5,892 nucleotides of DNA from an uncultured Chthoniobacterales bacterium. GTDB taxonomy: Bacteria; Verrucomicrobiota; Verrucomicrobiae; Chthoniobacterales; UBA10450. The notes below the pieces were generated by a model, which was given only the letters and a program-made list of their open reading frames with translations, did not search any database and was not told the DNA's origin. Made by a program: the position numbers and the translations under genes. Position 1 is the stretch's first letter. Every line of letters begins with the position of its first letter. The DNA is taken from NCBI GenBank assembly GCA_955652855.1, contig CATPCN010000657.1, positions 1-5,892 of the forward strand, written 5' to 3'. This document shows positions 1-5,892 of this stretch, piece by piece.

Positions 1-639
1 ATATTGATGCGCGAACGGGCGCTCTAACAATTCGCCGCGCCGCCGCAATAAACTCTTGCCGCGCTCGCCTTCCACCCGCCGCTTGTTAGCGTACACCGCC
101 GCTTGCTGCTCCGCTTTGCCGTCCCACTTGCGCCGGGGTCGTTGAGGAATCGAAACGTAAGTCCGAACACTCTTGCTCATCTCCACCAAACCCGCGCCGC
201 TGTGATAACCCTTGTCCGTCACCACTTCACACAACCCTTGTTCATACGTGAATACCGCCTGATGCGTCGCCTCATCGAATAATCGCCGCGTTCGCGAGAT
301 CGTGACGTGATCCGGGGTGGCTTCGGCCAGCCCGTAGTTCAGAAACCGGCGCAGGCTAAAACTGTCGGCCACGCGCCAAGCTATGCCGCGCTCGCTCGCG
401 ATCCCCTCAAAGAAGCCGATCAGCAGCAACCGGAAATAAACGCCCGGTGCCAGCGACGGCCGTCCCAGTCTCGTGTGATAGTACTCCCGGCAGCGCTCTT
501 CGCAAAACGCGTCAAACCCGGCTTGGTTCAGCACTCGGTTCAACTGCTCGTAAAAGGGATGCCCCGGTGTTTCTGTTCGCTCGCTCGCATAAAACAATTC
601 TTCCTGTTTCTGCCCCGCTTGCTTCGTGCCCATCGCCAT
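1..639 (-). CDS. IS1182-family (IS5-like DDE) transposase, internally deleted and running off the left edge
   Basis: The 213 visible codons read without a stop from ATG at 639; a second in-frame ATG (633) may be the real start, since related proteins begin MGTK. Residues 1-130 match the N-terminal DUF772-type region: TPGHPFYEQLN, GRPSLAPGVYFRLLLIGFFEG, RGIAWRVADS and TPDHVTISRTRRL. Residues 136-213 match the C-terminal part of the DDE domain: VVTDKGYHSG (second catalytic Asp, D142) and ELLERPFAH (catalytic Glu, E206). The segment expected between them, with the first catalytic Asp (GIDATT-like) and a Lys-rich stretch, is absent. From memory of the family, about 150-180 residues are missing. 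The join lies near residues 130-136 (about 235-250) and keeps the frame. The protein should be unable to transpose its own element, although its N-terminal DNA-binding part could survive. The C-terminus lies outside the window. Confidence 0.85.
   Translation of the reverse strand, partial: MAMGTKQAGQKQEELFYASERTETPGHPFYEQLNRVLNQAGFDAFCEERCREYYHTRLGRPSLAPGVYFRLLLIGFFEGIASERGIAWRVADSFSLRRFLNYGLAEATPDHVTISRTRRLFDEATHQAVFTYEQGLCEVVTDKGYHSGAGLVEMSKSVRTYVSIPQRPRRKWDGKAEQQAAVYANKRRVEGERGKSLLRRRGELLERPFAHQY
207..241. repeat. 9-bp direct repeat beside the transposase deletion join
   Basis: AACCCTTGT occurs at 207-215 and again at 233-241. The second copy sits at the point where the N-terminal and C-terminal parts of the transposase are joined. 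The first encodes the DKG residues of the conserved DKGYHS motif. Short direct repeats are common endpoints of slippage deletions, so this may record how the internal deletion arose, but only an intact copy of the element could show it. Confidence 0.4.
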
Positions 640-786
640 GCCTGATTTTACGCCCAAACAATCCAATAGGGAAGTGTTTTTAGACACGGGCTGTTAGCCA
701 CCTTCGTCTGGTGCAAGCGGCAGATCACGATTGCACAAGAACGCTGTTCGGTAGCTGAGCAACGTCAACAATATGCAGAGGAACGC

Positions 787-1059
787 TTGCAGGATGCCCA
801 CGATGCATTGGCCATGGATTCACTACGCGTGAGTGATCGGCGAATTTCCTTAGCCCTCTGGGCTGGGCGGGATGTGACTCTACAGCTTCAAGGGTATTTG
901 AACGCGGGTGTTGAAGCCGTCGCATGCAGCGAATACTTCGGTGCGGCGGGGGCGAACTCCAAGCAACTCCTGGTCATGGTCATGTACTCTGATGCGCGCG
1001 AGCCAGTTCCATTTGCCTTCAGGGAAGGTCAGAAGGTCCGAATTCCGTTGGCTGCGTGA
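787..1059 (+). CDS. Hypothetical protein, probably the 3' remnant of a gene cut by the IS
   Basis: I do not recognise this protein. The 90-residue frame starts at TTG, preceded by AGAGGA at a suitable distance. The same frame is open back to about 670, and from about 700 it reads as plausible protein (ITIAQERCSVAEQRQQYAEE), so the original gene probably began to the left and lost its 5' end to the IS. The N-terminal half is Gln/Glu/Arg-rich and helical with a coiled-coil look (AEQRQQYAEERLQDAHDAL). The C-terminal half alternates hydrophobic residues like a small beta domain (KQLLVMVMY, then REGQKVRIPL). No signal peptide or catalytic motif is visible. The stop overlaps the GTG of the next frame by 4 bp, a usual sign of translational coupling. 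Whether it is expressed is unclear, because its promoter would have been displaced. Confidence 0.5.
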   Translation: MQDAHDALAMDSLRVSDRRISLALWAGRDVTLQLQGYLNAGVEAVACSEYFGAAGANSKQLLVMVMYSDAREPVPFAFREGQKVRIPLAA

Positions 1060-1280
1060 GGGATGCCGGTTCCTGCTCAGCGGGGCGGCTAGCGTTTGCT
1101 GGACCCGAACTACTGCGTGCCCAAGACCCACTCTTGGGCCATCCCGCCAGTTCACGCGTGGGACCGGACAAACTTTACCCGCAGGCTCTGACGCCCGGGG
1201 AAGCCTTCGAGAAGATCACCTCGGATTGGGTCAAGTTCTACATGGAAGTAAATCCGAAGCACGTGAAATTCAAGAACTGA
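1056..1280 (+). CDS. Small hypothetical protein, possibly a decayed secreted protein
   Basis: The frame of 74 residues starts at a GTG that overlaps the preceding stop (GTGA). I do not recognise it. The last 45 residues (from QDPLLGHPA through TPGEAFEKITSDWVKFYMEV to a Lys-rich end) look like genuine protein. The first 20 residues are less convincing: an intact signal peptide would be expected before LAFAGPELLRAQ, and a hydrophobic stretch of that kind (CRFLLSGAA) is encoded in the neighbouring frame at about 1068-1094. One or two single-base indels would reconnect them, so the gene may be frameshifted or the start misjudged. It converges on the minus-strand replication operon. Confidence 0.45.
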   Translation: MRDAGSCSAGRLAFAGPELLRAQDPLLGHPASSRVGPDKLYPQALTPGEAFEKITSDWVKFYMEVNPKHVKFKN

Positions 1281-1289
1281 CCAAAATCG

Positions 1290-1327
1290 CGCTATGCCAG
1301 GGATAGCGTCATTCGTGTCCACGCTAT
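1290..1327. terminator. Overlapping hairpins between convergent genes, possible weak bidirectional terminator
   Basis: CGCTAT (1290-1295) pairs with ATAGCG (1303-1308) around a 7-nt loop, while ATAGCGT (1303-1309) also pairs with ACGCTAT (1321-1327) around an 11-nt loop. The two stems share their middle segment and so exclude each other. In the minus-strand transcript the distal stem is followed by a short ATTTTGG. This is too poor in U for a strong intrinsic terminator, but the site lies between convergent genes, where one is expected. Confidence 0.35.
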
Positions 1328-1349
1328 TCCAGCAATAGAGAGTCTGTAC

Positions 1350-2114
1350 TTAGTAAACATCGCGTTTGCGCTTTGCCCGGGCTTCCGCGCACAGTCTTCG
1401 CTGCATTTCTATCTCGTCTCGCATCTGAGCGCAATTGGACTGGGCGAGTTCGAGAAGTTCGTCGGATCTGGGTGTGAGCACATACGTGGACGTTTCGCGG
1501 ATCGGTGCGGAGCCGGGTGTGCGCGGACCGGCCACTATTGTCAGCCAGCCGATGTCCTGAAGCTCGCGCAGGGCGGCACTGATCGCGTTCGGCGATGAAA
1601 GGCCGCTGTACCGTCCGAGCGCCAAGTAACTGATTTTGATTCTTAGAGTTTGATTCTTCGGATCGCGTTCAGCAAGCTCCAGCAGTACGGGCACCAGTGC
1701 GCAAGCAGTAGGCGCCAGCCGGGACCATAGCCCTGAATGCACCAGTAGACCGATCTCGCTCTCGCGTCCGAACTGCAAAATCCGACGCTCTGGCTGCTGC
1801 AGGTTCGTCCCCGCGGGCAAATCGGGAACCTGGAAGCGCTCCGCGATCCAGCGCGCCGCCTCGCCCGGATTCGTCAGACCGAGAACTGACATCACGAAGT
1901 CGACCGGTCCGAGCGGACCTGCATCGCAGCCGAAGCACTTTACGGTGTTGTTGATCTTGCGAATCCCAACGGACGCCGTGCGGTCGCCGTTTTCATGTAG
2001 GTCTGGACGCCAGCAATGGATCATCCTGTTTGAGCCAAACCTCAGATCGAGGGCGCGTGCGACTTCACCGATCGAGATCTTCCGATTGATGAATTTCAGG
2101 TCAGGAACGCCCAT
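1350..2114 (-). CDS. CHC2 (DnaG-type) zinc-finger and winged-helix replication protein
   Basis: This 254-residue protein has the zinc-binding signature of bacterial primases in residues 33-75: C34, H40, C60 and C63, with KCFGCDAGPLGPVDFVM giving the CFGC..G...DFVM pattern. In DnaG this domain reads template DNA. No TOPRIM or other catalytic primase domain follows. Instead residues about 129-200 (GLWSRLAPTACALVPVLLEL, then KISYLALGRYSGLSSPNAI and ALRELQDIGWLTI) look like a winged-helix DNA-binding domain. The tail (205-254) is charged and Arg/Lys-rich. The ATG lies 4 nt beyond the stop of the upstream initiator-like gene, so translation is probably coupled. I infer a role in recognising or priming the element's own origin together with that protein. 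Short CHC2 proteins without catalysis could equally be regulators. The domain call is firm and the biochemical role is open. Confidence 0.85.
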   Translation of the reverse strand: MGVPDLKFINRKISIGEVARALDLRFGSNRMIHCWRPDLHENGDRTASVGIRKINNTVKCFGCDAGPLGPVDFVMSVLGLTNPGEAARWIAERFQVPDLPAGTNLQQPERRILQFGRESEIGLLVHSGLWSRLAPTACALVPVLLELAERDPKNQTLRIKISYLALGRYSGLSSPNAISAALRELQDIGWLTIVAGPRTPGSAPIRETSTYVLTPRSDELLELAQSNCAQMRDEIEMQRRLCAEARAKRKRDVY

Positions 2115-2118
2115 GAAA

Positions 2119-3210
2119 CTACGGATCGCGGCGCTTCCGCCGTTCCTGTTCCCGCTGATTCAAGTCCTCAAGTTTCGCTCGCCACTCGTCGGTTGCACAT
2201 TCACACGCGACCAAAAGATCACCATCGATGCGGGTGCCCTTACCTTTGACTTCCCGGCATATCGGACACTTTTCAGCGACAACAGTGGTTTCTGGAGGAT
2301 GTTGGTCTGCCTGGGTCACCGCCGGCCGATTCATCGCAGCATAGGCTTTGAGCTTGGACTTGACCATCCCGAGCGGATTTCTAGTCTTGGGATTCTGCAG
2401 GTGGGGCCGCACGAACGCCACAAAGTCAATTAGATCGATACCGCGAAGTTCCACGTGCTCGCTGATATAGCGCCATTCGTGCTCGCTCAGAAACCCGCCA
2501 CGTTGCTCGACTAGGTACGCAAGCTCCGCCTTCGGACCATCAAAGCTGGGGGCAGCGGTTTTTTCATCATCATCAGAAACAAAAGAAACTCTGTTCGACT
2601 GCTGAGATCGACCTCGTTCGGTCGGCTGGTCTACAACTGGTGAACGTTTATCGTGCGCCCAAGACTTTCCTGTGATCTCTTTCTCCTCTGATGATGATTT
2701 CCCTCTGTTGTAGGGCGGCACGTGGCCAAGGGACTTGGCCGTTACGTAGCTAAGGGGGTTGGCCACTAGGTGGCCAAGGGGAGCCGACATCCTCCTTGCG
2801 AATTCCGCTTGAAGGGCGGGCCAGTTGATTTCATATTCCGTCGACTCATTACCGTGCTCCGCCTGATATCGAGCCTCGCCTGGAAGCGCTCGACGGCGAA
2901 TCAGAATTCCACCCTCCGAGAGGGCCGTGTTCGCCTTCTTAATCGCCGATAAGCTCAGCCCTGCACCACCTCGAATCCACTGGTTCTGCTTGTAACTGAA
3001 GATGCCGTTTGTAATTTGGTCTAAGCTCGCACAGTCAACAGCTTTTCCATACGCCAGAGTGCGCTCGGCATAGAAGAGTAGCAAAAGGAATTGGGCGTGG
3101 CTAAATCGAGAGGGCCCCCAGCGGATCAATTCGGTTAACGCTTCAATGCGGGTCTTGAATCCGGACGGCGTGTACACCTCATTGCGACGTCCATCTGATC
3201 GCTCTGGCAC
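2119..3210 (-). CDS. Phage O-like / plasmid-type replication initiator with C-terminal zinc motif
   Basis: The protein has 363 residues and a GTG start, with GAGGG just upstream overlapping the sigma-gene stop. Residues about 33-107 form a winged-helix region of the phage replication O or DnaD-N type: FSHAQFLLLLFYAERTL, SLDQITNGIFS, LSLSAIKKANTALSEGGILI. A linker follows with three 8-residue repeats (PLGHLVAN, PLSYVTAK, SLGHVPPY; 144-167) and a polar, Ser/Asp-rich stretch to about 220. Residues about 226-290 are helical (AELAYLVEQRGGFLSEHEW and following). The end has a possible zinc site, C315-x2-C318 and C336-x-C338, before a Lys/Arg/Glu tail. The modular plan of N-terminal DNA binder, linker and C-terminal partner domain is that of lambda O. 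The 8-residue repeats are encoded by tandem DNA repeats that look like iterons, which supports an initiator. Exact family membership was not tested; a transcription regulator is the main alternative. Confidence 0.75.
   Translation of the reverse strand: MPERSDGRRNEVYTPSGFKTRIEALTELIRWGPSRFSHAQFLLLLFYAERTLAYGKAVDCASLDQITNGIFSYKQNQWIRGGAGLSLSAIKKANTALSEGGILIRRRALPGEARYQAEHGNESTEYEINWPALQAEFARRMSAPLGHLVANPLSYVTAKSLGHVPPYNRGKSSSEEKEITGKSWAHDKRSPVVDQPTERGRSQQSNRVSFVSDDDEKTAAPSFDGPKAELAYLVEQRGGFLSEHEWRYISEHVELRGIDLIDFVAFVRPHLQNPKTRNPLGMVKSKLKAYAAMNRPAVTQADQHPPETTVVAEKCPICREVKGKGTRIDGDLLVACECATDEWRAKLEDLNQREQERRKRRDP
2559..2592. other. AT-rich tract, candidate duplex-unwinding element
   Basis: This 34-bp stretch has only about 8 G or C bases, against a background in the mid fifties percent. 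It has a run of six T, a CAT repeat and a purine-rich A tract. It lies inside the initiator gene, 3' of the iteron-like array in gene direction, matching the order iterons then AT-rich region in the lambda origin. The distance from the array, about 120-150 bp, is longer than in lambda. It could simply reflect a Ser/Asp/Lys-coding linker. Confidence 0.4.
2710..2791. repeat. Three tandem 24-bp iteron-like repeats with dyad symmetry inside the initiator gene
   Basis: GGCCAA recurs at 2724 and 2772, with a degenerate AGCTAA at 2748, exactly 24 bp apart. The inverted half-site TTGGCC recurs at 2735 and 2759, also 24 bp apart. Together they make an alternating array of five half-sites. GGCCAAG-GGA-CTTGGCC (2724-2740) is a perfect 7-3-7 dyad and TTGGCCAC-TAG-GTGGCCAA (2759-2777) a perfect 8-3-8 dyad. 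The period is a multiple of three, so the array is read as 8-residue repeats in the protein. Dyad-bearing iterons in mid-gene are how phage lambda builds its origin inside gene O. A simple protein repeat is the alternative. Confidence 0.75.
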
Positions 3211-3216
3211 ATACCC

Positions 3217-3840
3217 TCAAGCGATCCGACCCTGCCCGCCTGCACGAGGGCCCGGCCTTATGCAGTTGCTCCGCCGATGGATTGGCAACGCCGTTCCGGA
3301 AGACGAAATGCCGGCCTCGATGAACGCGATCCTCAACCGTGCGATGGCACGATAAACAGCCGCCCGGCTAACATTCAGCTGTCGGCTGGTCTCGACCGCG
3401 GAGTACTCAGCCAGATGCAGAGCCACGGCCCTGTCGAACGTTGATAACCTACGGAGAATCCGTCTGATGTCCGTTCTGAGATCGACGTGATCGCCGGTTG
3501 TCCCGATCTCCAACACGCCTTGAAGTGATTTCCGTCCGAAACGCCGGGTCCGGCGTGAGCGCGCACTCCGTACCAGTGACGTGATCCTGTTGGCTACAAC
3601 CCGTTCCACGAAGGTGCGAAGGGAAGCTCGTGCTGGGTCGAAGCGTGGGAGTGCGGTCCAAACGCCGATGAGCGCCTCTTGCACCAAGTCTTCGCGATCC
3701 CACAAGATCCCGCACCAGTGTGTCGCCCAACTTGCCGTTACCTGTCCCGCGCGACGAGCCAGGGAATATGCTTCCAGAAAGCGGTCCTGATTCGTTGAAA
3801 TATTCAATTGCTCTTCGCGACCTGAAGCTTCTTGATTCAT
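3217..3840 (-). CDS. Sigma-70 family RNA polymerase sigma factor (ECF-like)
   Basis: The 207-residue protein has the two-domain plan of ECF-type sigma factors. Region 2 spans about residues 20-95: DREDLVQEALIGVWTALPRF is the core-binding and -10-recognition helix with the usual DLVQEA pattern, followed by SLRTFVERVVANRI and an Arg-rich stretch (RSARSRRTRR). Region 4 spans about 125-177, with a helix-turn-helix in SRQLNVSRAAVYRAIARLR that would read the -35 element. The last 30 residues are unrelated and basic. The ATG at 3840 has a strong purine-rich ribosome site (AGAGGGGGAAGG) directly before it. It is the first gene of the operon, and its stop lies 6 nt before the GTG of the initiator-like gene. 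No anti-sigma gene is adjacent. It may direct transcription of the element's own genes, but its target promoters cannot be named from this window. Confidence 0.85.
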   Translation of the reverse strand: MNQEASGREEQLNISTNQDRFLEAYSLARRAGQVTASWATHWCGILWDREDLVQEALIGVWTALPRFDPARASLRTFVERVVANRITSLVRSARSRRTRRFGRKSLQGVLEIGTTGDHVDLRTDIRRILRRLSTFDRAVALHLAEYSAVETSRQLNVSRAAVYRAIARLRIAFIEAGISSSGTALPIHRRSNCIRPGPRAGGQGRIA

Positions 3841-3865
3841 CCTTCCCCCTCTGGCCGAGGAGGAG

Positions 3866-3907
3866 TTCTTGAAGGTGGCGCCCAGCTAGGTGTTTCTTGA
3901 ATCAAGA
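3866..3907. promoter_or_regulatory. TTCTTGA direct repeats and a 13-bp palindrome upstream of the sigma-replication operon
   Basis: TTCTTGAA occurs at 3866-3873 and 3894-3901, and a third TTCTTGA lies just inside the sigma gene (3829-3835). The 3895-3907 site, TCTTGA-A-TCAAGA, is a perfect 6-1-6 dyad. The position 26-67 bp upstream of the first start codon suits an operator. No convincing -35/-10 pair was found near it, so the promoter itself is not placed. Confidence 0.4.
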
Positions 3908-4020
3908 GGACGAAGCACCATGAGTTCGCCCAGATAGCTGACGCCACAAACAAGGACTTCCGCTTTGCGGCCAGTCTTTGTCGAGTGTTTCTATCACCAA
4001 TGCACCGGCGGCAAGATCAT
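3886..4020 (-). pseudogene. Possible decayed small gene coupled to the 108-residue gene
   Basis: An ATG at 4020 overlaps the TGA of the upstream gene as ATGA, the normal arrangement of a coupled partner, but the frame (MILPPVHW) hits two adjacent stops, TGA TAG, at 3996-3991. Beyond them the same frame stays open to a TAG at 3886-3888 and reads protein-like sequence ending GVSYLGELMVLRPLD plus five residues. It has no good new start codon. A different frame also looks protein-like before the stops (ALVIETLDKDWPQSG), so a frameshift is an alternative to nonsense mutation. I do not recognise a family, and chance is possible over so short a stretch. Confidence 0.3.
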
Positions 4021-4343
4021 GCCGGATGCTGAACCAGCAGCCTGAAAGGTAAGCCGTGCTTGATTTCGAGGGTTTCAATACTGCCGTTCCCGAGTAACGC
4101 GAAAAGATCGAAAAGCTCGACGATCTGACTCTTCAGTGCAAAATCCGAGTGCTCCGATTCCGGCCGTGGTCCATTGTCGGCACCGAGTTTGATGTCTCGA
4201 ATAATTCTCGGGCCCGGGTGTAAAACTGGTTCGCCATCGAGGACAGTTAGACCCTCGATTCGACCGAAATTGAGTTCCTGCATCATCTCCACTAGACGCT
4301 TTCGCGCCGGGGATAAAGCTGACTTCGTCAGAGCGTGAGTCAT
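4017..4343 (-). CDS. Conserved-looking hypothetical protein, 108 residues
   Basis: I chose the ATG at 4343 and not the longer frame up to 4478, because GGAGGA lies 4 nt upstream and the extension has low-quality sequence. The protein reads as a compact single domain: a helical N-terminus (PARKRLVEMMQELNFGRIEG), a segment LTVLDGEPVLHPGPRIIRDI, then KLGADNGPRPE and a helix (LKSQIVELFDLFALLGNGS), ending in IETLEIKHGLPFRLLV. It resembles small uncharacterised proteins I recall from soil bacteria, in which GEPV, NGPRPE and KHGLPFR-like motifs recur, but I can name no function. There is no signal peptide, membrane segment or cysteine pair. The region between it and the sigma gene holds a decayed frame. 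It is transcribed divergently from the 361-residue gene. Confidence 0.75.
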   Translation of the reverse strand: MTHALTKSALSPARKRLVEMMQELNFGRIEGLTVLDGEPVLHPGPRIIRDIKLGADNGPRPESEHSDFALKSQIVELFDLFALLGNGSIETLEIKHGLPFRLLVQHPA

Positions 4344-4347
4344 AGGT

Positions 4348-4353
4348 TCCTCC
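4348..4353 (-). promoter_or_regulatory. Ribosome binding site deciding the start at 4343
   Basis: GGAGGA on the minus strand lies 4 nt before the ATG at 4343. No comparable site precedes the upstream in-frame alternative at 4478, so the shorter protein is preferred. Confidence 0.7.
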
Positions 4354-4508
4354 AGGTTTTGTGGGGAGTCGCCAGCGCGGAGGCAGAGTGGAAATGGTTG
4401 TCGAACGGTGTTGCGTTGCACGCGAGTCTCATCGCCGGTAAACGCCCTCTGTGCCGAAAGCAACTCGGCAGGTTTCAATCTTATGGCACGCTGTTAAAGG
4501 GACATAAA

Positions 4509-5594
4509 ATGAGCCGCCGCTTTCGCTCGAAATCTGAATTAAGAAGCCATGTTCAACGAATCCTCAAGTCGCCTATTCCGGACGAGGTGTGGCGCTACGC
4601 CGACGACGAAAACATGGTAAGCGAAGTTCTGCAGGGAGAAAACACAACAGAATGGATCGCAGAAAAGCTGCGGAGATTGATTAACCTTGGACAACCACAA
4701 GTAGCAGAGAAATTTATAACGGCCGAGCGCAGACAGCGGCGCGGAAAGACATCCTACAACCGCCAGGAGGCGATTTCTGAAGCGCTCGCCGCGATTGCGC
4801 GTCAAAGCGAGGAGGTGCGGTCGTTCCGCCGTAAGTTTCTTAATGACCAACTCATACAGTTTGAAGAAGTTGAACGATGGATCAAAGAGAGAACGCGACA
4901 GGACGAGACCTACCCTCACGCCCTGCTCGTACGACTCAAGCACGGCTTCACATTGGACTATTGCGACGGCTGGCAACTTGATCCGCCCATTTCCTCAGTT
5001 GGAAGCGATGAGATAGAAGGCCTGGCACCGGTCGATTGTGTGGAATACGGAAGGCCGGGGAGCACATGGGTGCATCGCATTCCCATCGGGCGCGATGGCA
5101 CGCTCAGATTCGTCTTTCAACTAACCATGGGCCTGGTAAATAGGTTCTGTTGGCAAGGGGCCCAAGCAACAGTATTCTTGCTCACCGACACGACACCCCT
5201 GGTGGCAATCGAAAGCGTCGAGCTTCGTAGACCGCCCGCGACAATATTACCGTGGGGAGGAGGATTGTTGGCCCTAGCCTGCCTCTCGCGCATCACACTC
5301 ACGATCGACCCTATGATGACACCTCGGGAGGTAGGAGAGAGATATGCCAAGCTCCGAGGAACTTTGATCGCTAGGAAGCCCCGAACCCAGAGTGAGAAGC
5401 ACCTGCAGCTTGCAGTTTTTGCGGTCGAACGCGCAGTTCTGGACAAAGAGGCCATGAGCGAATGGGGGCGGAAGTTCCCAGACTGGAAGTATGGTCGCGT
5501 GTCAATATTTGCGCGGGATGCGCGAGCGGCACGAGAAAGACTACTCCACAATCATCCAGTTGACCTTTTGAGGAAGCCGTTGAATCGAGCTTGA
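4509..5594 (+). CDS. Uncharacterised 361-residue protein of the element
   Basis: I do not recognise a named family. The ATG at 4509 is preferred because AAAGGGA lies 6 nt upstream; the frame is open back to 4335, but that part overlaps the divergent gene and reads poorly. Residues 1-150 are charged and helical (MSRRFRSKSELRSHVQRIL, then EWIAEKLRRLINLG, AEKFITAERRQRRGK, EEVERWIKERTRQ), suggesting a nucleic-acid-binding or coiled region. Residues about 155-285 look like a globular alpha/beta domain (GWQLDPPISSVGSDEIEGL, IPIGRDGTLRFVFQLTMGL, WQGAQATVFLLTDTTPLV, ITLTIDPMMTPREVGERYAKLR). The order of a VFLLTDTTPLV strand followed by IDP..TPREV..RYAKLR recurs in hypothetical proteins I have seen near mobile elements. 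The tail (about 295-361) is again helical and basic. There is no signal peptide or membrane helix. Several AGA and AGG codons suggest slightly different codon use. Confidence 0.75.
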   Translation: MSRRFRSKSELRSHVQRILKSPIPDEVWRYADDENMVSEVLQGENTTEWIAEKLRRLINLGQPQVAEKFITAERRQRRGKTSYNRQEAISEALAAIARQSEEVRSFRRKFLNDQLIQFEEVERWIKERTRQDETYPHALLVRLKHGFTLDYCDGWQLDPPISSVGSDEIEGLAPVDCVEYGRPGSTWVHRIPIGRDGTLRFVFQLTMGLVNRFCWQGAQATVFLLTDTTPLVAIESVELRRPPATILPWGGGLLALACLSRITLTIDPMMTPREVGERYAKLRGTLIARKPRTQSEKHLQLAVFAVERAVLDKEAMSEWGRKFPDWKYGRVSIFARDARAARERLLHNHPVDLLRKPLNRA

Positions 5595-5758
5595 ACTCTT
5601 GGCCGCGGCCTTTCGTGATTGACGCCATGGGAGCCTTAACATTCTTCTGGTCGGCCCGGACACTCTCACAGCGCTTGACGTATATAGTAGACAGAAATCC
5701 ACCAGACAGCGCGTGACCGCCAAGCGGACCTCGTTGTGGGTGTCGCACCGACACGACC
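5595..5758. other. Intergenic spacer, no gene seen
   Basis: This 164-bp spacer follows the 361-residue gene. It holds a GC-rich palindrome GGCCGCGGCC (5601-5610) just after the stop and the TTGACG and TATAGT boxes at 5675-5688, which are too close together to make a promoter. A long minus-strand frame across it looks like a shadow of the coding strand. No RNA gene was recognised. Confidence 0.5.
5740..5754. promoter_or_regulatory. Perfect 15-bp dyad GTGTCG-CAC-CGACAC
   Basis: The 6-3-6 inverted repeat lies in the spacer between the 361-residue gene and the right-edge gene, 4 bp before an in-frame ATG and about 95 bp before the preferred one. It could be an operator for a small DNA-binding protein such as the one downstream, or an RNA hairpin. 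It has no T-run, so it is not a terminator. Confidence 0.35.
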
Positions 5759-5848
5759 ATGCGAAACCGCTCGAACCTTCAATCCAATTCCAATCCGGTG
5801 CCGCCTTGTGCGGCGATACCCGCCAGAGATGGAAAATTTGGGTCGGCC

Positions 5849-5892
5849 ATGAATCCTCGGGCGAGGATGACAGTCGAGGAGATCGCGCGTCG
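5849..5892 (+). CDS. Start of a possible excisionase-like helix-turn-helix protein, cut by the right edge
   Basis: Only 14 complete codons are visible: MNPRARMTVEEIARR when the last, incomplete codon (CG-) is read as Arg. MTVEEIARR is the usual opening of MerR/excisionase-type helix-turn-helix proteins, which continue with LGV-type and YRLI-type motifs that would lie outside the window. Three in-frame starts are possible: 5759, 5849 and 5867. None has a strong ribosome site. The 5759 form would add an unconvincing Asn/Ser/Pro-rich stretch of 30 residues. In mobile elements such a gene often sits next to an integrase, which would then lie to the right. Confidence 0.5.
   Translation, partial: MNPRARMTVEEIAR

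What the first reader, a model, noticed from the sequence alone, without database searches (positions are those of the whole stretch)
2710..2791. Iteron-like array inside a replication initiator gene: a probable lambda-style origin
Three 24-bp units give half-sites GGCCAA (2724, 2772; degenerate at 2748) and TTGGCC (2735, 2759) in strict 24-bp register, with perfect 7-3-7 and 8-3-8 dyads. They lie at codons 144-167 of an O-like initiator, between its N-terminal winged helix and its C-terminal part. In phage lambda the origin is four dyad-bearing iterons within gene O at the same relative place. The element would thus carry a self-contained initiator plus origin, which is unusual for a gene set next to a sigma factor and a CHC2 protein.
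Basis: partly seen in the sequence, partly recalled or inferred. Interest (0 to 1): 0.75.

Follow-up and report, generated by a model that had tools for sequence, protein, structure and literature searches.

The report
Replication origin inside its initiator gene
A gene from an uncultured, probably viral, genetic element appears to carry, inside its own coding sequence, the DNA start site to which its protein binds to begin copying the genome: the same trick that phage lambda uses, but in a protein family with no clear kinship to lambda's.

Summary
The array is real and the stated coordinates are right. With the peptide held fixed, 0 of 20,000 random codings reach its dyad total, its 24-bp repetition or its half-site count. 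In a scan of 1,765 segments from 18 genes, only the phage lambda origin and this array reach the floor. It encodes a predicted disordered linker between a winged helix and a helical C-terminal part, at the same relative place as ori-lambda. An A-rich, strand-asymmetric stretch follows, as in lambda. The 12 relatives that span the region in frame keep the 8-residue register. In a 13th, P0013, the array is read in another frame. Reading both frames fixes 33 bases of its DNA, and these keep the half-sites beyond what the peptide requires. So selection seems to act on the DNA. Best reading: a lambda-type intragenic origin bound by its own initiator, in a phage-like early region with a small conserved protein, a sigma factor and a CHC2 zinc-finger protein. 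It works like lambda O/ori, but membership in the O family is not shown: a new variant of a known kind. Binding and replication are inferred.

The parts
2119..3210 (-). Initiator ORF, 363 aa: predicted winged helix (about residues 13-142), disordered linker (146-219), helical domain (226-293), C-terminal zinc-ribbon-like CPIC...CEC part (motif read by eye)
   Evidence: ORF; AlphaFold2 model and C-terminal model; 15 relatives found
2716..2784 (-). Iteron array, period 24 bp, encoding codons 143-165; half-sites CTTGGYC / GRCCAAG
2759..2777 (.). Perfect dyad, arms 8, spacer 3 (the spacer is a codon that is among the most variable of the array in relatives)
2724..2740 (.). Perfect dyad, arms 7, spacer 3 (the spacer is the Pro/Ser codon)
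2665..2706 (-). Purine-rich, A-rich coding-strand stretch directly after the array; candidate strand-opening element; encodes the conserved NRGKSSSEE peptide
   Evidence: 40-mers starting at 2704-2706 are the most purine-rich of the gene (0.78) and equal the highest value among 2,771 operon 40-mers; the first 45 nt after the array are 47% A, 11% T, 42% GC
2559..2600 (.). Lowest-GC 40-mers of the initiator gene; alternative candidate for the opening element
   Evidence: GC 0.30-0.325
1350..2114 (-). CHC2 zinc-finger protein, 254 aa, weak DnaG zinc-ribbon match followed by a weak Crp-like winged-helix match; no primase catalytic domain matched; possible helicase/primase recruiter (inference)
   Evidence: Pfam and NCBIfam matches below curated cut-offs; 182 hits, one of them the window's own
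3217..3840 (-). Sigma-70 family factor, ending 6 bases before the initiator start
   Evidence: relatives in IMG/VR contigs
4017..4343 (-). Small conserved protein upstream of sigma, no confident family match
   Evidence: best E 0.05; about 50-61% identical relatives in 12 of 13 distinct IMG/VR contigs

Best explanation
The array is the origin of replication of a phage or prophage-like element, placed inside the gene of the protein that binds it, as in phage lambda. Dimers of the initiator's winged helix would bind the palindromic 24-bp-spaced sites, wrap or bend the DNA, and open the neighbouring A-rich stretch. The C-terminal part, helped perhaps by the CHC2 protein encoded next, would then bring in the host helicase and primase. 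Shown here: the dyad array, its excess over what the peptide needs, its fixed place in the family, partial DNA conservation in one relative, and the lambda-like layout. Inferred: binding by this protein, strand opening, helicase recruitment, and that the element replicates from here.
For: Codon-randomisation excess (0 of 20,000 for three measures). Top of a 1,765-segment scan together with the lambda ori (p floor 1/401; segments scoring under 12 were not simulated). Array in the disordered linker, codons 143-165 of 363, against lambda iterons at codons 117-145 of 299. In the 12 rows of A1 the array peptide (residues 143-168) is gap-free and conserved (majority fraction 0.71, occupancy 1.0), against 0.47 and 0.82 for the rest of the linker (176-220). 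33 bases of P0013 deduced from two frames, 0 of 40,000 random peptides compatible; their dyad matches, 14 of 18, are reached by 44 of 50,000 random codings, and their identity to the window, 25 of 33, by 9 of 50,000 (with the window's codon usage). A-rich stretch after the array as in lambda. 8 of 8 O genes show such an array. Phage setting: terminase, portal and head genes on a contig with the same small-protein-plus-sigma pair.
Against: No binding or replication data. Full homologous DNA could not be fetched (searches found none), so DNA conservation rests on one relative, and its 24-lag repetition alone is weak (810 of 50,000). Across 13 peptides paired dyad columns do not covary beyond column shuffles (3,044 and 4,376 of 5,000 shuffles reach the observed sums). 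The stretch directly after the array is only moderately A+T-rich (42% GC), and the gene's lowest-GC 40-mers lie about 115 bases further on. The middle unit is degenerate.
Confidence: 0.8

Rival explanations
1. The array is an intragenic operator: the initiator or another phage regulator binds it to control transcription of the early operon, not to start replication.
For: Dyads 24 bp apart would suit a dimeric regulator; a sigma factor and winged-helix proteins lie in the same operon.
Against: Position far inside a coding sequence, the A-rich stretch next to it, and the same order of parts in lambda and other O genes fit an origin better. The two roles can coexist.
Confidence: 0.1
2. The 8-residue repeat is selected as a peptide (a flexible KPLG-type linker), and the DNA pattern is a by-product or a relic of tandem duplication.
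For: The 12 relatives spanning the region in frame keep variants of L-G-[HR]-x-[VA]-T-K-P repeats; no covariation beyond column shuffles.
Against: Fixed peptide with random codons does not give the dyads (0 of 20,000). Duplication explains repeats but not inverted symmetry. In P0013 the peptide is in another frame while the DNA half-sites persist.
Confidence: 0.06
3. A site for an unrelated protein (partition, recombination or a host factor), or a small palindromic insertion.
For: P0010 and P0013 are identical from the PNNRG residues to NPLGMI but differ before, which suggests recombination or a mixed assembly near the array.
Against: The array is at the same place between the same domains in all 13 aligned members, so it is no recent insertion; lambda-type layout.
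Confidence: 0.04

Closest known systems
Phage lambda O protein and ori-lambda
   Same: Dyad iterons inside the initiator gene at the same relative position, followed by an A-rich strand-asymmetric stretch (PMC5043065 section 8, read).
   Different: No significant sequence kinship shown; 2.6 G+C-rich units in strict 24-bp register, against four 18-bp annotated iterons at 20-24-bp spacing; zinc-ribbon-like C-terminus; next gene is a CHC2 protein, not P.
Other O-like initiators (phages SEN22, SE1 of the P22 group, HK544, Klebsiella phage 5, PhiR30_1, BUCT566, MPK9)
   Same: Each of the 7 fetched carries an excess dyad or repeat array at about codons 89-152, after the SEW-type end of the N-terminal part in the alignment. 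SE1 has one further segment (157-188) at the floor.
   Different: The next gene is annotated as helicase, primase/helicase, AAA ATPase, P or 'DNA replication protein'; sequence not shown to be related to the window protein.
DnaD / DnaB (Geobacillus) primosome initiator domains
Iteron plasmid origins
   Same: Phased repeated initiator sites next to an opening element.
   Different: [quoted passage not shown] here the sites are dyads and intragenic. No plasmid record matched the initiator.

Membership tests
Lambda O family (Pfam PF04492 Phage_rep_O) | Match to the Pfam model | tested here: not met
   Window protein: 0 Pfam families at E<=1; 2 of 12 members of A1 reach Phage_rep_O, best E 0.16, weaker than a zinc-finger match (E 0.039, 2 of 12)
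Lambda O family (Pfam PF04492 Phage_rep_O) | Profile-profile kinship with O proteins | tested here: inconclusive
   hhalign A1 against 8 O proteins: probability 5.6%, E 0.0069 over 74 columns of the winged helix; unrelated control (sigma) E 0.52
Lambda O family (Pfam PF04492 Phage_rep_O) | N-terminal winged-helix DNA-binding domain | tested here: met
   [not shown]
Lambda-type intragenic origin | Dyad iterons within the initiator gene between N- and C-terminal domains | tested here: met
Lambda-type intragenic origin | Adjacent A+T-rich unwinding region | tested here: inconclusive
   A-rich, purine-asymmetric but 42% GC stretch adjacent; lowest-GC 40-mers about 115 bases further
Lambda-type intragenic origin | Initiator dimers bind the iterons | not testable with these tools
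   needs purified protein
Lambda-type intragenic origin | Helicase loader (P) or helicase encoded next | tested here: not met
   Next gene is a CHC2/winged-helix protein; no loader match, and only a weak PHROG match of its zinc-finger part to a 692-position helicase family (E 0.013, residues 28-66)
Replication early region of a tailed phage | Neighbours shared with contigs that carry virion genes | tested here: met
   Small-protein-plus-sigma pair in 11 of 13 distinct IMG/VR contigs fetched through these genes; L014 also encodes terminase, portal and major head protein. No virion gene was matched among the window ORFs scanned

The most novel reading that the evidence does not exclude
An initiator family unrelated by descent to lambda O has independently placed its origin inside its own gene, in phages of uncultured bacteria (perhaps Acidobacteriota). 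It would recruit the replisome through its zinc-ribbon C-terminus and a companion zinc-finger protein lacking a primase domain, a route different from lambda's O-P-DnaB.
Probability: 0.25. Interest if true: 0.65.

Novelty: new variant of a known kind. Interest (0 to 1): 0.45.

Why it matters
It extends the 'origin inside the initiator gene' design to a family that the Pfam, PHROGs and NCBIfam libraries do not recognise in the window protein. It also gives a way to find such origins from sequence: look for dyads in excess of what the peptide requires, located in the disordered linker of a winged-helix protein. If the initiator is not a descendant of O, the design has arisen more than once, which would make the advantage of coupling initiator and origin in one exchangeable cassette testable.

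Full report
What is there. On the minus strand the window holds four genes: a small conserved protein (4017-4343), a sigma-70 family factor (3217-3840), the 363-aa initiator (2119-3210) and a CHC2 zinc-finger protein (1350-2114). The last three are separated by 6 and 4 bases. The finding's array lies in the third. Its coordinates check, TRF calls a 24-bp array of 2.6 copies at 2720-2781, and the two perfect dyads are at 2724-2740 and 2759-2777.

Is it more than chance, and more than the peptide needs? Holding the peptide of codons 143-170 fixed and drawing codons from the operon's own usage, 0 of 20,000 draws reach the 24-lag identity, the dyad total or the half-site count; the longest dyad is reached in 54 and the top-four score in 5. 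A scan of 1,765 overlapping 28-codon segments from 18 genes (window, lambda, IMG/VR contigs) put only lambda O codons 109-136 and three overlapping segments of this array at the floor of 1/401; the two next lambda ori segments followed at 2/401, and the best other segment was at 4/401 (segments with a dyad score under 12 were not simulated). As positive controls, 8 O-type genes from named phages (lambda included) were tested: 7 show excess dyads and 8 show excess dyads or repeats at the floor of 1/301, at about codons 89-152 (only segments over a threshold were simulated; one further segment, codons 157-188 of SE1, also reached the floor).

Relatives. Two searches found 15 relatives of the initiator (the second scored only the 7,998 candidates sharing most words), from sources marked jgi, ena, lgn and, for one, ncbi. 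Twelve span the array in frame and keep variants of an 8-residue register of the type L-G-[HR]-x-[VA]-T-K-P without gaps. The x codons, which are the 3-nt spacers of one set of dyads, are among the most variable positions. Two others (P0014, P0015) lack the region, and P0013 is out of frame there. AlphaFold2 gives a winged helix, then pLDDT under 50 for residues 146-195 and 197-219, then a helical domain and a zinc-ribbon-like part. Within this disordered linker the array peptide is conserved and gap-free (0.71, occupancy 1.0, residues 143-168), while residues 176-220 are not (0.47, 0.82) (12 rows). Conserved sequence in a disordered stretch is what a DNA site under the code would produce, but peptide conservation alone cannot prove it, and a column-shuffle test for covariation of paired residues was negative.

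DNA of a relative. No homologous DNA could be fetched. One relative, P0013, gives a way round: where P0010 reads LGPQVAKPLGP, P0013 reads PWSPSGQAPWSP. These fit the same DNA in two frames: of the 13 in-frame members only P0010 fits, the solution is unique apart from its last base, and 0 of 40,000 random peptides fit. This DNA carries CTTGGTC, GGCCAAG and CTTGGTC in 24-bp register. Its dyad matches (14 of 18) are reached by 44 of 50,000 random codings, and its identity to the window (25 of 33) by 9 of 50,000; its 24-lag repetition alone is weaker, 810 of 50,000 (using the window's codon usage). So the DNA, not only the peptide, seems kept between proteins about 50% identical. The inference assumes that P0013's residues are a true reading of its contig; its frame differences could be natural or assembly errors.

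Layout compared with lambda. Lambda's annotated iterons occupy codons 117-145 of 299 of gene O; this array occupies codons 143-165 of 363. In lambda the next 45 bases are 58% A and 18% T; here they are 47% A and 11% T, and the 40-mers starting at 2706-2704 are the most purine-rich of the gene. The stretch is less A+T-rich than lambda's (42% against 24% GC) and the gene's lowest-GC 40-mers lie about 115 bases on, so which of the two would open is undecided. In 4 of 5 other O genes examined the lowest-GC 40-mer lies at or just after the array, at codons 128-156; in the fifth it lies at the gene's start. A review section read (PMC5043065) states that ori-lambda lies within O, that inverted repeats bind O dimers, and that a neighbouring 40-bp A+T-rich region opens.

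Setting. The small-protein-plus-sigma pair is present, side by side, in 11 of 13 distinct IMG/VR contigs reached through these two genes. In the three contigs whose downstream genes I scanned (L002, L007, L014) a primase-type replication gene follows, directly after sigma in L002 and L014, and L014 also encodes terminase, portal and head proteins. P0013 begins with a stretch resembling the end of the sigma factor (10 of 23 residues identical, E 3e-4), which suggests the same gene order in another element. The CHC2 protein has 182 hits (120 listed), among them one labelled Bryobacteraceae and three on contigs over 4.9 Mb, which hints at an Acidobacteriota host but does not show it. The window also has a partial transposase at 1-687.

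Mechanism and verdict. The best reading is a lambda-type intragenic origin: initiator dimers bind the dyads, the A-rich neighbour opens, and the C-terminal domain, perhaps with the CHC2 protein, recruits the host replisome. Only the sequence features are shown. By descent it cannot be filed in the O family: no Pfam match for the window protein, Phage_rep_O at E 0.16 in 2 of 12 members, and hhalign E 0.0069 at 5.6% probability over the winged helix, against E 0.52 for an unrelated control. It works like O/ori. The main rival is an operator role for the same sites.

Noticed in passing
window 4017-4343 (-) and 3217-3840 (-); L002, L005-L014: A small conserved protein without confident family match, followed by a sigma factor, forms a conserved pair in 11 of 13 distinct IMG/VR contigs fetched through it, upstream of differing replication genes; a possible marker and regulator of early regions in a group of phages.
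   Followed up: partly
window 1350-2114 (-): CHC2 zinc finger joined to a Crp-like winged helix, no primase domain matched; 182 hits including ones on Mb-sized contigs and a Bryobacteraceae MAG.
   Followed up: partly
P0010 and P0013: Two relatives are identical from the PNNRG residues just after the array to NPLGMI but clearly differ before it, as if recombination (or mixed assembly) had joined different N-terminal halves near the array.
   Followed up: partly
window 2566-2586 and 2678-2698: A 21-nt inverted repeat (17 of 21 paired, 91 nt apart) spans the linker beyond the array; 11 of 1,500 random codings reach it.
   Followed up: partly
window 1-687 (-): Partial IS5/IS1182-type transposase (DUF772) running off the window edge.
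   Followed up: no
window 4335-5594 (+): 419-aa ORF on the opposite strand, overlapping the start of the small gene, with no family match in Pfam above chance, PHROGs or NCBIfam.
   Followed up: no
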